Positions 1 to 64,000 of a DNA stretch of 64,000 bases are shown in pieces (position 1 is the stretch's first letter; each line of letters begins with the position of its first letter). The stretch spans positions 1 to 64,000 of the forward strand of contig JAEUHE010000177.1 of the NCBI GenBank assembly GCA_016793885.1, read 5' to 3'. The notes under the pieces were generated by a model, which was given only the letters and a program-made list of their open reading frames with translations, ran no database searches and was not told the DNA's origin. The position numbers were made by a program, and so were the translations under genes. This DNA comes from Verrucomicrobiales bacterium (GTDB lineage Bacteria; Verrucomicrobiota; Verrucomicrobiia; Limisphaerales; UBA11320).

Positions 1-64
1 GCACCGCGGCCATCGCCGCGCTCTTCATTCCGTCCGCAGTCAGAAAGTTCTTCAGGCTTTTCAT
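1..64 (-). CDS. 5' end of an unidentified gene leaving the left edge
   Basis: On the minus strand an ATG at position 64 opens a frame that stays open to the window edge, beginning MKSLKNFLTADG and continuing with Ala/Met-rich residues. Only 21 codons are visible, so no family can be named. Support is limited to a sensible N-terminus, an uninterrupted frame and the end of repeat-rich DNA just upstream. No clear Shine-Dalgarno motif precedes it. It could be a chance frame. Confidence 0.4.
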   Translation of the reverse strand, partial: MKSLKNFLTADGMKSAAMAAV

Positions 65-197
65 AATAGTCAGCGTCGCTTCGCGTTGGGTGGAACTTCC
101 ATCGCGTTGCTAGGGGGTCTACGCGCCGCCTTTTCCGGTTCTTTCACTTTTTTTGGGGGGAAGGGAACGATTACGAAGAAGATGGGGGACAGGTCCC

Positions 198-300
198 GAA
201 CTCGGCAGGGTTCACAGAGATTAGCCGGCGATCGCAGCGCAGCGAAGATCCCCGGTCAACGATCCCCCCTTCCGCTGCACCCTGAAAGGCGTGCCACCCC
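198..300. repeat. Half copy of the family A inverted-repeat element
   Basis: The stretch begins with a degenerate GAACTCGGCAGGGTTC, followed by AGAGATTAGCCGG and a CG-rich hairpin. It ends at the CACCCTGAAAGGCGTGCCACC block that marks the centre of the full elements at 406-657, 2249-2501 and 36894-37144. It therefore corresponds to one half of the element and directly abuts a family B repeat at 303-350. No credible gene lies here. Confidence 0.7.
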
Positions 301-302
301 TA

Positions 303-352
303 TGACTGCGGAGACACGTCTCCGCTTTTCTTGCACGCGACGGAGTGGCTAG
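303..352 (-). repeat. Family B palindromic repeat, inverted copy
   Basis: This is the reverse complement of the block at 29474-29523. It shares the palindrome GCGGAGACxxGTCTCCGC followed by GCACGCGACGGAGTGGCT. The palindromic core could form an eight-base-pair hairpin. Together with the half element on its left it forms a composite repeat cluster that fills the gene-free stretch 65-712. Confidence 0.65.
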
Positions 353-405
353 GGGGGCGCGCTGAGGGGGATAGACTGGCGTTTTTCACCTTGGAGGCGT
401 GGCCG

Positions 406-657
406 GAACCCGCAGGGTTCGAAGAGAATAGCCGGGGGTGCAAGCACCCCCGGAACCGTAAAAAATGCGGAGCATCGCGCAGCGATGCCACCGGCTTTTC
501 AGGCTTGTGTCACCGCTTCTCACGGAGCCTGATCCGTTCGTCGGTATATTGGCCGACGGTGGCACGCCTTTCAGGGTGCGGTAAAACAGGGGACCGGGAG
601 ACCGGGGGTGTCGTTGCACTCCAAGCCCCGGCTAATCTCTTTGAACCCTGCGGGTTC
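406..657 (+). repeat. Family A inverted-repeat element, full copy 1
   Basis: The 252-bp element is bounded by a perfect 15-bp inverted repeat, GAACCCGCAGGGTTC at 406-420 and its complement at 643-657. The similarity continues inward through AAGAGAATAGCCGGGG. Inside are a CCGGGGGTGC/GCACCCCCGG hairpin and the palindrome GCATCGCGCAGCGATGC. The same design recurs at 2249-2501 in the opposite orientation and at 36894-37144 in the same orientation. It encodes no plausible protein. A miniature inverted-repeat (MITE-like) or large REP/BIME-like element is the best description. Confidence 0.75.
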
Positions 658-712
658 TGGACGAGACCCTACCACTGACCACCTACCACCTGGCACGGCA
701 CCTACCCCCACT

Positions 713-2047
713 CTACTGACTGGGCAGCTGAAGTTTCAGCCGCTCTCGAGCCTGCCCCCGGAGCACGGTCACCGGCATGGACTCTCCGACCTTTTTATTC
801 TGGAGCACATAGGCCATCCATTGGCTTTCCGTCAGGCGGTCGGCCTTGCCCTCGAGCTCGACAATCACGTCGTCTTTCTGGAAACCCGCCTTCTTGCCGG
901 CGGCGTGCTTCCCATACTGCCCTACAAAATCAACCCTCAAGGCGAGCCCCTCCGACGGAAGCCCGAGTTCCTTTCTATCTCCATCCGAAACCTCCTTCAA
1001 AAGCAGACCTCCGGTTGCCATCCCCCGCATGGACCAGGAGCCAACCCGCTGCGAGAGATCCGTCTTCGATCGCCAACTCTCCGGTAGCGAGAGTGTGACA
1101 ACCTTCTGGGCGCCGTCCCGACGGATCCCAGCATCGAGTCGTCCTTGGGTGGGAGCGCGATGCAACACCCAGCTGACATCGGCGCTGGACACCAGGGCTT
1201 GTCCAGCCAAGGTCACCATTTCATCTCCCGGCAGGAGCCCAGCCATCGCTGCGACGGATCCCGGAATTACCGCTGCAATTCTCGCCGTCTGATCTTCCGC
1301 CAAAGTGAGGCCGATGGTCTCCGGCGCGGGCCAAGAGTAGATCCACTCTGTGGGAACCGGCTGGAGCTCCTTGCGGTAGACATTCCGCATAGCGTCCCCG
1401 ATCTGATGGCAATGAACACAGCTGGGCACGACCTTGCCATTCCAGTCCAGTTCCAGCCGATATTTGCCGGTGAGGGTCGGAATATCGATCGGGGTCTTGA
1501 AACGCACCGGAACACCCTGTTTCCCCGTCAGTTGAGCTTTGTTGCCAGGGTAGCCTCGATGCAGATCAAGAACAGCTTCCAGAGTGCGCTTGTAACCCGA
1601 AGTGGTCTTGTCCTGGGCGTTCTTCTGGTGAGTCCAGGATCCGTAACGGCCGTAGACCGTTCCGTCACCATTGAAAAAGAGAGTCGAAAAGGAGAGGTCG
1701 TAATCGAATTGAAAGAGGGCGAGATCGAGGGCATTGGCGTTGATCAGGCGGACGCAAACAAACTGGTCCAGCAGAGGAGCCAGATCCGTCTCCTTCAGAA
1801 GGACGGCCGAATCAATCCCGGAACAAGCTATGCAGGGTACACAACGCAGCACCACCAGAACCGGCTTGCCCGTTCGCCGAGCTTCGGCAAACCCCGCCTC
1901 CACGTCGTTGTACTTCCACCGTGGATCCGCCTCCATCGCGGCGCGGTCGTTGCGTACCGCACCCTCTCGATCCTTCACCGCCTCGGCATTCAGTATCAGC
2001 GGGAGGAGACTGAGAAACACAAAAATGCTCAATTTAAAGGAGTTCAC
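713..2047 (-). CDS. Secreted thioredoxin-like protein with heme motif and PDZ domain
   Basis: A 444-residue exported protein. Starting at a GTG at 2047 gives a good signal peptide (VNSFKLSIFVFLSLL, cleavage near LNA-EA). A TTG start at 2083 would add 12 residues. A thioredoxin-like domain (about residues 35-165) has the cysteine cluster C69-VP-C72-IA-C75 instead of a plain CxxC. A CVHCH motif (C210, C213, H214) looks like a c-type heme site. The second half carries a PDZ domain (about 235-330, with PGSVAAMAGLLPGDEM) and a second PDZ-like region near the C-terminus (KKAGFQKDDVIVELEG). By analogy with such fusions it probably acts in the periplasm on thiols or electron transfer, with the PDZ region binding partners. 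It stands alone, flanked by repeats. Function is inferred from domains only. Confidence 0.85.
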   Translation of the reverse strand: MNSFKLSIFVFLSLLPLILNAEAVKDREGAVRNDRAAMEADPRWKYNDVEAGFAEARRTGKPVLVVLRCVPCIACSGIDSAVLLKETDLAPLLDQFVCVRLINANALDLALFQFDYDLSFSTLFFNGDGTVYGRYGSWTHQKNAQDKTTSGYKRTLEAVLDLHRGYPGNKAQLTGKQGVPVRFKTPIDIPTLTGKYRLELDWNGKVVPSCVHCHQIGDAMRNVYRKELQPVPTEWIYSWPAPETIGLTLAEDQTARIAAVIPGSVAAMAGLLPGDEMVTLAGQALVSSADVSWVLHRAPTQGRLDAGIRRDGAQKVVTLSLPESWRSKTDLSQRVGSWSMRGMATGGLLLKEVSDGDRKELGLPSEGLALRVDFVGQYGKHAAGKKAGFQKDDVIVELEGKADRLTESQWMAYVLQNKKVGESMPVTVLRGQARERLKLQLPSQ

Positions 2048-2248
2048 AACCCTTGGTGTGCCGAAACCGGAGGAGAAAGGCAAGACTGTTGGGCTCGCCT
2101 GAAGCTAAGAGGATCGAGCAAATCGAGGAGAGACTGGCTGCCCTATGGAGTGCGGCACCCCTGTCCCATCTTTACCTCCAAAAATGCGGACTAAACAAGT
2201 TGGAGAAGCTCCGTGCTTCGTCGGCTGAATTCCAGGATCCGCGGTTGA

Positions 2249-2501
2249 GAACCCGCAGGGTTCAAAGCGATAAGCCGGGGCGCGGAGCGCAGCGACACCC
2301 CCGGTCTGCCCGTTCCCAGTTTTGCAGCACCCTGAAAGGCGCGCCACCCGCCGTCGAGTGGACCGACCCACGATCAGGATCTTTGATCAGGGGGGATGCA
2401 AGCCTCCGAAAGCGGTGGCATCGCTGCGCGATGCTCCGTAACTTTTAACGTTTCCGGGGGTGCCGGCACCCCCGGCTATTCTCTTTGAACCCTGCGGGTC
2501 C
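2249..2501 (-). repeat. Family A inverted-repeat element, full copy 2
   Basis: This is the reverse-orientation counterpart of the element at 406-657. It is bounded by GAACCCGCAGGGTTC at 2249-2263 and GAACCCTGCGGGTCC at 2487-2501. It contains CACCCTGAAAGGCGCGCCACC, GGTGGCATCGCTGCGCGATG and the GGGGGTGCCGGCACCCCC hairpin in complementary order. It fills the gap between the thioredoxin/PDZ gene and the small secreted protein. No gene is seen inside. Confidence 0.75.
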
Positions 2502-2541
2502 AAGGCTTCGGCCTCAGGAACTCCTTGAGCCGAAGGCCCGC

Positions 2542-2946
2542 CTAATATCGAATCCCAAACAACCGAATCCCCTCGGCACGACCGGTATGCGGGTTCCTGG
2601 ACAGGTGAGCTTCACCATTCCCCATCTCAGCCGGAGCCTTCGGGCTGATGAGGTCCTTGGGACGATCCATGCGCGACGCCCGAACGAACACCCCATCGTA
2701 GTCATAAGCCACCTTGCGCTTGGACTTGCGAGGCTTGGCCTCGGCATCCAATCGCAGGCCCGGTTTCCCCGGCACCGGGCGCAAGACCGGAGGCGTCGAG
2801 ATAGAGGGCGCCGCCGCCACCGCTGAACCGGAGACCGCCGGGCTCGCACTCGAAGCAGCGCCAGCACCCGCCCCAGCAGACTGCTGGGCACTTGCCGTTG
2901 CCACCCACAAAAGAGACCCCAGACCCAGTGATAAAAGCGGCTTCAT
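2542..2946 (-). CDS. Small secreted protein of unknown function
   Basis: A 134-residue protein beginning MKPLLSLGLGSLLWVATASA, a clear signal peptide with cleavage after ASA. The start at 2946 is chosen because the upstream in-frame extension is unlike protein. An Ala/Ser/Pro-rich low-complexity linker (about residues 20-55) is followed by a basic stretch (KPRKSKRKVAYDYDG) and an ordered-looking C-terminus ending in GIRLFGIRY. No family is recognised. It lies between the family A element and the DUF455 gene, on the same strand as both neighbours but about 235 bp away, so it is probably its own unit. Confidence 0.65.
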   Translation of the reverse strand: MKPLLSLGLGSLLWVATASAQQSAGAGAGAASSASPAVSGSAVAAAPSISTPPVLRPVPGKPGLRLDAEAKPRKSKRKVAYDYDGVFVRASRMDRPKDLISPKAPAEMGNGEAHLSRNPHTGRAEGIRLFGIRY

Positions 2947-3180
2947 AGTGATACCAGAATTTCCCTGATCTGCGGGAAAAGTCAATCCCGCGGGGACCGG
3001 TCGAGGAGGGAAATTGAGAAGGGGAGCGAGGCGTGCCTCTGGCTCCACTCCACGGGGTAGGGCGAAACTCGGTTGAGCCCATGAATGCTCAACGTTGGGA
3101 AGGCCTAACGGAGCCACGGCGAGAAGCGCAGAAGGACAATCGACCTTGAATCAGCATCACTCCTTCCTACTCTCTCCCAA

Positions 3181-5265
3181 TCACTTCACTTCCAACAGGG
3201 CCAGGTAAGCTTGAGCGGCCGATGGATCGTTCAACGGCAACGTCCCTCGTCGAATCCGGGGCACTGGCTCGCCTTCCAGCACCACTGGATCTGCTTCGGT
3301 CAGCCGACGGGCATAAGCCCAAAAGCTCTCGTCCCCCTCCGATCGCAGCTGCGACCGATTCACCAACCGGAATCGCCCGGTGCTCGCGTGATGAACCCGG
3401 GTCATCATTTCGAGCGTGAGGCGCCCCATGGTATAACGCGGGTTAATTTCCACCACGGGTTTCAGTCGGAGGTCTCCGGCGGAATTCCGATACAAGAACG
3501 CATCGATTCCCAAAGGTCCCCGATAGTCCGCCGCCCTCAACTCAGGCTGGAGTGCGATCCGCACTTCCTCAAAGATCGCCTGCAATCGTCGGGCCCCATC
3601 GCGCAGCGCTCGAAGCGCCATCACCACCTCGGCAGGCGGTCGCCGATCATGATGCGGCGTTGCCCAATTCGCCCGAAATTGACCTCCTGGATCATTCAGT
3701 AAACCTGTATAACCTACTAACCGCAGACCGCTGGCTTCGCTCTCCCACTGCACGGAAAAGTCGATCTCCCGTTCCAGCCAGGGTTCCACCACCAAGCGAC
3801 CGCCCGACTCCAGCACGTTCCCCATCCAGCGGCGCTGACTTTCCAGGACGTCCGGCTCCCACAACCTCATCATCCCCTGCCCCGCCAGACCAAGGGCCTC
3901 TTTCACCACCACCCGGTGATGTCCGGCCGAACGAATCTCAGCGATCGCGGCCAAAGCATCGTTCAGGGTATCGACCGTTCGTCCGACTTCGAACTCCCCG
4001 CACACCCATCCCTCTCCTGACCACCGGCTCAGGTGCCGTCGCAGGAAATCGGCGCTCCAGGCTTTGGAGTATAAAGGAGCTATCCGCTCGGAGAATGAAC
4101 CGGCCGCGGTGCGGGTTTCACCCGTCACTTGAGGAAAGAGCTGAGCCAGGGCCTCCACGCTGTCCGGCCCCCAAGCCCACGGACGCAGCCGCCCCAGCTT
4201 GCGCTCCAGAACCGGACTCCCCGGTCGCAACGAGCGTCCATCCCATTCGACGAATTCCGGGAGGGGGAAGCCGGCTAGCTTGATCTGACTGAGAAACGCA
4301 ACCGACGGCCGTTGAGGCACCAAGACCACGTCATCCAGCCGCGCAAGAAACTGAGGCAGGTTGGCTAGGTCCGCCGCCAAACACTGCTGGGCTTTGACGG
4401 GGGTGAAGGACTTGCCGTGAGCGATGCGTCCTTCGGAAAATGGATTGAACCAAAAGACCGAGGGAGTGCGCCCCTTGGAACGGGAAAAGACATTCAGCTC
4501 ATCGATGAACCGCAGATCGAACCCGGCCGCTTTTCGACCATCGACATTCAGCCGACCGCCTTTCGCACGATTGGGCGAAAGCGGAAACTTCAGCTGCCGA
4601 CAGAATGCTTCCCAGTCGCTGTCGTTCGGATTCTTCCAGCGTCGGAACCATTTCAGTCCGTACGCAACATGCGCAATCTCATCACGGTAGATCCGGTCCA
4701 AAAGTCCGGCTGTTTCCGCATCGCCAACCGCCTGAAACCCCTGAGCGAAGTGGCGGCAAAAGTCCAAATTGGCCTGCTCGAACGTCAAACTGAGCCCGGC
4801 CACGTAATCCATCGGGCTCTCCATGCTGGATACCGAGCGCCAGAAGTAGCCGCTCACCGGCAGCTGGCCAAACTCAATGCCGCATGCCTTCATCCGCCGC
4901 AGATACATGCGGGTATGCTCCTGCTCATCCTTCAAAGTCTGAAACACGCCGCGACGAAAGGCAGCCGGCGCGTCCGGAAACCGGAGCAGGACCAAGGCCA
5001 TCAGCTCAGTGGCCAACAGCTCGTGATTCGCAAAAAAATGAAGCAGCCGCCCACGCTCCTGCTCATGCTCCAGCCGATGCAGGCCAGGAAAATCTCCACC
5101 CCCTCCTCCCTGAGGTTTGAAGCCAAGCCCGGCAGGTCGACCAGGACTCACCGGCGCAACCATCGCGCTACCCGGATTTTCGTCCGTGACTGTCCCAGGG
5201 GTGTCCAGTTTCGCCTCCAAGGTGGTGGCGAACAGAACCTGCTCGGCAAACTCGCGCAGTTCCAT
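3181..5265 (-). CDS. Ferritin-like DUF455 domain fused to an ATP-grasp domain
   Basis: A 694-residue cytoplasmic two-domain protein. Residues about 62-260 form a DUF455 (COG2833) ferritin-like helical bundle. It has a complete di-iron ligand pattern: a helix-1 glutamate (E82 or E87), E114-QE-H117, E163 and E196-IA-H199. Residues about 400-640 resemble ATP-grasp ligases, with VVVKEALGLAGQG around K455, E494 in VVEPWLE, D588 in GIDAFLY and E606-I-N608 in VVEINPR. The start at 5265 is 12 bp after the rtcB stop, and the upstream in-frame extension would run back into rtcB. The two genes are therefore very probably co-transcribed. DUF455 proteins are uncharacterised. The fold is shared with iron-dependent oxygenases such as the tRNA hydroxylase MiaE, and ATP-grasp enzymes join carboxylates to nucleophiles. 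A role in RNA or protein modification is inference. Confidence 0.85.
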   Translation of the reverse strand: MELREFAEQVLFATTLEAKLDTPGTVTDENPGSAMVAPVSPGRPAGLGFKPQGGGGGDFPGLHRLEHEQERGRLLHFFANHELLATELMALVLLRFPDAPAAFRRGVFQTLKDEQEHTRMYLRRMKACGIEFGQLPVSGYFWRSVSSMESPMDYVAGLSLTFEQANLDFCRHFAQGFQAVGDAETAGLLDRIYRDEIAHVAYGLKWFRRWKNPNDSDWEAFCRQLKFPLSPNRAKGGRLNVDGRKAAGFDLRFIDELNVFSRSKGRTPSVFWFNPFSEGRIAHGKSFTPVKAQQCLAADLANLPQFLARLDDVVLVPQRPSVAFLSQIKLAGFPLPEFVEWDGRSLRPGSPVLERKLGRLRPWAWGPDSVEALAQLFPQVTGETRTAAGSFSERIAPLYSKAWSADFLRRHLSRWSGEGWVCGEFEVGRTVDTLNDALAAIAEIRSAGHHRVVVKEALGLAGQGMMRLWEPDVLESQRRWMGNVLESGGRLVVEPWLEREIDFSVQWESEASGLRLVGYTGLLNDPGGQFRANWATPHHDRRPPAEVVMALRALRDGARRLQAIFEEVRIALQPELRAADYRGPLGIDAFLYRNSAGDLRLKPVVEINPRYTMGRLTLEMMTRVHHASTGRFRLVNRSQLRSEGDESFWAYARRLTEADPVVLEGEPVPRIRRGTLPLNDPSAAQAYLALLEVK

Positions 5266-5276
5266 GGCGGGTAGGC

Positions 5277-6671
5277 TCAGTCTTCCGGACGTTCCCCGTG
5301 AGGTGCCATCTTGACCAAGCGAGGGTCGAAGCGCCCGAGCACCTCGACCAAGTCCTGCTGGGCTGCCATCACGCTGTGAATGTCCTTGTAGACTCCCGGC
5401 ACCTCGTCCAGTCCAGCCGAGATCAGGCGCACCCCGCGTTCCTTCAGGACTCGATTCACCTTCTCCCACTCAAAACTCTCAATCGCTTTGGTGCGGCTCA
5501 TGATCCGTCCAGCCCCATGCGAAGCGGATCGCAGGCTCCGGGATTCCCCTTTTCCGCGCACCAGGAAGCCAGGTGTCGCCATCGATCCGGGGATGATCCC
5601 CAGAACTCCCTGCCCCGCCGGCGTGGCGCCCTTGCGATGCACGATGACTTCGCGGTCCACTCCTCCAATGTGGTGCCGTTCCTTCCAGGCGAAGTTATGG
5701 TGGTTCTCCACGTCCAGGAGGACACTCAGGCGCAAATGCTCTGCCAGATGACGATGGATCAACGAATGGTTCGCCGCCGCATACGCGCCCATCAACTCCA
5801 TCGCAGCCCAGTATTCCTGTCCCGCCTCCGAATCCATCGAGAGCCAAGCCAGGTGCTTGTGCTCGCGAGGCAGCTCGGCGTGCTGCTCCATGGCGAGCTT
5901 GCTATAATGATCGCACACCGCGGCCCCCGTGCCACGACTCCCGCTATGGCTCAGCAAGGCCACATACTCCCCGGGCGGAAGCCCGCCCACCGCCTGCTCA
6001 ACGGTGAAGACCCCGAACTCGACAAAATGATTGCCGCTGCCGCTGGTGCCCAACTGAGACCACGCCCGATCCTTGTTCTGCCGGGCGATCGGACTGACCG
6101 TCCAGTCGCGGTCCATGACCTCGTGCTGCCGTCGGTCTTTAAAGGTGGATCCCACGCCAAAACGGGTTTCGACCTCGATCGCCTTGGTCAGCTTCTCGCG
6201 GTGCTTGTCCAGATCGCGCACCGGGAGATCGAGGACTGTCATTTTCATTCGACACGCGATGTCCACCCCGACGGCGTAAGGAATCACCGCGTTCTCCGTG
6301 GCCAGCACACCACCGATCGGCAATCCGTAGCCCACATGAGCGTCCGGCATCAACGCTCCCGCCACCGAGATGGGCAGCTGACAGGCACGCGCAATCTGGT
6401 TGATCGCTTCAGGCTCAAGCCCCTCTCCCCACTGATGCCACTCCGCCTTGGATTCCTGGAGAACCCGATTCGAACGCAGGAGCGACTTGGCAAATTCACC
6501 ACGCAGCGTATCCTTCACGAACTCCGCGGGATTACGAACGACCGCCTCAACCTCGCCCGCCAAAGCGGAGCGATCCAATCCCTTGAGAATGTACTTGGAG
6601 ATAAACTCAATCCCCCGTCGCATCGATTCCCCAGGCGGCACCCCCAATCGGATGAGATCTTGGCTGTTCAT
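5277..6671 (-). CDS. rtcB: RtcB-family RNA ligase
   Basis: A 464-residue RtcB (PF01139) protein. RtcB joins RNA 2',3'-cyclic phosphate or 3'-phosphate ends to 5'-OH ends using GTP and Mn2+. Visible metal and nucleotide motifs are MPDAHVGYGLP (D110, H112), GVDIAC (D137, C140), GSGNHFVEFG (H215), SHSGSRG (H242), ENHHNFAW and the guanylylation motif ASHGAGR (H385). The pattern GVDIACRM differs from the GVDIGCGM of E. coli RtcB, which marks a divergent subfamily. The length is in the usual range. It is the first gene of a two-gene unit with the DUF455/ATP-grasp protein 12 bp downstream. No archease or RtcA homologue is visible nearby. It could serve tRNA or mRNA repair after ribonuclease damage. 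Confidence 0.93.
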   Translation of the reverse strand: MNSQDLIRLGVPPGESMRRGIEFISKYILKGLDRSALAGEVEAVVRNPAEFVKDTLRGEFAKSLLRSNRVLQESKAEWHQWGEGLEPEAINQIARACQLPISVAGALMPDAHVGYGLPIGGVLATENAVIPYAVGVDIACRMKMTVLDLPVRDLDKHREKLTKAIEVETRFGVGSTFKDRRQHEVMDRDWTVSPIARQNKDRAWSQLGTSGSGNHFVEFGVFTVEQAVGGLPPGEYVALLSHSGSRGTGAAVCDHYSKLAMEQHAELPREHKHLAWLSMDSEAGQEYWAAMELMGAYAAANHSLIHRHLAEHLRLSVLLDVENHHNFAWKERHHIGGVDREVIVHRKGATPAGQGVLGIIPGSMATPGFLVRGKGESRSLRSASHGAGRIMSRTKAIESFEWEKVNRVLKERGVRLISAGLDEVPGVYKDIHSVMAAQQDLVEVLGRFDPRLVKMAPHGERPED

Positions 6672-6804
6672 GAATGAAACATCCCTTCGTTCATGGAGGT
6701 AGGATCACGCAACGACACAGGGAGATCAAGGATTCACGCTCACGAGTGAACTGCAATGGAGGATGTCATTACCTCTTCGAGCGAGTTTCTGAACTAGCCA
6801 CCAA

Positions 6805-6905
6805 GAACCTGAAGGGTCCAAAGAGATTAGCCGGGGCGTGTGGCGCAGCCACACCCCCGGTCTATCGCCCCCAATTCAGCAGCACCCTGGAAGGCGTGCC
6901 ACCAC
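6805..6905. repeat. Half copy of family A element
   Basis: It begins GAACCTGAAGGGTCC, then AAAGAGATTAGCCGGGG, a CGTGTGGCGCAGCCACAC hairpin and CAGCACCCTGGAAGGCGTGCC. It corresponds to one half of the full element. With short flanking sequence it fills the 307-bp gap between rtcB and the glycosyltransferase gene, where no other feature is seen. Confidence 0.7.
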
Positions 6906-6978
6906 CCCCGCCATGGATTGACGAACCGACCAAGTTCCTTGAGCAGGGAATGACGCAGTGCCGCATTTCTGTGAACGG

Positions 6979-7950
6979 TCAGGGTGCCAACCGAGCGGGC
7001 AAGTCCTTCTCGGGAGTCCCGGAGGTTAGCCCACCGCGCGTCCCGATCGCTAGGGCCGGCCTCTCGACCACTTCCTGCGGGGCTGGCACAATCTCAGGAG
7101 CAGGGGCGGCGACGCGATCCCAACGAAACTGCGGCTTCAGGACCGAAAATTCCTGGCGTTGATCCGGGTGGGAGTGCGTATAGATGGAGTAATTGTAGGG
7201 AGGAGACGGCAGATAGTGGCCGGCGAACAGCCGACGCAGCCGATAGTGGGCCACAATCAAGGATCGCCCTGCCCTGGCCCAAGCCGGGGCTCGCTGCATC
7301 AGGTCGTCCTTCTCCGCTTGCAACTCTGGCCGAGTGTTCATGTTGCAGCCCGTGTCGGTGAACGCCGAGGTCAGCAGTGGTAAAACCGCCATCCGCACTT
7401 TTGCCTGGAGCAGTCGGAGCACCCACTCGGCATCACCTACGCTCTTCAAACGCGGATCGAACGCCAAACCACGGTCTGCGAAAACAGATTTTCTGAAGAA
7501 GGTAGCTGCCGTGAGTATCGAAAGATTGTTACTCACCAAGGTGTGCAAGGCTTGGGGAGTACTCGCACGTCTCTCACATAGGTAACGCCCCTGAGGATCC
7601 ACCACCAGGGCATCGGCAAATACCATCTCAACCGAGGGATGTCGGGCAAAATAGTCGCCGACCTGCGCCAGCGCACCTGGGAGATACTGCTCGTCGCAGT
7701 TCAGATAGGCAAGGATCTCGCCCGAGGCACGGGCAAAACCCCGATTCACGGCGTCATACATGCCACGATCCTTCTCCACGACACCGACCAAATCTTGCCG
7801 TCCGCTCAGCCATTCGGGAGTGCCGTCGCGAGAACAGGAGTCCTGCACGATGTGCTCCAAGGAAACTCCTTGATCGCGGATGGACGCCGCGCAGAGCTTG
7901 AGCCAGTTGAGATTCTGGTAGCTCGGAGTGATGATTGAAAATGTTGGCAT
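6979..7950 (-). CDS. Family 2 glycosyltransferase
   Basis: A 323-residue cytoplasmic glycosyltransferase of the GT2 (WcaA-like) group, expected to transfer a sugar from a nucleotide-sugar donor during polysaccharide or glycoprotein synthesis. The GT-A fold starts at once with MPTFSIITPSYQN. It continues with the nucleotide-binding EKDRGMYDAVNRGFARASG segment and the metal-site region LAYLNCDEQYLPG. The start at 7950 is chosen because the fold begins there and the longer upstream frame is unlike protein; AGAGAG lies about 8 bases upstream. Residues after about 270 are Pro/Ala-rich and probably disordered. No other glycan genes adjoin it, so the substrate is unknown. Confidence 0.85.
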   Translation of the reverse strand: MPTFSIITPSYQNLNWLKLCAASIRDQGVSLEHIVQDSCSRDGTPEWLSGRQDLVGVVEKDRGMYDAVNRGFARASGEILAYLNCDEQYLPGALAQVGDYFARHPSVEMVFADALVVDPQGRYLCERRASTPQALHTLVSNNLSILTAATFFRKSVFADRGLAFDPRLKSVGDAEWVLRLLQAKVRMAVLPLLTSAFTDTGCNMNTRPELQAEKDDLMQRAPAWARAGRSLIVAHYRLRRLFAGHYLPSPPYNYSIYTHSHPDQRQEFSVLKPQFRWDRVAAPAPEIVPAPQEVVERPALAIGTRGGLTSGTPEKDLPARLAP

Positions 7951-8270
7951 CGCTGCACTCTCTGGATTGCGATCGGGCCAGGCAGCCGGGACGCGTCGCT
8001 GTCCCTCCCGGCATCGGATGGCTCCGTTCCTGCATCCAACACTCTTATCGGCACCAGAAGAGCCTGCCTGAGCAGTAGTTCGTGACGCGTCTTGGAGTTG
8101 ATCGGGAACCGATCCGACGACGTTTATAGTTCCATAGTCCGGTAGCCCTCCACGGCTTTTTATCACCCCACGGAGTCGGGAGTGCCCCAGCAACATGACA
8201 CCCGCCCTTAGTCCTCCCGAAGGTTGGTCGTTGACAGCACTCAAGGGACATCGGTTGACTCAAGACAGCC
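7951..8270. other. Intergenic region between divergent genes
   Basis: This 320-bp gap separates the minus-strand glycosyltransferase from the plus-strand propeller gene, so it should hold both promoters. I saw no convincing -35/-10 pair, repeat element or RNA structure. Confidence 0.4.
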
Positions 8271-10547
8271 ATGTTTTCCTATTCCATCGCCGCTCCGAAA
8301 TCGCGTCGGACCACCGTCACTTGGACCGCTCTCGCACTGGGCCTCGCCCTCGCAGGCCCTGATTTTTCGTCCCACGGACAACCCGCACTCAAGGCGGGAC
8401 AACCGCCCGCTTCCGGGCGAGAACCCGGCACTCAACAGGAACGCGACTGGGTGGACAATCGGTGGAGTCGGACGGATGTGGGTCCTTTCCTCGCGTCCAC
8501 GCTACCTCTCCCCGGCGGAAGTATTGCGAAGGGATTGTCCATCAAGGTGGGAGGTCAAAGCCAGGGAACGGTCGCTTACGACACCGCATCGTGTGCCCTG
8601 CGCGCGTTTTGGACTGGTGGTTTTCTCCAGTTTGACCCAGGTCGATTCGGACTGATCCAGGCACCGAAAGCGGCTGGAAAACCGGCCACGCTGGGTGCCA
8701 AGGGATCGGGGTGGGTGGCGCGGTCAGTTCGCTATGTCGGGTTACACCTCCATGGCACGCGAACCGTTCTGGAATATCTGGTGGACGATCTGAAGATCCA
8801 AGAATGTCCCGGACTCGAGGTCGTGGAGAACGTCCCCGTGTTTACCCGCACATTCGAGTTTCCGGCAACCCCTCGAGCACTCAAGCTACTGTTGGCCAGC
8901 GGAACGAAGGGCTCCGAGACAGGCCGGAAGCGATTCGACAATCAGGTTGCCTCACTCGAGCTGGAGACGGGTGCGCTCATGCTTGGGTTCGTCGGGTCGG
9001 GTGCTGAGTTCGAACGGACCGAGTCGGGGGACGTCTTTCTCCACTTCCCTCCCGCTTCCGAGGCCCGTCAGTTCACGGTCATCATTGTGTCGGGGATGAG
9101 TAACGAAGTGGCTGCCGCCTTGCCTCCCGTGCTTAAAGATGGACGCACGAACCTGGATCTTCAGAGTCTGATCAAGCCCGGTCCGGCCCGCTGGCTTCCC
9201 GAACTGATTACCGCCGGGCAACGCGGTGGGGAAACGGATGCCTTTGCGGTGGACACCTTGACGGTGCCCTACGAGAACCCCTGGAACGCGCTCTTCTTTA
9301 ATGCCGGCGTTGACTTTACGCCCGATGGCACAGCCTACGTCTGCACGATCCATGGTGACGTCTGGCGCGTGCAAGGCATCGATGCAACGCTCAGCTCGCT
9401 GCGCTGGAAACGCTTCGCGACCGGACTCTTCCAACCTCTCGGGCTCAAGGTGAGAGACGGTCAGATTTACGTCCTCGGCCGCGACCAAATCACCCGCCTA
9501 CACGACCTGAACGCCGACGGCGAGGCCGACTTCTACGAAAACTTTTCCAACCTGATCCAGACCTCGCCCGGTGGTCACGACTACGTCACGAGTCTCGAAA
9601 AGGACGATTCCGGAAACTTCTACTATGTGGATCCCAAAGGGGTGCACCGCATCAGCCCGGATGGGACGCGACAAGACACGCTGGCCACGGGATTCCGCAA
9701 TCCGAATGGAATGGGCGTGAGTCCGGATGGATCCGTCATTAGCGCTGCCCCTCAGCAAGGGACTTGGACCCCTTCTTCCCAGCTCTGCGTGATCAAGCCG
9801 GGCGGTTATTATGGCTTCGGCGGACCCAAGATCACCTCGGATCGCCCCTTGGGTTACGATGCCCCCCTGTGTTGGATTCCTCACGGGGTGGACAACTCGA
9901 GCGGCAGCCAGGTCTGGGTTCCCAAGGGGAGCTGGGGATCGCTAGGCGGTCAGATGCTTCACCTACTTTGGGGCCGATGCGGCATGATGCTGGTCCTGCG
10001 TGATCAGGTCGGAGCGGCGACTCAGGGAGCCGTGGTGCCCCTTCCCGTGAAGTTCCTCTCGGGACCTAACCGCGGCTCCTTTCATCCCGTCGATGGACAT
10101 CTGTACGTCGCCGGCAGCACCGGCTGGCAAACCAGCGCGGTCAAGGATGGTTCATTGCAACGCGTGCGCTTCCTCAACAAGCCGATCCGCCAGCCCGTGT
10201 CCTGGCACGCGCACCAAAACGGATTAGTGCTATCCTTCGCACTCCCGCTCGAACGTTCGGCGGCTGAAGACCCGGGAAGCTACGGTGTGAAGCAATGGAA
10301 CTATCGGTACGCAGAGGCCTATGGATCGAAGGACTGGTCCGCCGCCGATCTCAGCAAAGAGGGACGCGACGACGTCACGGTCAGGGCAGCTCGATTGTTA
10401 CCCGACGGGAGGAGCGTCTTTCTCGATCTCGGCGAACTCAAACCCGTGATGCAGATGGAGGTCAAATACAGCCTGAACAGCGAGCAAGGTGCCGCGCTGC
10501 GCAGCCAGCTCTGGTTGACCCTCAATCAACTCGATGCGAAGCGTTGA
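8271..10547 (+). CDS. Secreted DUF6797-like beta-propeller protein
   Basis: A 758-residue exported protein. After an N-terminal signal or anchor segment (hydrophobic TALALGLALAGPDF, about residues 17-32) comes a region resembling the DUF6797 domain found in Verrucomicrobia and Planctomycetes. From about residue 320 there is a NHL/sorbosone-dehydrogenase-like propeller, with repeats such as NAGVDFTPDGTAYVCTI, GNFYYVDPKGVHRISPDG and GFRNPNGMGVSPDG. The last part (KGSLQRVRFLNKP, SYGVKQWNYRYAEAYGSKDW) matches the C-terminal module often seen in secreted heme and propeller proteins of these phyla. No CxxCH heme motif is visible, so it may have lost or never had the cytochrome domain. The likely location is the periplasm or outer surface. 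The substrate is unknown. Confidence 0.8.
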   Translation: MFSYSIAAPKSRRTTVTWTALALGLALAGPDFSSHGQPALKAGQPPASGREPGTQQERDWVDNRWSRTDVGPFLASTLPLPGGSIAKGLSIKVGGQSQGTVAYDTASCALRAFWTGGFLQFDPGRFGLIQAPKAAGKPATLGAKGSGWVARSVRYVGLHLHGTRTVLEYLVDDLKIQECPGLEVVENVPVFTRTFEFPATPRALKLLLASGTKGSETGRKRFDNQVASLELETGALMLGFVGSGAEFERTESGDVFLHFPPASEARQFTVIIVSGMSNEVAAALPPVLKDGRTNLDLQSLIKPGPARWLPELITAGQRGGETDAFAVDTLTVPYENPWNALFFNAGVDFTPDGTAYVCTIHGDVWRVQGIDATLSSLRWKRFATGLFQPLGLKVRDGQIYVLGRDQITRLHDLNADGEADFYENFSNLIQTSPGGHDYVTSLEKDDSGNFYYVDPKGVHRISPDGTRQDTLATGFRNPNGMGVSPDGSVISAAPQQGTWTPSSQLCVIKPGGYYGFGGPKITSDRPLGYDAPLCWIPHGVDNSSGSQVWVPKGSWGSLGGQMLHLLWGRCGMMLVLRDQVGAATQGAVVPLPVKFLSGPNRGSFHPVDGHLYVAGSTGWQTSAVKDGSLQRVRFLNKPIRQPVSWHAHQNGLVLSFALPLERSAAEDPGSYGVKQWNYRYAEAYGSKDWSAADLSKEGRDDVTVRAARLLPDGRSVFLDLGELKPVMQMEVKYSLNSEQGAALRSQLWLTLNQLDAKR

Positions 10548-10640
10548 CCGATGACCCAATCCGACCGGGGTGTGTTTATTTCCGGGTGAGGGAAGCCGAA
10601 ATCCCCCTCCGGGGAGGGCGGGAAAGCGGACGGGGCCCCG

Positions 10641-11054
10641 CTGTTCCTTCACCCCGCCTCATCCCCACTAACGCCCCCATCCGCCAAGTACGTCCCTCAG
10701 CCACTCCGGCGCGCGCAGGAAAAGCGGAGACGTGTCTCCGCACTCCATAGAGCCTCCCCGCTACCCCACGCCATCGAAGAGTATGAGCGTCCTATGGACC
10801 GCGGTGGCACGACACCGCTGTTCCTTCACCCCGCCTCATCCCCACTAACGCACCCATCCACCAAGAACGTCCCTCCGCCACTCCGGCGCGCGCAGGAAAA
10901 GCGGAGACGTGTCTCCGCACTCCATAGAGCCTCCCCGCTACCCCACGCCATCGAAGAGTATGAGCGTCCTATGGACCGCGGTGGCACGACACCGCTGTTC
11001 CTTCACGCCGCCTCATCCCCACTAACGCACCCATCCACCAAGAACGTCCCTCAG
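10641..11054 (+). repeat. 177-bp tandem repeat, about 2.3 copies, built on family B
   Basis: The marker CTGTTCCTTCAC starts at 10641, 10818 and 10995, a period of exactly 177 bp, and the copies are nearly identical. Each complete unit contains the GCGGAGACGTGTCTCCGC palindrome, CTCCATAGAGCCTCCCCGC and CGGTGGCACGACACCGCTG. The second is itself an inverted repeat, CGGTG/CACCG. Related single copies lie at 29391-29523, 34716-34760 and, inverted, at 303-352. The array fills most of the 592-bp gap before the metallophosphoesterase gene. Confidence 0.85.
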
Positions 11055-11139
11055 CAACCCCTCGCAACCGCTGGACCCGGAACCAGAATGCCACCGATCG
11101 TTCGAACGTTATCGCCGACCCGATGTCGAACTGGGCGTA

Positions 11140-12036
11140 ATGAAGTTTTCTTGGAAAGCCAGCGTCGATCGAGTGAAGGCAAGCACTCCGCTTAAGTCGA
11201 TGAGCCGTCGAGGGTTCCTCGAAAGGCTGCAGCATGTCTCGCTGTTGGGCATCGGGACTGGAGCCTACACCTGGCTTTGGGAACCTCACTGGGTGGAAGT
11301 CGTCCAGCGCCCCTTGCCTATCGCATCCCTGCCGGATGACTTGATCGGGAAGCGCTTGGTTCAGCTCAGCGACCTGCATATCGGAGCCAAGGTGGACGAT
11401 GGCTACTTGCGCGAAGCCTTCGACCGTGTTCGAGATCTAGCGCCCGAGATCGTGGTCTACACCGGCGACTTCACCACCTACGAGGAGGGGATTCTTGGGA
11501 GGGCCCAGGAAATGTTCCCCTTCCTGCCTCACGGTCGATCAGGAACCGCTGGCGTACTCGGCAATCATGACTACGGGCGATGGTATCGAAACAAGCAGGT
11601 GGCCAATGGCCTTGCACTGAGGGCGGAGGCAGCCGGAGTTCGCATCCTAAGAAATGAGAAACTTTCCATCAGGGGACTGCAGATCGTGGGGTTGGATGAC
11701 CTGTGGTCCAAACGTTTCGACGCCCACAAAGGCCTGGGAACACTTCAGAGCGATCAGGCCGCGATCGTCCTCAGTCACAACCCGGACACGGTAGACCTGC
11801 CGGTCTGGGACGACTACTCGGGCTGGATCCTGTGCGGACATACCCACGGAGGCCAGTGTAAGGCTCCGTTCCTACCTCCGCCCATGCTGCCGGTGAAGAA
11901 CCGCAACTACACCGCCGGAGAATTCAACCTGCCGGGCGGACGCAAGATGTACATCAACCGGGGCATCGGCCACCTGATGCGGGTCCGATTCAACGCCCGC
12001 CCCGAGATCACGTGCTTCACCCTAGAGCGAGCGTAA
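11140..12036 (+). CDS. Tat-exported metallophosphoesterase
   Basis: A 298-residue calcineurin-like phosphoesterase. A twin-arginine signal, SRRGFLERL (residues 22-30), precedes a hydrophobic segment, so the enzyme is probably exported folded or anchored to the membrane. All five metal-site motifs are present: SDLHIG (D78, H80), TGDFTT (D110), GNHDYG (N142, H143), SHNPD (H213) and GHTHGG (H234, H236). It resembles the YaeI/YkuE group, which cleaves phosphodiesters such as UDP-sugar-lipids or membrane phospholipid head groups. The exact substrate is not evident. A start at 11200 (MSRRGFL) is equally possible and keeps the Tat signal. The gene is convergent with the giant CotH protein, from which it is separated by an inverted repeat. 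Confidence 0.88.
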   Translation: MKFSWKASVDRVKASTPLKSMSRRGFLERLQHVSLLGIGTGAYTWLWEPHWVEVVQRPLPIASLPDDLIGKRLVQLSDLHIGAKVDDGYLREAFDRVRDLAPEIVVYTGDFTTYEEGILGRAQEMFPFLPHGRSGTAGVLGNHDYGRWYRNKQVANGLALRAEAAGVRILRNEKLSIRGLQIVGLDDLWSKRFDAHKGLGTLQSDQAAIVLSHNPDTVDLPVWDDYSGWILCGHTHGGQCKAPFLPPPMLPVKNRNYTAGEFNLPGGRKMYINRGIGHLMRVRFNARPEITCFTLERA

Positions 12037-12051
12037 AGCCGGGCATGAACT

Positions 12052-12178
12052 AACCACGGATTTCTCGGATGACACGGATCGAAAACCTTCTTTAGCAGGA
12101 GATCGCAGCCGCTTCCAGATCAGTGAGGTGGTCTGTTCAAGTCTTTACCCATCCGTGGGATCCGCGAAATCCGTGGTT
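12052..12178. repeat. 127-bp inverted repeat (family C) between convergent genes
   Basis: The left arm AACCACGGATTTCTCGGATG (continuing ACACGGAT) at 12052-12079 is complementary, with a few mismatches, to the arm at 12150-12178 that ends CGCGAAATCCGTGGTT. A single arm recurs at 34839-34866. The loop of about 70 bp is unremarkable. Its position between two converging coding sequences makes a role as a bidirectional transcript end plausible. Confidence 0.7.
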
Positions 12179-12195
12179 CATTCCCCTCTTTCGCT

Positions 12196-15100
12196 TTAGT
12201 TCCCCACCAGCACGAGTCGGAAGTAGCGAGCCGTCTCAGTTAACTCGATCGAGACCGTCAGGTTACCCTGAGGACCGGCTGCGACAATTTCGTTCCCGAC
12301 GATCTGCCAGGGGGCAGCCCCCGAAAGTTCCGACTTGGACTCGATCCGATACGTCCTGCCCGCGGTCGCAGGCCAGGTCAGGTGCAATTGGGTCCCATCC
12401 AGGGCATAACCCAAACTGGTCCCGCCCACTACCAATAACCGCGCGGTATCACTGCGGACCGTGGCACCGGCATTGGCCACCTCAACGGCGTAAGATCCGG
12501 CATCGGCCGCCTGGATATTGGACAGGGAATAGGTGGCTAGGTTGGCGCCCAAGATCGGCGCTCCATCCCTCAGCCATTGATAGGACAGAGCCCCATCCCC
12601 CTGAGCTACCACCGAGAAGGATACGCTTCCGCCCGCATCCACCGTTTGCGATTGAGGGTGCGTCAGAATGGCCGGTCCCTTGACCACCGCCAGGGTGGAG
12701 GTCGTGCTGTTCAGCGGCACGGCAACCCCGGCGAGGTTGGTGATGGTCACGTAATAGCGGCCAGCGTCGTTGGTCCTGGCGCCCCTGATCGTAAACACGC
12801 AACTGGTGCTGTAGAGGGTGATGTTGGTGATCGAGGTGCTACTCCCCACCTTGCGCCACCGATAGGTCATGGGCAGAGAGCCGGAAACGTGGATCAGGAA
12901 AGTCGCATTGGAACCCACCGCGACCGTCTGCTGGGCAGGGTTCAAGGCCTGAGTGATCGCCGGCCGAACTTTGACCACCAGTCGAGCGGAGGCGCTGATC
13001 AGCGAGGCGACCGAGTCCTCAACCCGCACGGAATAGTCTCCCTCGTCGGCTAACTGAGCAGCCGGCACCACCAGAGAACTTCCCGTGGCACCCGGGATCT
13101 CGCTGCCCCCCATGAGCCACTGATAACGAAGGGGTGGGTTCGCGGAGACCGCGGTGACCGAGAAGGTGGCTGGTTTGCCCGGATCCACAATTTGTAGCTG
13201 CGGCGGCACCAGGATAGTGGGCGGGATCGGCACGGTCAGCCTCGCTACGGCGCTCCGAACGCAACCCGCACCATTGGAAACCAACGCCCGATAGTCTCCA
13301 TTGTGCCAGGGACCGACGTCAGCCAACGTCAGCAGTGCCTGCGTCTCACCCGGCAAAGGGATTCCGTTACGAAGCCACTGATACTCCAGAACGGGACTGC
13401 CCGTCGCACTGACGCTCAGCTGAACTGTGCTACCCACTTGGGCCAACTGATCCGTGGGAGAGCTGACAATGGACGGAGCCGTCAGCAGGCTGGCATTCGA
13501 TCGAGGATCGGTTTGGTCATAGAATTCCTCCTGGTTATTCCGTCCGTCTCCATCGGAATCCAGAAGCGCATCGGCCGGTACAGAGGGGCTCAAGCCGTGA
13601 GCAGTTTCCCAGGCGTCCGGCAGGCCATCGTGGTCGGCATCCAATTCACCAAAGCCAGAAACATTTCCTCGCCCCGGAGTCGGGGTCGCGATCATCCAAC
13701 TCGAAGCCGCTGCACCTGAGTTCAAGGAGCGTCGCACAACGGAATCGCTCCCCGGCCACCGGCCAACGGTTCGGAACTCGTCGATGACTTCTCTAGCTGC
13801 CGGGAGGCTGTCCACCTGATCCACCACAATATCCCGTTCCAAACTGAGCGACTCGACTGCCGATCCTGCCAGTGATCCGGCATAGGGCCCAACCAAGGTA
13901 AGGCCCGAGGGAAGCCCATAGTGAGCGCGGAAACGAGACGCGACTGCTGGTTGAACGGACGGATCGAAAGGTACGAGCAGCAGGTAGCCACCCGCTGGAA
14001 TTTCAAGTTCAACCGGGAACTCATAGCTCACCCCGCCTGCTAACCTCCATCTGAGGGCGGGGTTGGACGAGTTGGTAAAGGTAACGGGCTGAGCGGTCAG
14101 GTTGTGCAGCTCAATAAATTCCAAGGAGGAGTCCGACAAGCCGTCGGCTATCGGCGAGGGGCGGAACTCGTGAATGACCACTGGACCCACGCGAGCGCCC
14201 GAGTTGGCCGATCCCGGCGTCGGATCCCGCAACGCCACCAGCTCCGAACCCGCACATCCGGGGACGAATCCAAAGGCGGTGTTGGCAGAGCCGGCTCCGT
14301 ACGAGACCTGCGCTTGCCGTCCCGTCAATCGCCCGGAGGCATCAGCCTCGCTCAGAACCACTCTTTCACCCCGGGCCGAGAGGCTAAACTGCCTCAGCAA
14401 CCCCAAGGCACCCGCCACTCCAAAGTCCTCGTCTCGCACCACCAAATAGCCTCGGGCTGGAATGGATTTGGGAACCGCCAATCGGAGCTTCTGCGGCAGA
14501 GCCGGATCGTCGCTCAGAAACCAAGATGAGATGTCGGCAACGAGATTTCCTGGATTGTGAAGCTCGATGAAGTCCTGCTGCCCCGCGGGGGCGCTAGCCA
14601 GAATCTCATTGATTCGGACGTTCTCGATCGGCAGCCAGTTCATCGTTCCGGGGGAGGCCGAATCGGTGAAGTCCTTAATGTCAGAGGCACCCTCCGGCCA
14701 CCGGCCCTGTGACACACCAGCCACCTGTGTTCCGAAGCTCAGCTCGTCAATCACGCTGACCAATAACCCCTCGGAGGAAACCTCATACAGGCGCAGATAG
14801 TCGCCATCGGAATCCAACTGAAACGCCAGGTGGTCCGCGCCTTGATGGCGTTGTCCATCTGCCACCAGCTTCAGATAGCCCGATCCCGCAATGAAGCTCA
14901 GGGGCTCAAACCGCCCGGCTGTCAGGGAAGCGGCCTGGGAGGGATCATCGAGGATTCCCACTTGGTCCAGTGCGACTGGCAAGGCCGAGCTATTGCGGAG
15001 TTCCACCCAATCATTACCCGAGGCCGGATTGGCCATCCATTCGTTGATGGACAAGCCAGCAACCGACCCGACGGTGGCCGCGCCCGAGTTGGCGGCGCCC

Positions 15101-18100
15101 CGCGTAGGCATGGCCATGAGCTTCCACGGCCCGCCAGGCCCGCCGACCACACCGATCGATTGGTCGGGTATTTGAGGACCGTAGCTCTGACGCAACAGAC
15201 CGCCCGCGGGGCTGCGCAAGGTCAGAGCCGCCCCCTCACCAGGCAAGCTGAACCCTGCATCGATGAGACCGCTCGCCGATGTTGACGCGGGGATACCTCG
15301 ATCGCACAGCACGACTAAGTAGCCATTCGCCGGGATGCTGATCCCGGAGGGGAAAACAAACGTGCCGTCGGCCCCATGATTCAGCTCCAGTCGATAGCCG
15401 TTGAGCGAAATGACGGTGGTTCCCGGATTGTGAAGTTCGACGAAATCCGCGAAGCCGCTCGCGGGGGTCAAACGTTCGAACGTAGACCGGGCCATGATCT
15501 CATTGAACCGAGGGCCTTGGTAAACCACAGGACCGGCGTTGGGGAGGCCCGGCGTGGAGTTGCCATCGAAGTTAAAGCGCGAAGGGGCACCATCCGGGTA
15601 TCTTCCAAAGGAAACCCCTTCCGCCTCCTGACCATAGGCCTCGCTCTGAATCTGCTCCCCTCCGGGGGCAAACAGCCGCAGCTCCGGGCCCTCGGCGGGA
15701 AGTTTGAGTCCCAGATGCCGAGGGCCGGCCTTTCCATCGGCCACCAATTCTACAAACCCTTGGGGAGCCACGAACGCCGGAAAGCCATACGTTGCGGAAG
15801 CATTGGCCGTCCGAACCACGTAGCCTTCAAGCCGGGCTGGCAAGGAGGCATGGGCGTTGAAAAACTCGACCCAATCCTCCTGCCCCGGAGCCGGATTGGC
15901 CAGGATCTCGTTCATCTGCAACGCCGAGAGCGGAGCGAGGTCGATCGCGACATTCACAGCTCCGGGCGTGGGCTGAGTCAGGATCCACCCCGAACCATCG
16001 AGGCCGATGGATCGATCCGGAAGCTGATTGCCGAAACTAACGGTCGACACCCGATTCGATTGGGAGTCTTCAAGGAAGAGTGAGTCCCCTTCCCGATCCA
16101 AACCAAATTGCGCATGGAGCCCGGAGTTCACGGCCGAATCCATCCAAATCACGAGATAGCCTCCGGCAGCAATCTGCGTCCCCGCCGGGAAGACGAAGCG
16201 CTGTCCGGCGCCACGTCCCACCAAACTCCACCTGGCGAGGTCGACCGTTGCGGCACCGGTGTTGTGAAGTTCCACAAAGTCCGGAGCCGTCCCTTCATGA
16301 ACGATTCCGCCCGCATTGTCAGCGAGCACCTCGTGGATCCGCACCTCCCGCTGCAGGGAAGGACCGGGTTGCCCCAGGGATCCGCCACTGACGGCACGCG
16401 CAGTCCAATTCGCTGGATCATTCCCATTGCGCAAGGGATCGATGATCTCCAATGAGGCGCCGGTTCCATCCGCCAGAACGGGCCACCCCGCTTCATCATC
16501 ATAGTCAACCACGACCCCGAAACTGCCATCAGGAGAGGAAACACCCAGTCGCTCCCCCCCATTGGAAAGGCTCCCGTCAAACGTTCCGGCCATTCGCGCG
16601 CCCGGATAGCGAATTTTCCACGCGTTGGTATCGACGCCTGAAGCCACCACGAGATAGGCGCCGGGAGCGATGCGAGTGCCCGGCACGAACGTGAAGCTCA
16701 CGCCCTCCATCGACCACCCCGTCAAGTCGAGATCCTGCGCTCCCACATTCTGGAACTCCACATACTCGTAGGCATCGCCGCCGGGAGGGTTATACATGAT
16801 CTCCGTAAGACGGAGCGGCGACTCGAACGAACCCGATTCGAACTGAGCCTCATTGAGCGCGCTCCAATTGGTGCCATTCAAGGTCCGCGCCTTGACCAAG
16901 ACACGACTGCTGATCAGCGGCGGGTTCAGCTCCTGATACTCGCGCGCCGAGGAGGACACTTCCCCGGACCGGAATACTCTCGGATCATTTCCATCCAGAG
17001 TGAAATACACCGTGCCCGCCCCCGGGTTGGTCATCGTAAGCGCATACCCAAACGGGACCCGACCGCCATGCTGCCGGAAGATGGGCGGAGTAGCGTTAGT
17101 GGGATAGAGTCCCCCACGGGCAAACGATCGGAAGACGTTCGAGGACCGCAGAGGGAAATAGCGAGTGGTGTTCCCAGAGGAGTTGGTCAGAAAGAGCAGC
17201 GACTGCAGTTCGCGCAGCCACTCGACGTTGCGGGTGTAGGGCTGGCCCGGACGCGCCACATCTCCCCATCGCGCCGACTCACAAACGATCGCCGGATCCA
17301 CCTGGTCGATCACTTGCATGTAAAGCGCCGCCGGCCGGTTCCACTCCGGGTGCGCCGGATCCCATTCCCGATGCAGGGGATCCACGTAAAAGATTCCGTC
17401 GTTAAAGAAGTGCTTGTGCACCCGGTCCGCGAATCGGAGCCGAAACTCCGGACTGTTGCGGAGCGACGCCAAAATCCCACTACCGGCTCCCGTATTGCTG
17501 ATAGCCAGGCGATCTTCCGTCACACTTTTCAGGACATGCTCCGCATCCCAGGAAATGAATCGCCATCCCGGCGCACCGGGCTTGCGACTGCGAACCGCAT
17601 ACCAATTGTGATGATCCCAGTCGTCGTTACCTACCCAAATGTTCACCATCATGTAGTCGATAAACCAATCGAGATCGAGATGGGAGATCGCGGCCACATA
17701 GTTGGTGATGTTCGCCATCGGTTTCCCGACCGCCGACAGCATCTGGGAGTAGGCCGCCCCGGAGCCTGAGATCACAGTTCCGCTGGTGTGCTTGATGATG
17801 TCGTAGTCCAACGGATCGCCACCAAAATGGCTGGCTGCCCATTTTTCCTCAGGACGCTCATGCAGATTCTTCATGCCCCAATAGAGGCCATTGATGTACA
17901 CATGCACGAACCGCCCTCGGGGCGGTTGCGCGGTCGTGCGGATCATGAGTTCGTTGACGAACTGCTCGCGGGCATACTGTCCTCGATACCGCTGATCGTC
18001 CGCCGTCATGTGGTTCCACACCATGTTCAAGCCCGAATCAATGATGAGAGTGTCGAATTCATCAACGGGCGAACCCTCATACAAGGGAAACCTCAGCTTC

Positions 18101-19905
18101 TTATTGCCGTAATCACCACTGAAGATCAACCGCATGGAAAGATTCTTGTCCTTCCAGTCGGAACCCGAATCGTCGGGGCTGCTGCCCCCCTGGATCTCGA
18201 ATCCCGCATCCAAGGCAAACCCAGGAGTCCCATCAGGAAAGATCATCTCCACGTGGACCGGCTGACGGTTCTTCGAATCCCGGCGGACGTAGACACCCTG
18301 GGCGGGTTCAAAGACCAGCTTTTCATCGGTGACCATGGAGAGGGTGGGAAGCTCCTTGAGGCCTTGGAGGATCAGGGGACGGTAGACCGGATTGGTGGTC
18401 ACACGTGGGTCCATGGCATAGTCGCCCGAAGTGCTGTTCTTTCCGGGCGACACCCACGTGGCGGGAAAGCCCGCGGGAACAGCCGGTTGACTCAAGACCA
18501 TCTCGGGAAAAATATAGGTGAGGGTGGTCACCGTCGAAGGGAGCAACCCCGGCGCAAACGCTTGAGCGCGGATGGTAACCACCCCCCGAGCCGGAGTGCC
18601 CTCCACCGGAATGGCCCCAGAATAGAGAAAGCTGTTTCGCGTGGGAACACTTCCATCAAGAGTGTAGTAGATGGTCACATGCGGCGTCTCCGTTCCCAAC
18701 TGCAACACGAAGGGCCGCTCAAAGAATCCGCTCGCCACCGACGGACTGGGCGGTTGCACCACTCCACTATACGTTTTTCCGACCGAATTAGCTGCTCCCG
18801 GGGTGGCGGTCGCCAAATAGGCGAAGGTATCCGAGGCGATCCTCCCATAGGCCACATCCCCACGTTGAGAAGGATACTCCACGAGTAGGTCTGCGGGAAT
18901 CGCCGGCAAGGATGGCCGATAGAGCCCGAGTTGACCTCCGCCGGCGGCTAAACGGAAATTGGCGTGCAAGCGCGCCCCCGCCGTCGTGGCCCGCCGATCC
19001 TTTCCTGAAGCGAACACGACCAAGTGCTGCCCCGGGCTTAAGTCGATAGCGGGAAAGACCCATTTAAAGGGATCAGCCAGATCGTCGGTCAACCCCCATC
19101 CCAACAGACTAACCGAGGCGTTCCCCTCATTGACGATCTCCAGCCAGTCTTCTGCCGCAGCATCTTCATCCAGCAGCCCATTCAGGTTGTCGGCCATGAA
19201 CTCATTGAGTTTCACCTTCGCCTCGCTCGACTGCGGTGACACGGTGTAAGTCCAGCCGCTGCTGGCCAGGGGATTTTGGGCAGGGGAAAGATCCCTGATC
19301 CCATTTTCGGCTACCCAGGCCAAAGTCGCCGTTCCAGGTCCCAGCGGGCCAAATTGGAATCGATAGGGGCCCGCGCCCGATCCTGTGACTTCCCGGGCGG
19401 CGACGCCATTCACCAACAGATCAGCCGCATCAACCCCCTGCACTTCCTCGGTAAACCAGAGATCAAGAGAGGCCAACCCGGGCACAACGGCGCCTGGCAG
19501 CGGCAGGGAACGCAACACCCCCGGAGAGACGGCATCCGCCAGCACGTAGGACCACACGCTACCGGCAGCGGTCTCGTCGAGTCGATTCCCCGAAAGATCG
19601 GTCACCGTGTGGTTGATATCCCAACGAACACCGACCGCCCCCGCCAAGGGTTGCCCAAAGTAAAAAGTCCAAGTGTTGCTGGCGCCAGAAACACTTTGAG
19701 CCGGCGCATTGTTAATGAGAAAATCACCCGCTTGGAGTCCGGCTACCGGCTCGGTGAACACCACCTTGACCTGATCAAGCAGGGATACAGCGGAGCCTGC
19801 CGGCGGTTCGATGGAAAGAATCCGCGGCGGCTCGATGTCGGCGGCATCCAGGTGGAAGGAGGACAGCAGCAGGAGAAGACTGCGAAAGAAAAATCGTGCA
19901 CTCAT
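12196..19905 (-). CDS. Giant surface protein: Big/LTD/CotH kinase-like/LTD repeats/Ig domains
   Basis: A 2569-residue exported protein. The start at 19905 (MSARFFFRSLLLLLSSFHLDA) gives a clean signal peptide. In order there are two Big_5-like domains (about 20-205), a lamin-tail domain (about 225-300), and a chitobiase/FN3-like segment (about 390-450, YYTLDGSVPTRNS). A CotH region follows (about 555-870, with GFEIQGGSSPDDSG, LRLIFSGDYG-like text, YINGLYWGMKNLHERPE and FISWDAEHVLKS). Seven further lamin-tail domains start near residues 1035, 1185, 1327, 1468, 1620, 1765 and 1907 and share I-x-E-ILA-x-P...DWVEL-x-N. Next come an EF-hand-like calcium motif (DADHDGLPDAWE, SDGDGRNNQEEF, about 2080-2135), four Ig-like domains (YQWLRNG type) and a short C-terminal domain. 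CotH in spore coats is an atypical protein kinase. Here it probably acts on extracellular material or the protein itself, which is inference. Confidence 0.9.
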   Translation of the reverse strand: MSARFFFRSLLLLLSSFHLDAADIEPPRILSIEPPAGSAVSLLDQVKVVFTEPVAGLQAGDFLINNAPAQSVSGASNTWTFYFGQPLAGAVGVRWDINHTVTDLSGNRLDETAAGSVWSYVLADAVSPGVLRSLPLPGAVVPGLASLDLWFTEEVQGVDAADLLVNGVAAREVTGSGAGPYRFQFGPLGPGTATLAWVAENGIRDLSPAQNPLASSGWTYTVSPQSSEAKVKLNEFMADNLNGLLDEDAAAEDWLEIVNEGNASVSLLGWGLTDDLADPFKWVFPAIDLSPGQHLVVFASGKDRRATTAGARLHANFRLAAGGGQLGLYRPSLPAIPADLLVEYPSQRGDVAYGRIASDTFAYLATATPGAANSVGKTYSGVVQPPSPSVASGFFERPFVLQLGTETPHVTIYYTLDGSVPTRNSFLYSGAIPVEGTPARGVVTIRAQAFAPGLLPSTVTTLTYIFPEMVLSQPAVPAGFPATWVSPGKNSTSGDYAMDPRVTTNPVYRPLILQGLKELPTLSMVTDEKLVFEPAQGVYVRRDSKNRQPVHVEMIFPDGTPGFALDAGFEIQGGSSPDDSGSDWKDKNLSMRLIFSGDYGNKKLRFPLYEGSPVDEFDTLIIDSGLNMVWNHMTADDQRYRGQYAREQFVNELMIRTTAQPPRGRFVHVYINGLYWGMKNLHERPEEKWAASHFGGDPLDYDIIKHTSGTVISGSGAAYSQMLSAVGKPMANITNYVAAISHLDLDWFIDYMMVNIWVGNDDWDHHNWYAVRSRKPGAPGWRFISWDAEHVLKSVTEDRLAISNTGAGSGILASLRNSPEFRLRFADRVHKHFFNDGIFYVDPLHREWDPAHPEWNRPAALYMQVIDQVDPAIVCESARWGDVARPGQPYTRNVEWLRELQSLLFLTNSSGNTTRYFPLRSSNVFRSFARGGLYPTNATPPIFRQHGGRVPFGYALTMTNPGAGTVYFTLDGNDPRVFRSGEVSSSAREYQELNPPLISSRVLVKARTLNGTNWSALNEAQFESGSFESPLRLTEIMYNPPGGDAYEYVEFQNVGAQDLDLTGWSMEGVSFTFVPGTRIAPGAYLVVASGVDTNAWKIRYPGARMAGTFDGSLSNGGERLGVSSPDGSFGVVVDYDDEAGWPVLADGTGASLEIIDPLRNGNDPANWTARAVSGGSLGQPGPSLQREVRIHEVLADNAGGIVHEGTAPDFVELHNTGAATVDLARWSLVGRGAGQRFVFPAGTQIAAGGYLVIWMDSAVNSGLHAQFGLDREGDSLFLEDSQSNRVSTVSFGNQLPDRSIGLDGSGWILTQPTPGAVNVAIDLAPLSALQMNEILANPAPGQEDWVEFFNAHASLPARLEGYVVRTANASATYGFPAFVAPQGFVELVADGKAGPRHLGLKLPAEGPELRLFAPGGEQIQSEAYGQEAEGVSFGRYPDGAPSRFNFDGNSTPGLPNAGPVVYQGPRFNEIMARSTFERLTPASGFADFVELHNPGTTVISLNGYRLELNHGADGTFVFPSGISIPANGYLVVLCDRGIPASTSASGLIDAGFSLPGEGAALTLRSPAGGLLRQSYGPQIPDQSIGVVGGPGGPWKLMAMPTRGAANSGAATVGSVAGLSINEWMANPASGNDWVELRNSSALPVALDQVGILDDPSQAASLTAGRFEPLSFIAGSGYLKLVADGQRHQGADHLAFQLDSDGDYLRLYEVSSEGLLVSVIDELSFGTQVAGVSQGRWPEGASDIKDFTDSASPGTMNWLPIENVRINEILASAPAGQQDFIELHNPGNLVADISSWFLSDDPALPQKLRLAVPKSIPARGYLVVRDEDFGVAGALGLLRQFSLSARGERVVLSEADASGRLTGRQAQVSYGAGSANTAFGFVPGCAGSELVALRDPTPGSANSGARVGPVVIHEFRPSPIADGLSDSSLEFIELHNLTAQPVTFTNSSNPALRWRLAGGVSYEFPVELEIPAGGYLLLVPFDPSVQPAVASRFRAHYGLPSGLTLVGPYAGSLAGSAVESLSLERDIVVDQVDSLPAAREVIDEFRTVGRWPGSDSVVRRSLNSGAAASSWMIATPTPGRGNVSGFGELDADHDGLPDAWETAHGLSPSVPADALLDSDGDGRNNQEEFYDQTDPRSNASLLTAPSIVSSPTDQLAQVGSTVQLSVSATGSPVLEYQWLRNGIPLPGETQALLTLADVGPWHNGDYRALVSNGAGCVRSAVARLTVPIPPTILVPPQLQIVDPGKPATFSVTAVSANPPLRYQWLMGGSEIPGATGSSLVVPAAQLADEGDYSVRVEDSVASLISASARLVVKVRPAITQALNPAQQTVAVGSNATFLIHVSGSLPMTYRWRKVGSSTSITNITLYSTSCVFTIRGARTNDAGRYYVTITNLAGVAVPLNSTTSTLAVVKGPAILTHPQSQTVDAGGSVSFSVVAQGDGALSYQWLRDGAPILGANLATYSLSNIQAADAGSYAVEVANAGATVRSDTARLLVVGGTSLGYALDGTQLHLTWPATAGRTYRIESKSELSGAAPWQIVGNEIVAAGPQGNLTVSIELTETARYFRLVLVGN

Positions 19906-20365
19906 AACGGATAACGAGGGATGCCGATAGGTTTTTGGGTTCGCAGTCATCTTAGCCCGATCTTGGCTCCTGAAGCAATTTCATTCGCGACGGGCCAACC
20001 TTCCGATTCCAAGGGCTTCCGGTGTCTACCCCTCATCCCCATTGGATCGGCGCAACCGTGAGAGGACTATAGCCCCGCAAAGTGGTGATTCCTACCTCTT
20101 CGTGGACACGAGGTGACATTGGCAACCCTAGACAGGTAGGGAGAGACTAAGGGCTAAAGATGATAACCCTCTGCCGCTTTCCCGTTTCCCCGGAGGGGCC
20201 TCCCCCCTACGCCGGAAGGACAAAAGCGGCACCAAAGTGCACGCACTCCAAAACGCTTTGCGACGACCATGCCCTTCGTGCTACCACCGCCGTTTCGCCA
20301 TCCGTTTTCTTTCTTGCCGAATCAGGAGAGGGTTCAGTAGCTTCTGTAGGTCGCTTGGGGCGAAT
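19906..20365. other. Intergenic region upstream of the giant CotH gene and the tRNA
   Basis: This gap of about 460 bp holds the minus-strand promoter region of the CotH gene and the plus-strand promoter region of the tRNA. No repeat of families A-D, credible coding sequence or clear promoter was recognised. Confidence 0.4.
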
Positions 20366-20441
20366 GGGGTCGTAGCTCAGTTGGTAGAGCGTCTCGTTCG
20401 CAATGAGAAGGTCGCAGGTTCAATCCCTGTCGGCTCCACCA
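20366..20441 (+). tRNA. tRNA-Ala, anticodon CGC
   Basis: A complete 76-nt cloverleaf with encoded CCA. The acceptor GGGGTCG pairs with CGGCTCC and includes the G3:U70 wobble pair that marks alanine tRNAs. The D arm is GCTCAGTTGGTAGAGC. The anticodon stem TCTCG/TGAGA encloses loop TTCGCAA, giving anticodon CGC, which reads GCG. The T arm is GCAGGTTCAATCCCTGT with the usual TTCAA core. The discriminator base is A, as expected for alanine. No integrase or duplicated tRNA end that would indicate an integrated element is present. Confidence 0.97.
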
Positions 20442-20461
20442 CCCGCCTCAAAGCAGAACGA

Positions 20462-20512
20462 GTAGCAGGAGTTCGAGAGAAACTCAGAAGAGGCGTTCAA
20501 TCCTCCTGCTAC
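20462..20512 (+). other. Inverted repeat just downstream of tRNA-Ala
   Basis: GTAGCAGGA at 20462-20470 pairs perfectly with TCCTGCTAC at 20504-20512. A smaller GAGTT/AACTC hairpin overlaps the base of the loop. There is no T run, so it is not a standard intrinsic terminator. It may be a processing or termination structure for the tRNA transcript. Confidence 0.45.
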
Positions 20513-20636
20513 CCGAGACAGGTTCAACTTCAAGCACCCCCCTTACCATGGTAGACACCAGGTAGGACAAAAGGTTTCAAAGAAGTTGGTCGATTAACGG
20601 TCCCTGTGCGAGACAAGGTCAGGCTTCCCCAGTTTC

Positions 20637-22202
20637 TCACCAATCCGTAGGCACGTAATCCTTGAGGAATTTACCCCAGAGATGGGTGCCACTATTGAAA
20701 CCGGCGATGATGGGATCCACGATACGGGCCGCACCATCGACGATGTCCAAGGGCGGATGGAACCGATGATCTTTCACCTTGCGGCTCGCAATTTGCACCG
20801 GATCCTCATCCGTCACCCAGCCGGTATCCACACTGTTCATATGGATCCCGTCGGCATGATAATCGGCAGCGGAGGTGCGAGTCATCATGTTCAAAGCCGC
20901 CTTCGCCATGTTGGTGTGCGGATGACGCGTGGTCTTGAACTTGCGATAAAACTGCCCCTCGACTGCCGAGACGTTCACGATGTGCTTGTCCCGTTCAGGA
21001 CTCCGCATCATCAGTGGCTTCAACCGGGCATTCAGAACGAAGGGCGCCACCGCATTGACCAACTGAACTTCCAGCAGCTCCACCGAGGGCACCTCCGCCA
21101 TGGTCAGCCTCCAGGAGTTCCGTTCGCGCAGATCCACTTGTTGCAGATCTTGATCCAACCGCCCTTCCGGAAACAGATCGCGCTGAGCCGCCAGTTCCTC
21201 CGGCAGCAGGGGCAGCTGCGAGAGCTCGGCTGAGTGGGTCAAACCCGTCACCTGCGTCAGCTTGGTTTGAAGCGCCGCGGAATTCCCATCGCCCTCGGGC
21301 AGCAGATGATACCCCCGTAGTCCCTCGTAAGCCCCCAACAACAAACGCGCCTTCTCAGGTAACGCCTCGAGGGAGGCGGTTTCCCGTTCCATCATGTGCT
21401 GGTAGAAATCGGGCGGGCGGCGCACCGTCTGGCAGGCATTGTTGACAATGAAGTCGAGCCGATCCCGGGTTTGGTGCAGATGCCGGCAGAAAGCCTCGAC
21501 GCTCGGCGTGTGACGCAAGTCGAGGCCGAAGATCTCCAGCCGATGACCCCATTCCGCAAAATCTGGCTCCTGCGCATACCGCAGAGCGGAATCACGAGGG
21601 AAGCGAGTGGTAACGATCAGCGAAGCTCCCGCTCGAAGCAGCTTGATGCCGGTCTGGTAGCCAATCTTAACGCGACCGCCCGTCAACAACGCCACCCGTC
21701 CCCGCAGGTCCGCCAGTTCGGTCCGCTTTTTGAAGTTGAACTCGGCGCAGGTCGGACACAGCTGATCGTAAAAGTGGTGGATGACCGAGTAGTCCTTTTT
21801 GCAGATGTAACAATTCTGCGCCTGCAACACCTCCCGAAACTCCGGGTCGGACACCGTTTCGGGTTCGCCAAAATTCTCCGGCGGAAACGCATTGGGGGTA
21901 GTGAAGACCACCTCACGACGAAGCTTGCGAATGCCGGTCTCGGTCAACACCCGCTCATCTCGCTCCACCTTCTCCGCCTTATGGCGCCGCTGTTTGGCTT
22001 TGACCAAGCGACGTCGTTCCGCGATGTCAGGACTAAAGATATCTCCCGCCGCCTGAATGATACGGGATCGTTCCTCGGCCGTTAACTCCGCCAGAAGGGC
22101 ACGATTCTTGGCGACGCGCTCCATCTCCTGCAACAAAGCCCGCGCCGAGAAGGCAGGCGGCTGGACAGCAGCAGGAGGAAGATCGTTCGGAACCGGATCC
22201 AT
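20637..22202 (-). CDS. SDR-like protein with a four-cysteine zinc-site domain and no catalytic Tyr
   Basis: A 521-residue cytoplasmic protein. An N-terminal helical, charged region (1-125) is followed by a CxxC...CxxC cluster (C131, C134, C149, C152), likely a zinc ribbon. A short-chain dehydrogenase/reductase fold then runs from about residue 165. It has a variant nucleotide motif TGGRVKIG (174-181), the SDR NNAC motif (254-257) and VNVSAVEG with Ser412. The usual Tyr-x-x-x-Lys is HTNMAK, so K434 is present but the tyrosine position is Thr430. Residues about 260-370 are a long insertion. It may bind NAD(P) without classical reductase chemistry or use another residue. It is probably co-transcribed with the acidic small protein 39 bp upstream. 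The physiological role is unknown. Confidence 0.82.
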
Positions 22203-22241
22203 AGAGTAGGGACTGGGATGATGCGGCCTCCGAGGGAACGC

Positions 22242-22598
22242 TTAGCCCTCCTCGTCAGGGCTTTGCTCCACGAACCGGGACAACTCATCTTCCACCGCAG
22301 CGATGAGGTCCGGGGTGCCGTAAAGGTACAACGTAGGAAACTCGACGTCATCCATCGCGTGCAGGCTCACCACCAATCGCGTTTCCTGCCCGACGTAGCG
22401 AATGGGAAAATCCAGGGTGGATTTGACACCCTTGCGCAACTTCTTCACCGCCTTGGTCACCTGATCCGCCTGCGTCTTGCCAAATCCACTCTCGATCAGG
22501 TTCGGCAAGCGCCGGACAAAACGCCCTAAATCCTCCTGATCAAAATCAAAGAGGAACTCTTCAAACATTTCATCCGGGTCGTGAGAGGGCTTAGGCAT
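22242..22598 (-). CDS. Small acidic protein of unknown function
   Basis: A 118-residue cytoplasmic protein beginning MPKPSHDPDEMFEEFLFDFD. The ATG at 22598 is preferred over an in-frame TTG 24 bp upstream. It is rich in acidic residues and has no signal peptide or membrane segment. The middle (RYVGQETRLVVSLHAMDD) looks like beta structure and the end (EDELSRFVEQSPDEEG) like an acidic helix. No family is recognised. It sits 39 bp ahead of the SDR-like gene on the same strand and the two probably form a unit. Confidence 0.65.
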   Translation of the reverse strand: MPKPSHDPDEMFEEFLFDFDQEDLGRFVRRLPNLIESGFGKTQADQVTKAVKKLRKGVKSTLDFPIRYVGQETRLVVSLHAMDDVEFPTLYLYGTPDLIAAVEDELSRFVEQSPDEEG

Positions 22599-22746
22599 AA
22601 AAAGTCGTGTGAATCGACTCAAAGTAAGTTGGGGCAGCGAACCCGGGAGCGCAAGTAGGGAGTATGGAAGAAAAATGAGGACCTCCCCGTCGCACCCCGC
22701 CCCGCGTCATCGCGAACAGAGCCGGGAGGCAGGCCTGATTTTCCGA

Positions 22747-22795
22747 CAAAAATCCGCCCCCCCGAAACCCGGAGCGGGCTCCTGAGGGGCGGATC
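22747..22795 (-). terminator. Intrinsic terminator of the rpsP-khpA-trmD-rplS operon
   Basis: Read on the minus strand, ATCCGCCCC (22786-22794) pairs perfectly with GGGGCGGAT (22752-22760). The stem also holds an inner GAGCCCGCTCC-type hairpin and is followed at once by a TTTTT run. It lies 32 bp after the rplS stop codon, exactly where the ribosomal operon should end. Confidence 0.85.
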
Positions 22796-22826
22796 AATGC
22801 AAAATGAAGCGGATCGCGGAGAGGAC

Positions 22827-23216
22827 TTACTTGGCCGCCGACTTCTTGGAAGCGGCAGACGTGTCCTTCGCTTTTTCCTTCACCAAAGTGGCACCCTTGC
22901 CGACACGAGTTCGGAGGTAGGTCAATTTGGCGCGACGAACCTGGCCGTGGCGTTCGATTTCGATCTTGTCGATGCGGGGGGAGTTCACCGGGAACACGCG
23001 CTCCACGCCCTCACCGTAACTGATGCGGCGAACCGTGAACGTGCTGTTCAACCCGTGTCCACGACGAGCCATGACAACGCCCGCGAAAATCTGGATACGT
23101 TCCTTATCGCCTTCCACTACTTTGGTGTGAACCCGCACCGAATCGCCCACGTTGAACGGGGTGATATCCTTGCGGACCTGCTCGGCCTCAATCTTGTCTA
23201 ATAACGCTTGGTTCAT
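22827..23216 (-). CDS. rplS: Ribosomal protein bL19
   Basis: A 129-residue bL19, a component of the 50S subunit located at the 30S-50S interface. The conserved core is visible: [53 protein letters not shown]-type text and [24 protein letters not shown]. The C-terminus is extended by a Lys/Ala/Ser-rich tail ([17 protein letters not shown]). It is the last gene of the operon, 16 bp after trmD, followed by a strong terminator. No Shine-Dalgarno motif precedes the ATG. Confidence 0.97.
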
Positions 23217-23232
23217 AAATTAATCTGGAGCC

Positions 23233-23931
23233 TTACGCTCCATTAGTCGTTTTGCTGCCTTCCAGCAGATCAGGGCGGTGCTTGGCTGTCCTCTGCCTAG
23301 CTTGCTCCGATCGCCACTTGGCAATCTCAGCGTGGTGTCCGGACAACAACACTTCCGGAACTTTCATCCCACGAAATTCCGCCGGCCGCGTGTAATGCGG
23401 GTACTCCAACAGCCCCTGCGCAAAGGACTCATCCTGCGCACTCGCCTCGTCGCCCAAGGCGCCAGGCAAAAGCCGCGTCACCGCATCCACCACCACCATC
23501 GCCGGCAATCCACCGTTCGTCAGCACGAAGTCGCCGATGCTCAGATCATCCTGAGCCAGGGCCTCGCGCACCCTCTCATCCACACCCTCGTAGCTCCCAC
23601 AGATCAGCACCAAATGCTTTTCCGCCGAGAACTCGCGGGCAATAGCCTGCGTGAACGGCCTTCCCGCAGGCGAAAACAACACCACTCGAGCGCCCCCGCC
23701 AGGCTCCCTCAGGGCCTCAACCGCCTCAAACAGCGGCTCGGGCTTCAAGACCATCCCGGGGCCTCCCCCAAACGGACGATCATCCACCGTTTTGTGACGA
23801 TCGTGCGTATAATCCCGAAGATTATGAATCCGCAGATCGAGCAAGCCCAACGTCCGAGCCCGCTGCACGATGCTCACGTCCAATGGCCCGACGAACATCG
23901 CCGGGAAGAGCGTTAACACATCGATTCGCAT
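23233..23931 (-). CDS. trmD: tRNA (guanine37-N1)-methyltransferase
   Basis: A 232-residue TrmD, which methylates N1 of G37 next to the anticodon using S-adenosylmethionine and so prevents frameshifting. Trefoil-knot SPOUT motifs are visible: [51 protein letters not shown] and the C-terminal [12 protein letters not shown]...[13 protein letters not shown]. The length is typical. It follows khpA after 77 bp and precedes rplS by 16 bp. The rimM gene that usually lies directly upstream is absent here. Confidence 0.97.
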
Positions 23932-24008
23932 AGCTGGCGCCTAAGAGCGCAAGTAGTATCGCCCAACGTCGCCGATTTCAGAGGCCGAACGAAGCGACGC
24001 CCAACGCG

Positions 24009-24257
24009 TCAGCGACGGCGCGGATTCTCTTCCACAATGTCGAGCGAGCAACGCACACCCTTGCGAGCGCTTCCGGCAATCATCAGCGAGCGAATCGCGT
24101 TAATGGTTTTCCCACTGCGTCCCACCACTCGCCCAACATCGGTGGATTCCAAACGCAGCTCGTAAACCGTCGATCCGTTCCGTTCAACCGGAGTCACCGT
24201 CACCTGCTCCGGATGCTTCACCAGCCCCTTCACGACATATTCAATGAAGTTCTGCAT
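24009..24257 (-). CDS. khpA: KhpA-type KH-domain RNA-binding protein
   Basis: An 82-residue single KH-domain protein. The signature VGRVVGRSGKTINAIRSL contains the GxxG loop that grips single-stranded RNA. KhpA proteins bind many transcripts and, in Gram-positive bacteria, work with KhpB in cell-shape and ribosome-related control. It lies 21 bp after rpsP, its standard place, and is followed after 77 bp by trmD. The C-terminus ends in an arginine-rich tail (NPRRR). Confidence 0.93.
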   Translation of the reverse strand: MQNFIEYVVKGLVKHPEQVTVTPVERNGSTVYELRLESTDVGRVVGRSGKTINAIRSLMIAGSARKGVRCSLDIVEENPRRR

Positions 24258-24278
24258 AGGCGGGGCAGTGGCGCCGAA

Positions 24279-24530
24279 TCAAGCGGCCGGCTTAGAGGCG
24301 CGCTTGATGAAGCTGGCGACAGTGGAGGACGGCTGCGCCCCCTTGCTGATCCAGTACTGGGCCCGTTCCAAGTTCACAGTGTAGTTCACCGTGGCACTCT
24401 TCTTAGGGTCATAAGTACCCAGCTCTTCGATGCACTTGCCATCGCGCGGGCTGCGATTGTCAGCCACCACAATACGATAGACGGGATCGTTGCGAGATCC
24501 GATACGCTTTAAGCGGATTCTAACTGCCAT
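24279..24530 (-). CDS. rpsP: Ribosomal protein bS16
   Basis: An 83-residue bS16, needed for early 30S subunit assembly. The family hallmark MAVRIRLKRIGSRNDPVYRI begins at the ATG, followed by VVADNRSPRDGK, IEELGTYDP and ERAQYWISKGAQPSSTV. It is the first gene of the rpsP-khpA-trmD-rplS operon. The bases before the ATG are A/T-rich, with no Shine-Dalgarno motif. A good promoter match lies at 24607-24635. Confidence 0.97.
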   Translation of the reverse strand: MAVRIRLKRIGSRNDPVYRIVVADNRSPRDGKCIEELGTYDPKKSATVNYTVNLERAQYWISKGAQPSSTVASFIKRASKPAA

Positions 24531-24606
24531 AAATTTCTAAATTGAGCCGCCTCTCATCACGTTCGACGAGTTGGGCGGTTCGTTTATCGTTTCAAAAAGA
24601 GCCGTG

Positions 24607-24635
24607 AAGTTACGCAGGGAACAAAGTCAAAGCAA
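24607..24635 (-). promoter_or_regulatory. Probable sigma-70-type promoter of the rpsP operon
   Basis: On the minus strand TTGCTT (24630-24635) is followed after exactly 17 bases by TAACTT (24607-24612). The inferred start would leave a leader of about 70 nt before rpsP. No competing match was seen in the gap between rpsP and rpoN. Confidence 0.5.
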
Positions 24636-24713
24636 GCCCTCTTTTGAGAGTCCTTTCCGGGATTTGCGAAATGACTCTTGAGTTGTATGTTAACACGCCG
24701 ATAATTCAATTAT

Positions 24714-26213
24714 ATGGCTCTAGGATTACAACAGACACAACGGATGGGTTTGTCTCAGGTGCTGGCCCCCCAGCTCCAACAGTCCCTTGCTCTGCTCCAG
24801 GCCCCCACCTTAGAGCTGAAAGCTTTGGTAGAGCAGGAGATGCAGCAAAATATTGTTCTGGAGGAAGTCCAGGCTACTGAGGTCGAATTGAGCGAGAAAC
24901 CGTCCTCCCAGGAGGATGACACACCCGCTGCAGCCGATCCCGCCGAGCCGCCTCGGGACGTCATCTACGATCCTGCCACCGAGAAGCCGACCAACGCTCC
25001 CGTGGACGATTTTGAGGCGGAATGGCAAAAATTGGTTCAGTTTGACACGGAGACTCGCGAGCACTACGCCCAAACGAATGTGCCCAACCGGGCGTCGGAG
25101 GAGGATGAAGAACGCCGCCAGTTCATGTTCGACTCCCTCGTATCGGGAGTTTCACTCCAAGAAAACCTTCTCGGTCAGGTCCGCCTCTCCGACATGACCC
25201 CCGAACAGCAGGAGATCGCCGAACTGATCGTCGGAAACATCGACGACTTCGGCTACCTCAAGTCCGCCGTCGAGGAACTAGCTCTGAACCACGGCAAACC
25301 GGTGGAGGACGTAGGCGAGGTGCTCAAAGCGATTCAAGGATTCCAACCCCCCGGCGTCGGCGCCCGCGACCTCCGCGAGTGCCTGATGCTGCAGTTGGAG
25401 CGCACCAACCAGCAAGACACCCTCCAGTATCAGATTGTCGACCGCTTCATGGATGCCCTTGGCAAACGACGCCTCCCAGAAATGGCTCGGGGGCTCGGCA
25501 AAACGGTCGATGAAATCCAGGATGCGGTCCAATCCATCGCCAAATTAGATCCGCGACCAGGCCGCGCTTTCCTGCCCGACAACGATCAATATGTCGTTCC
25601 CGAAGTCTTCGTCACCAAGGTGGGTGACGAGTTCGTGGTCAACACGAACAACGAACAGGTTCCCCAGCTCCGCATCAGCAACTACTACAAGGATCTGATG
25701 GCGAAGGCCGAAAGCTCCCCCGAAGTCCGCGAATATATTCGCGAAAAGATCCGGGCCGGCAAGTTCCTCATCAAAAGCATCCACCAAAGACAGCAGACCA
25801 TCTCCAATATCGCGAAGGAGATCGTCGCCCGCCAACGCGACTTCATGGAGCAGGGAGTTTCCGCCTTACGCCCCATGACCATGGTTCAGGTGGCAGAGGT
25901 GGTCGGGGTCCACGAAACCACCGTCAGCCGGGCGGTGTCCGGCAAGTACATGCACACCCCGCAGGGTATCTTCGAGATGAAGTATTTCTTCACCTCCGGC
26001 ATCGCCACTTCCGGCGGCGGGACCATGTCCAACACCAGTGTGAAGGACATCATCGCTGAGATCTTCTCCAACGAGGACCGAGCAAAACCGCTCTCCGATC
26101 AAGAGGTGGTGAAAATGCTGGCGGCACGCGAGATCGTCATCGCCCGCCGAACCGTGGCCAAGTACCGCGACGAGCTCAATATCCTCCCATCCAACCTCCG
26201 CAAGGTCTACTAG
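24714..26213 (+). CDS. rpoN: RNA polymerase sigma-54 factor
   Basis: A 499-residue sigma-54 that directs RNA polymerase to -24/-12 promoters and needs AAA+ activators. It shows the Gln/Leu-rich activator-response region I at the very start (LAPQLQQSLALLQAPTLEL), an acidic region II (about 55-110) and the core-binding region (about 120-310). The DNA-binding helix-turn-helix is VAEVVGVHETTVSRAVSGKY, and the RpoN box is ARRTVAKYRDELNILPS near the C-terminus. Because region I begins immediately, the ATG at 24714 is secure. It has no visible Shine-Dalgarno motif. It is divergent from rpsP and convergent with ribBA. No sigma-54 activator is encoded in the window. Confidence 0.97.
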   Translation: MALGLQQTQRMGLSQVLAPQLQQSLALLQAPTLELKALVEQEMQQNIVLEEVQATEVELSEKPSSQEDDTPAAADPAEPPRDVIYDPATEKPTNAPVDDFEAEWQKLVQFDTETREHYAQTNVPNRASEEDEERRQFMFDSLVSGVSLQENLLGQVRLSDMTPEQQEIAELIVGNIDDFGYLKSAVEELALNHGKPVEDVGEVLKAIQGFQPPGVGARDLRECLMLQLERTNQQDTLQYQIVDRFMDALGKRRLPEMARGLGKTVDEIQDAVQSIAKLDPRPGRAFLPDNDQYVVPEVFVTKVGDEFVVNTNNEQVPQLRISNYYKDLMAKAESSPEVREYIREKIRAGKFLIKSIHQRQQTISNIAKEIVARQRDFMEQGVSALRPMTMVQVAEVVGVHETTVSRAVSGKYMHTPQGIFEMKYFFTSGIATSGGGTMSNTSVKDIIAEIFSNEDRAKPLSDQEVVKMLAAREIVIARRTVAKYRDELNILPSNLRKVY

Positions 26214-26226
26214 TCAGCCGTCTGCT

Positions 26227-26260
26227 CGGGTCCGCCCGACCCGGGACCCAAACGGTCCCG
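26227..26260. terminator. Two adjacent GC hairpins between converging rpoN and ribBA
   Basis: CGGGTC/GACCCG (26227-26243) is followed directly by CGGGACC/GGTCCCG (26242-26260, loop CAAAC). Both lie in the 67-bp gap between two converging stop codons. There is no T run on either strand, so this would be a T-less bidirectional terminator if functional. Confidence 0.4.
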
Positions 26261-26280
26261 TCCGCGGAGAGCACAACAGA

Positions 26281-27480
26281 TCAGATCTTGTGCCCGAGCT
26301 TGTCTCGCTTGGTCTTCAGGTATTTTTCGTTGTGCGGGTTGGGTTTGATTCGAATCGGCACCTGCTCCACAATCTCAAGCCCATAAGCATCCAGCCCGAC
26401 CACCTTCTTGGGGTTATTGGTCAGTAAACGGATACTCTTCAATCCCAGGTCGGCCAAGATCTGCGCGCCTAGCCCGTATTCCCGCAAGTCCATCTTGAAG
26501 CCCAGTTTCAAGTTAGCCTCGACGGTGTCGTAGCCCTGCTCCTGGAGCTTGTACGCCCGGATCTTCGGAGCCAGCCCGATCCCCCGGCCCTCCTGCCGCA
26601 TGTAGACAATCGCGCCGCACTCCTCCTGCGCAATCCGGCGCATCGCCTCGTGAAGCTGCGGCCCGCAATCGCAGCGACGCGACCCGAACACATCCCCGGT
26701 GAGACACTCGCTGTGGACGCGCACCAGGACTCGCTTGGCCTTGGTCACATCCCCCCGCACCAGGGCCAGGTGGTCCTGCCCATCTACTTTGGATCGGTAG
26801 AGGTGCAAGGTGAAATCGCCGTAATCGGTGGGCATCCGAATGGTCTCCACGCGCTCGATGAGCTTTTCCTGAGTCCGCCGAAACTTGATCAGGTCCTCGA
26901 TGCTGCAGATGCTGAGCCGATGCTTGGTGGCGAACTTGAACAGCTCCGGCAGGCGCATCATCCCGCCCCGGTCGTTCATGATCTCACAGATCACCCCCAC
27001 CGGACGGCACCCCGCCAGCCTCGCCAGATCAACCGCCGCCTCGGTATGCCCCGCGCGCTGCAGCACTCCGCCCGCCTTGGCTCTCAAGGGGAAGACATGC
27101 CCCGGCTGCACCAAGTCTTCCCGGCTGGAACGCGGGTCGGAAATGACCCGAATCGTGAGTGCGCGGTCGGCCGCGCTTGTCCCAGTGGTAATGCCTCGGG
27201 CCGCATCGACTGTGACCTGAAAATCGGTCTTAAAGGAATCCTGGTTCTGAGCCACCATTTGTTCCACACCCAGCTGGCTCAGCCGTTCCGAGGTGGTTGG
27301 AACGCAGATCAAGCCACGCCCAAAGCGCGCCATGAAATTGACCGTTTCGGGAGTCGCTTTCTCGGCGACCATCACCAAATCACCCTCGTTCTCCCGATCA
27401 GCGTCATCCACCACGATGACCAGCTTCCCGCGGGCGAGGTCTTGAATCACCGATTGAATCGAGTCCAACTTCCGTTTCAT
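26281..27480 (-). CDS. ribBA: Bifunctional DHBP synthase / GTP cyclohydrolase II
   Basis: A 399-residue two-domain riboflavin biosynthesis enzyme. The N-terminal RibB half makes 3,4-dihydroxy-2-butanone 4-phosphate from ribulose 5-phosphate ([40 protein letters not shown]). The C-terminal RibA half (from about 206) opens GTP, with zinc-site cysteines in [19 protein letters not shown] and the catalytic QEGRGIGL and [11 protein letters not shown] segments. The start at 27480 is set by [15 protein letters not shown] and by the GGGGGG just upstream. The longer in-frame extension overlaps the divergent kinase gene and is unlike protein. No FMN riboswitch is recognisable upstream. The other rib genes are not in the window. 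Confidence 0.96.
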
Positions 27481-27665
27481 GCCCCCCCACACGCCGGTTT
27501 TTTCCCGGCGATGTCCAGTAAAATGTCGGGAATTTAAGGCGTTTTGAGAAAAAACCGCTTGCCAGAGACGGGACGGTTCTAATTCACTTTGTTCTGCTGG
27601 CGCTTTCATCAGTTCTGCCGATTCAGTTGATTCTACGGCAGGCAAGCGCTGAACCGATTTTCGAA

Positions 27666-28715
27666 ATGAGCACCAAAAGCACATCATCCCGCAGGGGTGT
27701 CCTGGCAGGTGGAAACTGGATTATCGATCAGGTCAAAATGATCGACGTCTACCCCCAACGCGAATCTCTCGCGAATATCTCCAGCCAATCAACCGGCACT
27801 GGCGGATCCCCCTACAACGTGTTGGTGGACTTGGCGAAGCTCGGAGCGGAGTTCCCGCTCTCGGCGGCGGGTCTGGTCGGCAAGGACGCCCTGGGCGAAG
27901 CCATCCTGCAGGACTGCCAGAAGAACAAGATCGACACCCGTTTCCTCAAGATGACGTCCGAGGCTCCCACCTCGTACACCGACGTCATGACGGAAACGAA
28001 GGGTGGGAAGCGCACCTTCTTTCATCTCCGCGGAGCCAATGCTCTCTGGAAAGGCGCTGAACTCGATTTCTCCAAGACCAAGGCTCGGCTCTTCCACTTG
28101 GGATACCTCCTCCTCCTCGATGCGCTCGACGAGTCGGACGCCAAGTACGGCACGAAAGCAGCCCGCTTGCTTGCCGCCGCACAAGAAGCCGGATTGAAGA
28201 CCAGCGTGGACGTCGTCAGCGAGGACAGCGACCGCTTCGCGAAGGTGGTGACTCCCGCTCTGAAGTATGTCGACTACTGCGTGCTGAACGAGATTGAAGC
28301 CGGCAAGACCGCCGGATTCAAAATTCGCCAGGCTGATGGCAAGCTCGATACTGTGTCCCTGCGGCATGCGGCCGGTGCCCTGCTGCAAAAGGGCGTGCGT
28401 GAGCTGGTCGTGATTCACTTCCCCGAGGGTGCCTTCGCCCGCACGCGCAAAGGTGAGGATGTCTGGCAACCATCCCTGAAGCTTCCTGCCAAAGCGATCG
28501 CGGGAACCGCCGGCGCCGGCGACGCCTTCTGCGCCGGAACTCTCATGGGATTCCATGAAGACTGGGAACTGAAGCGCTGTCTCGAGACCGGCGTGGCCGT
28601 CGCAGCCGCCAGCCTTTCGGATCCCACGTGCACCAACGGCGTCAAGCCGCTGGCCGCGTGTCTGGCTCTGGCCAAGAAATACGGGTATCAGACGGCGCTC
28701 AGCAAGGAAGAGTGA
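27666..28715 (+). CDS. PfkB-family carbohydrate kinase
   Basis: A 349-residue ribokinase-like kinase that phosphorylates a sugar or nucleoside with ATP. The N-terminal substrate region has [13 protein letters not shown] and [17 protein letters not shown]. The ATP and catalytic motif [12 protein letters not shown] (about residue 280-290) carries the aspartate base. The start at 27666 ([11 protein letters not shown]) is followed at once by the fold. No signal peptide is present. The neighbours (ribBA divergent, a DUF1648-like membrane protein convergent) do not reveal the substrate. Adenosine, ribose or fructose-type sugars are all possible. Confidence 0.9.
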
Positions 28716-28763
28716 CACCTTCGGATCCGGATGATTTCCGCCGTGATCCCAAGAAACGCACCC

Positions 28764-29273
28764 TTAACCTTCGGATGGCAGTCGGAATCGGCGAAACATT
28801 CCGAAGATCCAGGCGATCAAGCCGGCGATAAATGCGCCGGCCAAGGCCAACAACATCGAGTTCGAGAGCTGCCCCCGTGGGCTTCGGCTGGCTAGCAACA
28901 CCAAGGCATGCAGCCCCGCGCAAAAGGCCACCCCCAGGATACTCAGCCAGGCCCCGTGACCGAACAGCCAATCGCAAGTAGGCCCGCGCCGTTCCGGGCT
29001 TAGCCAGTAATCTCGGTTCGGCATGTTCACCAGGCGTGGCGGGAGGAAGCGTATCGCGAAGAAGATGCCTAGGATGATCAGCGGGAACAGCCAGCCGAAG
29101 CTCAACATGAAACGCACGTGACCATCGCGGGACATCCAACCATCGGGATTCCCGTGAATGTCAAAGTGGGTCGCAACTCGTGACGGCAGATCCGCTGAGG
29201 ATGTCATGACGTACGCGGAAAAGCTCAGCAAGCACACGAGAAGCAGAATCAAGCGAACCAGCGGGGGCTTCAT
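28764..29273 (-). CDS. Small membrane protein with DUF1648-like domain
   Basis: A 169-residue protein with about four membrane segments. The start at 29273 (MKPPLVRLILLLVCLLSF) puts the first segment right at the N-terminus. The DUF1648 hallmark follows: LPSRVATHFDIHGNPDGWMS, a loop typical of SdpI/YhfC-like proteins. Later segments are FPLIILGIFFAIRF, WLSILGVAFCAGLHALVLLA and LLALAGAFIAGLIAWIFGMF. DUF1648 is found in the immunity/signalling protein SdpI, but this protein lacks recognisable SdpI partners nearby. The role is unknown. Confidence 0.78.
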   Translation of the reverse strand: MKPPLVRLILLLVCLLSFSAYVMTSSADLPSRVATHFDIHGNPDGWMSRDGHVRFMLSFGWLFPLIILGIFFAIRFLPPRLVNMPNRDYWLSPERRGPTCDWLFGHGAWLSILGVAFCAGLHALVLLASRSPRGQLSNSMLLALAGAFIAGLIAWIFGMFRRFRLPSEG

Positions 29274-29390
29274 GCGCAAGAATCTGCCCACAAGTCCCAG
29301 GCGGGCGCAACGGGAAAGCGCCACCGCCCCGAGCGCAGCGGGGTGGGATTGTGTCCGGGTGAGGGTTGGCGTGAGGCACGAGCCGCCCTA

Positions 29391-29523
29391 TGGACTGCGG
29401 TGGCACGACACCGCTGTTCCTTCACGCCACCTTAGCCCCTCTCACGCCCCCCATTAACTTGGAGCGCTCCTCCAGCCACTCCGTCGCGTGCAGGAAAAGC
29501 GGAGACATGTCTCCGCACTCCAT
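29391..29523 (+). repeat. Family B palindromic repeat, single copy
   Basis: It holds CTATGGACTGCGGTGGCACG, GACACCGCTGTTCCTTCACG and the palindromic core GCGGAGACATGTCTCCGC followed by ACTCCAT. This matches the tandem units at 10641-11054 at both ends, with a different middle. It fills the space between two same-strand genes. Confidence 0.75.
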
Positions 29524-29546
29524 ATTCGTTGCCCCCCATCGCCCGC

Positions 29547-32500
29547 TCACAACCCCGGCAGATCCAGCCTCGCTCGATAGAACCGACGCCCAGTTCCCAC
29601 CCGCGGCACCACGAAGCGCACCGCACGCGAAACCAAGGCCGGCGGACTGTTCGCCGATTGCCAGGTTTTGAGATCGTCCGACAGCTCCAGCCGAACCGTT
29701 CCCAGGCCGCTCTGCACGAGCGCCAGATTGCCCTTCAGATCGGCAATCAAGGTCAGGTTGGACGAACTGCCACTCGAATTTCCCAAGGTCGCCGTAGCCA
29801 CACTCAGAGTGGGTCCATTGAAGGTCTTGCCGACCGCCGGGAGCCGCATGAGAACAAACCCCTTGATGGCAGGATTCTCGGGCGGATTCGTGTTGCCCTT
29901 ATCAAACAAGGTGAGATTGAAATTTCCATCCGTCACCTCGAAGGGAGCTGACACAATCTCCGTGGCTTTGAGGGTCGCTCCCTTGCCATCCAACAACCCG
30001 CCCAAGGCGCGATCCGCTGGATTGACATTGGCCATCCTGACTCCCTCGAACTCTAAGTCGAACACACGGCTGCAGGCGCTGCACCCCGTGCCCCCCATCG
30101 CTGGCCCGACACAGGGCAGGCAGGTCTCCGCGAAATACAGCACCGCTCGATAGCGTCCCGAAGGCACCGGCACCGCATAACGCAGGTTTGATCCGAACCA
30201 ACGCTCTGAGCGAAGAACCTCGTTGGGAATGTAACGGTCGGTCAGCAGTGAATCGTCCACGGCCTGCGCTACCACGGCAAGCTGCGCGCTGGTGTCGACC
30301 AGATAGCGCGTGTCCGGAGTCCAGAGACGGTAAAGCGCATCGCGCTGCTCATTGGTCGAGCCACAGTTCACAAACCAGGCAGCCCCATTGTCAAAGACCA
30401 GATCGCCCAGGTGTGCTTCCCAGGCCGCAGGCGGCATCAACTTCTGCAGCGGAGCCAGGCGCAATAAAGCCTCCGTCTCCAAGGAGGTGTTCATGACCTG
30501 CGCGTTCAATTCCGCGCGCGCCTCCGCCAGAAGCCGCTCCAGCTTCACGGGGTCGTTCTGACCCGATTTCACCAGCCGATCCCCGAACTTCGGATCGCTC
30601 ACATTGAGCAACGCATATTCTTCCACGCCGACATCGCGCATGAATCTCAGCCCGTTGGGACGCACCGAGGTGGGGCCCTTCCCATACTTCAGAAACGCCA
30701 CCCCGCGCACCGCATCGCAACTCGGCCAGTTTAAGGCGCTGTAGATGAACTCCGGGAAGCCATCATGATTCACATCCCCGACAGCCGCAACCGCCGATCC
30801 CAAGCGAACATCCTCGCGGTCTCCCGCCTGCTCCCAGTCCGGAGTCAGGCTCAGCCCGGCTCGGGTCGCGCGCCCACGAAACATCGAAACCGTGCCCTCG
30901 CCCAGCCACATTCGGAAATCGAAGGGAGCGCCGACCACCACATCGCTCAACCCATCCCCGTCCAAATCACCCACCCCCGCCAGCGAGGCCCCAAAGTTGG
31001 CAAACCCGACCGAGCCATAGTGAACCCAGGACGGAGTCGACGAGAGACCCCCTGGTCCGCCCAAGAAAAGGTATGCCGCACCAAAGTGCCCTCCGACATC
31101 ATCCTCACCCAAATCCGGAGCCCCCACCAGCAAGTCCCGGAAGCGATCCCCATTCACATCCCCAGCGGCGGCCACAGCCGCACCCAAGCGCGCTCCGCTC
31201 GAATCACTCTCGTACATCCGATGCACTGTCGCCACCAAACCGGTCGAGGAGCCCAAGTACACCAACACGGCTCCCTCACGAAAGCGCCCATTCTGGTAGT
31301 GCGGCGCGCCGACGGCCACATCACCAAAACCATCACCGTTGATGTCTCCCAGGCCGGCAACCGATTCTCCGAACCGAGGATCGCTTCCCGAGGTCGCGAC
31401 GGGCAGCAACACCGTCGCAGCCGAACGCAATAACCCAGCCGCGGAGCCTCGATAGAGGAACACGCGACCACGAGGCTGATTGGCACCATTGCTATGTCCA
31501 GGAGCGCCCACCAACACATCGCCAAAACCGTCATGATCCACGTCGCCCGCGCTGGCGACGGAGAACCCAAACTCCGCGGCAGTCGCATTGGCCAAGGCCA
31601 GGGACCAATCGGTGTTCGTCAGAGTCAGCCGAACGGCGCTGAGGTTGCTTCGCCCCAGCCATAAATAGGCAGCCCCCGTATTGCTCCGGATTTGGATAGG
31701 ACTCTGAAAATCGTAACTGGGCCCGCCCATAATGAGATCGGGTAGCCCATCCCCGTTGACATCGCCGGCATTCGCCATCGATCGGCCAAATCCAATCCCA
31801 GCCACCGGCCCGGTGGAAGTCCAAGTGGGCGACTGTGAGAGAAGGTTGATCTGACTGCGGAAAAAATGCAGCAGAGGGGTCGGCTGCCCCTCTCCGTTGC
31901 CAGGCTCCGTGATAAACAGATCACTCACGCCATCCCCATCGAAATCTCCTCCAGCCATGGCCGCGCCAAAGCGCCCGTTCGGTTGCCCCTGGGCCCGCCA
32001 GGAAGGTGCCTCAGCCACCCCAGTGCTTGCCATGGCGTTTACCGACATCGGGTCGTTCAGAAACGCCACTTCCGGACGCCGACCAAAGGCATTGGTGCAG
32101 GTGATTTGATATCGATTAAACAAAGCTCTCGCCTGAACCGAGAGCGCCGGAGTTGGGGGAGTAAGAGGTGTGACGGTGTAGTGGAGGGTGTAAGCTCCCT
32201 TCTCGCTCCGGGCGGAGTGAGACCCCGGGGTCAGAAAGAAAGCGGCTCTCCCGGGATTGTCGTGCAACACCCCATCGCTCTCGTACGCGGTCGACAACCC
32301 CATCATGCGATGCGGTTCGATGAAGTGAATGTCCGGACCCAGTCGCCGTCCGGGATCGACCTCACCTTCGTTTCGCCAGAACAACGAATCGCCGCTGCCG
32401 GTCTGCCAGGGCGGATTGAAGTTCATCCGTCCGTGGGCATTCTCCTCTCCATCCAGCAGCCGAGTCCATTCCTGATCGACCGTGGGTAGTTCTACCCAAA

Positions 32501-34142
32501 GGCCCCAATCGCCATCCGAATACGGATAAGTGTAGGCCGGATCGAGATCGTCATGCACATCCAGCTGAGTGATGCTGACTCGACGCTTCTGCAGGTTCCA
32601 GTTATTGGGAGAGGTATGCACCCAGCCCGCCCGGATCCGATGCGAATAGGTCGAGGCCGTATGCTGCGTGAGATCCAAGGTGACATTGAGATAGGTTGAT
32701 CCTTTGTCATCCGTTGCCACCCGAACCTGAGGCGCAGGCCCCGCCGAATTCCAAGGATTGCTCACCTCTATGAACAGCGGAGGCTGTGGCACATCCAGTC
32801 CATGCTCGCAGGCGATCAGCCGGGGGTTTCGAGGGAGGTAAATATTGAAGCTGTAAAGTCGGTTGATCGGATGAGGCCCCTCGACACAATCGCCGTTGTT
32901 GAATCCAACGATCTGGCCCTGGGGATTCACAATACAGCGGGCGGGAGTATGCAGGCCGGTGGAGCTACAGTTGCCGGTGCATTCTCCCGCGTCCCCGTTA
33001 AACCAAAGGTCGGTGACGATGCCAGGGATCCAGACATTGTTCCCCACCGTAGAATCCACGAAACCGCTTGGAGTTTCGAAACGGAAACTACGATTCGAGG
33101 GCAGTTGAAGCGCGCGCGGGCGCATGACTGCCAAGCCAATGGCTGGATGGATCTCCGTGTAGAACGGCTCGTGTCCGCAATCATGAATCCACATGCCCCA
33201 GACCGACACCCGATCTCCTACGATGGGCCGAAAACGTTCAGGAATGCTATTGCGCTCCCACTCCACACCCAAAAGATACGGCTGTGCGAACTCCGACTGC
33301 TCGGCCACACGAAAGCGATAGGGCGGATCCACTTCCACACCCATGTTGATATCCATGCTGTCGTGGTTTGGGAAGGAGTCGCTCGTAGCGGTCCACGACT
33401 TAAACACCTGTCCCTCGATCTGGGCATATTGCCGATCCGGATCAAATCCCGCGGCCGTCACCCATTGGGGATCCACCGCTCCCCCGCCCGCAGCGCACAT
33501 GCAATACAACTCTGTCGGATCAAAGGGTGTGCGGGAGGTGGCTTGCGCCACCACCGAGTCAGGCAGCTTTGGAAACACTTCCGGGGGAATGCTGATTCGT
33601 TCCACCGCGTTGATCACGGCCTCCACTGTGACACCCTGAGCAATCCGATAGTTGCGCCGAGCCGTCCCCAGTCCCAACGGCACCAGACAACCGCCATCGG
33701 AGCAGACCGTAAGCCGCACTCGGTAAGTACCCACCCGAGGCAAGGTGAGGTAGGCCAGCGTTCCGGACGCCGTCAACTGAGGCGGGGTACCCGCCGGATA
33801 GCTGATCAGCTGCCAGGAGATCGGCAGATCGGGAGGAGGCGTAAAAATTTCCTGATCGCACACGGAGTCGTAGGTAACCAGCCGCAAGCTACCGGCCTCA
33901 ATTTTGACCCGACACCCCCGCAGCGGATGATCCGGCGTGGCCAGTTGAACCGTGACCTCGGCCACATCGGGTCCGGGGCAATCGAGAGGAGGAGGAGAGC
34001 CATCGTCATCCGTAGGCCTCAAAGCCTGGGCATCGGGAAGGGCAACGAACAGAAGCGCAAGAACGAGTAGCGACTCGAGCCTCGACCACAGGAGTTGAAT
34101 CGCCTGGACAGCGAACGTCTGAGAAAAAGGGAGCGTGGTCAT
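29547..34142 (-). CDS. Secreted FG-GAP (integrin-like) propeller protein with malectin-like domain
   Basis: A 1531-residue exported protein beginning with a long signal peptide (LLVLALLFVALPDAQA). The first about 700 residues hold a Cys-containing domain with no firm family. About residues 705-1160 contain seven FG-GAP repeats, each with a calcium loop: DFDGDGVSD, DVNGDGLPD, DVDHDGFGD, DINGDGFGD, DVNGDRFRD, DLDGDGLSD and DVNHDGFPE. Seven repeats make a complete seven-bladed integrin-alpha-type propeller. About 1270-1440 resembles a malectin-like carbohydrate-binding domain (RYAVPVPSGRYRAVLYFAET, ...VFDLEFEG). A beta-rich C-terminal domain follows. The likely role is calcium-dependent binding at the cell surface, possibly to glycans. 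No catalytic motif is seen. Confidence 0.88.
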   Translation of the reverse strand: MTTLPFSQTFAVQAIQLLWSRLESLLVLALLFVALPDAQALRPTDDDGSPPPLDCPGPDVAEVTVQLATPDHPLRGCRVKIEAGSLRLVTYDSVCDQEIFTPPPDLPISWQLISYPAGTPPQLTASGTLAYLTLPRVGTYRVRLTVCSDGGCLVPLGLGTARRNYRIAQGVTVEAVINAVERISIPPEVFPKLPDSVVAQATSRTPFDPTELYCMCAAGGGAVDPQWVTAAGFDPDRQYAQIEGQVFKSWTATSDSFPNHDSMDINMGVEVDPPYRFRVAEQSEFAQPYLLGVEWERNSIPERFRPIVGDRVSVWGMWIHDCGHEPFYTEIHPAIGLAVMRPRALQLPSNRSFRFETPSGFVDSTVGNNVWIPGIVTDLWFNGDAGECTGNCSSTGLHTPARCIVNPQGQIVGFNNGDCVEGPHPINRLYSFNIYLPRNPRLIACEHGLDVPQPPLFIEVSNPWNSAGPAPQVRVATDDKGSTYLNVTLDLTQHTASTYSHRIRAGWVHTSPNNWNLQKRRVSITQLDVHDDLDPAYTYPYSDGDWGLWVELPTVDQEWTRLLDGEENAHGRMNFNPPWQTGSGDSLFWRNEGEVDPGRRLGPDIHFIEPHRMMGLSTAYESDGVLHDNPGRAAFFLTPGSHSARSEKGAYTLHYTVTPLTPPTPALSVQARALFNRYQITCTNAFGRRPEVAFLNDPMSVNAMASTGVAEAPSWRAQGQPNGRFGAAMAGGDFDGDGVSDLFITEPGNGEGQPTPLLHFFRSQINLLSQSPTWTSTGPVAGIGFGRSMANAGDVNGDGLPDLIMGGPSYDFQSPIQIRSNTGAAYLWLGRSNLSAVRLTLTNTDWSLALANATAAEFGFSVASAGDVDHDGFGDVLVGAPGHSNGANQPRGRVFLYRGSAAGLLRSAATVLLPVATSGSDPRFGESVAGLGDINGDGFGDVAVGAPHYQNGRFREGAVLVYLGSSTGLVATVHRMYESDSSGARLGAAVAAAGDVNGDRFRDLLVGAPDLGEDDVGGHFGAAYLFLGGPGGLSSTPSWVHYGSVGFANFGASLAGVGDLDGDGLSDVVVGAPFDFRMWLGEGTVSMFRGRATRAGLSLTPDWEQAGDREDVRLGSAVAAVGDVNHDGFPEFIYSALNWPSCDAVRGVAFLKYGKGPTSVRPNGLRFMRDVGVEEYALLNVSDPKFGDRLVKSGQNDPVKLERLLAEARAELNAQVMNTSLETEALLRLAPLQKLMPPAAWEAHLGDLVFDNGAAWFVNCGSTNEQRDALYRLWTPDTRYLVDTSAQLAVVAQAVDDSLLTDRYIPNEVLRSERWFGSNLRYAVPVPSGRYRAVLYFAETCLPCVGPAMGGTGCSACSRVFDLEFEGVRMANVNPADRALGGLLDGKGATLKATEIVSAPFEVTDGNFNLTLFDKGNTNPPENPAIKGFVLMRLPAVGKTFNGPTLSVATATLGNSSGSSSNLTLIADLKGNLALVQSGLGTVRLELSDDLKTWQSANSPPALVSRAVRFVVPRVGTGRRFYRARLDLPGL

Positions 34143-34248
34143 AAAGCTACTTCTATCTTAGAAAACAGAGTAACAGTCTTTCAGACGATGCCCAGAAGAT
34201 TTAGGGCCACACTACATTGTAGCGTCGTCCGTCCTCGGACGATTCCCC

Positions 34249-34656
34249 CTACCCCGCCTTCACTCCTTCAAACATCGGCTTCACCGATTCCCGCATCAGA
34301 ACGATGAGCGTGAAGACACCCAACACCGTTCCGAAGGGCAAGAACATGCATTCCACTGCAGCCACCACCAAGCAGAACAGATACTTCCTCCGTCTAGCCA
34401 GGCAGCGTCCCGCGGCGATCACGCAACCCGCGAAGCCCAATCCGACTGTCATCGCGATCACCGCCAAAACGATAAAGATCCATCCCACGAATGCCGGAGG
34501 CGGAGCGCCCTGATCGGAGAACACACGGGGAGCCACCAGGAAAGCGATCCCGAGCACCAAGTGAAACAGGGGGAACAGAGAAAACAGTGCGGCCAATCCA
34601 CCCACCACGTAATGGAAAATGGAGAGCAATCTCAGGTGGTCGTCGTTCTGTGTCAT
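34249..34656 (-). CDS. Small four-segment membrane protein
   Basis: A 135-residue hydrophobic protein starting MTQNDDHLRLLSIFHYVVGG; an ATG 12 bp upstream is an alternative. Predicted membrane segments are VVGGLAALFSLFPLFHLVLG, FVGWIFIVLAVIAMTVGLGF, YLFCLVVAAVECMFLPFG and GVFTLIVLM. The order helix-loop-helix with EHLRLLSIFHYV-type start is common in short uncharacterised proteins of several phyla. No domain with known function is present. It is separated from the FG-GAP gene by about 106 bp. Confidence 0.75.
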   Translation of the reverse strand: MTQNDDHLRLLSIFHYVVGGLAALFSLFPLFHLVLGIAFLVAPRVFSDQGAPPPAFVGWIFIVLAVIAMTVGLGFAGCVIAAGRCLARRRKYLFCLVVAAVECMFLPFGTVLGVFTLIVLMRESVKPMFEGVKAG

Positions 34657-34668
34657 GACGCGAGCCAT

Positions 34669-34978
34669 TCAATCAGCCCCACCTCGGATTCACAACCGCG
34701 ATTCGCTTTTCCCTCTATGGACTGCGCGTGGCATGCCACCGCCTTTCCTTCACGCCACAGACAACCCCTCGATCCATCCAAATAGAGGAGAACTGGTCTA
34801 AGCCAAACCAGGCGAACGAACCTGAAAACGGCAGTGGTAACCACGGATTTCTCGGATGACTCGGATGAAAGGCAACTTTTGGAGCTCATTACTCTCCGGG
34901 TGATTACCTCAGCACCTCCGAGAACCCGTCGGGTTCAAAGCTTGCGATCACTCTCCGGAACATCCCCGCCCACCCGCC
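34669..34978. other. Gene-free stretch with repeat remnants
   Basis: It holds a partial family B copy (about 34716-34760, CTATGGACTGCGCGTGGCAT and CCTTCACGCCAC), a single family C arm (34839-34866) and a degenerate family A end (GAACCCGTCGGGTTC at about 34922-34936). No coding sequence is supported. Confidence 0.6.
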
Positions 34979-35509
34979 TCATTTTCCCGAAGAGCCAGCA
35001 CCTCTCCGCGGGAGAGGAATCGCGATCTTCCCACTCGCCACGACAACCGCAGGTCGCCCGGGATTCGCTTCCAGCACCCAGGAGTCGCGAGAGGTCTCCG
35101 GATTTCGGAGCCTCCAATGAATGCCAAACCCGCCAAAGTCCCCACCACTGATGACCGTAACTCGATCGTGCCCAACCTGAATGGTAGCCGGGCTCACAGC
35201 CCGCAGAGGTTCCGGAACCAGCCCATCGGAGCCGCGAATCGTGCAGAGAAGATTGGTGTCGGGCGTCGTCCGGTAGAGTTGCTCGCAGGCGGTTGCAAAC
35301 TCCTGATGGTACGGAGCCGACATCCTGACGAAACGGCGAAGACCATGGAATTGAGCCGCTCCGACCCGGAGAGACTCAAAAACAAGAAACCAGGCACCTA
35401 AGCCAGCCGCAAGCAGGATGAACCCCCAAATGATGAACTTGGCGTTGCGCCGACAATAGAGCCGTGCGATTTCATAAGCACGACCCGTTATGGAGGAGGT
35501 TTCTTGCAT
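34979..35509 (-). CDS. Single-pass membrane protein of unknown function
   Basis: A 176-residue protein with a short basic N-terminus, one membrane helix (about residues 25-46, FIIWGFILLAAGLGAWFLVF) and a soluble domain of about 125 residues outside the membrane. That domain has two cysteines (in FATACEQLYRT and NLLCTIRG) that could form a disulfide. It also contains a glycine-rich turn VISGGDFGGFGIHWRL. No family is recognised. It is followed on the same strand by no close gene, so it is probably a single unit. Confidence 0.7.
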   Translation of the reverse strand: MQETSSITGRAYEIARLYCRRNAKFIIWGFILLAAGLGAWFLVFESLRVGAAQFHGLRRFVRMSAPYHQEFATACEQLYRTTPDTNLLCTIRGSDGLVPEPLRAVSPATIQVGHDRVTVISGGDFGGFGIHWRLRNPETSRDSWVLEANPGRPAVVVASGKIAIPLPRRGAGSSGK

Positions 35510-35642
35510 AGCTCTTGGCCGCCGACCACATCAGTGAGGGTGAAGCTCCTGAAGGCTGCCCTCAAATTCCCTCGCTGCGATCTCCGTGGCCCCGGTGTGA
35601 AAATTCCCCGATTCTCGCTCGTTGAAGGACATGACCAAGTCC

Positions 35643-36140
35643 CTAGGCCTGCCCCCCAAAGCTGACAAAGTCATCCAGGTCCAAGACATCAAACCAGGTG
35701 GCGATATCCTCCCGTTCCGGGCCCACGCTTTGGTGATACTTGTGGAAGAACTCGCGCGATTCCACATCGGTCGGCACTCGACGCTCATGATACGCGCTCC
35801 AGGCCTCAATCTGCCACGGATTCAATGTCGTCTTCGAATTCGCGTGGATCCAGTCGAGGATCGCGCTATCCCCTTTACCCAAGGCCAACTGTTTGAGCAT
35901 CGCCGCCGCGTCCACACCCGTAAAACGAAAGAAATGTTGGTCGAGCGGGCAGTTGTAGTTGTACTCCCCGTTTCGGCCCGCGAGCGAAGCGCGGCCTTTG
36001 TCCAAGATGCGTGGCAGGACGGCGAACCCACCCAAACGCACTCGAGCGCTGCGGGGCGCCCGCTGAGTGAGGTCCAGAGAAACGATCTTGGACTTGGACT
36101 TGGATCCCGGTTGAGAGGTCTTCTTCTTAGCAGCTGTCAT
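35643..36140 (-). CDS. DUF5069-family protein
   Basis: A 165-residue soluble protein. After a Lys/Ser-rich start (MTAAKKKTSQPGSKSKSK), the sequence has the DUF5069 pattern. This includes LDLTQRAPRSARVRLGGFAVLPRILDKG-type text, NYNCPLDQHFFRFTGVD, W-I-H-A-N-S and RREFFHKYHQ-like segments. The ATG at 36140 is chosen over a longer frame because the extension shows no family similarity. DUF5069 proteins are common in Verrucomicrobia and Planctomycetes and have no known function. Neighbours give no further clue. Confidence 0.82.
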   Translation of the reverse strand: MTAAKKKTSQPGSKSKSKIVSLDLTQRAPRSARVRLGGFAVLPRILDKGRASLAGRNGEYNYNCPLDQHFFRFTGVDAAAMLKQLALGKGDSAILDWIHANSKTTLNPWQIEAWSAYHERRVPTDVESREFFHKYHQSVGPEREDIATWFDVLDLDDFVSFGGQA

Positions 36141-36323
36141 GAAGCAAGGTGACACCCTCCACGCCTCTGAAGTCAAGCAGCGCGGCATAATTGCCCACGG
36201 ATCCACGCTCACAACTCATCGCGAAGAAAGCTCTTCGATTCTCGGATCAAGCCATTGATTGAGCAGATCGACTAGAATATTAGAGCAAAAATCCGAGCTC
36301 AAAAGGTGCCAAACTCCGATTAC

Positions 36324-36851
36324 CTAATGAAGCACGGGAACCCTAGGAAATTGAACCTGTGCCGCGTTCGTGGTGATCCCCTTCAAACGAACCGACATCC
36401 CCCGCAAGGTCGGTTCAAACTCGAACCCACGTCTTAGTCCAACCCACCCTCGCTTGATACTCAAGTCTCGCTGGATGTTAGGATCTGGGTCGAAGCGAAC
36501 CTCGAAAAGGCACCGTTTCCCTTTCTCATCAATCTCGACAAGTCTAACCCATACGACCGCCCTCGGACCCGGACGAACCCACTTCCCCAAAGGAACCTCG
36601 ATCACGGATGAGTAGTGAGTGAGCGTTCGTTTCTCGCCTGGTTTTAGCACTATCGTCCTCGAGACACGCTCCTTAAGCAGCATCGACCAAGCGTAGATCG
36701 AATGGGCTGCTTGAGGAGACAGCAGTACGAATGCACACACCACTCCGATGGAGGCAAATCCTGCGACGAAAATCTTCGGTTTCCCAAGGAGCCGCATAAC
36801 TTTGGCCGATCTCAGTTGAGAGCTGAGCACTGACCATTTTTGTCGATCCAT
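36324..36851 (-). CDS. Membrane-anchored protein of unknown function
   Basis: A protein of about 175 residues with one membrane helix (IFVAGFASIGVVCAFVLLSP) followed by an extracytoplasmic beta-rich domain (SRTIVLKPGEKRTLTHYSSV, RAVVWVRLVEIDEKGKR). The start is uncertain. ATG at 36851 (MDRQKW) or 36797 (MRLLGKPK) are both possible, and anything longer would run into the family A element at 36894-37144. The family is unrecognised and the protein stands alone. Confidence 0.6.
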   Translation of the reverse strand: MDRQKWSVLSSQLRSAKVMRLLGKPKIFVAGFASIGVVCAFVLLSPQAAHSIYAWSMLLKERVSRTIVLKPGEKRTLTHYSSVIEVPLGKWVRPGPRAVVWVRLVEIDEKGKRCLFEVRFDPDPNIQRDLSIKRGWVGLRRGFEFEPTLRGMSVRLKGITTNAAQVQFPRVPVLH

Positions 36852-36893
36852 AGTGCGATCGCATCCGGGCGCAGACATATCTGACCCCGGCCC

Positions 36894-37144
36894 GAACCCA
36901 CAGGGTTCGCAGACATGAGCCGGGGGTGCGCGCACCCCCGGGACTGTTAAAAGTACGCAGCATCGCGCATCGATGCCACCGGCTTCTGCGACCTGCGTCA
37001 CCCGACTCAAGGAATCTAATCGGTTCCTCAGTCCGTTTGCCGACCGGTGGCACGCCTTTCAGGGTGCTGTTTAATAGGGGGCCGCCAGACCGGGGGTGTC
37101 GCTGCGCTCCACACCCCGGCTAATCTCTTTGAAGCCTGGGGTTC
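36894..37144 (+). repeat. Family A inverted-repeat element, full copy 3
   Basis: It is bounded by GAACCCACAGGGTTC at 36894-36908 and a degenerate GAAGCCTGGGGTTC at 37131-37144. Inside lie GCCGGGGGTGCGCGCACCCC, CAGCATCGCGCATCGATGCC, GGTGGCACGCCTTTCAGGGT and ACACCCCGGCTAATCTCTTT, in the same order as the copy at 406-657. It fills the gap of about 380 bp between the membrane-anchored protein and the sulfatase. Confidence 0.75.
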
Positions 37145-37233
37145 TCGGCTTCGGCCTCAGGAACTCATGCGAAGAATTGAGGATCCCCTAAAACTTGTCT
37201 AGTCCCTATTCTTGGAGGTAAAGATGAGAGGTG

Positions 37234-39075
37234 CTACCGCACTCCCACCGGCTTCAAAACCATCTCACGAACATCCATCACCGCGACACCCGGCTTTTTC
37301 TGCGGCTTGATCGCCAGGGTGTGGCGACCGGTGGGGAGATGAACTTTTCCTAAAGTTCGGCGCACAAAGTTCTGAAAATGTCCGGTATCCTGAACCACGA
37401 ATCGCAATGTTTGGTTCGCGATGGAGACATCGACGTCACTGCCACCGCTGCCCTTGCCGCATCCCTGCAGGATCTCCACTTCATACTCACCCCCTTGTGT
37501 CACCTCCAACTCCCAGCTGACCCAATCCTCCACCTTGGTCCAATACCCAATGGTGTTCTTGTGCGCGGGAGGTTCGTAGCGCACGTTCACGCCATGGATA
37601 ATCACCTCGTGGCCGGGCAGGCGGATCGTCCCGTCCAGTTCTGGTCGCAAGGGCACTTGAACATAGTTCGTATTGCGAACCGGCATCTGAGCCGACACGG
37701 ACTTGCGCCACTCATTCAATTGCCGAGCCATCCCGTTCGCGCGATCCGGCATCTCCGTGGCCAGGTTCCGTGTCTCGCCCGGCGTCGCCGCCAAGTCGTA
37801 GAGTTCCAAATAGCCGCTCTCATAAAACTCGATCAGCTTATACTGGCCATCACGCATCACCCCACCCGGACGACCGCCCTGGTTGCTGTAGTGCGGATAG
37901 TGCCAAAAGAGCGGACGGGCAGCAGGGGCGACGTTCCCCTTAAGCGTCGATGCCAAGCTACGCCCATCGACTGCCAATGCCGTGGCATCCAATCCAGCCA
38001 ACTCAAGCAAGGTGACATGCACGTCCATGGTGATGACGGGGGTGGATTCCGTGCGTCCTGAAGCAATGGTACCAGGCCACCAGGCGATCAACGGGACTCG
38101 AAGGCCACCTTCGTAGAGGTAACCCTTCCCGGCCCGCAGCGGCGCGTTGGACGTGGCCGGAGTATTGGGCCCTTCCTTAACGCTCAAACCTCCATTGTCG
38201 GACGTGAAGATCACCAGGGTGTTGCGGTCCAGCTTCCGTTCGCGCAGGTGAGCCATGATCTTCCCAACCCCCTCATCTAAACTCTCCAGCATAGCGGCGT
38301 AGATCGCATTGGTTTGCCCCCCCTCCAGGGACCCAGCACGCTTCCGATGCTTCTCCACCAAATCCGGGCGGCCGTGCAATGGAATATGGACCGAAACATG
38401 AGGAAGGTAGAGAAAGAAGGGTGCGTCCTTGGTCTCGTCGATAAAATGGATGGCACTACGGGTCAAAACCGACGAAAGCTCCTCTCCCTCCTCGGCTGGA
38501 AGCAGCCCCGGCACCGGTCCAGCCTGACTCCCGGGACGGAAAGGCGCCATCCGACGAAAACCGGCGATGTCGGGGGTCGCCAGCTCAAACCCTTGGTGGG
38601 TAGCTTCGAATCCCGCCCCTCCTAAATGCCACTTCCCCAAACATGCCGTTCGATAACCTTGGCCTCTCAATCGCTCGGCGAGCGTCTCCTCCTCCAAAGG
38701 AAGCTGCAGCCGAAAGTCAGGACGACGGAGCTTTTGATCCGACAGAATAGTGCGTCCGGGAATGAAATCGGTGAGGTGTAAGCGAGCGGGTGCTTTTCCC
38801 GTCATGAGCGCAGCCCGCGTCGGGGAGCATACGGTGCACGCGGCATAGGCGTCGGTGAACCGAATGCCTTCCCGAGCCATGCGATCCAAATGCGGTGTCT
38901 GATGGAACGAGCTGCCGTAACAGCCCAAATCAGCCCACCCTAGATCATCAGCCAGGATGACGATGATGTTGGGCCGGAGTTCCGCGGCCTGGGTCGGCAT
39001 CGTGAAGGGCACTAGGAAGAACGATGCGATCAGACTCAGGATCGAACCAAGTCGGAGCAAGCGGGTTGTGAACAT
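37234..39075 (-). CDS. Secreted formylglycine-dependent sulfatase
   Basis: A 613-residue type I sulfatase that hydrolyses sulfate esters, most likely on polysaccharides. The start at 39075 (MFTTRLLRLGSILSLIASFF) gives a signal peptide. The upstream in-frame text is translated repeat DNA. Motifs are PNIIVILADDLGWADLGCYG (metal aspartates D43, D44), and the signature C83-SPTR-AALMTG, whose cysteine is oxidised to formylglycine. Also present are GKWHLGG and FTSDNGG. After about residue 480 there is an additional beta-sandwich domain (WTKVEDWVSWELEVTQGGEY, HTLAIKPQKKPG), probably sugar-binding. The maturation enzyme (FGE or anSME) is not in the window. It is separated from the heme/WD40 gene by a palindromic repeat cluster. 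Confidence 0.93.
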   Translation of the reverse strand: MFTTRLLRLGSILSLIASFFLVPFTMPTQAAELRPNIIVILADDLGWADLGCYGSSFHQTPHLDRMAREGIRFTDAYAACTVCSPTRAALMTGKAPARLHLTDFIPGRTILSDQKLRRPDFRLQLPLEEETLAERLRGQGYRTACLGKWHLGGAGFEATHQGFELATPDIAGFRRMAPFRPGSQAGPVPGLLPAEEGEELSSVLTRSAIHFIDETKDAPFFLYLPHVSVHIPLHGRPDLVEKHRKRAGSLEGGQTNAIYAAMLESLDEGVGKIMAHLRERKLDRNTLVIFTSDNGGLSVKEGPNTPATSNAPLRAGKGYLYEGGLRVPLIAWWPGTIASGRTESTPVITMDVHVTLLELAGLDATALAVDGRSLASTLKGNVAPAARPLFWHYPHYSNQGGRPGGVMRDGQYKLIEFYESGYLELYDLAATPGETRNLATEMPDRANGMARQLNEWRKSVSAQMPVRNTNYVQVPLRPELDGTIRLPGHEVIIHGVNVRYEPPAHKNTIGYWTKVEDWVSWELEVTQGGEYEVEILQGCGKGSGGSDVDVSIANQTLRFVVQDTGHFQNFVRRTLGKVHLPTGRHTLAIKPQKKPGVAVMDVREMVLKPVGVR

Positions 39076-39120
39076 GGGCCGACTGTAACGGTGGGACCCT
39101 GTACTTTGCCAGCAGTTCTC

Positions 39121-39262
39121 TTTCGCCCGACCTGCTAAAGCAGGAACTCCATACCTCGGAGCAGTCTGTCCCCCGTACGGAGTTCCGCCTTCAGGCGGAG
39201 GCGGCCTCAACGTGAGATTGCGCGCCCAACCTGCTAAAGCAGGAACTCCGTACACCGAAGGG
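39121..39262. repeat. Palindromic repeat cluster (family D)
   Basis: CCTGCTAAAGCAGGAACTCC occurs at 39131-39150 and 39230-39249. Between them lie GTACGGAGTTCC (39175-39186), complementary to the GGAACTCCGTAC that ends the second copy, and the small hairpin CCGCCTTCAGGCGG. The region can fold into several stable hairpins. It lies between two same-strand genes and could end or stabilise transcripts. Confidence 0.75.
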
Positions 39263-39268
39263 TGCAGA

Positions 39269-42200
39269 TCAAGGATCGAAGGCCTTGAGCAACTGGCCGC
39301 TGCGACCGTCCCAGATCCGTAGAATGCTATCCTGGCCGCCTCCCACCACCCAACGGCCATCCGGTGTGACCGCCGCAGCCTGAACAAAGTCCTTCGCACC
39401 GCCAAAGGAGCGAACGGTCTTACCATCCTCGCTTACCAATCGCACCTGAGAGTCTCCGGAGGTCACCAGAGCTTCTCCGGTGGAGTCCACGTAACCGATG
39501 GAGGTCACTTCCTTCTCCGCACCGCCGATGGTCCGCTTCTGCTCGCCCGTCACATAGTTCCACAGCTTGATGACCTTGTCCGCCCCAGCGCTGGCCAGCG
39601 TTCGGGCATCGCGCTTCCAACTCACGCCCAACACATGATGAGTATGGCCCTCGAACGATCGGGCCATTTTGCCCGATTCCAGATTCCACACCTTCACGAA
39701 GCGATCCGAGGCCGAACTGGCGAGCAGTTTGCCGTCCTCCGAGAAATCGATGGAAAGCACGACGTCGCTGTGCGCGTTGGTGAAGTTGCGGAGGAGCTTG
39801 CCGCTGGCAACTTCCCACAGCAGAAGTTCGCCACTGCGGGATGGTTCCCCACTCCCGGTCGCCAGCGATTTGCCATCCGGACTGAACTGAAGGGCGTTAA
39901 CCCGACCAAGCATCGGTGAATGGGTTTCGTCGGTCCCGAGCACACGCACCAGGGACCATGAGTCTGAGCGACTGACTTTTACCGGAAGCGCGTTGCTGGA
40001 AACCATCACCAGGGAACCGGGAGATCCGAACACGATTCCAGCAGGACCTCCGAGCGCTCCTGCATAGGAGTCGATGCCGGCGCCGGTTTCCGCCCCCCAG
40101 GTCTGCACTTTGTTAAGGATGCCCGCAGTGGCGAGCATGGCGCCGTCAGGAGAAAACGCTGCGCTCAGCAGGGGTTGAACCGCATCGGATGCCCATTTCC
40201 GCGCTGCTTGCAGATCGGCGTCGACCTTCTTCGCAGCCGTCTCGGCAGCCTGCAAAGCACCCGCGGCTTCCGGCACTGCATCGGCCGCTTTCTTGGCGGC
40301 GCGTTGATTGGCCAGCCATTGATCCTCCGAGGATCGCTTGGCGGCGAGCAAGGTCTCAGTCTCCTTCTCAACCGCTTCCAACGCCTTAACCGAGGCGGCC
40401 AGTTTCTCCGGAGCTTGCTTTAACTTCTCGGCGATCTCAGCAGCTTTCTTATCCGCGGGTCCCTTCGCCTCGTTGGCTGCTTTGCGCTTAGGCTCAGCGT
40501 CCTTGGCGAAACGCTCGGCCACTTTGCGGGCATCCTCCAGAAACCCAGTGGCGGCGGCGGCCAGCTTCTCGGCGGTCGACTGCGCGGCGGCCAGCGATGG
40601 CGTTTTTCCGGCATCAGCCTTCACCGCTTCGGCCAGTTCCTTGGCCGCCTTGCCCGCGGCGTCGGCGGTTGCCTTGGCCTGCTCGACACGCTGCTGGGCG
40701 GCAGCGGCCTCCGCCTCCGCCTGCTTCGCGGCCGTCTCGACCGCATCGCGGGCTTCATTGGACTTTTGCAGCTCGATCGCCAGCTCGGCCGGGGCTTTCT
40801 CAGCCGCCGCTCGCGCCTCGACGGCTGCGAGCACCGCCTTCTGTTTCTCAGTCAGAGCCTTTTCAGCATTCACCCGATTCTCCAATGCCTTCGCGGCAAA
40901 ATCGGCCTCGGCCTTCTCCCGCTTCTTTGCTTCTTCCAACGCCCCTCGTCGGTAGGCCACTTCGCCTTGGGCAAAGGATACATTCCGCTCCAGCTTGTCC
41001 ACCGCAGCGGAAGCTTCGCGATCCCCCTTGATCTCCACGACCATCTTGCCGTCCTCCTCGTTCCAAACGCGGGCCACGGAGTTGGATCCAGTCGAGGCGA
41101 TGCGCTTTCCGTCGGGACGGAAAGCGACCGAGGTTACAGCGCCCCCCTGATCCATCTTTTTAACCAACTCACCTTTATCCAAATCCCAAACCCGGACCGA
41201 ACCCTCGCCGCCACCCGAAACCAATCGCTGACCGTTTTCCGGATGCATCGCCAAGGCCAAAACCGCGCCCTCATGCGCCTTCCACTCCTTGACGAGCGTC
41301 GCGTTGGTTTCGCCCGCTTCGGGAAGTTTCCAAACGCGAAGTTGCGAATCCGCGTGCCCGGAAACCAGGCGCTTGCCATCACGGGTCCAAGCCACCGAAT
41401 ACACGAGGGAGGGGGTATTCAACCACTGCATCGAAGCCCCGTTGGTGGCATTCCATACCCCCACGCGCTGACTGCCAGAAGCAGTGGCCAACTGCTTGCC
41501 GTCTGGGGAAAAACGCAGGGTGCGAATCGAGTGCCCATGAGCCTGCCATTGAGTGCGAACCATTCCCGACTCCGCGGTCCAGAGCACCACACGCCCATCG
41601 GCATGTCCGGTGGCGAGGCGCCTGGCTTGATCCATGGCATCGATGCTCGTGGGAGCGGCCAGCCCATCCGCCTTGAAGTCCAGCTGATCCTCCGTGCGAC
41701 TACGCTCCCAGAGTTTGACCAAGCGATAGTCTCCCGAAGCGAGCAACGATCCGTCCGCGTTGAAGGCCAGTGCATTGACCATGTCGCGATGGGCAATCCC
41801 GGGTTTGGAGTAGAGCCCCGATTTGACCAGCGCGGGATCGGTTAGGCGGTCGATGAAGCGTTGGGTGGGCACATGATAAATGGCGAGCTGGTTCGCTCGA
41901 CCACACGCAGCCAACTGACCATCCGCCGTCAAAGCCACCGCCAGAATCGGATTGATGCCCGCCGGAAGCGGTTCCCACTGAACCGTCTGACCGGCGCGAA
42001 CCTCTCCGGTGGCTCCTTGATCGATCCACAGTTTAATGAGGCCGAGTTGTTCCGGCTCAAAATCCACCGCTTCCACCTTGTTGTCTTTGGGAGGCATGAA
42101 CGGCTTCTCCTGGTGCGCCGAGACCTTTAGCAAGAGACTCTCGGCACCCTTCTTCGGAATCACGGCCGGACCGGATTCTCCCCCCTTGAGGATGTCGGCC

Positions 42201-42529
42201 GGAGTCTCCAGAACCAGGTCCGCCTTGGCTTTGGTGCGATTGTGGCAAGCCAGGCAGTTGTTGCGGAGCAGCGGGAGAATCTCTTTTTCGAAATCCACCG
42301 GAGTCGTGCGCTGGAGCTGGGTCACCTGCAAAACCCGGGACGCCGGTGCAGCGGCGGCAGGCTCAGCGGCCGAGGCGGCTAGGGAGCACATCAGCCCCAA
42401 GGCTAGGGTTGAAACACCCGCGATCAAGGTCGGGGGCGACGACCTGCGCTCAAGCAGCCCCGCCGCCGCTGATCTCGCATGGTCAAGCGCACTCCGGGGG
42501 CGGAGCAATGAAAGGGGAAGAACACTCAT
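39269..42529 (-). CDS. Heme-motif protein with two WD40 propellers split by a long coiled coil
   Basis: A 1086-residue exported protein, last gene of a five-gene operon. After a signal segment (about 33-55) comes a planctomycete-type cytochrome domain with heme motif C92-LA-C95-H96 and the MPPKD text typical of it. Seven WD40 repeats follow (about 195-505, e.g. LRFSPDGKQLATASGSQRVG), then about 285 residues of Ala/Lys/Glu-rich coiled coil. Seven more WD40 repeats run to the end (e.g. IDFSEDGKLLASSASDRFVK). The protein therefore probably forms two complete propellers joined by a long rod. Its ATG (42527-42529) overlaps the TGA of the preceding gene (ATGA), indicating translational coupling. 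It is likely a periplasmic scaffold with one heme. Confidence 0.9.
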   Translation of the reverse strand: MSVLPLSLLRPRSALDHARSAAAGLLERRSSPPTLIAGVSTLALGLMCSLAASAAEPAAAAPASRVLQVTQLQRTTPVDFEKEILPLLRNNCLACHNRTKAKADLVLETPADILKGGESGPAVIPKKGAESLLLKVSAHQEKPFMPPKDNKVEAVDFEPEQLGLIKLWIDQGATGEVRAGQTVQWEPLPAGINPILAVALTADGQLAACGRANQLAIYHVPTQRFIDRLTDPALVKSGLYSKPGIAHRDMVNALAFNADGSLLASGDYRLVKLWERSRTEDQLDFKADGLAAPTSIDAMDQARRLATGHADGRVVLWTAESGMVRTQWQAHGHSIRTLRFSPDGKQLATASGSQRVGVWNATNGASMQWLNTPSLVYSVAWTRDGKRLVSGHADSQLRVWKLPEAGETNATLVKEWKAHEGAVLALAMHPENGQRLVSGGGEGSVRVWDLDKGELVKKMDQGGAVTSVAFRPDGKRIASTGSNSVARVWNEEDGKMVVEIKGDREASAAVDKLERNVSFAQGEVAYRRGALEEAKKREKAEADFAAKALENRVNAEKALTEKQKAVLAAVEARAAAEKAPAELAIELQKSNEARDAVETAAKQAEAEAAAAQQRVEQAKATADAAGKAAKELAEAVKADAGKTPSLAAAQSTAEKLAAAATGFLEDARKVAERFAKDAEPKRKAANEAKGPADKKAAEIAEKLKQAPEKLAASVKALEAVEKETETLLAAKRSSEDQWLANQRAAKKAADAVPEAAGALQAAETAAKKVDADLQAARKWASDAVQPLLSAAFSPDGAMLATAGILNKVQTWGAETGAGIDSYAGALGGPAGIVFGSPGSLVMVSSNALPVKVSRSDSWSLVRVLGTDETHSPMLGRVNALQFSPDGKSLATGSGEPSRSGELLLWEVASGKLLRNFTNAHSDVVLSIDFSEDGKLLASSASDRFVKVWNLESGKMARSFEGHTHHVLGVSWKRDARTLASAGADKVIKLWNYVTGEQKRTIGGAEKEVTSIGYVDSTGEALVTSGDSQVRLVSEDGKTVRSFGGAKDFVQAAAVTPDGRWVVGGGQDSILRIWDGRSGQLLKAFDP

Positions 42530-45036
42530 GGTTTCGAAGGTTGCGTTTGAGCCGTTTTTGGAGCGCTGACTCGCAATGAGAGCGGCATGGAGTAAAAGGT
42601 GTCCGTGTAATCGCGCTTGGCGAACTGCTTCACCTGTTCCACAGACGCTGCCTTGACCTTCTCCGCTTGCTCCAGCGCCTTCGCAGACTCCTCCGCAAGC
42701 TTGGTAACCGCAGCCTTGGTATCCTGATAGGACTTCAGAGCCGCCTGCTTCTCCGGGGAAGCTTTGGCATCAGCCTCCGCTTTCTCCAAGGCCTTGGACG
42801 CTTCCACGAGAGCCGCCTTGGCTTTGTCGCTCGCTTCCTTGGCTCGGACGGCGGCCTTCTCGGCTTCAACCTTCGCCGCTTCGGCCTTTCGCGCCCCTTC
42901 GGCACTCCTCTCCGATTTGAAGGCTGTCTGCGTTTCCAGGTAAAGCCAGTGGTCGCCCTCAGGCATTTTTAGCTGAGCCAGATCCAAGTCAAACACCGCA
43001 TTGGTGGCGGCTTTGTCCACCTCAATCTCCTTGCCGGCTCCGAGCGCCGGGTGGCCCACCAAGCGGAGTTTGCTATTGCCCGGAAACTCAGCCCGCCTCA
43101 CCAGCTTGGCCGGAAGGCTTACCTTCGCGTTGACGGCCGCCTCGATGGATTTTTGATCGCCCAATACCAGTCCGAGAGGCGCGATGTCCTCGCCACTGAC
43201 GGCCAGCGTGAGGGTTTCAGTCACACGTGTCTGAACGGCCTCCGTCTCATAGCTGCCCACACCCCAGATCACCGAAGCGGACCGCGCCGCACGAACCAAT
43301 TCCCCCTGCTTGGTGGTCGCCTTGCCCACGATGCGTATCGGGCCAACCCAGGAGGCCGCATTCTCATCCGCCTGGAGCAGCAAAGTCGTGGAACGACCGT
43401 CCGCACCCAGGAGTCGAGCCCCCCGGCTGGTCACCCCCGCCGGAAGCCCTTCCACCGAAACCTGGATGTCCTGATCCATGCCATCGAAGCGGAAAGCCAT
43501 GATCCGAAGGGCGAGCACACCGCCCTTGCGCAGGACGGAGGACCAGGTCTTGATTTCCTTGGAATCCTTGGCAACCGGAGGCGGAGTTTGGGGCATGGCC
43601 ACCAACCGGTAATCAGGAGTCGACGGCCGGATCACCAACCGATAGGAACGAAACAAATCATCCCGCGGAACCCGCGCCTGATCGCGAACCATCAAACGAT
43701 ACCAGCCATCCTCCTTCACTTCAAACCGCAGAGTCGGATCCCCGCTCTGCGCCTTAAAGTCAACGCCGCCCAAGCCAGGGTCGGTGTCATAGGCCTCCCC
43801 CGCATCGGAAAGTTCCTCTCCACCCTTTTTATCCTTTCCTACCCTCAGCAGATGCAGCGCCGGGTCAGTCGGACTGCCCAGGCGCTGAGAGAGAATCTCC
43901 GCCACCCAGGTTTCTCCCTTCTTCGCCTGAAAGGAATACCAGTCCGCGTCCGTCCGCCCGCCAAACTCGGCGGAAAGTTCCGTTGGAATCGAGATGGTCT
44001 GGGCTTTCGACGCGGCATCGTTTGGCTCCTGCTCCAACTGGACCGGATACGCCGCCCGCGACAACAGCACTGGGTTCGACACGCCATTGGTGGAACCCAG
44101 CCGATAGTCGAACGCATCCACAGAGGCCGCTGCGGCTCCAAAACGCAGGCTGCTTGCCAGGCGCGGACCCATCCATTCCGGAGCATCCGGATTCACCGTG
44201 ACCTCCAGCTTCTCCAAGGGCTTCCCGTCCACTTTCCGGTCGGCGACCGGGGATCCTCCCGGAAGGTTGCGCCCCAGGAGCGTGATCACCCGATTGGTCC
44301 CCGGCTCCAAGGAAGACGGAACGACGGAGTCAATGTAGGGGGCCTCGCTGAGCGAAAGCCGGTAGAAGAACTCACTCCCCCCCCGATTGATGGCATCGTG
44401 GACTCGAACGACGTAGTCACCCGAAAGTTTGGCCGTCCAATCCAGCACGCCCCGCCGCCGGTTGCGAGCCAGCTCCTTTCCATCCCCGGAGTAAAGCAGC
44501 AGCACTGGATCCAGCTTCGAATCCAAAACGCCGGAGGAACACTGGAGCAGCACGCGTTGCCCGGCTTGAAGCGCAAACCGGAAATAGTCGGATCGGGCTG
44601 CGGTCACCTGGCCATTGATGGTAGTCCCCAGAGTCACAGGGGCCGCTGCTGCCAGAGTGGAATTGGTGGCGGGATCGAGGTATTCCGCCAAATCCCCCAC
44701 CGAGAACACGCGCGGGTTGGAAACTCCGAACAAGCCGCTCACGCGCACCTCATAGTTGCCCGGGGTGACGTTGGTGGAGATGCTCACGGCAAACCGAGGG
44801 GACCCAGGTCCTCCCACTTGCCTGGCCTCAATACCAGGATGCGAGAAATGCAGGCGGCGTATCTCGTCCAACTCGGCGCCCGCGGTGGCGACCTCGGTAG
44901 TGGAACCGATCCGCGCGCCGGGAGGAAAAATTGTATCCAGGCGAGCGACCGGAAGCTGGGCTCGAACCGGATTAGCCAACAGCAGGGCCGTCGCGAAGAG
45001 AGCAACATCGCGATACCGACGGGAGGCGGGTTTCAT
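42526..45036 (-). CDS. Secreted PPC-domain protein with C-terminal coiled coil
   Basis: An 836-residue exported protein (signal peptide MKPASRRYRDVALFATALLL, cleavage near VRA-QL). It contains two pre-peptidase C-terminal (PPC) domains. The first is at about 110-230 (SDYFRFALQAGQRVLLQCSS). The second is at about 335-470 (EQEPNDAASKAQTI, DADWYSFQAKKGETWVAEI, KEDGWYRLMVRDQ). An IPT/TIG-like stretch (PSSLEPGTNRVITLLGRNLP) lies between them and beta domains follow. About residues 695-800 form an Ala/Lys/Glu-rich coiled coil like the one in the next gene product. PPC domains usually occur at the ends of secreted enzymes, but no protease motif is present. A GAGGGA motif precedes the ATG. It starts 13 bp after the DUF1549/1553 gene, and its last codons overlap the WD40 gene. 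Confidence 0.88.
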   Translation of the reverse strand: MKPASRRYRDVALFATALLLANPVRAQLPVARLDTIFPPGARIGSTTEVATAGAELDEIRRLHFSHPGIEARQVGGPGSPRFAVSISTNVTPGNYEVRVSGLFGVSNPRVFSVGDLAEYLDPATNSTLAAAAPVTLGTTINGQVTAARSDYFRFALQAGQRVLLQCSSGVLDSKLDPVLLLYSGDGKELARNRRRGVLDWTAKLSGDYVVRVHDAINRGGSEFFYRLSLSEAPYIDSVVPSSLEPGTNRVITLLGRNLPGGSPVADRKVDGKPLEKLEVTVNPDAPEWMGPRLASSLRFGAAAASVDAFDYRLGSTNGVSNPVLLSRAAYPVQLEQEPNDAASKAQTISIPTELSAEFGGRTDADWYSFQAKKGETWVAEILSQRLGSPTDPALHLLRVGKDKKGGEELSDAGEAYDTDPGLGGVDFKAQSGDPTLRFEVKEDGWYRLMVRDQARVPRDDLFRSYRLVIRPSTPDYRLVAMPQTPPPVAKDSKEIKTWSSVLRKGGVLALRIMAFRFDGMDQDIQVSVEGLPAGVTSRGARLLGADGRSTTLLLQADENAASWVGPIRIVGKATTKQGELVRAARSASVIWGVGSYETEAVQTRVTETLTLAVSGEDIAPLGLVLGDQKSIEAAVNAKVSLPAKLVRRAEFPGNSKLRLVGHPALGAGKEIEVDKAATNAVFDLDLAQLKMPEGDHWLYLETQTAFKSERSAEGARKAEAAKVEAEKAAVRAKEASDKAKAALVEASKALEKAEADAKASPEKQAALKSYQDTKAAVTKLAEESAKALEQAEKVKAASVEQVKQFAKRDYTDTFYSMPLSLRVSAPKTAQTQPSKP

Positions 45037-45049
45037 CAGAGCGCGTCCC

Positions 45050-47572
45050 TCAGTGGTTGAAGAGAAATTCCTTACTGCTCATCAGCGCCCACAGGATGTC
45101 CTCATACGCCTCGCGACGCTTGAGAAGCTTTTCCTTATCCTCTTTGGTCGCCGTGGATCGCTTCGAGACATGCTGAATGGCAGTGTTCACCTCGTCCGCC
45201 TTGGGAGCGCGCGAGAACACCGAATAATACAGCTCCTCGATCTTTCTTTCATCCGGCTGGGCGAGGTCCGTCGCCAGCTTGGCAGCACGCCCGCTTTCGG
45301 CGCTGAGCTTGGCCTGAATGTCCTTGGAGTTCAGCAGATGCAGGCTCTGCGCCAGGCTGGCATCCTGCGAGCGCTCGCACTCACAGGAACTGGTGGCGTC
45401 CGGCCGGCCAAAAACCGTCAGGAAGTAGGAGCTCGCGTTGTAGCTGTTGTCGGGAAGCTGAACGGCTTTGGTGCCTTCCTGAGTGCCAGCGAAAGCGGTC
45501 TGCGACTGGGATACCTCGTTGATCGCGTCGAGCAACACCTCAGCGGTCAACCGCTTCGGATAATACCGCGAGAAGAACTGCTTGTCCTGAGCGTTGAACT
45601 CGTTGGGGATGCTGCTGAGCTGATAGGCCGAGGAACGCGTGATGGTGCGGACCAGGTCCTTGAGGTCGAACCCACTCTCGACGAAGTGCCGAGCCAGAGC
45701 GTCAAAAAGCTCGGGGTTCGAAGGCGGATTGGTATCGCGAATATCGTCCTCCGGTTCCACCAAGGCCCGATTGAAGAAATGCTTCCAATACCGGTTGATC
45801 AACGCCTTGGCCAGGAAAGGATTGTTGCGGGCTCCCAGCCAATCAGCAAGGGCCTGACGGGGATCCTCCTCCGCCGCCAAATCCAGAGGCTTCCCCCCCA
45901 GCGGCGCCGGCTTGAGCTTCGCATTCGTCTTCGCGTTTTTCCCCATGGCCACGCCGCGTTTGTGATAAATGGATTCATCGCCGGGCTGATCACCCGGCTT
46001 GCGTCCCACCTGAGTGAAGAAAGCTCCCAGGCTAAAGTAATCGTCCTGGCTCCATTTTTCGAAGGGATGATGGTGGCACTGCGCGCATTTCATACGCGTC
46101 GCCATGAACAATTGCGCGGAATCCTCGAGCTGGCTCGTGGTATCCCTCACCTGTCGATACCAGGTCGCCGGAGGATTCTGAGTCATGTCACCGCTGGCGG
46201 TGAGAATCTCGCTGACGAACTCGTTGTAGGGCTTGTTTTCCAGGAAGCTGTCCCGAATCCAATTGTAAAAGCCGAAGTTGGCGCGGGCATGGGTGTCGGT
46301 CCCACGCTTGTTCCGAAGGAGCGCGCTCCACTTGTTGGCGAAATACTCGGCGTAGTCAGGACTCTCCAGCAGGCTGTCGATCAAATACTCGCGCTTGCTG
46401 GGATGCTTGTCAGCCAGGAATCGCTTCGTCTCGTCGGAAGAGGGCAGTCGACCGGCGATGTCGATGGTGGCTCGCCGAATGAACGTGGCGTCATCGCAAA
46501 CGTCCGAGGGCGGCATCCCCACCGCCTTAAGCTTCTTAAACACCAGCTCGTCGACGAAATTGCGCACCGGAGGAAGCTTCGCCACCTCGGCTCCCAAGGG
46601 TATCGCCGCGCGGAAGACCGCGACCTGGCTTTGGTAGCGGATCATCACCGCCACATCCCCTGCCCGACCCACGATCTTGACCCGACCCGCAGCATCCACC
46701 TGGGCAATGTCCTTGTCGTTGGAATCATATTGGGCACCCGCCGTGACATCCTCGGTGCTGCCGTCGCTGTAACGAGCCGTCACGACCAGCTGTTGATCTC
46801 CCGAACGCTCCATGGTGCGTTCCTTCGGATACACCTCGATGCTGGTGACGGTCGGGTCTTCCGGCTTGCCATAGGGCATGCCCTGGGCGATCCAGCGACG
46901 GATCACCTGATAGTCACGCGAGTCGGGTTCGAGTCGCTTTCCACCACCATGAGGAAGAGTCCCTACCGCTTTGAGCAACAGAAGACTCTGATCAGGAGCG
47001 GCGGGAAACAAACGGCGACCACGGGACTCCTTAACCAGATGTTCCATGTCTTCGGCCGGCTCAAAGCCGAGCAGGGATAAACGGAATCCGTTCTGTCCTC
47101 CGGATTTCCCATGACAGCCACCCGCGTTGCAGCCGAGCTTGGTGAAAATGGGCACCACCTGGTTGGCGAAATTCATCGGGGCAGCGATCTTGGCATCCTG
47201 AACCTTCACCTGGAGTTGCGCGGCCACTCCGTCCGAAGTCCGCGCGGTAAGCACGGCCTCCCCGTCAGCGAGTGGCGTCACCAAACCTCCCGACGTGACC
47301 TTGACGATTTCACGCGGACTGGATTCCCAGATCACCGCATGCGTGAGATCGCGAATCAGCCCGTCAGCGCACTCCGCTGTCGCCAAGAGCTGCTGGCGCG
47401 AACCGGCTCCCTTCAGGCTCAAGGCGACGGACTCCCCGGGCGCATGGAGGCTGCCGTAGTCGATGGTCAGCTTCCGGACAGAGGGGCTCTTCGCCGCTTC
47501 GGCATACACCAAAGTAGGGATCACGCAGGCGGCGACAGCCAGGGCGTGTCGGAGTTTTTGCATCAGCATCAT
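45050..47572 (-). CDS. Secreted Ig/DUF1549/DUF1553 protein with heme motifs
   Basis: An exported protein of about 840 residues. ATG codons at 47572, 47569 and 47563 all leave an intact signal peptide (MQKLRHALAVAACVIPTLVY). Order: a BIG2-type Ig domain (about 30-125), a cytochrome-like segment with C148-NAGG-C153-H154, a CX4CH spacing, and a second Ig-like domain (about 255-345). DUF1549 follows, including a conserved CAQCHHHPFEKW heme-like motif, and then DUF1553 (LADWLGARNNPFLAKALINR, LRTITRSSAYQLSS-type text). These PSD1-class proteins are typical of Planctomycetes and Verrucomicrobia and are of unknown function. It lies 14 bp after the second DUF1501 gene and 13 bp before the PPC gene, so it is an operon member. 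Confidence 0.93.
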   Translation of the reverse strand: MMLMQKLRHALAVAACVIPTLVYAEAAKSPSVRKLTIDYGSLHAPGESVALSLKGAGSRQQLLATAECADGLIRDLTHAVIWESSPREIVKVTSGGLVTPLADGEAVLTARTSDGVAAQLQVKVQDAKIAAPMNFANQVVPIFTKLGCNAGGCHGKSGGQNGFRLSLLGFEPAEDMEHLVKESRGRRLFPAAPDQSLLLLKAVGTLPHGGGKRLEPDSRDYQVIRRWIAQGMPYGKPEDPTVTSIEVYPKERTMERSGDQQLVVTARYSDGSTEDVTAGAQYDSNDKDIAQVDAAGRVKIVGRAGDVAVMIRYQSQVAVFRAAIPLGAEVAKLPPVRNFVDELVFKKLKAVGMPPSDVCDDATFIRRATIDIAGRLPSSDETKRFLADKHPSKREYLIDSLLESPDYAEYFANKWSALLRNKRGTDTHARANFGFYNWIRDSFLENKPYNEFVSEILTASGDMTQNPPATWYRQVRDTTSQLEDSAQLFMATRMKCAQCHHHPFEKWSQDDYFSLGAFFTQVGRKPGDQPGDESIYHKRGVAMGKNAKTNAKLKPAPLGGKPLDLAAEEDPRQALADWLGARNNPFLAKALINRYWKHFFNRALVEPEDDIRDTNPPSNPELFDALARHFVESGFDLKDLVRTITRSSAYQLSSIPNEFNAQDKQFFSRYYPKRLTAEVLLDAINEVSQSQTAFAGTQEGTKAVQLPDNSYNASSYFLTVFGRPDATSSCECERSQDASLAQSLHLLNSKDIQAKLSAESGRAAKLATDLAQPDERKIEELYYSVFSRAPKADEVNTAIQHVSKRSTATKEDKEKLLKRREAYEDILWALMSSKEFLFNH

Positions 47573-47586
47573 AATCGGTTTCAAAT

Positions 47587-48924
47587 TCAGCCCACCAGCT
47601 CGCGCATCGGGACGCACCCGTCGGGAACCAGGAATTGAGGACGCCCGGTAAAGTCAGGAACGGTAACCTTGGAAACGTCCAAGCCCAGGTTCTGGTAAAG
47701 CGTGGCGAACACCTCGCCGAATTTCACTGGTCTCTCGACCGGCTCGCCTCCCAGTCGATCGGTGGCACCAATCACCTGGCCCGTCTTCATTCCGCCCCCG
47801 GCTAACAACGCGCAACTGGCGCGCGGCCAGTGGTCCCGTCCACCATCCTTGTTGATCACCGGCGAACGTCCAAACTCACCCCACACCACCACGCTGACAT
47901 CCTTGTCCAGCCCGCGGTCATGGAGATCCTGAATCAACGCACTGAGGCCCTCATCCAGCATGGGCAGGTCCGCCTTGGCATGCTTGAAGTTGCTCCCATG
48001 ATAGTCCCAGAACCCGTAGGCGACCGTCACTGCCCGTGCGCCCGCCTCCACCAGCCGCCGCGCCACCAGGAACTGCTCATTCAACATGGGTGCGGCGTCG
48101 CCGTGCACCTTGGAATCCCCCTTGCCATAACGTTGGATCAAGCGCGGATCTTCCTGGCTGAAGTCGAGGGCCTTGAGCAGCTTGCTCGAAGTCATCATTC
48201 CAAAAGCCTGCTCATTGAAGGTGTCGAGCCCGCTCATCAAACCGCTGGCATCCACGTCGCGGCGGAACTGATCGAAACTCTGAAGCAGCGCCTTGCGGTC
48301 GGCGAGGCGCTCCAACGTGAGGTTGTTCAGCACCATGTCGGTCTTGCAGTCGCCCTCCGGCCGGAACGAACGATGCGACACGCCCAGATAGCCGGGCCCT
48401 GAAGCGTTGTACGGCCGATGCTGCATCCGGGGCTCAAGCCCCATGAACGGAGGAACCGAGGGATCCACCCCGCCCTGTAGCTTGGAAATCAGGGAGCCAA
48501 ACGAGGGCCAACCTCCGGGCGGCTCATTGGTCCGGGTCCGCCCGGTCAGACACATGAAATCGCTGTGATCGTCGCGAGCATCCGCCATCGAACGAATCAC
48601 CGCCACCTTGTCCATCATCCGCGCTAGCCGAGGAAGATGCTCACAAATCTGAATGCCCGGCACATTGGTCGAGATCGGCTTAAACTCCCCGCGGATCTCC
48701 GAAGGAGCGTCCAGCTTGAGATCGAAGCTGTCCTGATGGGGCGGCCCGCCCGGCAGGTAGATCATGATAATCGACTTGTGACGCGGCCGGGAGCCGGGAG
48801 AGGCTTCCGCGCGAAGAATCTCGGGCAGCGCGATGCCGCCCATGCCCAGGGCGCCAATCTTGAGAAAGGTGCGACGCGTTACTCCGTCGCAGAACCGCTT
48901 TGGACTTCCAAGAATCTTTAACAT
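47587..48924 (-). CDS. Tat-exported DUF1501 protein (downstream paralogue)
   Basis: A 445-residue DUF1501 protein. The twin-arginine signal TRRTFLKIGALGMGG is followed by the phosphatase/sulfatase-like fold: KSIIMIYLPGGPPHQDSFD, GIQICEHLPRLARMMDKVAV, MTGLDTFNEQAFGM-type text, [20 protein letters not shown] and HWPRASCALLAGGG. DUF1501 belongs to the alkaline-phosphatase-like superfamily, but its substrate is unknown. It is a close paralogue of the gene directly upstream (446 residues), which points to a tandem duplication. Both precede the DUF1549/1553 gene, the usual partner of DUF1501. The gap to that gene is 14 bp. Confidence 0.93.
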   Translation of the reverse strand: MLKILGSPKRFCDGVTRRTFLKIGALGMGGIALPEILRAEASPGSRPRHKSIIMIYLPGGPPHQDSFDLKLDAPSEIRGEFKPISTNVPGIQICEHLPRLARMMDKVAVIRSMADARDDHSDFMCLTGRTRTNEPPGGWPSFGSLISKLQGGVDPSVPPFMGLEPRMQHRPYNASGPGYLGVSHRSFRPEGDCKTDMVLNNLTLERLADRKALLQSFDQFRRDVDASGLMSGLDTFNEQAFGMMTSSKLLKALDFSQEDPRLIQRYGKGDSKVHGDAAPMLNEQFLVARRLVEAGARAVTVAYGFWDYHGSNFKHAKADLPMLDEGLSALIQDLHDRGLDKDVSVVVWGEFGRSPVINKDGGRDHWPRASCALLAGGGMKTGQVIGATDRLGGEPVERPVKFGEVFATLYQNLGLDVSKVTVPDFTGRPQFLVPDGCVPMRELVG

Positions 48925-48977
48925 GATCGGTAACTCTAAAACATTCGAACTTCGCCGCCTTCCCTCGTCGCACGAGT

Positions 48978-50318
48978 TTAGATCAGCTCCGGCATGGGCT
49001 GCAGCCCGTTGTCGACCAAGAACTGGGGCCGCCCCGTCAAATCCGTCAGCAACGGCTGGTTCACATCAATGCCCAAACGCTGGTAAAGCGTAGCGAAGAC
49101 TTCACCAAACAACACCGGCCGAGCCACCGCTTCCCCGCCCAAGCGATCCGTGGCCCCGATAACCTGCCCGTGCCGCATCCCACCTCCCGCCACCATGGCG
49201 CAGGCCACCCGCGGCCAGTGGTCCCGTCCACCATCCTTATTGATCACCGGCGTTCGGCCGAACTCTCCCCACACCACCACGCTGACATCCTGATCCAGCC
49301 CACGGTCGTGAAGATCCTGAATCAACGCGCTGACGCCTTGATCCAAAAGCGGTAGATCCTGTCGCAGGGCGCCGAAGTTGTCGCCGTGATGGTCCCACCG
49401 ACTGAAGGCCAAAGTCACACACCGACATCCCATCTCCACCAGTCGCCGCGCGACCAAGAAATGCTCCATGAGCTTGGGACCGCCGTCATCCCGATTGCGC
49501 GGATCACCCTTACCGTAACGGTCTCGGATGCGAGCCGGCTCCTTTTCCACATCCAGCGCATCCAGCAAACGGCTCGACGTTAAAATGCCGAAGGCCTGCT
49601 GGTTGAAGGCGTCGACCCCCTCCATCATGCCGCTGGCATCGGCATCCCGCCTCAGCTGGTCAAAGCTGCCGAGCAGCGCCTTGCGATCGGCCAACCGATC
49701 GAGCGTCACCCCGTTCAACACCATGTCGTCCTTGCCGCTGCCCTTGTTCGGTTCGAAGGGAGCGTGAGCGATGCCCAGAAAGCCGGCACGGCCATTATCC
49801 GACCAGGGCGCATGCCCCATCTTGGGAGACAGCCCCACAAAAGGTGGTACCGACTTGGTCACCGGCCCTTGCAACTTGGAAAGCACCGACCCTAAACAAG
49901 GCCAACCGCCCGGCGGTGCATTGCGCGCATGCCGACCCGTCAAACACTGAACCGCGTAATGGTTGTCCTCCGCCCCGACCATGGAACGGATAAGCGTATA
50001 TTTATCGGCCATCCTGGCCAACCGCGGCATGTGCTCACAGATCTGCATGCCCGGCACGTTTGTCCCGATCGGGTTGAAGGCCCCCCGAACTTCGGAAGGG
50101 GCATCCGTCTTCAGGTCGAACATGTCCTGGTGAGAGGGCCCACCCGGGAGAAAAATCATGATTACCGCTTTGTGCGATCGCCCCACCCCGGCTCCCGCCT
50201 CAGCCCGCAACAACTGAGGTAGGGACAATCCCCCCAAACCAAGCCCGCCGATCTTCAGGAAATTCCTCCTGGAGAGACCGTCGCAGAAGCGCTGTTTGGG
50301 ACCGTAAATTGTCAGCAT
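48978..50318 (-). CDS. Tat-exported DUF1501 protein, first gene of the operon
   Basis: A 446-residue DUF1501 protein with Tat signal [15 protein letters not shown]. It has the same landmarks as its downstream paralogue: [60 protein letters not shown] and [20 protein letters not shown]. It begins the five-gene minus-strand unit 50318-39269. A promoter match lies at 50367-50395. The two DUF1501 products are similar along their whole length and may have divided roles or form a heteromer (inference). Confidence 0.93.
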
Positions 50319-50366
50319 AATCTTCTACAGAGAGATCGGCAGCTACGTGGTGATTGTGATGGATAG

Positions 50367-50395
50367 ATTACGGTTATTTAGGGCATTTGAGTCAA
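50367..50395 (-). promoter_or_regulatory. Possible promoter of the DUF1501/DUF1549/WD40 operon
   Basis: On the minus strand TTGACT (50390-50395) is followed after 17 bases by CGTAAT (50367-50372), which matches four of six -10 bases. It lies about 50 bp upstream of the first ATG. No Shine-Dalgarno motif precedes that ATG. Confidence 0.4.
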
Positions 50396-50499
50396 GACTG
50401 ATCGTGGTTTTTGACGGGCGAAAGAAAGGGTGTATTCATCAGGTTGCAAGGAACTTAACAATTCCCGACTTGACTGCTTGTTTTGGTTTTGATGAAGTT

Positions 50500-50578
50500 C
50501 CACCACCTTAGGCCTCCACTCCGCAAGGAGTCTCCAGCGGGGCCGTTAGGGGGCCGGGAGGCCCCCTTCCGTTTTTTT
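50500..50578 (+). ncRNA. Candidate small RNA ending in an orphan intrinsic terminator
   Basis: A hairpin ACTCC-GCAA-GGAGT with a GNRA loop (50518-50531) is followed by a perfect 8-bp stem AGGGGGCC/GGCCCCCT (50548-50567, loop GGGA) and TCCGTTTTTTT. No plus-strand coding sequence ends before it. A weak promoter (TTGACT at 50470, TGAAGT at 50493) could start a transcript of about 75 nt. It may instead be a leader attenuator of the following fragment. The exact 5' end is a guess. Confidence 0.4.
50548..50577 (+). terminator. Strong intrinsic terminator on the plus strand without an upstream gene
   Basis: AGGGGGCC (50548-50555) pairs with GGCCCCCT (50560-50567) around a four-base loop. TCC and a run of seven T follow. 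Read on the minus strand there is no T run after the stem, so the direction is clear. It sits between the divergent DUF1501 operon and the kinase fragment at 50593. Confidence 0.8.
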
Positions 50579-50592
50579 AGGGGGGGGGTGGA

Positions 50593-51042
50593 GTGAAGAG
50601 GCGAGCTCAGACGGGTCGGAATCACTCGGATTTCGGTCGACGCTGGGAGCGCCAATTTTTAGGCCGATACACGCAGAGACCGGTTCGCTCTGAGGGTGGC
50701 AGCCAGCGTGGTTTTGAGCACGAAACCACACGAGATTGGACCCAACCGCAGTCCCATACCCAACCCAATCGCTTGAGCGTACACAAACAGCCCAGCCAGC
50801 CTGAGCCCCATCAAGGCTCCGGCACCGAGACCGATCGCGGCTCCGTCGATCGGACCATTCTCCATGAGTTCAACAACGTGGTCGGCTCGATCATGGGAAA
50901 CGCTGAAGTAGCTGATCTTGAACTAGATCCAGGCCACCCCGCCAAAACCGCCATCGCCGAAGTCATCAAAGCCAGCCGACGCGCCCGGGAACTGCTACGC
51001 CTGATCAAGGTCCGGGACGCCGAAACCGGGAAGCCTACATAA
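50593..51042 (+). pseudogene. Histidine-kinase DHp (phosphoacceptor) fragment
   Basis: A frame of 149 codons starting at a GTG. Its last about 65 residues match a histidine-kinase dimerisation/phosphoacceptor helix: TILHEFNNVVGSIMGNAEVA, with the acceptor histidine in HEFNN, then helical text to RRARELLRLIKV. No catalytic ATPase domain follows, because the frame stops at 51042. The first about 85 residues are Gln/Arg/His-rich and not protein-like, so the true start may be later. It is either a decayed kinase or a stand-alone phosphotransfer helix. It precedes gcvP by about 185 bp. Confidence 0.45.
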
Positions 51043-51226
51043 GCGGTTCAGCTGCCGCTTCGGAGCCGCGGGCCCGGTCCCCCGCTTGAGCCCTTCTGCT
51101 CAGGGCGAAGACGTCCGTCGGTGAATAAGCCCTGCGGACCCGGTCGATCACTTCCTCGAATTTCGAAACAACCGTCTTGCCTTGGTCGTTGCGCCTTCTA
51201 ACGTGGGACTTTGATTTGATCGAGAC

Positions 51227-54127
51227 ATGAAGCTCACACCCACCTCCTCTGAAGGCATAAACCAGAATCCTTTCGCCTGGTCGGACCGGTTTGTTCGCCG
51301 CCACATCGGGCCTCAATCGAGCGCGACCGAAGCCATGCTGAAGGTATGCGGTTTCGACACCCTGGACCAACTCATCGGCACTGCCGTTCCCCAAACCATC
51401 CGGCTCGCGCAAGACCTCCATCTCCCCCCCTCCCGAAGCGAGCACGGGCTTCTGGCCGAGCTTCGCGTCATCGCCACTCAGAATCAGATCTTTAAGTCGT
51501 ACCTTGGCTTGGGTTACCACGACACCATAACACCTCCGGTGATCCAGCGAAACATTCTGGAAAATCCAGGCTGGTACACCCAATACACGCCGTATCAGGC
51601 CGAGATTGCGCAAGGCCGCCTGGAAGCCTGTCTGAATTTCCAGACGTTGGTCACCGACCTAACCGGGCTCGAGATCGCCAACGCCTCCCTACTCGACGAG
51701 GGCACGGCGGCCGCAGAAGCAGTCGCCATGTGCCAAAGTGTCAAAGGCACTCCCCAAAACCAGGCCATTTTTATTTCCGAAGCCTGCCATCCTCAGACGG
51801 TGGAGGTCGTTAAAACTCGGGCTGAAGTGCTCGGAATCCGCGTCATCGTAGGCTCACACCACACCTTCGACTTCAGCACCCCTGTCTTTGCCATCCTGCT
51901 GCAATACCCCGCCACCGATGGCACGGTCTACGACTACTCTGCGATCATTGAACAAGCCCACACCCATCAGGCCATGGCGATCGTGGCTGCTGACCCTCTG
52001 AGCCTCACCCTGCTGAAGCCCCCGGGAGAGTTTGGAGCGGATGTCGCGGTAGGCAGCATGCAGCGGTTCGGCGTACCTCTCGGCTATGGTGGTCCGCACG
52101 CCGGCTATTTCGCAACACGGGACGCCTTTAAACGCCACATGCCCGGGCGCCTCGTCGGAGTTTCCAAGGACGCTCGGGGAAAAGCAGCGCTCCGACTCAC
52201 CCTTCAAACCCGTGAGCAGCATATCCGACGCGACAAGGCCACCAGTAACATCTGCACCGCGCAAGTCCTGCTGGCAGTCATGGCGTCGATGTATGCCGTC
52301 TACCACGGACCCGAAGGTCTGAAGCTGATCGCTCAACGGATCCAGCGCATGACCCAGGCCTTCGCCCGTGGCGTTCAACGGCTCGGTCACGAAATCGCCA
52401 ACGAAACCTACTTTGACACCGTCCGGGTGCGTCTCCAGGGAAGAAGTTCCAAGGAACTGGTCCAAGCCGCGGAGTCGCATCGCATTAACCTGCGTGTCTT
52501 CGACTCCGAATCCGTAGGGGTCTCCCTGGATGAAGCCACCTCAGCCGAGGATCTCGAGGCCTTGCTGCGAGTGTTCCATCAGGGCCGTCCGCTGCCATTC
52601 GCCCTAACCGAGCTGGCCCACGACACCACGCCTTCTTGGCCTGCGAACCTCAGCCGCACCTCCAGCTACCTAACTCATCCGGTCTTCAATCGCTTTCATT
52701 CGGAGACGGAGATGCTCCGCTACATCCGGCGTCTCGAGTCTCGAGATCTCTCCCTCACCACCTCGATGATCCCCCTCGGCTCCTGCACGATGAAGCTGAA
52801 TGCCACGGCCGAGATGCTGCCCGTTACCTGGCCGGAGTTTGGTAAACTTCATCCCTTTGCTCCCGCGCACCAGGCTGTAGGCTACCAAACGCTGTTCAGC
52901 CAACTGGAAAGCTGGCTCTCTGAAATCACCGGGTTCGCGGCCACCTCACTTCAGCCCAATGCCGGGTCGCAGGGCGAGTACGCCGGTCTGCTCGTCATCC
53001 GCCGCTATCACCTCCAGCGTGGCGAAGGTCATCGGACCATCTGTCTGATTCCCAGCTCCGCTCATGGAACAAACCCGGCGAGCGCTGTCATGGCCGGGAT
53101 GAAGGTGGTTGCAGTCGCCTGCGATGCTCAAGGCAATATCGACGTTGCGGACCTGAAGGCCAAAGCGGCAGCCTACTCTGCCAATCTGGCCGCGCTCATG
53201 ATCACCTACCCCTCGACTCACGGGGTTTTCGAAAGCTCCATCCGAGACATCTGCGCTGCGGTTCACCAGCATGGAGGCCAGGTCTACATGGACGGCGCGA
53301 ACATGAACGCCCAGGTCGGTCTGTGCCGACCCGGAGACATCGGTGCCGACGTCTGCCATCTCAACCTGCACAAAACCTTTTGCATCCCGCACGGAGGTGG
53401 TGGCCCTGGAGTCGGCCCTATCTGCGTCGCTCGCCACTTGGCCAATCTTCTGCCCAGGCACCCACTGGTGAGCACCGGCGGATCAGATGGCATCGGCCCC
53501 GTTTCAGCTGCTCCCTGGGGAAGCGCCAGCATCCTCGTCATTCCCTGGATGTACATCCGCCTGATGGGCGGGGACGGCCTGACACAAGCCACCAAGATGG
53601 CTATCCTCAACGCGAACTACATTGCACGTCGCCTCGATGCCTATTTCCCAGTGCTCTACCGAGGTCAGGGTTCCTTGGTTGCTCATGAATGCATCCTGGA
53701 TTTGCGGAGCCTCAAGCAAGTGACCGTCGAGGACGTCGCTAAGCGATTGATGGACTATGGCTTCCACGCACCAACAGTCTCCTGGCCGGTGCCCAGCACC
53801 TTGATGATCGAACCCACTGAAAGCGAGTCCAAGGAGGAATTGGATCGCTTTTGCGACGCCATGATCTCCATCCATGGGGAAATCGTGCCCATCGAGTCGG
53901 GCGCCGTTGACCCCAAAAACAACCTTCTGAAGAATGCTCCGCACACCGCCGACGTACTCCTCACTGAAACCTGGACGCGTCCCTATTCACGCGAGCAGGC
54001 CGCCTTCCCAGCGCCCTGGTTGAAGGAGCACAAATTCTGGCCCGCCGTTGCCCGTATCGACAACGTGTTCGGCGACCGGAATCCAGTGTGCTCCTGCACC
54101 GGGATGGATGCTTACTCAGCTACCTGA
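51227..54127 (+). CDS. gcvP: Glycine dehydrogenase (decarboxylating), P protein
   Basis: A 966-residue single-chain P protein of the glycine cleavage system. It decarboxylates glycine with PLP and passes the aminomethyl group to the lipoyl arm of the H protein. The N-terminal half shows [20 protein letters not shown] and [14 protein letters not shown]. The C-terminal half shows [34 protein letters not shown] and the PLP lysine K716 in [19 protein letters not shown]. The length equals that of E. coli-type P proteins, not the split form. A GAG lies just before the ATG. The gcvT and gcvH genes are not adjacent, which is unusual but known. No glycine riboswitch was recognised upstream. Confidence 0.97.
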
Positions 54128-54230
54128 GTCGGGACAAATCCGACAGGCTGCTAGCAGTTGCATTCGCCTGAATCGGCGTTTAAGCTTCCCTTGTTCTACC
54201 GGAAAAGCAAAGCGGAAGAAATGGACGTCT

Positions 54231-57200
54231 ATGCATGTTTTGAAGCACTTAGGATTCGCGAAGGAACTCGCCGTTGGGATGATCGCGCTCATGATCGCAA
54301 CGGAACCAGCGAGAGGGCAAACATCGAGCTGTAATCTCAGGGTTACCAGCACTCTGGACAGCGGGGAAGGCTCACTACGGGAAGCGATTGGCTGCGCCAA
54401 CACGCAGGCCGGCGCAGACACCATCACCTTCGCCATACCCGGGACGGGTCCGCACGTGATCCAGCTTGCCTCGGCACTACCAGAGCTAAACGGTCCGGTC
54501 ACGATCGACGGCTTCAGCCAACCGGACGCGGGGGCGAACACCAGCATTTCGACCCTCACCGACGCCCGAGTGCGAATCGAGCTGCGGGGCCAACCGGGCA
54601 TCGAGTTCGGTTTGGTGGCAGCAGCCAATGACTGCGTGGTGCGCGGCCTGGCCCTGAACAGCTTCGACGTCGCAGGTCTGCGACTCAGCGCTCAACGGGC
54701 CGTGGTGCAGGGAAATTACCTCGGCTTGGATGCCGTCGGGGCCTTGGAACTGCCGAACCTGCGAACCGGCATTCTGGTCGAAGGAGCGGATCATCTCATC
54801 GGCGGCACTGCCCCAGCTGCCCGCAACGTGATTGCTGGGAACCGCGGTCCGGGCATCACGCTCGAAAATCCCGCCGCGCTGGCGGCCAACGGGAGCCGGG
54901 TGGTAGGCAATGTCATCGGGCTCAGCCCGAGCGGAGCCGTCGCATCCAACACTACCGGCATCCTTGTGAACGATGCCGCCCAGGTTCAGATCGGAGGCAT
55001 CGAACCGGGAGCCGCCAACGTCATCTCCGGCAACCTGGGCGCGGGAGTCGTCGTGGTAGGACCCCGTGCTTGGGCAGCCATCGCCGGCAATGCGATCGAT
55101 CTGAACGGCGGACTAGGGATCGACCTCCAAGCCCAGTCAGGTCCACTGCTTGGCGATGGAGTCACCAAAGACGATCCCATGGACTTGGATGAAGGGCCCA
55201 ACACCCTACTCAATTCCCCCGTCCTGATCGACGACTTTAGCACGCCCAGTTCCACATTCATCGTCGGTTGCCTCCACAGCAAGGCCGGCGAGTCATTCTA
55301 CATTGATTTCTACGCGGTCGATCAGTGCGATCCCTCGGGGCGAGGAGAGGGGCGGCGCCATCTGGGGCGAGTCCTCACCCAGGTAAACAAACTCTGGAAC
55401 GCCGATTTCACCCTCCAGGTGAGCCCACCCTTGATGGCCGACACCTACGTTACCGCCACAGCGACCACCGTGGACGGACGCACTTCAGAATTCTCGCCCT
55501 GCCGTCGCATCACGGGTAGCTCAACTTCGACCTTGGGCAAACTGGCCGTCGGCCTCAACAGCTCGCCCAACCCGGTCACCGTCGGCACCCCCCTAACCTA
55601 CACAATCTCGATCACCAATCTCGGGCCGGGCAAGGTGGACGAGGTGAGCCTGATCAACCAACTCCCCTCAGGCCTCAACAACGTCGTCGTCAAAGTAGGC
55701 TCTGAGCAGTGCCTGATCACCGACGGCAAACTCCTATGCGCCCTGGGCACCCTCACCAACGGACAGGTCGTGAGCGTGGTGTTCGAAGGAACCCCATCCA
55801 GGCCTGGAATCTATGTCGATACGGTGACTGTCCACGGCATCAGCAACGCCAAACCGCTCGAGCCAGTCACTGCCACCCATGAAACCCTGGCGGTCAACCA
55901 GCCGGTCCTGCAGATCAGCGACACCTCGGCTGTCGAAGGCCCAGGAGCCCAAGCCACCTTTACCGTCTCTCTTTCTCAGCCGTCGGCATTCCCGATCACG
56001 GTGGTGTGGGGCACGGTCGATGGCACCGCGAAAGCCGGCTCCGACTTCACGGGATCCACCGGCCAAACCCTGATTTTTGCTCCAGGCGAGACCACCAAGA
56101 CGCTTTCGATCCCGATCTTGGATGATAGCGTGGCGGAATCACCGGAGCAGTTCACTGTCCACCTCTCAACTCCCACCAACGGGCAGATCGGTAAGGCCGA
56201 TGGTGTGGCGCAACTCACCGATAACGACACCACACGAGCGCCCGTCCTTGCGATGGGGGTCATCAGCTCGCCCAATCCAGCCACGGTCGGCATCCCCCTC
56301 ACCTACACGATCTCCATCACCAATCTAGGGCCGGGAACTCTCGATGCCGTCAGCTTGATCAATCAGTTGCCTGCCGGCCTCTCCAATGTCGTGATCAAGG
56401 TGGGCGGCAACACTTGCACTCTCGCCGACGGCAAGGTCAGTTGCGAGTTTGGCAGCCTACCCGAAGGCGGAGTTCTCACCGTCGTGATCGAGGGCATTCC
56501 CACCACACCCGGCGTCTACCTCGACACCGTGACGGCGAGTGGCGCAAGTGGCGGCAAGCCGGTGGCTCCCGTCACCGTCCTTCACGAAACTCAGGTGCTC
56601 GACCAACCGATCCTGACGATCAGCAACACCACGGCCACCGAAGGTCCAGGCGCTCAGGCCATCTTCACCGTCTCCCTCTCGCGACCCTCCACCACCCCCA
56701 TCACGGTCACTTGGTCCACCGTCGACGGCACAGCGAAGGCCGGATCCGACTTCACCGGAGCCACCTCCCAGTCGCTGACCTTCGCACCTGGCGAAACCTC
56801 CAAGACGCTCTCGGTGGCGATTGTCGACGACACGCTGTCGGAATCCCCCGAGCAGTTCACCGTCCACCTTTCCGCTTCGGTCAACGCACAGATCGGTCGC
56901 GCGGACGGCACCGCCGAACTCACGGATAACGATGAGCCCACTCTCCCCGTCCTGGCCGTGGGTGTCACCAGTTCGCCCAACCCAGTGACGGTCGGCACCC
57001 CGGTTACATATACCATCTCCGTCACCAACCTCGGGCCAGGCACCCTGGATGCCGTCAGCTTGATCAACCAGTTGCCTCCAGGGCTCTCGAATGTGGTCAT
57101 CAAGGTCGGAGGCAACACCTGCACGATAGTAGACGGTGTGATCAGCTGTGAGTTTGGCAGCCTACCCGAAGGCGGAGTTCTCACTGTCGTGATCGAGGGC

Positions 57201-60029
57201 ATTCCCACCACACCCGGCGTCTACATCGACACCGTCACGGCGAGTGGCACCAGCGGTGGCAAGCCGGTGGTGCCGGTCACAGTCACTCAGGAAACCAGGG
57301 TCATCGACCAACCCGTGTTCACCATGAGCGACACCACCGTCACGGAAGGCCCGGTAGCGCAGGCCACGTTCACCATCACCCTCTCCCGCCCCTCAACCTT
57401 GCCCGCTCTCGTCACCTGGAGAACCATCGATGGCTCGGCCAAGGCCGGAACCGATTTCACCGGCATGACCGGCCAATTGCTCACCTTCGCTCCGGGACAA
57501 ACCAGCAAGACCGTCTCGATCACGATCCTGGACGACGACGTGGCGGAGTCCCCCGAGCAGTTTACAGTGCGCCTGTCCAGCGCGATCAATGCGCAGATTG
57601 GCAAGGCAGAAGGGGTAGCTGAACTGCTCGACAATGATTCGGCACCCTTGCCGATCCTCGCCGTCGGGATCTCCAGCTCGCCAACCACCGGGGTCGTCGG
57701 CAGCCCGATCACCTACACGCTGTCCGTCACCAATCTCGGACCGGGAACGATCGACGCAGTTTCGCTGGCGAACCTGCTTCCCCCCGGCTTGTCCAATGTG
57801 GTGATCAAAGTGGGCGGCAATCTCTGCGTGATCGCGGATGACACCCTGAGTTGCGAACTGGGAACCCTGACCGAGGGACAGGTGGTCGAAGTCATTTTCG
57901 AGGGAGTACCAACCCAGGCCGGGACTTATGTCGACATGGTGGTGGTCACCGGCACCAGCGCGGGACGGCCGGTCGTTCCAGCGACTGCGGAGCTGGAGAC
58001 GACGGTCCTCGCCCAACCCATCCTGAGCATCAGCGATACGACGGTTGCAGAAGGCCCAGGAGCTCTGGCTACCTTCACGGTCACCTTGTCCCGCCCGTCG
58101 ACCGAACCGGTTACCGTCATGTGGGGAACAGTTGATGGAACCGCTAAGGCCGGATCCGACTTCACCGGGACTACAGGGCAAACGTTGACCTTCGACCCCG
58201 GCGAAACTACCAAGACGATATCCGTTCCCTTGATCGACGATAGCGTCGCCGAAGCGGATGAGCAGTTCACGGTAAGTCTCTCCACGCCCGTGAATGCGCA
58301 GATCGGGAAGCCTGATGGCATCGCGCAACTCACCGATGCGGACGAGGACGACGAAGGAGAACTCCCAACCTTGTCCATCACTCTGACCAGCGCGCCCGAG
58401 CCGGCAACAGTGGGTCTCCCCATGACCTACACCATTGGACTTACCAATGACGGGCCTGGCACCGTCGACCTCGTCAGCCTGGTCAACCTGCTGCCGCCCG
58501 GCCTATCGAATGTCGTGATCAAAGTAGGAGGAGATCGCTGCGTTCTCACCAACGGAGAGTTTAGCTGCGAGTTTGGCACCTTGGCTCCGGGACAGGGAAT
58601 CACCGTCGTGTTCGAAGGTATCCCGACTCAATCGGGTGTGATTCTGGATAGCGTCACAGCCACCGGCACCAGTGGAGGTAGGGAGATCGAACCTGCTACC
58701 GAGGTACTCGGCTCCACCGTGCTTGACCAACCCACGATCACCGTCACGGACACCTCCGTGACGGAAGGGCCGGGGGTCCAGGCAAACTTCGCAGTCACTC
58801 TTTCCCGTGCAGTGAGCTTCCCCGTGATCGTGAGCTGGGGGACGGTGGATGGAACGGCCACGACCGGTGAGGACTATCTGGGGGTAACCACCGAAACGCT
58901 GACCTTCCAACCCGGCGAGACCACCAAGGCCTTGGTGATTCCGATCGTGGATGACTCCACGGCGGAACCCATTGAGTCCTTTAAGGTGCGACTGCGGGAC
59001 TCCATCAACGCCGCAATCGCCACCCTCGAAGCCTCGGCGGAGATTCAGGATGATGACGAGGCCACACTCCTAGCCGACGTGGGAATTGCCCAACTGACAG
59101 GGCCGCTCTCCGTGCTGGTCGGTCAGGACGCCATTTACAACCTGACGCTGACAAACCGCGGACCCGACCGGATGGGTGGGCTCTTCCTTACGAACACTGT
59201 CCCCCTCGGGGCGCGACTTGTCTCCGTGACTATGAATGGCACCAACGCCCCATGCATCGCTACCAACGACGTGCTTATCTGCACCCTGGGGGCGCTCGAG
59301 CCGGGAGCGAGCCTGCCCCTGCGATTCGTGTTTAGCACGGAAGTCGCCGGCACCCTCACCAATCGCTTCATCATCGCAGGCGAAGGCGCCACCGATCCGG
59401 ACGTGACCAACAACTCGGCTGAGATCCAGACCCCGGTTCAAGAGTTGCCGTCGGACGATCTGATCGCTTCATTCCAAACGGAAATGAAGCTCAACCGCCA
59501 GACCGGATTGCTCGAACAGCGGTTGAAAGTCACCAACAACGGAACCACGCCCAAGCCCAGGGTCCGGGTGCTCTTCCATGATCTGCCAGAGGGTGGAACG
59601 GTCTACAATGCCGCCGGCAGCGAGGAAGGCGTTCCGTTTGTGCAGTTGAACGAAACGCTGCAACCCGGAGAAAGCCGCGAGCTGACGATCGAGTACTACC
59701 TGCCCAAACGAGCCAAGATCCCGAACCCAAGGCTCATCATGCGAACCGGCGGCGGCCTGCTCCCGGTCGTGGCCGAAGGCGTGGCTATTGACGTCTCGCG
59801 CACCGTGGTCTTGTCGCCAAACCGCTTCCTGCTCGAGTTCGTGTGCGAGCCTGGGAAAGTCTATCAGGTGCAATATAGTGACGACGGCCAGACCTGGAGT
59901 CGCGCTCAGCCGATTGTTCGGGCCGTGAACACTCGCCTGCAATGGCTCGACGATGGCCCTCCGAAAACGGATACCGCTCCCTCGGAGACACCCATGCGTC
60001 TCTATCGCGTATTTACGGTTCCCGAATAA
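54231..60029 (+). CDS. Giant exoprotein: beta-helix region plus five DUF11/Calx-beta repeats
   Basis: A 1932-residue exported protein. The start at 54231 (MHVLKHLGFAKELAVGMIAL) gives a signal peptide with cleavage near ARG-QT. Residues about 34-310 contain a CSLREA-like start (LREAIGCANTQAGADTITF) and parallel beta-helix rungs (RNVIAGNRGPGITLEN). From about 435 to 1610 five units of about 235 residues repeat. Each unit is a DUF11 domain (SSPNPVTVGTPLTYTISITN) followed by a Calx-beta domain (TVTEGPGAQATFTVSLSRPS, DGTAKAGSDFTG, SPEQFTVHLS). A sixth DUF11 and a beta-rich C-terminus complete it. Calx-beta domains bind calcium, so the rod is probably calcium-stiffened. An adhesin or surface-layer fibre is likely. 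It follows gcvP by about 100 bp but need not share its promoter. Confidence 0.9.
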   Translation: MHVLKHLGFAKELAVGMIALMIATEPARGQTSSCNLRVTSTLDSGEGSLREAIGCANTQAGADTITFAIPGTGPHVIQLASALPELNGPVTIDGFSQPDAGANTSISTLTDARVRIELRGQPGIEFGLVAAANDCVVRGLALNSFDVAGLRLSAQRAVVQGNYLGLDAVGALELPNLRTGILVEGADHLIGGTAPAARNVIAGNRGPGITLENPAALAANGSRVVGNVIGLSPSGAVASNTTGILVNDAAQVQIGGIEPGAANVISGNLGAGVVVVGPRAWAAIAGNAIDLNGGLGIDLQAQSGPLLGDGVTKDDPMDLDEGPNTLLNSPVLIDDFSTPSSTFIVGCLHSKAGESFYIDFYAVDQCDPSGRGEGRRHLGRVLTQVNKLWNADFTLQVSPPLMADTYVTATATTVDGRTSEFSPCRRITGSSTSTLGKLAVGLNSSPNPVTVGTPLTYTISITNLGPGKVDEVSLINQLPSGLNNVVVKVGSEQCLITDGKLLCALGTLTNGQVVSVVFEGTPSRPGIYVDTVTVHGISNAKPLEPVTATHETLAVNQPVLQISDTSAVEGPGAQATFTVSLSQPSAFPITVVWGTVDGTAKAGSDFTGSTGQTLIFAPGETTKTLSIPILDDSVAESPEQFTVHLSTPTNGQIGKADGVAQLTDNDTTRAPVLAMGVISSPNPATVGIPLTYTISITNLGPGTLDAVSLINQLPAGLSNVVIKVGGNTCTLADGKVSCEFGSLPEGGVLTVVIEGIPTTPGVYLDTVTASGASGGKPVAPVTVLHETQVLDQPILTISNTTATEGPGAQAIFTVSLSRPSTTPITVTWSTVDGTAKAGSDFTGATSQSLTFAPGETSKTLSVAIVDDTLSESPEQFTVHLSASVNAQIGRADGTAELTDNDEPTLPVLAVGVTSSPNPVTVGTPVTYTISVTNLGPGTLDAVSLINQLPPGLSNVVIKVGGNTCTIVDGVISCEFGSLPEGGVLTVVIEGIPTTPGVYIDTVTASGTSGGKPVVPVTVTQETRVIDQPVFTMSDTTVTEGPVAQATFTITLSRPSTLPALVTWRTIDGSAKAGTDFTGMTGQLLTFAPGQTSKTVSITILDDDVAESPEQFTVRLSSAINAQIGKAEGVAELLDNDSAPLPILAVGISSSPTTGVVGSPITYTLSVTNLGPGTIDAVSLANLLPPGLSNVVIKVGGNLCVIADDTLSCELGTLTEGQVVEVIFEGVPTQAGTYVDMVVVTGTSAGRPVVPATAELETTVLAQPILSISDTTVAEGPGALATFTVTLSRPSTEPVTVMWGTVDGTAKAGSDFTGTTGQTLTFDPGETTKTISVPLIDDSVAEADEQFTVSLSTPVNAQIGKPDGIAQLTDADEDDEGELPTLSITLTSAPEPATVGLPMTYTIGLTNDGPGTVDLVSLVNLLPPGLSNVVIKVGGDRCVLTNGEFSCEFGTLAPGQGITVVFEGIPTQSGVILDSVTATGTSGGREIEPATEVLGSTVLDQPTITVTDTSVTEGPGVQANFAVTLSRAVSFPVIVSWGTVDGTATTGEDYLGVTTETLTFQPGETTKALVIPIVDDSTAEPIESFKVRLRDSINAAIATLEASAEIQDDDEATLLADVGIAQLTGPLSVLVGQDAIYNLTLTNRGPDRMGGLFLTNTVPLGARLVSVTMNGTNAPCIATNDVLICTLGALEPGASLPLRFVFSTEVAGTLTNRFIIAGEGATDPDVTNNSAEIQTPVQELPSDDLIASFQTEMKLNRQTGLLEQRLKVTNNGTTPKPRVRVLFHDLPEGGTVYNAAGSEEGVPFVQLNETLQPGESRELTIEYYLPKRAKIPNPRLIMRTGGGLLPVVAEGVAIDVSRTVVLSPNRFLLEFVCEPGKVYQVQYSDDGQTWSRAQPIVRAVNTRLQWLDDGPPKTDTAPSETPMRLYRVFTVPE
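55560..59070 (+). repeat. Intragenic tandem repeat of about 705 bp, five units
   Basis: The marker AG(C/T)TCGCCCAA starts at 55560, 56265, 56970 and, slightly changed, 57675, each 705 bp apart; the fifth unit begins 714 bp later at 58389. Units two and three are almost identical at the DNA level around 56451-56540 and 57156-57245. This points to recent duplication or gene conversion. Confidence 0.9.
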
Positions 60030-60073
60030 GCTGGTGGCACGGAATGCCTTTAAACCCAAAACATAACGGACTT

Positions 60074-61096
60074 ATGAAATCAGTTTCGACACAAGCGCTC
60101 TCCGTCCTCGCGTTGGCTGCGGGGGCTTACTCATCCACCCAGGCAGCCGAGGGCGACCATCTCTCGCGATGGGGGCTGCGCGCGAAGTTCGGGTTCAACC
60201 TCAAAGCCGACTTTTCGGACGCCCGCCCCACCACCGCTGCCGCACCAGCAGCACCTGGCGCCGGCGGAGGTATTGATCGCAACTACGATGACGGTTACGT
60301 GAGGGTCGACTCCAACGGCAACGCGGGTGGCGCCACCTGGAACTGGGGATACGACAATAACACCCAGTACGATCCCGCAGGCGCCGGATCGATCCTGATG
60401 CACGCAACCACGAGTTCCACCAGCGAGGCCAGCAAAGGGGCGAAGAGCGACGGGATGCCCGGTTGGGAGCTGAGCTATGGGCGCGACATCGGGAAGCTCG
60501 GAGAAAGCTTTTGGGGCATTGAGGGTGCGATTGGAATGGGGCTGATGGACATCTCCGATCGACGAGCCCGCAATGGCACCCTCACCCAGATCACCGATAC
60601 CTTTGGCCTGGGTGGTATCATTCCACCAGGAGGCCCCTACGGGGGCTCATTCATCGGACCGGGGCCGCTCTTGGACGATGTTCCTTCGGGGCGTACCACC
60701 TCGACGACCGCGGGAACGATTCGCGGATCCCGCGATCTGGAAGCCACCTTGGTTAGCCTGCGGTTCGGGCCTTACCTGCACTATCCCGCCGGGGATAAGT
60801 GGGCGTTTTCCTTGAGCGCAGGCCCTGCCCTGACGCTGGTCAACGCAGATTTCAGTTATCGAGATACGTTCGCTGCCGGAGGGACCACCTCGGGTTCAGA
60901 CAGCGACAGCTCGGTCTCCTTCGGTGCTTACATCGACGGCAGAGTTCACTACTCCTTTAACGAGAAGTGGAGCATGTTTGGAGGTCTGCAATATCAGTAT
61001 CTGCAAGGAACAACCATCCGAGCGCAAAACAAACAGGCGAAGCTCAGCATGAGCGCCGGGCTCTGGTTGGAACTGGGCGTCGGCTATACGTATTAG
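60074..61096 (+). CDS. Probable outer-membrane beta-barrel protein
   Basis: A 340-residue exported protein (signal peptide MKSVSTQALSVLALAAGAYS, cleavage near TQA-AE). The rest alternates polar and hydrophobic residues in strand-like segments (ISLRFGPYLHYPAGDKWAFS-type, GAYIDGRVHYSFNEKWSMFG, LSMSAGLWLELGVGYTY). It ends in the aromatic C-terminal residue typical of outer-membrane barrels. A Gly/Ala/Pro-rich loop (about 50-75) and a second long loop (about 175-205) would lie outside. No named family is certain. It follows the giant repeat protein by 44 bp and may be its outer-membrane partner. Its stop codon overlaps the converging DUF1501 gene by 4 bp. Confidence 0.75.
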   Translation: MKSVSTQALSVLALAAGAYSSTQAAEGDHLSRWGLRAKFGFNLKADFSDARPTTAAAPAAPGAGGGIDRNYDDGYVRVDSNGNAGGATWNWGYDNNTQYDPAGAGSILMHATTSSTSEASKGAKSDGMPGWELSYGRDIGKLGESFWGIEGAIGMGLMDISDRRARNGTLTQITDTFGLGGIIPPGGPYGGSFIGPGPLLDDVPSGRTTSTTAGTIRGSRDLEATLVSLRFGPYLHYPAGDKWAFSLSAGPALTLVNADFSYRDTFAAGGTTSGSDSDSSVSFGAYIDGRVHYSFNEKWSMFGGLQYQYLQGTTIRAQNKQAKLSMSAGLWLELGVGYTY

Positions 61097-62544
61097 GCAA
61101 GGATTCCGCGAACCACTTGGCCGTGGACATCGGTGAGCCTATAGTCCCGGCCCTGGAACCGGTAGGTGAGACGTTCGTGATTGAATCCCAGGAGATGAAG
61201 CATCGTGGCCTGAAGATCGTGAACGTGGACCTTGTCCTGGGCGACGCTAAAGCCCAGCTCATCGGATTCCCCATACATCGTGCCGCCGCGAATGCCGCCA
61301 CCCGCGAGCATCATGCTGTAGCAGTCCGGGAAATGATCGCGGCCGAGGATATCACTCTTGGCGGTCCGTCCTTCTCGGAACGGAGTTCGACCGAACTCGC
61401 CGCCCAACACCACTAACGTCTCATCGAGAAGGCCGCGCTGCTTCAAGTCGCGGATCAAAGCCGCCACCGGCCGATCCATCGTCGCACATTTCTTGGTGAG
61501 TCCATCCCGGATATCCTCACTCGGGCCTGTACCGTGGAAATCCCAGCCCCAATCAAAAAGCTGAACGTAGCGGACCCCCTGCTCCACCAGACGCCGGGCC
61601 AGCAAGCAGTTATTGGCGAAGCTGGCTTCCCCCGGCTTCGCTCCATACGCCGCCAGGGTATCGGCCGACTCCCGGTTAATATCCATGACCTCAGGAACGG
61701 AAACCTGCATCCGATAGGCCAGCTCGTACTGAGCGATACGGGTCTGGGTTTCGGGATGCCCTAGCTCCTTCCCCTGAATTTGATTCAAATCCCTGAGCGT
61801 ATCCAAACTCATGCGTCGCAGTTCTCGATCAAATCCCGCCGGATCCGAGGCGTAAAGCACCGGATCGCCTTTGGAACGACACTGGACTCCCTGATACACC
61901 GAAGGGAGGAAACCGCTACCGAAGGAGTTACGACCGCCGTTCGGCTGCACCCCGCTCGAAATCAGAACGACAAAGCCGGGCAGATTCTCATTGTCCGACC
62001 CCAATCCATACGTCACCCAGGATCCAAAGGACGGTCGCCCAGACCGAGGAGAGCCGGTGTAGACCAACAGCTCAGCAGGCGCATGATTGAACTGGTCCGT
62101 GGTCATGGAACGAACCACGCACAGATCGTCAGCGACGCCCTGCAAGTGCGGCAGGGCATCCGACAGCCAAACGCCCCCCTGACCATACTGTTTGAAGGTA
62201 CGCGGGGTGCCCAGCAGCTTAGGGGTCCCCGAGGTGAAAGCGAACCGCTTGCCTTTCAAAAACGCGTCCGGGCAATCCTGCCCGTTTCGCTTCACCAACT
62301 CAGGCTTGTAGTCAAACAAATCCAAGTGCGGCGGCGATCCTGTCAGGTGCAGGTAGATCACCCTTTTGGCGGGTGCTCGAAAATGCGGCGGTTTGGGGGA
62401 CAGCGGATCAGCCGCCGGGATGGCATCGGATCGCGAGGCGTTGGCCAACAGCGATCCCAGAGCCAAGGCTCCCACTCCATTGGCAGAGCGATGTAAAAAA
62501 TGCCGCCGAGTCAGGTTCTGTAAGGCTTCGAGATGGGGGATCAT
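61093..62544 (-). CDS. Tat-exported DUF1501 protein, second cluster
   Basis: A 483-residue DUF1501 protein, more distant from the two at 47587-50318. Its Tat signal is LTRRHFLHRSANGVGALALG. Fold landmarks are RVIYLHLTGSPPHLDLFDYK, DLCVVRSMTTDQFNHAPAEL, GWDFHGTGPSEDIRDGL, VVLGGEFGRTPFREGRTAKS and GRDHFPDCYSMMLAGGGIRG. AGGAAT precedes the ATG. It starts 17 bp after the DUF1553 gene, the usual partner order (DUF1553 gene first, then DUF1501), so the two form a unit. The 3' end overlaps the convergent barrel gene. Confidence 0.94.
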   Translation of the reverse strand: MIPHLEALQNLTRRHFLHRSANGVGALALGSLLANASRSDAIPAADPLSPKPPHFRAPAKRVIYLHLTGSPPHLDLFDYKPELVKRNGQDCPDAFLKGKRFAFTSGTPKLLGTPRTFKQYGQGGVWLSDALPHLQGVADDLCVVRSMTTDQFNHAPAELLVYTGSPRSGRPSFGSWVTYGLGSDNENLPGFVVLISSGVQPNGGRNSFGSGFLPSVYQGVQCRSKGDPVLYASDPAGFDRELRRMSLDTLRDLNQIQGKELGHPETQTRIAQYELAYRMQVSVPEVMDINRESADTLAAYGAKPGEASFANNCLLARRLVEQGVRYVQLFDWGWDFHGTGPSEDIRDGLTKKCATMDRPVAALIRDLKQRGLLDETLVVLGGEFGRTPFREGRTAKSDILGRDHFPDCYSMMLAGGGIRGGTMYGESDELGFSVAQDKVHVHDLQATMLHLLGFNHERLTYRFQGRDYRLTDVHGQVVRGILA

Positions 62545-62561
62545 AGGAATTCCTGATGCGA

Positions 62562-64000
62562 TCAGCGCTTCATCAACGTTTCGTCCAAGTTCAGCAAGAC
62601 ATTGCCAACCACCGTCCAGGCCGCCAACTCCGCCACATCCGCGCCCTTCGGCGCCTCGGACATGGAGGCGACGGCCAGTTCCTTCGCTCGTGAGGCATCG
62701 CCCACGAAGCGTTCATAGGTTCGCGCGTAGAGCTTCAGCAACGCGCTCAGCTCCGTCTCGGCCGGTGAACGGCTGAGACACAAACGAAATCCATGACGCG
62801 CCTTGTCGGCCGGGGTCGCCCCGGCGCTGGCCATGCGACGTCCCAACGCCTGGGCCGCCTCCAGGTAAACAGGATCATTCAAAGTCACGAGCGCTTGCAG
62901 CGGAGTGTTGGAGCGATCACGACGAACCGTGCACACCTCCCGGTTGGGAGCATCGAAAGTAGCCATTGAGGGATAGGGATTCGACCGGCGCCAGGTCGTA
63001 TAAATGCCGCGCCGATAGCGATCTTCCCCACTGCTGGTCTCCCAGTCGGTGCCGCTGCCGAAGGCGGCCGACAGCCCCATGCGTGGCTGCGGAGGCTTGA
63101 CCGGTGGACCATACATCTTGGGACTCAACAGCCCACTGACATGCATGGCCTGATCGCGGATCATTTCAGCAGCCAAGCGAAATCGAGGACCGCGGGCCAG
63201 CAGCCGATTGTCCGGATCCCTGGCCGACAAGTCCGCCGTCACTTTGGACGATTGCCTATAGGATGCCGAGGTGACCAGGCGCTTCAACAGGGCCTTGGTA
63301 TCCCAGCCACTCTCCATAAACTCCACTGCCAGCCAGTCCAGGAGCTCCGGATGCGAAGGCAACTCGCCCTGAGCTCCAAACTCTTCGCTCGTCCGCACGA
63401 TACCAACTCCAAATATCGCCTCCCAAAAACGGTTCACCGCCACTCGGGCGGTCAAAGGGTTGTCCCGGCTGACCAACCAGCGGGCCAGCGAGAGCCGACC
63501 CTCGGGTGCGGGCGCTTCTCCCGTCTGGAAAGCCCCCGGCAATCCCTCCGTAACCTCATGCCCCAGATCGAGAAAGTTCCCACGCCGTTGCAAATGAGTC
63601 TTTCGACGCTGGTCCTTGGCGAGTTCCCGAAGAATCGGAACGGTGCTGTACGGGCGGACTTCTTCCAATCGCTTTTTGAGGGAAGCCAACCGATCGCGCT
63701 CTGGTTTGAGAGCGGGCGCGATCGATAAATAGTAGGACCGTAACTCCTCCACCTGGGACGCGCTCCGTGCTTCCGGGGAAAGCTTCAGCAGAGCCACCAA
63801 GGCAGGAGGAGTGCGCACGATTTCAAGGGCTCGGGGATCGGCCGACATGGAGAGACGGAAGCGAGCCAACGTGGCGTACTCATGCTTGGAAACCTGATCG
63901 AGATGAATCACCAGATTGGAACCGGAGGCCAGCGGCACGCCGTCAGCCGGCAGGATCGACAGCGAATGAGCTTCCCCGAGACGAGGAGCCACCGCCCAGC
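62562..64000 (-). CDS. DUF1553 (PSD1-class) protein, 3' part; gene leaves the right edge
   Basis: The visible part is 479 codons, open to the window edge; the true start lies outside. It contains the DUF1553 region: GRLSLARWLVSRDNPLTARV, RFWEAIFGVGIVRTSEEFGA, HPELLDWLAVEFMESGWDTK, SASYRQSS and the C-terminal FRLCLSRSPAETELSALLKL. A GTG at 63992 should not be taken as the start, because the frame continues upstream. Family members usually have an N-terminal cytochrome-like domain and DUF1549, which would lie to the right. It precedes the DUF1501 gene by 17 bp in the same unit. Confidence 0.93.
   Translation of the reverse strand, partial: WAVAPRLGEAHSLSILPADGVPLASGSNLVIHLDQVSKHEYATLARFRLSMSADPRALEIVRTPPALVALLKLSPEARSASQVEELRSYYLSIAPALKPERDRLASLKKRLEEVRPYSTVPILRELAKDQRRKTHLQRRGNFLDLGHEVTEGLPGAFQTGEAPAPEGRLSLARWLVSRDNPLTARVAVNRFWEAIFGVGIVRTSEEFGAQGELPSHPELLDWLAVEFMESGWDTKALLKRLVTSASYRQSSKVTADLSARDPDNRLLARGPRFRLAAEMIRDQAMHVSGLLSPKMYGPPVKPPQPRMGLSAAFGSGTDWETSSGEDRYRRGIYTTWRRSNPYPSMATFDAPNREVCTVRRDRSNTPLQALVTLNDPVYLEAAQALGRRMASAGATPADKARHGFRLCLSRSPAETELSALLKLYARTYERFVGDASRAKELAVASMSEAPKGADVAELAAWTVVGNVLLNLDETLMKR

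Follow-up and report, generated by a model that had tools for sequence, protein, structure and literature searches.

A gene for an RtcB-family RNA ligase and a gene that fuses a ferritin-like DUF455 domain to an ATP-grasp ligase domain stand side by side in a 64,000-nucleotide stretch of Verrucomicrobiales DNA, which was analysed as a whole and is called the window here (Table 1). The first-pass annotation coupled the two genes into a pathway of RNA repair or modification, and the locus raises the question of whether the pair is a functional one and, if it is not, what the fusion protein does. Both genes are intact and share the minus strand, as that annotation described, although the gap between them measures 11 bp and not 12. 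The ATG of the fusion gene is at 5265, and the open frame extends further upstream to 5469, within rtcB. The window belongs to a metagenome assembly of Verrucomicrobia type, and its nearest relatives carry the names Verrucomicrobia, Limisphaerales or Pedosphaera. Two long plus-strand ORFs (window 4369-5271 and 5190-6674) lie opposite the genes and are open in relatives too; in all likelihood they merely reflect the high-GC codon usage of the coding strand. Elsewhere, positions 12196-19950 of the minus strand hold a 2584-aa ORF for an apparent multi-domain surface or secreted protein.

Table 1. Positions of the two genes and of the fusion's domains in the window
Feature	Position	Strand	Basis
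DUF455 / ATP-grasp fusion gene, 694 aa	3181..5265	-	Homologues match near full length in 80 loci
Ferritin-like DUF455 domain, N-terminal, residues 1-262	4480..5265	-	Pfam, ligand invariance, fold
Pre-ATP-grasp + ATP-grasp ligase domain, C-terminal, residues 263-694	3184..4479	-	Fold match
RtcB-family RNA ligase, 464 aa; adjacency judged incidental	5277..6671	-	Pfam and motifs

RtcB and its neighbourhood

The rtcB product matches the Pfam RtcB family (PF01139) at 1.6e-86 and, when aligned to PH1602, retains the metal and nucleophile motifs GVDIAC, GNHF, SHSGSRG, NHHN and SHGAGR. Given two intact genes on the same strand and 11 bp apart, it could be supposed that they are co-transcribed and that their products act on the same RNA in a module of repair or modification. 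However, this is very improbable for three reasons: first, the adjacency is confined to the window genome, rtcB being absent beside the fusion in all 80 other loci (74 of which extend at least 1.4 kb upstream and 42 at least 5 kb on both sides) and in 19 further regions, and the fusion being absent beside all 24 close rtcB orthologues. Second, in each of the eight other sampled genomes that hold both genes they lie on different contigs, and their co-occurrence within the order is 8 against 6.4 expected (p = 0.21); the class-wide signal (9 against 3.2 expected, p = 0.001) is gone within the order and co-occurrence therefore follows lineage. Third, this type of rtcB adjoins rtcA in two or three relatives and a confirmed rtcR in one, which indicates that the RtcB subtype also serves classical RNA-repair operons.

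These rtcA neighbours lie beside the orthologues in L120, L121 and L126 (genomes G116, G181 and G167), with rtcA confirmed by Pfam in L120 and L121; a nearby rtcR is confirmed by Pfam in L120 and recognised by similarity in L121 and L126. In the window itself rtcB is flanked by genes for a glycosyltransferase and a PDZ/thioredoxin-like protein, with no linkage to rtcA or rtcR. In the window genome neither an archease nor any RtcA scoring above the cut-off was found; further rtcB sequences occur on two other contigs, a canonical gene on one and a partial copy on the other. In summary, the tabulation of neighbours that the first-pass annotation had put forward as a check of its pairing returned the background level, with no adjacency in any relative. 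The partnership was rejected, given that neither the neighbourhood in both directions nor co-occurrence supports it, and rtcB is best read as a chance neighbour of the fusion in the window genome.

The two halves of the fusion protein

The N-terminal half is recognised by sequence, with DUF455 (PF04305) spanning residues 39-254 (1e-47; 163.2 bits against a Pfam cut-off of 34.3), and no Pfam family scores above threshold in the rest of the protein. An intact di-iron ligand set had been claimed for this half, and the claim holds: E82, E114, H117, E163, E196 and H199 are invariant across 43 homologues, are also kept in stand-alone DUF455 proteins of Geobacillus, Azospirillum and Sinorhizobium and, in a profile alignment to the di-iron bacterioferritin 1nf4, fall on E, E/H, E and E/H respectively. 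Of the two residues that had been offered as the ligand on helix 1, E82 is the better supported because E87 is merely near-invariant once the stand-alone proteins are included. Four helices (68-95, 101-127, 151-179 and 183-210) form a four-helix bundle with the E/ExxH/E/ExxH pattern of ferritin-like di-iron proteins, and the N half, modelled separately, adopts a ferritin-like fold whose scores are tied (Z 14-15) between aldehyde-deformylating oxygenases, Dps/bacterioferritins and a MiaE-type protein. The literature searched yielded no function for DUF455, several of the matches concerning other DUFs such as DUF4551.

Given that the domain scores as highly against the folds of bacterioferritin and Dps as against those of the oxygenases, that a peroxiredoxin gene immediately precedes the stand-alone DUF455 gene in Sinorhizobium and Sphingomonas, and that the ligase persists in some relatives without DUF455, the domain might be an iron-storage, peroxidase-like or purely structural module, leaving the ligase alone catalytic. 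This is quite unlikely: the ligand set is fully invariant, and DUF455 is the better-conserved half of the protein (mean identity 69%, against 50% for the ligase half), which argues against a passive role.

The C-terminal half is identified by its predicted structure. An AlphaFold2 model of the fusion built on the 43-sequence alignment (pLDDT 92, pTM 0.89) has an ATP-grasp fold that begins at about residue 263, and its best fold match is PGM1 (3wvr_A; Z 27.6, rmsd 3.2, 367 residues aligned, model residues 268-694), which covers the pre-ATP-grasp and ATP-grasp parts alike. A Streptomyces peptide ligase (Z 26.0), BesA (8yi6; Z 23.6) and SAOUHSC_02373 (7r8q; Z 23.4) follow, with a clear step down to the PurK tier of purine-pathway enzymes at Z 19 or less, and Foldseek gives the same top group. 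Z scores of 15-28 to many ATP-grasp enzymes, together with a nucleotide lysine and an E-x-N metal site, place this half in the ATP-grasp superfamily. By sequence the pre-ATP-grasp domain goes unrecognised (PreAtp-grasp 15.6 bits, under the cut-off of 27.5), and a search of solved structures gave weak matches only. K455, E494, D588, E606 and N608, on which the first-pass annotation had based its ATP-grasp-like domain, are invariant, as are K401 and R610; the model bears out that fold, and the set of nucleotide and Mg residues is complete. No RNA-binding domain was found in the fusion protein.

The fusion is common in the order, with a match in 75 of 196 sampled genomes (a few being weak, ferritin-only matches), and among 289 genomes of the phylum the 14 with a strong DUF455 match are exactly the 14 with a strong ligase match, always in one ORF; the two domains are thus fused in almost every carrier. 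Copies with the N half only (G410, G474) or the ligase only (G551) were discarded as contig-edge truncations. No paper on a ferritin-like/ATP-grasp fusion was found in the literature searched, and the fusion combines known kinds of enzyme in a new domain architecture that is real, widespread and undescribed. No neighbour is conserved beyond lineage synteny, and the fusion therefore probably works alone. Close relatives of the fusion also occur in public MAGs labelled Akkermansia muciniphila, Klebsiella pneumoniae or Proteobacteria (L046, L056, L057, L042), records that are probably mislabelled. Among class-level genomes (family f29), L159 and similar loci encode proteins of about 430-600 aa with a weak DUF455 match. 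In L159 that match is close to the C-terminal end, and another ferritin match, also weak, precedes it; these loci may encode tandem ferritin-like proteins, a type separate from the fusion.

The fold matches raise the possibility that the fusion is a small-molecule enzyme unrelated to RNA, in which the di-iron domain would oxidise an amino acid, an amine or a fatty-acid-like substrate and the ligase would make a dipeptide or amide. The closest folds of the ligase half are natural-product and amino-acid ligases and those of the N half are aldehyde-deformylating oxygenases, neither an RNA-binding domain nor a conserved RNA-modification neighbour accompanies the fusion, and the logic of an iron oxygenase with an ATP-grasp enzyme has a precedent in E-64 biosynthesis (PMC12568646). 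Nevertheless, such a role is somewhat unlikely, given that the fusion lies outside biosynthetic clusters as a lone gene across many families and that a second miaA gene, found beside ligase relatives that lack DUF455, would be left unexplained.

Ligase-only relatives and a second miaA

Five genomes of the order encode the ligase without DUF455. In these proteins a short N-terminal stretch is followed directly by the ligase, and in L233 this stretch is clearly the start of the fusion (MELRDLAEPVLFATTLDDKLQSPA); the joining of an N-terminal remnant straight to the ligase indicates that the DUF455 domain was deleted. The five proteins form a single clade nested inside the fusions (support 0.99) and keep every ATP-grasp residue. 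In four of the five genomes the next gene, 2-13 bp downstream of the ligase, is miaA, which encodes the tRNA A37 dimethylallyltransferase; it matches Pfam IPPT in all four and TIGR00174 at about 214-220 bits in the two tested, and the other flanks of the ligase-miaA pair are unrelated among the four genomes. Beside the fusion itself no miaA was found in about 100 loci.

Of 20 genomes scanned for miaA, the five ligase-only ones each have two copies; of the other 15, 14 have a single copy and one has none (Fisher p = 6e-5, a statistic that ignores shared ancestry); given that the five genomes fall in one ligase clade, the miaA link represents one evolutionary event. The second miaAs form a tight clade, with 74-87% mutual identity and about 38% identity to canonical miaAs, but the canonical miaAs of the ligase-only genomes are scattered, and the module of ligase and second miaA therefore appears to travel together. 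In G469 the second miaA is on another contig than the ligase, where the two genes immediately before it are very large and, on visual inspection, resemble defence-associated proteins of the DUF1156/DUF499 type (L267, 449-8041). That the second miaA stems from contamination is unlikely, each ligase-only contig best matching its own genome by tetranucleotide usage, which speaks against a single contaminant common to all; the argument is weakest for G469, whose second-miaA contig has its best match in a genome other than its own. Among viral contigs, neither the ligase nor the second miaA has a relative.

Outside the phylum, Bacteroidales also possess a ligase homologue without DUF455. Among the carriers of this homologue, one strain of B. 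finegoldii has two miaAs in its annotation and a Prevotella record gives two miaA matches; a small tree appears to place the second Verrucomicrobial miaA with the kdsA-linked miaA of Bacteroidales. This is a loose parallel, and the two miaAs there may be ancestral.

A candidate reaction and known systems

With moderate confidence, and from sequence and structural model, the fusion is proposed to be a self-contained two-step enzyme, an oxidase followed by a ligase, with N6-prenyl-adenosine as a possible substrate and RtcB as a chance neighbour. In the first step the di-iron DUF455 domain would use oxygen to oxidise or hydroxylate the substrate; in the second, to judge from fold and residues, the PGM1/BesA-type ATP-grasp domain would activate a carboxylate as an acyl-phosphate and link it to an amine or hydroxyl, the iron domain thereby preparing the group that the ligase conjugates. 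The substrate may, more tentatively, be N6-isopentenyl-adenosine, either at tRNA A37 or as a nucleotide, with DUF455 adding a hydroxyl to the prenyl group in the manner of MiaE. For the clade without DUF455, the additional MiaA could instead take HMBPP as donor and transfer a prenyl group that is already hydroxylated, which would make the hydroxylase unnecessary, and it is this pattern of DUF455 loss and a second miaA that recommends N6-prenyl-adenosine as the candidate to consider first. No hydroxylase of tRNA-bound isopentenyl-adenosine other than MiaE is known, some bacterial isopentenyltransferases such as adenylate IPTs use HMBPP as their donor, and a tRNA IPT that transfers the hydroxylated chain directly has been proposed (PMC8234997; PMC12066119). 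From the RNA role first modelled on MiaE, a link to prenyl-adenosine survives, indirectly and through the second miaA, but RNA repair does not.

This raises the further possibility, bold and rather unlikely, that the fusion makes a new hypermodified nucleoside: DUF455 would hydroxylate N6-isopentenyl-adenosine at tRNA A37, the ATP-grasp domain would acylate the hydroxyl, for example with an amino acid, and in one clade a second MiaA, attaching a prenyl group hydroxylated beforehand, would have taken the place of the oxygen-dependent half. The presence of a second MiaA where the iron domain is missing provides a concrete substrate hypothesis for both halves and bears on a question raised in the literature, namely how organisms that lack miaE come to have zeatin-type nucleosides in their tRNA (PMC8234997).

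Comparison with known systems relates each half to different enzymes. MiaE, the tRNA (ms2io6A37) hydroxylase, shares the ferritin-like di-iron fold with the DUF455 half (MiaE-type chain 8fhc, Z 14.1) but lacks a ligase domain, and the fusion protein does not match the MiaE Pfam family even at E 1; a Sinorhizobium DUF455 protein scores a sub-threshold 0.0036 against it. Aldehyde-deformylating oxygenases and bacterioferritins give the N half its highest fold scores (Z about 15), although identity is low (about 9-20%), the scores are tied and the context is not shared. The stand-alone DUF455 proteins (PF04305; 275-377 aa) of Proteobacteria and Geobacillus belong to the same family and have the same six metal ligands but occur unfused, some being encoded beside a peroxiredoxin (L168, 3267-4579, and L171, 3342-4618, in Sinorhizobium and Sphingomonas).

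For the ligase half, a 402-aa hypothetical protein of Bacteroidales (WP_122246558) is a full-length relative (hhalign E 4e-26) that shares the FNP...E and VEIN.RYTMG-type motifs; unlike the fusion it has no DUF455 domain, and unlike the four ligase-only loci it is not beside miaA. PGM1 (the pheganomycin peptide ligase, 3wvr/3wvq), BesA (8yi6), 8ynd and SAOUHSC_02373 (7r8q) are pre-ATP-grasp/ATP-grasp amino-acid and peptide ligases. The fusion differs from this group in its attached di-iron domain, its position outside a biosynthetic cluster, an identity of only 14-17% and a PreAtp-grasp score under the Pfam cut-off; nevertheless, its entire C-terminal half aligns with these ligases (Z 23-28, about 340-367 residues) and, as in them, the Lys, Glu, Asp and E-x-N sites are intact.
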